Assembly (NCBI GenBank): GCA_002688965.1
Contig: NZEE01000025.1
Span: 1 to 5,356 of the forward strand
Reading direction: 5' to 3'
Length of the DNA: 5,356 nt
From: an archaeon
Lineage (GTDB): Archaea > Aenigmatarchaeota > Aenigmatarchaeia > GW2011-AR5 > GCA-2688965
How positions within the stretch are numbered: position 1 is the first letter of the stretch; every line of letters begins with the position of its first letter. Under the pieces are notes generated by a model, which was not told the DNA's origin, did not search any database, and saw only the letters and a list, made by a program, of their open reading frames with translations. Of the stretch, positions 1 to 5,356 are shown piece by piece. The translations under genes and the position numbers were made by a program.

Positions 1-1
1 T

Positions 2-109
2 TATATGTGGACTTATCCGGGACATCAGCTGACAGAAAAGTCAATATGTGTTATGCCGGAGTCCTCTGAAGCCGCCTACAATTATGAACAAATTAGGCGT
101 CTGCAGTGA
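2..109 (+). CDS. Probable C-terminal end of an upstream gene (partial)
   Basis: One forward frame is open from the window edge to a TGA at 107-109, giving 35 residues that begin YMWTYPGH and end YEQIRRLQ. The other two forward frames close sooner (stops at 67-69 and 30-32), and the reverse strand is interrupted in all frames. The aromatic-rich start and charged end look like the tail of a globular protein, but the piece is too short to assign a family. It lies on the same strand as the genes that follow and is separated from them by about 53 bases holding a promoter-like sequence, so it may belong to an upstream transcription unit. That it is coding is inferred only from the open frame and the dense gene packing downstream. 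Confidence 0.45.
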   Translation, partial: YMWTYPGHQLTEKSICVMPESSEAAYNYEQIRRLQ

Positions 110-128
110 TTTATTAACAGGAAATTTG

Positions 129-137
129 TGGTATAAT
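129..137 (+). promoter_or_regulatory. Candidate extended -10 promoter of the glycan cluster
   Basis: The sequence TGGTATAAT contains a perfect TATAAT hexamer (132-137) preceded by TG one base upstream, the extended -10 arrangement recognised by housekeeping sigma factors of the sigma-70 type. The best -35 candidate at normal spacing (110-115, TTTATT) is weak, as is common for extended -10 promoters. Transcription would start near 144, leaving a leader of about 20 bases that contains the GAGAGG ribosome-binding sequence (152-157) of the first gene. It is the only clear intergenic promoter candidate in the window, so it may drive the whole cluster. It does not match the TATAAATA form of T4-type late promoters. 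Confidence 0.5.
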
Positions 138-162
138 TGTCCATGAAGAGTGAGAGGAACTT

Positions 163-879
163 ATGATATATTACCTGGGAAATAGTCACGCATCAATTTT
201 TTCGGGCGCGCCGCCATGTGGAAATTTGGTGCCCAAAGCCAATCAGTTCAAGGATGGTGTCGGAGACGCTTGTAACCCTAACCCAAAATATCCAGAACTT
301 AGAACTGTTTATTTGGGAGGAGTTCTTTCTTATAACTTCACACAGAAACACCTTCCATGTGTATACTATTGGCTCGATAGACGAGGGGCGTCTAAAGAAA
401 ATGACACACTTCTTTTTTGTGTGGGCGAAATAGACTGTAGGTGGCATCTTCCCAAGAAGATAGACGAAAATGCCTTGAACAAAAAGAGTGTTGTTATGGA
501 GTGCATTGACAGATTCTTTGAGAGCTTTGTAAAGTTAAAAGAAGAGGGGTGGTCTGTTCTAGTATGCGGCACTCAGCCCACAACAGTTTTGGATCACCTG
601 GGACCAATCACAGCCGGAGAGCCTAGATGGGGATCTTGTGAGTTTAGAAACTCTATTTGTAAGCTGTGGAATGACTATATGAAAAAGAAGTGTGACGAAG
701 CTGATATTAGTTTTATTTCAATTTACGATAAGTTAGTCGATGAGAATAACATGACCAGGACAGAATACTTTAAGGACTACTGTCATTTAATATATGACAA
801 GTGCTTTCCAATGTTTCTGTCAGAGCTGCAAGGTATGGGTTACCTGACTGAATACGACCTAGGAGAAAAAGATCGATGA
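163..879 (+). CDS. SGNH/GDSL-like hydrolase family protein
   Basis: The 238-residue product resembles a small SGNH-fold protein. It starts directly with the first strand and a GNSHAS block (residues 6-11), where Ser8 would be the nucleophile of block I. It has an LLFCVGEIDCR segment (83-93) in the place of block III, and DYCHL (205-209), where Asp205 and His208 fit the DxxH of block V. Family members hydrolyse or transfer acyl esters, and in a polysaccharide cluster an acetyl-esterase or O-acyltransferase role is plausible but inferred. There is no signal peptide or membrane segment, so it should act in the cytoplasm. Odd points are Asn in place of the usual Asp of GDS, Asp in place of the GxND Asn, and 11 cysteines. 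A GAGAGG sequence lies six bases before the ATG, and the gene ends in an ATGA overlap with the epimerase gene. The fold assignment is reasonable; the activity is unknown. Confidence 0.7.
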   Translation: MIYYLGNSHASIFSGAPPCGNLVPKANQFKDGVGDACNPNPKYPELRTVYLGGVLSYNFTQKHLPCVYYWLDRRGASKENDTLLFCVGEIDCRWHLPKKIDENALNKKSVVMECIDRFFESFVKLKEEGWSVLVCGTQPTTVLDHLGPITAGEPRWGSCEFRNSICKLWNDYMKKKCDEADISFISIYDKLVDENNMTRTEYFKDYCHLIYDKCFPMFLSELQGMGYLTEYDLGEKDR

Positions 880-1874
880 AAAAAATACTAGTCTGCGGCG
901 CCGGCGGATTTATTGCCGGACACCTTGTTAAGCGTCTTAAGGCAGAGGGGTACTGGGTTCGAGGAGTAGATCTCAAGAAGCATGAGTATTGTGAGTCTCA
1001 TGCTGATGAGTTTATTCTAGCAGACCTTAGAGATCCCGGTGCTTGTGAAGTTGTGACTAGAGATATAGATGAAGTCTATCAGTTGGCAGCCGATATGGGT
1101 GGAGCTGGATTTGTTTTCACTGGAGAGAACGACGCGAACATTATGCATAATTCTGCGCTGATTAATCTCAACATGGCATACGAGTGTGTTAAGAAAGGTG
1201 TGAAAAAGATCTTCTATTCTTCTTCAGCATGCATGTACCCAGAGTATAATCAGCTGGATCCGAACAATCCAAAATGTAATGAAGACTCTGCATATCCTGC
1301 TGCACCAGATTCAGAGTATGGATGGGAAAAGCTGTTCAGCGAAAGGCTTTACCTGGCTTTCGCTAGAAATCACGGCTTGAGCGTAAGGATAGCTAGGTAT
1401 CACAATATCTTTGGCCCTGAGGGCACGTGGGACGGCGGTAGAGAAAAAGCCCCGGCAGCAATGTGTCGAAAGGCAGCATTGGCTTCTCCTGGCGATTCTA
1501 TAGAAGTGTGGGGAGACGGAAAGCAAACAAGATCTTTTCTTTATGTCGATGAATGTGTAGAAGCCACAAGAAGATTGATGGATTCAGATTTCTCGGGCCC
1601 TGTCAACATAGGGTCAGAGGAAATGATATCAATAAACGATTTTGCTCAGATGGCAATTGACATTTCCGAAAAAGATCTCAAGACTCATAATATCCATGGC
1701 AGTGAGTTTGAAAACAAATATGGGTTCAAGTGTCCTGTGGGCGTCCGAGGAAGAAATTCTGACAACGATCTTGTAAGAGAAAAATTAGGTTGGGATTATT
1801 CACAGTCTTTGAGATCTGGAATGGAAAAGACTTATGCGTGGATATTAGAACAAACTAAGAAGTCGGAGGCGTAG
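876..1874 (+). CDS. gme: GDP-mannose 3,5-epimerase homologue
   Basis: This 332-residue extended short-chain dehydrogenase/reductase should convert GDP-D-mannose to GDP-L-galactose, with GDP-L-gulose as a possible alternative product, using tightly bound NAD in the cytoplasm. The N-terminus has the nucleotide-binding GAGGFIAGH motif (8-16), and LAADMGG (70-76) matches the family. The active-site set known from plant GME is complete: Ser117 and Cys119 in SSACMYPE, the YxxxK pair Tyr148 and Lys152, and Lys191 in GGREKAPAA. From memory of the Arabidopsis enzyme, all these sit at a constant offset of 26 residues, so the core aligns without gaps. The C-terminal part has WGDGKQTRSF (212-221), PVNIGSEEM (242-250) and VRGRNSDNDL (290-299). 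An extra stretch of about 11 residues precedes VRGRNSD. The start overlaps the preceding stop as ATGA, with AGGAG ten bases upstream. GDP-mannose synthesis genes are not in this window. Confidence 0.92.
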   Translation: MKKILVCGAGGFIAGHLVKRLKAEGYWVRGVDLKKHEYCESHADEFILADLRDPGACEVVTRDIDEVYQLAADMGGAGFVFTGENDANIMHNSALINLNMAYECVKKGVKKIFYSSSACMYPEYNQLDPNNPKCNEDSAYPAAPDSEYGWEKLFSERLYLAFARNHGLSVRIARYHNIFGPEGTWDGGREKAPAAMCRKAALASPGDSIEVWGDGKQTRSFLYVDECVEATRRLMDSDFSGPVNIGSEEMISINDFAQMAIDISEKDLKTHNIHGSEFENKYGFKCPVGVRGRNSDNDLVREKLGWDYSQSLRSGMEKTYAWILEQTKKSEA

Positions 1875-2684
1875 ATGAAAGCTATTAGCTTGGTTTTTGA
1901 GTATGATTTTGACAAGCAAGTAACCAGCGGAAGGACTTGGGGAAAGACTGGGTATAAGACAAAAGATTTTATATTCGAATACTCGGCCGCTTCATTTGCC
2001 ACTTTTGCTCATCATAATCCTGGGTTTTGTCATGAAGTGTTAACAGATGATAAGCAGCTTCTAGAACTAAAAATGAGCAAGTATGATGTTGACTGGTCAG
2101 GAATGTCTATTATTGAAAAAAGAGAGATGATCTTGGGATGGAAAAAACACAGATACTGTTTTTATCCAGCGATGATGCACTTAAAAATGTATGAAGATGA
2201 GAAAGATCAACTTATCAAGCTAGACAACGATCTAGAATGCTTGAAGCCCTTGGGTGATTTGTTAGACTCAAAAGATATTCTTTTTTGGAAGCATGAAAGA
2301 AATGTTAACAAAGGAAGAGAATACTGGGGTGAAAGAGAGGCCTCTAGAAGAGCGTTTGGAACAGACGACTACATGTTATACAATATGGGTGTAACTGGAT
2401 TTCCGATGGGAGATAAAAAAGATCTCATCAGTGAAATGATAGATGCAGGATTAAGAATGTCAGAAGTGGATATCAGCCATGTAGTCCACTTTCCAGAACG
2501 ACCAGATCTAAAAGTGTCTATATGGTCGTGTTCTGAGCAGACAGGTTACTGTTATGTAATTCATAAAAGAAATATGTCCGTAAAAACAGTAGAAAATTAT
2601 ATACACCACCATTGCTATGGTTTTGACTCAAAGAAAGAGTGCATCAAGGCTGCTAGCCACCTTTTGAAAAATAGTGTAGAATAA
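1875..2684 (+). CDS. Putative GT-A-type glycosyltransferase
   Basis: The 269-residue product has no signal peptide or membrane segment and looks like a small cytoplasmic glycosyltransferase. The N-terminal strand (MKAISLVFEYDF) is followed by ALHHNP-like and LTDD segments (43-59) and then by LIKLDNDLECLKPL (113-126). The Asp117-Asn-Asp119 there fits the metal-binding DxD of GT-A enzymes that use sugar nucleotides. YNMGVTGFP (169-177) resembles the acceptor-side segment after the DxD in such enzymes, and a His-rich HHHCYGF (244-250) near the end could supply a late metal ligand. I cannot place it in a named GT family. It starts on the base after the epimerase stop, with GGAGG (1865-1869) five bases ahead of the ATG inside the epimerase gene, so the two are probably translationally coupled. 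The neighbour makes a GDP-sugar, which suggests but does not prove a GDP-L-galactose-type donor. Confidence 0.6.
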   Translation: MKAISLVFEYDFDKQVTSGRTWGKTGYKTKDFIFEYSAASFATFAHHNPGFCHEVLTDDKQLLELKMSKYDVDWSGMSIIEKREMILGWKKHRYCFYPAMMHLKMYEDEKDQLIKLDNDLECLKPLGDLLDSKDILFWKHERNVNKGREYWGEREASRRAFGTDDYMLYNMGVTGFPMGDKKDLISEMIDAGLRMSEVDISHVVHFPERPDLKVSIWSCSEQTGYCYVIHKRNMSVKTVENYIHHHCYGFDSKKECIKAASHLLKNSVE

Positions 2685-2703
2685 TAGCTCAGCAGAGCTG
2701 TTA
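2682..2703 (+). promoter_or_regulatory. Intercistronic stem-loop between the two transferase-like genes
   Basis: Bases 2682-2690 (UAAUAGCUC) can pair with 2695-2703 (GAGCUGUUA), giving nine consecutive pairs including one U-G wobble, closed by the four-base loop AGCA. The left arm begins with the TAA stop of the preceding gene. The right arm ends seven bases before the AGGAG ribosome-binding sequence (2711-2715) of the next gene. No U-run follows, so it does not look like an intrinsic terminator. An RNA-processing, stability or translation-spacing element is more plausible. This junction is the largest gap in an otherwise overlapping or nearly abutting gene string. Confidence 0.5.
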
Positions 2704-2722
2704 ACGGACGAGGAGAAAATCC

Positions 2723-3532
2723 ATGGATCAAAAATTTAAGAGAGTTGCTGTTTGTATTTCAGGTCATATGAGAACATTTAAACAGACAGCAATACCACTA
2801 CAAGAAAAGTTCCTAAGTAACATAGCTGAGGAATGGGATTTTTTCATCTATACTACTAGAAGAATTGACTGGAGCTTCACCGGTGTGCCTCGCTCAGAAC
2901 GAGGAACAAATCTACCACCACTTATGACCGATGCCGATGTAGACGAGATACATCGGCTTTATAGGCCCAAGTCATTAGTAATTGATGGGAAAGACTTCAG
3001 TTCTCCACAAGGAGCTATTGAAGACAACGGGTTCGGCCGAAGAAGCATGCTTCAAAGAGTTAAGATGTCAAATAGCTTGAGACATGACTATGAGGCCAAA
3101 GCGACAGTCAAGTATGACTGTGTGATTAAAATGCGTCCGGATCAAGTCGTAATTGATGAATTTAAAGACTTAAGTGTGATAGACCCAGATCGCCTAGCAG
3201 TTCTTCCTTACGGCAAAGTTCATGATGGGCTGACTGATACGTTTGCAATGGGCCCTCCCCATCTGATGGACACTTATTTTAACTTGTTTGATAATGTGGA
3301 AAATTATAGGCATGTGACGGTGCGAGGATCGTGGGCAATTGAGTTGGTAATACAGCAGTATCTAATAGACACAGGAATTAATCATTACGAGATACCGCTC
3401 AATCTCAGAATCAAGAGATATGGTGGAAACTACTACTGGTTTCATGATCAGCCCGGAAGTGTCGAACATTTCGCGTCGATAGGATTAGTATGGAACAACG
3501 AGCTAAAGAAATTGGTTGAGATACGAAAATGA
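2723..3532 (+). CDS. Uncharacterised glycosyltransferase-like protein (SGHMRTF/RPD type)
   Basis: The 269-residue product begins with a hydrophobic strand leading into CISGHMRTF (11-19), then WDFFIYTTRRIDW (38-50), YDCVIKMRPDQV (131-142) and DTFAMGPPHLMDTYF (172-186). A C-terminal block holds SWAIELVIQQYL (203-214) and IPLNLRIKR (224-232). I recall this layout (a C-x-SGxxRTF opening and a central 'YD-hydrophobic-RPD') from uncharacterised proteins of polysaccharide clusters and large viruses that are often labelled glycosyltransferase-like; no activity is known to me. Asp140 of RPD could take the role of a metal- or donor-binding acidic residue, which is inference. There is no signal peptide or membrane segment. 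A strong AGGAG lies seven bases before the ATG, fixing the start, and the stop overlaps the next start as ATGA. It is separated from the upstream gene by a stem-loop. The coding call is firm; the function is tentative. Confidence 0.6.
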   Translation: MDQKFKRVAVCISGHMRTFKQTAIPLQEKFLSNIAEEWDFFIYTTRRIDWSFTGVPRSERGTNLPPLMTDADVDEIHRLYRPKSLVIDGKDFSSPQGAIEDNGFGRRSMLQRVKMSNSLRHDYEAKATVKYDCVIKMRPDQVVIDEFKDLSVIDPDRLAVLPYGKVHDGLTDTFAMGPPHLMDTYFNLFDNVENYRHVTVRGSWAIELVIQQYLIDTGINHYEIPLNLRIKRYGGNYYWFHDQPGSVEHFASIGLVWNNELKKLVEIRK

Positions 3533-4257
3533 AAGGCATAATACTAGCGGGCGGCACCGGTTCTAGACTGTATCCGCTTACAAAAGTAACGAATAAACAT
3601 TTGTTACCTGTAGGTGACTTGCCCATGATTCTTCATTCGGTAAGGAAACTAGTAGATGCGAATGTAACAGATATCATGGTAGTCACTGGAACTGAACACA
3701 TGGGAGACATGGTGTCGCTGTTAGGAAGCGGAAACTCTTATGGGTGTAGTTTCACGTATAGAATTCAAGATCAGCCAGATGGAATTGCAGGGGCACTGTT
3801 ACTTTGTGAAGGATTTGTCAAGGATGACTCATGTATTGTGATATTAGGAGACAACATATTTCAAGATAGTCTTCAAAGCATAGTTGACAAGTTTCTTTCT
3901 TTAAAGACAAAGAGAGGAGAGTCTCAAACGTGTGCTTTGGCACTTAAGAAAGTACCAGATCCGCATCGTTTTGGTGTAGCTGAAGTTAAAGGCGACAACA
4001 TCATATCAATTGAGGAAAAACCTGAAAATCCAAAATCAGATCTATGCACGACGGGAATATACTTGTACGATAGACACGTGTTTGATATTATTAGAACACT
4101 AAGAAAGTCTGATAGGGGAGAGTATGAAATCACCGATGTTAATAATGAATATATCAAAATCAACGGAGTGACTTTTACTCAATTCCATGGTTGGTGGTCT
4201 GATGCAGGTACACACGAGTCTTATCATCGCGCTAACATCCTAGCACATAGGGAATAA
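3529..4257 (+). CDS. Short RmlA-like sugar-1-phosphate nucleotidyltransferase
   Basis: This 242-residue protein belongs to the NTP_transferase (RmlA-like) family, which joins a sugar 1-phosphate to an NTP to give an NDP-sugar, typically dTDP-glucose. The signature loop LAGGTGSRLYPLT (6-18) is followed by Lys23 in KHLLPV, then QPDGIAGAL (82-90), LGDNIF (106-111) with the metal-binding Asp108, RFGV (147-150), EEKP (162-165) with Lys164, TGIYLYD (175-181), GEYEITDVN (197-205) and WWSDAGTHES (222-231) with the second metal Asp225. It is about 50 residues shorter than classical RmlA (about 290) and lacks the C-terminal segment that in those enzymes helps form the tetramer and allosteric site; similar short forms exist. 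The ATG overlaps the preceding stop as ATGA. No rmlB, rmlC or rmlD lies in the window, so thymidylyl specificity and a rhamnose end product cannot be assumed. Confidence 0.85.
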   Translation: MKGIILAGGTGSRLYPLTKVTNKHLLPVGDLPMILHSVRKLVDANVTDIMVVTGTEHMGDMVSLLGSGNSYGCSFTYRIQDQPDGIAGALLLCEGFVKDDSCIVILGDNIFQDSLQSIVDKFLSLKTKRGESQTCALALKKVPDPHRFGVAEVKGDNIISIEEKPENPKSDLCTTGIYLYDRHVFDIIRTLRKSDRGEYEITDVNNEYIKINGVTFTQFHGWWSDAGTHESYHRANILAHRE

Positions 4258-4264
4258 TATTAAG

Positions 4265-5356
4265 ATGATTAAACTCATTATATTTGACATGGACGGTGTG
4301 TTAGTTGATGCTAGAGAACTTCACTATGAAGCATTGAATAGAGCATTAGGTTTAGTGGGAGAAAAGTATATAATCAATCGTCAAGAACATTTGTCAACTT
4401 ATGATGGGTTACCCACTTTCAAAAAACTTGTCAGCCTTACAGAAAAAAAAGGTCTTCCGGAAGAAAAGCATAATGATATCTGGAAGATGAAACAGGATGC
4501 CACTACACAAATCATTAATGAAGAATTTTCATATGATGAACGTCTAAGAACCCTTTTGAGAAATCTAAAAGCAAAAGGATATCAGATTTGTGTTGCCTCA
4601 AATTCTATTCGAGAGACAGTTAAATTAATGCTGCTTCGAAAAGGATTGTTAGAGTATATTGATTTTTATTACAGTAATCAAGATGTCCAGAATCCAAAAC
4701 CAAATGTTGAAATGTATCTTAGATGCATGATAAAAGCTGGATGTTCACCCAAAGAAACACTCATTGTAGAAGATTCTCACATTGGAAGAAAAGCTGCGAT
4801 GGACAGTGGTTCAACATTATGTGCAGTTCGAAACCCGGATGACGTAACTTATGAGCTTATTATATCTCACTTATCCAGTGCCGCTAAAATGTCATCGACG
4901 AGTCCCAAGTGGCAAGGAGGGAAAATGAATGTATTGATTCCAATGGCCGGCGCCGGAAGTAGATTTGAAAAAGCAGGATACACATTTCCAAAACCTCTAA
5001 TCGAGGTAAACGGAAAACCAATGATTCAAGCCGTTACAGAAAATTTGAACATTGATGCTCGACATATTTTTATTGTACAAAAAACCCACTATGAGAAGTA
5101 TAATCTTAAAAGTTTGCTTCGATTAATTTCTCCTGAATGTGAAATTGTACAAGTCAATGGTGTGACTGAGGGCGCTGCGTGCACCACACTGTTGGCGAAA
5201 GAGCTTATTAATAATGATAATCCGCTGCTTATTGCCAATTCAGATCAGTACATTGACTGGGAAAGTAATGAGTTTATGTACTCAATGACTGCTGATGAGA
5301 TCGACGCCGGAATTCTCACTTTTACAGCAACTCACCCCAAATGGAGCTTTGCGAAG
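4265..5356 (+). CDS. HAD phosphatase/mutase-like domain fused to a nucleotidyltransferase (partial at 3' end)
   Basis: One frame stays open for 364 codons to the window edge. Residues 1 to about 202 form a HAD subfamily I domain like beta-phosphoglucomutase: DMDGVLVD (8-15) with Asp8 nucleophile and Asp10, His20, a helical cap with YDGLPTFKKL (46-55), ASNS (111-114), NPKP with Lys145, and VEDSHIG (168-174) with Glu169 and Asp170. After a polar Ser-rich linker (about 203-220), a sugar nucleotidyltransferase starts at Met221: LIPMAGAGSRF (224-234), FPKPLIEV (241-248), TEGAACTTLLA (301-311) and ANSDQY (324-329). About 140 of an expected 230-250 residues of this domain are visible. The parts suggest successive steps: the HAD acts on a sugar phosphate and the partner activates it with an NTP; the substrate is unknown. 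The cap lacks an obvious match to the phosphate-binding Arg49 of beta-phosphoglucomutase. The ATG lies seven bases after the previous stop, with AGGGA at 4249-4253. An internal in-frame start sits at 4925. Confidence 0.85.
   Translation, partial: MIKLIIFDMDGVLVDARELHYEALNRALGLVGEKYIINRQEHLSTYDGLPTFKKLVSLTEKKGLPEEKHNDIWKMKQDATTQIINEEFSYDERLRTLLRNLKAKGYQICVASNSIRETVKLMLLRKGLLEYIDFYYSNQDVQNPKPNVEMYLRCMIKAGCSPKETLIVEDSHIGRKAAMDSGSTLCAVRNPDDVTYELIISHLSSAAKMSSTSPKWQGGKMNVLIPMAGAGSRFEKAGYTFPKPLIEVNGKPMIQAVTENLNIDARHIFIVQKTHYEKYNLKSLLRLISPECEIVQVNGVTEGAACTTLLAKELINNDNPLLIANSDQYIDWESNEFMYSMTADEIDAGILTFTATHPKWSFAK
4914..4927 (+). promoter_or_regulatory. Internal ribosome-binding site and in-frame ATG at the domain boundary
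   Basis: AAGGAGG (4914-4920), followed by GAAA and ATG (4925-4927), lies inside the fusion gene. The ATG is codon 221, in frame, and encodes the first residue of the nucleotidyltransferase domain, exactly where a free-standing enzyme of this family would begin. The sequence is a better Shine-Dalgarno match than the one before the fusion's own start; the four-base spacer after GGAGG is slightly short but workable. It codes for Trp-Gln-Gly-Gly-Lys, so chance in a Gly-containing linker is possible. If used, it would give a second, shorter product from the same mRNA. Confidence 0.5.

Follow-up and report, generated by a model that had tools for sequence, protein, structure and literature searches.

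A gene that gives two products acting together is known from phage M13, in which G1p and G11p are encoded by the same gene and the second one arises from an internal start. An internal in-frame start has been shown experimentally for Cas11b, the second protein of the cas8b gene (PMC11899642). Shine-Dalgarno (SD) sequences are reported to be depleted in coding regions of highly expressed bacterial genes (PMC5100845). Hence, a strong SD sequence at the border of two domains stands out. The gene described here has such a site between a HAD domain and a nucleotidyltransferase domain. Searches of open-licence papers in PubMed Central listed no description of this fusion or of its internal start.

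The fused gene is located on the forward strand at positions 4265..5356 of the window, the whole stretch of 5,356 nucleotides that was analyzed. It consists of one open frame of 364 codons and continues past the window end. The first part (4265..4879) is a beta-phosphoglucomutase-like HAD domain (Pfam HAD_2, 1.9e-28, residues 5-188). It is followed by a linker (4880..4924), which is variable except for Trp216, and by the nucleotidyltransferase domain (4925..5356; Pfam NTP_transferase, residues 227-354) that is proposed to be made also on its own. TIGR02009 was matched by the HAD part with 3.8e-27 and 95.7 bits, below the cut-off of 153.35, and the cut-off of the beta-phosphoglucomutase equivalog TIGR01990 was not reached either (74.9 vs 189.4 bits). 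The PDB beta-phosphoglucomutase 6h8y was matched at 4.4e-17. NTP_transferase (PF00483) passed its gathering cut-off (30.2 vs 21.2 bits) with the truncated copy of the window. The HAD part comes closest to beta-phosphoglucomutase, and the second part to sugar-1-phosphate nucleotidyltransferases. For the whole predicted model, which has a pTM of 0.54 and an uncertain domain orientation, the fold-match lists contain the nucleotidyltransferase domain only; the HAD assignment was derived from sequence (Pfam, TIGR and PDB-sequence matches). The closest full-length protein among the best 120 of 7,999 scored, P0001 (459 aa), is 98% identical over the window part and has the same join.

Six forward-strand open reading frames from the ORF list of the window look like genes. 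Upstream of the fusion these are an ORF without family match (163-879), a nucleotide-sugar epimerase (876-1874; PHROG 540), a further ORF without family match (1875-2684), an ORF belonging to PHROG 13607 with no function assigned (2723-3532) and, directly upstream, an RmlA-like nucleotidyltransferase (3529-4257). At E 0.001, neither Pfam nor NCBIfam nor PHROGs gave a match for 163-879 or 1875-2684. The stretch of phage S-SCSM1 matching 876-1874 carries the annotation GDP-mannose-3',5'-epimerase. PHROG 3980 was matched by both the RmlA-like nucleotidyltransferase and the fused gene. By DNA, parts of the window match 39 phage records, 31 of which are from Synechococcus phages. At least 80% of the fused protein is covered at one place and in a single piece in 11 phage records with 57-59% identity; the six of these that were inspected carry a single-gene annotation for the fusion, with epimerase or glycosyltransferase genes nearby. 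The matches to phage records together with the neighboring sugar genes therefore identify the fusion as a gene of aquatic tailed phages that is placed in sugar clusters. The cyanophage loci L002 (3912-4541), L003 (7111-7800) and L004 to L006 contain a second, separate HAD hydrolase gene, which is located one gene further downstream of the fusion and matches the HAD domain of the query. A 3.4 kb contig from a Flavobacteriaceae metagenome bin (L087) encodes the fusion at 67% identity and is perhaps a phage contig that was binned with a bacterium.

Relatives were collected from seven viral scans, one genome scan and six phage records. Each scan gave its best 80 loci at most, and the same contig recurs. 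From the genome scan only L087 was used, which alone among the best 80 loci listed matches both domains. The query words of the first viral scan included the join peptide KWQGGKMN (one of six), resulting in a biased sample. As a remedy, scans were carried out with the nucleotidyltransferase part alone, with the HAD part alone and then four times with nucleotidyltransferase sequences of relatives. Of 485 loci checked (best 80 per scan), 444 encode both domains in one frame, 37 have the nucleotidyltransferase only and 4 gave no usable match. The fusion is the rule within this sample and occurs widely in aquatic phages. Counts refer either to 265 unique fused genes, including the window and leaving out genes with N, or to 248 representatives, which are the fused genes under 97% nucleotide identity.

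HAD enzymes share the catalytic motifs DxD, Ser/Thr in motif II, Lys in motif III and an acidic motif IV. Asp8 and Asp10 are kept in 263 of the 265 unique genes (2 gaps), and Ser/Thr112, Lys145 and Glu169-Asp170 are present in all of them, as are Gly229, Gly231, Arg233, Lys243 and Asp327 of the nucleotidyltransferase part. The most likely role of the fusion is to dephosphorylate or isomerize a sugar phosphate, followed by NTP activation for glycosylation during infection. An earlier reading of the sequence alone (the sequence-only reading) had suggested that the fusion pairs successive steps of sugar activation. The domains fit this suggestion, a mutase or phosphatase preceding nucleotidyl transfer, and the pairing is putatively assigned.

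The same reading reported an uninterrupted frame through both domains with AAGGAGG and an in-frame ATG at the domain join, which was confirmed. The SD-like AAGGAGG (4914..4920) lies within the codons Gln217-Gly218-Gly219 and is separated by GAAA from the ATG of codon 221 (4925..4927), so that an in-frame start codon with a putative ribosome-binding site marks the domain border. Pairing with the anti-SD ACCUCCUUA, which may not be that of the window's host, was computed at -11.9 kcal/mol. This is the strongest value among the 49 in-frame internal ATGs of the six genes in the window, the next strongest being -6.9 kcal/mol. The six gene starts are all weaker (-2.7 to -9.5 kcal/mol), including the start codon of the full-length fusion (4265..4267) with -5.9 kcal/mol. 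As background we used 7,155 in-frame internal ATGs of other forward-strand ORFs of at least 150 codons at the loci of the representatives, a set compiled mechanically in which false ORFs are to be expected; 1.8% of these ATGs reach -7 and 0.07% reach -11. For the 203 relatives with ATG at codon 221 these proportions are 72% and 25%. The dependence on SD pairing may differ between the ribosomes of cyanobacteria and those of E. coli.

We consider it probable that two proteins are made from the gene, the full fusion and, by way of a selected internal ribosome-binding site at Met221, a separate nucleotidyltransferase. The full HAD-nucleotidyltransferase fusion would be translated from the start at 4265, and ribosomes would also initiate at Met221 resulting in the nucleotidyltransferase domain alone with about 239 aa. 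This free domain is presumably stable and active, either alone or in oligomers mixed with the fusion. Its purpose would be to provide extra nucleotidyltransferase relative to HAD, and the surplus may lift the one-to-one limit or enter mixed oligomers. A nucleotidyltransferase gene that was once separate and then joined to the HAD frame may be the source of the site, and some lineages, mostly those with Leu221, seem to have lost the site or never had it. Simple pattern scans for an internal promoter, as another source of the free domain, gave nothing convincing. In the search with the nucleotidyltransferase only, Met221 is the first residue of 55 of the 120 proteins listed; these were not counted as evidence of initiation, as many of them come from short contigs and starts of this kind are picked by gene callers.

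Codon 221 is ATG in 204 of the 248 representatives. The others have TTA (20), TTG (7), CTA (6), CTT (5), CTC (3), GTT (2) or ATT (1), of which TTG could still be a start codon. Homologous fusions lacking the SD or Met at this point, which had been named as speaking against an internal start, do exist in part: 44 of 248 representatives are without ATG (7 of them with TTG), and a start codon is not found in all fusions, while 44 other ATG genes are without SD excess. In the 265 unique genes Leu replaces Met221 in 43 cases and Trp216 is invariant. Part of the join is therefore kept for the protein. The peptide from Trp216 to Met221 varies: the window's group has WQGGK, the inspected cyanophage isolates have WRSEK and similar peptides, another group has WESKT, and WKDDK and similar peptides are found elsewhere. 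The site is spelled in three ways, by WQGG (CAAGGAGG), by Trp-Arg (TGG-AGR) and by WESKT (TGG-GAG). These peptide groups were named after the data were seen and comprise 96 (WQGG), 21 (Trp-Arg) and 43 (WESKT) of the 204 ATG genes, leaving 44 others.

The site could instead be a by-product of coding: Trp and then Met or Leu would be needed before Asn-Val-Leu-Ile-Pro in the first strand of the nucleotidyltransferase, and WQGGK would happen to be encoded by CAAGGAGG without any initiation. Trp216 is invariant even where the site is missing, and the replacement of Met by Leu points in the same direction. In the first 94 ATG genes (among 131 representatives) the SD energy is -8.72 vs -8.27 expected, and 54% of the synonymous recodings are as strong. 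The codon composition of Gly218 is no outlier (chi-square 16.3), 4 of 23 other Gly columns deviating more (20.4 to 25.4).

A column scan, in which the SD energy was compared with the synonymous expectation from 25 recodings per site based on the codon use of the same gene, addressed preservation beyond coding needs. Since all columns share the same tree, column 221 is not singled out by relatedness alone. In the 204 ATG genes it has the highest SD excess of 450 columns (-0.98; standard deviation over columns 0.29), and it also ranks first of 447 in the 108 ATG genes without WQGG. By group, it ranks first of 455 in the 43 WESKT genes; in the 21 Trp-Arg genes it is second of 449, the overlapping column 220 being first. 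In the 44 non-ATG genes its rank is 409 of 449 (+0.34), and no SD excess is seen at this column in the 44 ATG genes that belong to none of the three groups (rank 288 of 451). In the 96 WQGG genes, the window's group, column 221 ranks 30 of 450 with an energy barely above synonymous expectation, which is again compatible with a by-product of coding. Codon choice was pronounced in the two other named groups. Arg217 is encoded by AGA or AGG in 21 of 21 Trp-Arg genes, whereas these codons make up 20-38% at the six other conserved Arg columns compared. For Glu217, 42 of 43 WESKT genes use GAG, which is the top proportion among 24 conserved Glu columns, although these genes are closer kin in the codon comparison (median distance 0.19 vs 0.33). 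Column scan and codon choice add little in the WQGG genes because a strong site already follows from the WQGG peptide. Local RNA structure around Met221 tends to be slightly weaker than the synonymous expectation in WQGG (60 of 96 genes sampled; t 1.6), Trp-Arg (t 2.8) and WESKT genes (t 1.9); the weakening is less clear in non-ATG genes (t 0.7) and in the other ATG genes (t 0.9).

Synonymous differences were counted between nearest pairs and corrected for pair and amino acid. The pair sets were defined by peptide and start codon, and earlier sets picked by SD energy were dropped as circular. In 100 ATG pairs, 246 differences were observed in residues 217-226 vs 307 expected (80%, z -4.8). This resembles the gene's own start (residues 2-10) with 223 vs 279 expected (80%, z -4.5), and the flanking stretches have 92-93% of the expected change. 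The 21 non-ATG pairs had 64 vs 58 expected differences in residues 217-226 (110%, z +1.0), a small control with 86-89% in the flanks and 98% at the own start, i.e. without constraint at the own start. By group, the reduction was found in WQGG (48 pairs; 139 vs 174 expected, 80%, z -3.9) and Trp-Arg genes (10 pairs; 61% of expected, z -3.0), and the other ATG genes including WESKT had 101 vs 110 expected (42 pairs; 92%, z -1.1). Of the 253 conserved sites compared in WQGG genes, Gly218 has the lowest synonymous change (z -3.6). Parsimony on 71 WQGG genes placed its third base as the least changing of 65 fourfold sites and Gly219 fifth, and Val223 and Pro226 just past the ATG are also low. Among 247 windows of conserved columns in WQGG genes, 218-226 is second lowest (z -4.1) after 199-219 (z -4.4), which is lowest because of variable linker columns. 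A synonymous deficit at linker columns of about 198-214 was seen in the WQGG and non-ATG sets alike and was treated as an artefact. In Trp-Arg genes the lowest window is 224-231.

In the ATG genes as a set, the site is preserved at the codon level, most clearly in Trp-Arg and WESKT genes. The 44 other ATG genes do not follow this pattern, and in the window's own WQGG group the synonymous-change tests speak for preservation, and the SD excess and the Gly218 composition against it. A by-product of coding leaves unexplained the exclusive use of AGR for Arg217, the nearly exclusive use of GAG for Glu217, the first rank of column 221 and the lower synonymous change before and after the ATG, and we regard this explanation as rather unlikely. 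An internal start that is real and lineage-restricted is most likely. The supply of free nucleotidyltransferase from it, as suggested in the sequence-only reading, thus gains from the codon-level preservation of the site, is weakened by its absence in some lineages and stays putative.

An internal SD may also cause a translational pause, during which the HAD domain folds ahead of synthesis of the second domain; the ATG would then be incidental. The location at the domain border fits such a pause, and a slowing of elongation by SD sequences in coding regions has been suggested, a claim that is called controversial (PMC5100845). Non-ATG fusions have the same domain border and are mostly without the site: an SD energy of -6.5 or lower is reached by 4 of 44 non-ATG vs 156 of 204 ATG representatives, a raw association that is not independent evidence. 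Across independent lineage pairs, coupling of Met and site was not significant, which weakens the internal start and leaves room for a pause, neither with 248 rows and an SD cut of -6 (same way 2.2, opposite 1.7 of 8) nor with 131 rows and an SD cut of -6.5 (same way 2.0, opposite 0.1 of 6). Against a pause, non-ATG fusions also show no codon bias toward a site, and the low synonymous change in WQGG genes reaches past the ATG to Val223 and Pro226. We consider a pause improbable.

Of the 37 nucleotidyltransferase-only loci, 12 are repeats and 5 are truncated at a contig end, so that 20 distinct unfused genes remain. All 20 have an ATG at the place aligned with Met221, preceded, as judged by eye, by a purine-rich stretch in 17 of them (e.g. 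ATACAAGGAGAAAAAATG in L340). In a tree rooted on distant unfused genes, 18 of 22 unfused rows are located outside the main fused clade, where one clade of 12 unfused genes and two single ones are found beside three fused genes. Of the four rows inside the main fused clade, L337 groups with fused relatives and the other three are on long branches. This quick tree calls for caution: its outgroup does not form one side of a branch, three of the fused genes fall among the basal unfused ones, and long branches may mislead. It weakly suggests that a separate nucleotidyltransferase gene with its own start was later joined to a HAD gene, for which three changes would be needed. In L324, L338 and L342 the unfused copy lies between a gene for a short, putatively phosphodiesterase-like protein and a gene for a putatively RuBisCO-like protein; in L324 and L338 it overlaps the former gene by 4 bases.

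The sequence-only reading had offered a relic of two once separate genes as an alternative. The aligned ATGs and the position of most unfused rows in the tree agree with such an origin. As a pure relic, site and Met would be left over without present function, which is hard to reconcile with codon-level maintenance across divergent genes and with the spelling of the site by different residues in different groups, and the supporting tree has the weaknesses given above. We give a pure relic very little credence. Relic origin and present function are compatible. At L337 (1859-2709), a 32-codon HAD stub in another frame precedes the nucleotidyltransferase frame, the first ATG, GTG or TTG of which is the ATG equivalent to Met221, and the kin L491 is intact. 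The L337 protein is 97% identical to the nucleotidyltransferase part of the fused L491, with 3 synonymous and 8 non-synonymous differences over 241 codons and no sign of selection. L337 looks like a former fusion from which most of the HAD part has disappeared. It resembles a natural test of the site but was not counted as proof, given the 4.4 kb contig, a possible assembly error and no sign of selection.

Fusions are usually read as fixing two activities one-to-one. With a working internal start, these phages would retain the fusion and yet set the ratio of the activities. We tentatively propose that a large and widespread group of aquatic phages keeps a gene within a gene, with a selected start written in differing residues and with nucleotide-level selection shaping both the linker and the activity ratio in infection. 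ATG genes with the site, ATG genes without it, fusions without ATG and unfused genes provide a natural series for testing why. If the proposal is true, the annotation of many aquatic phage genomes overlooks a protein. Other cases can be sought with the same comparative recipe, in which the SD excess of each column is measured against a synonymous null and relatives without the start serve as control.

The HAD part resembles beta-phosphoglucomutase-like HAD hydrolases (6h8y, 1lvh; PF13419, TIGR02009) in an alignment of 200 residues and in the core catalytic residues; it differs in falling below the curated cut-offs and in being fused to a nucleotidyltransferase. In contrast to the nucleoside-diphosphate-sugar pyrophosphorylase of Vibrio cholerae (4evw) and the RmlA/GlmU-type enzymes (PF00483), the nucleotidyltransferase domain of the window is located behind a HAD domain. 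G1p and G11p of M13 differ from the fusion in being membrane assembly proteins. Cas11b belongs to an archaeal CRISPR system and not to phage sugar metabolism, and the likeness is in the second protein from an in-frame internal start (PMC11899642), which for the fused gene is proposed from sequence.
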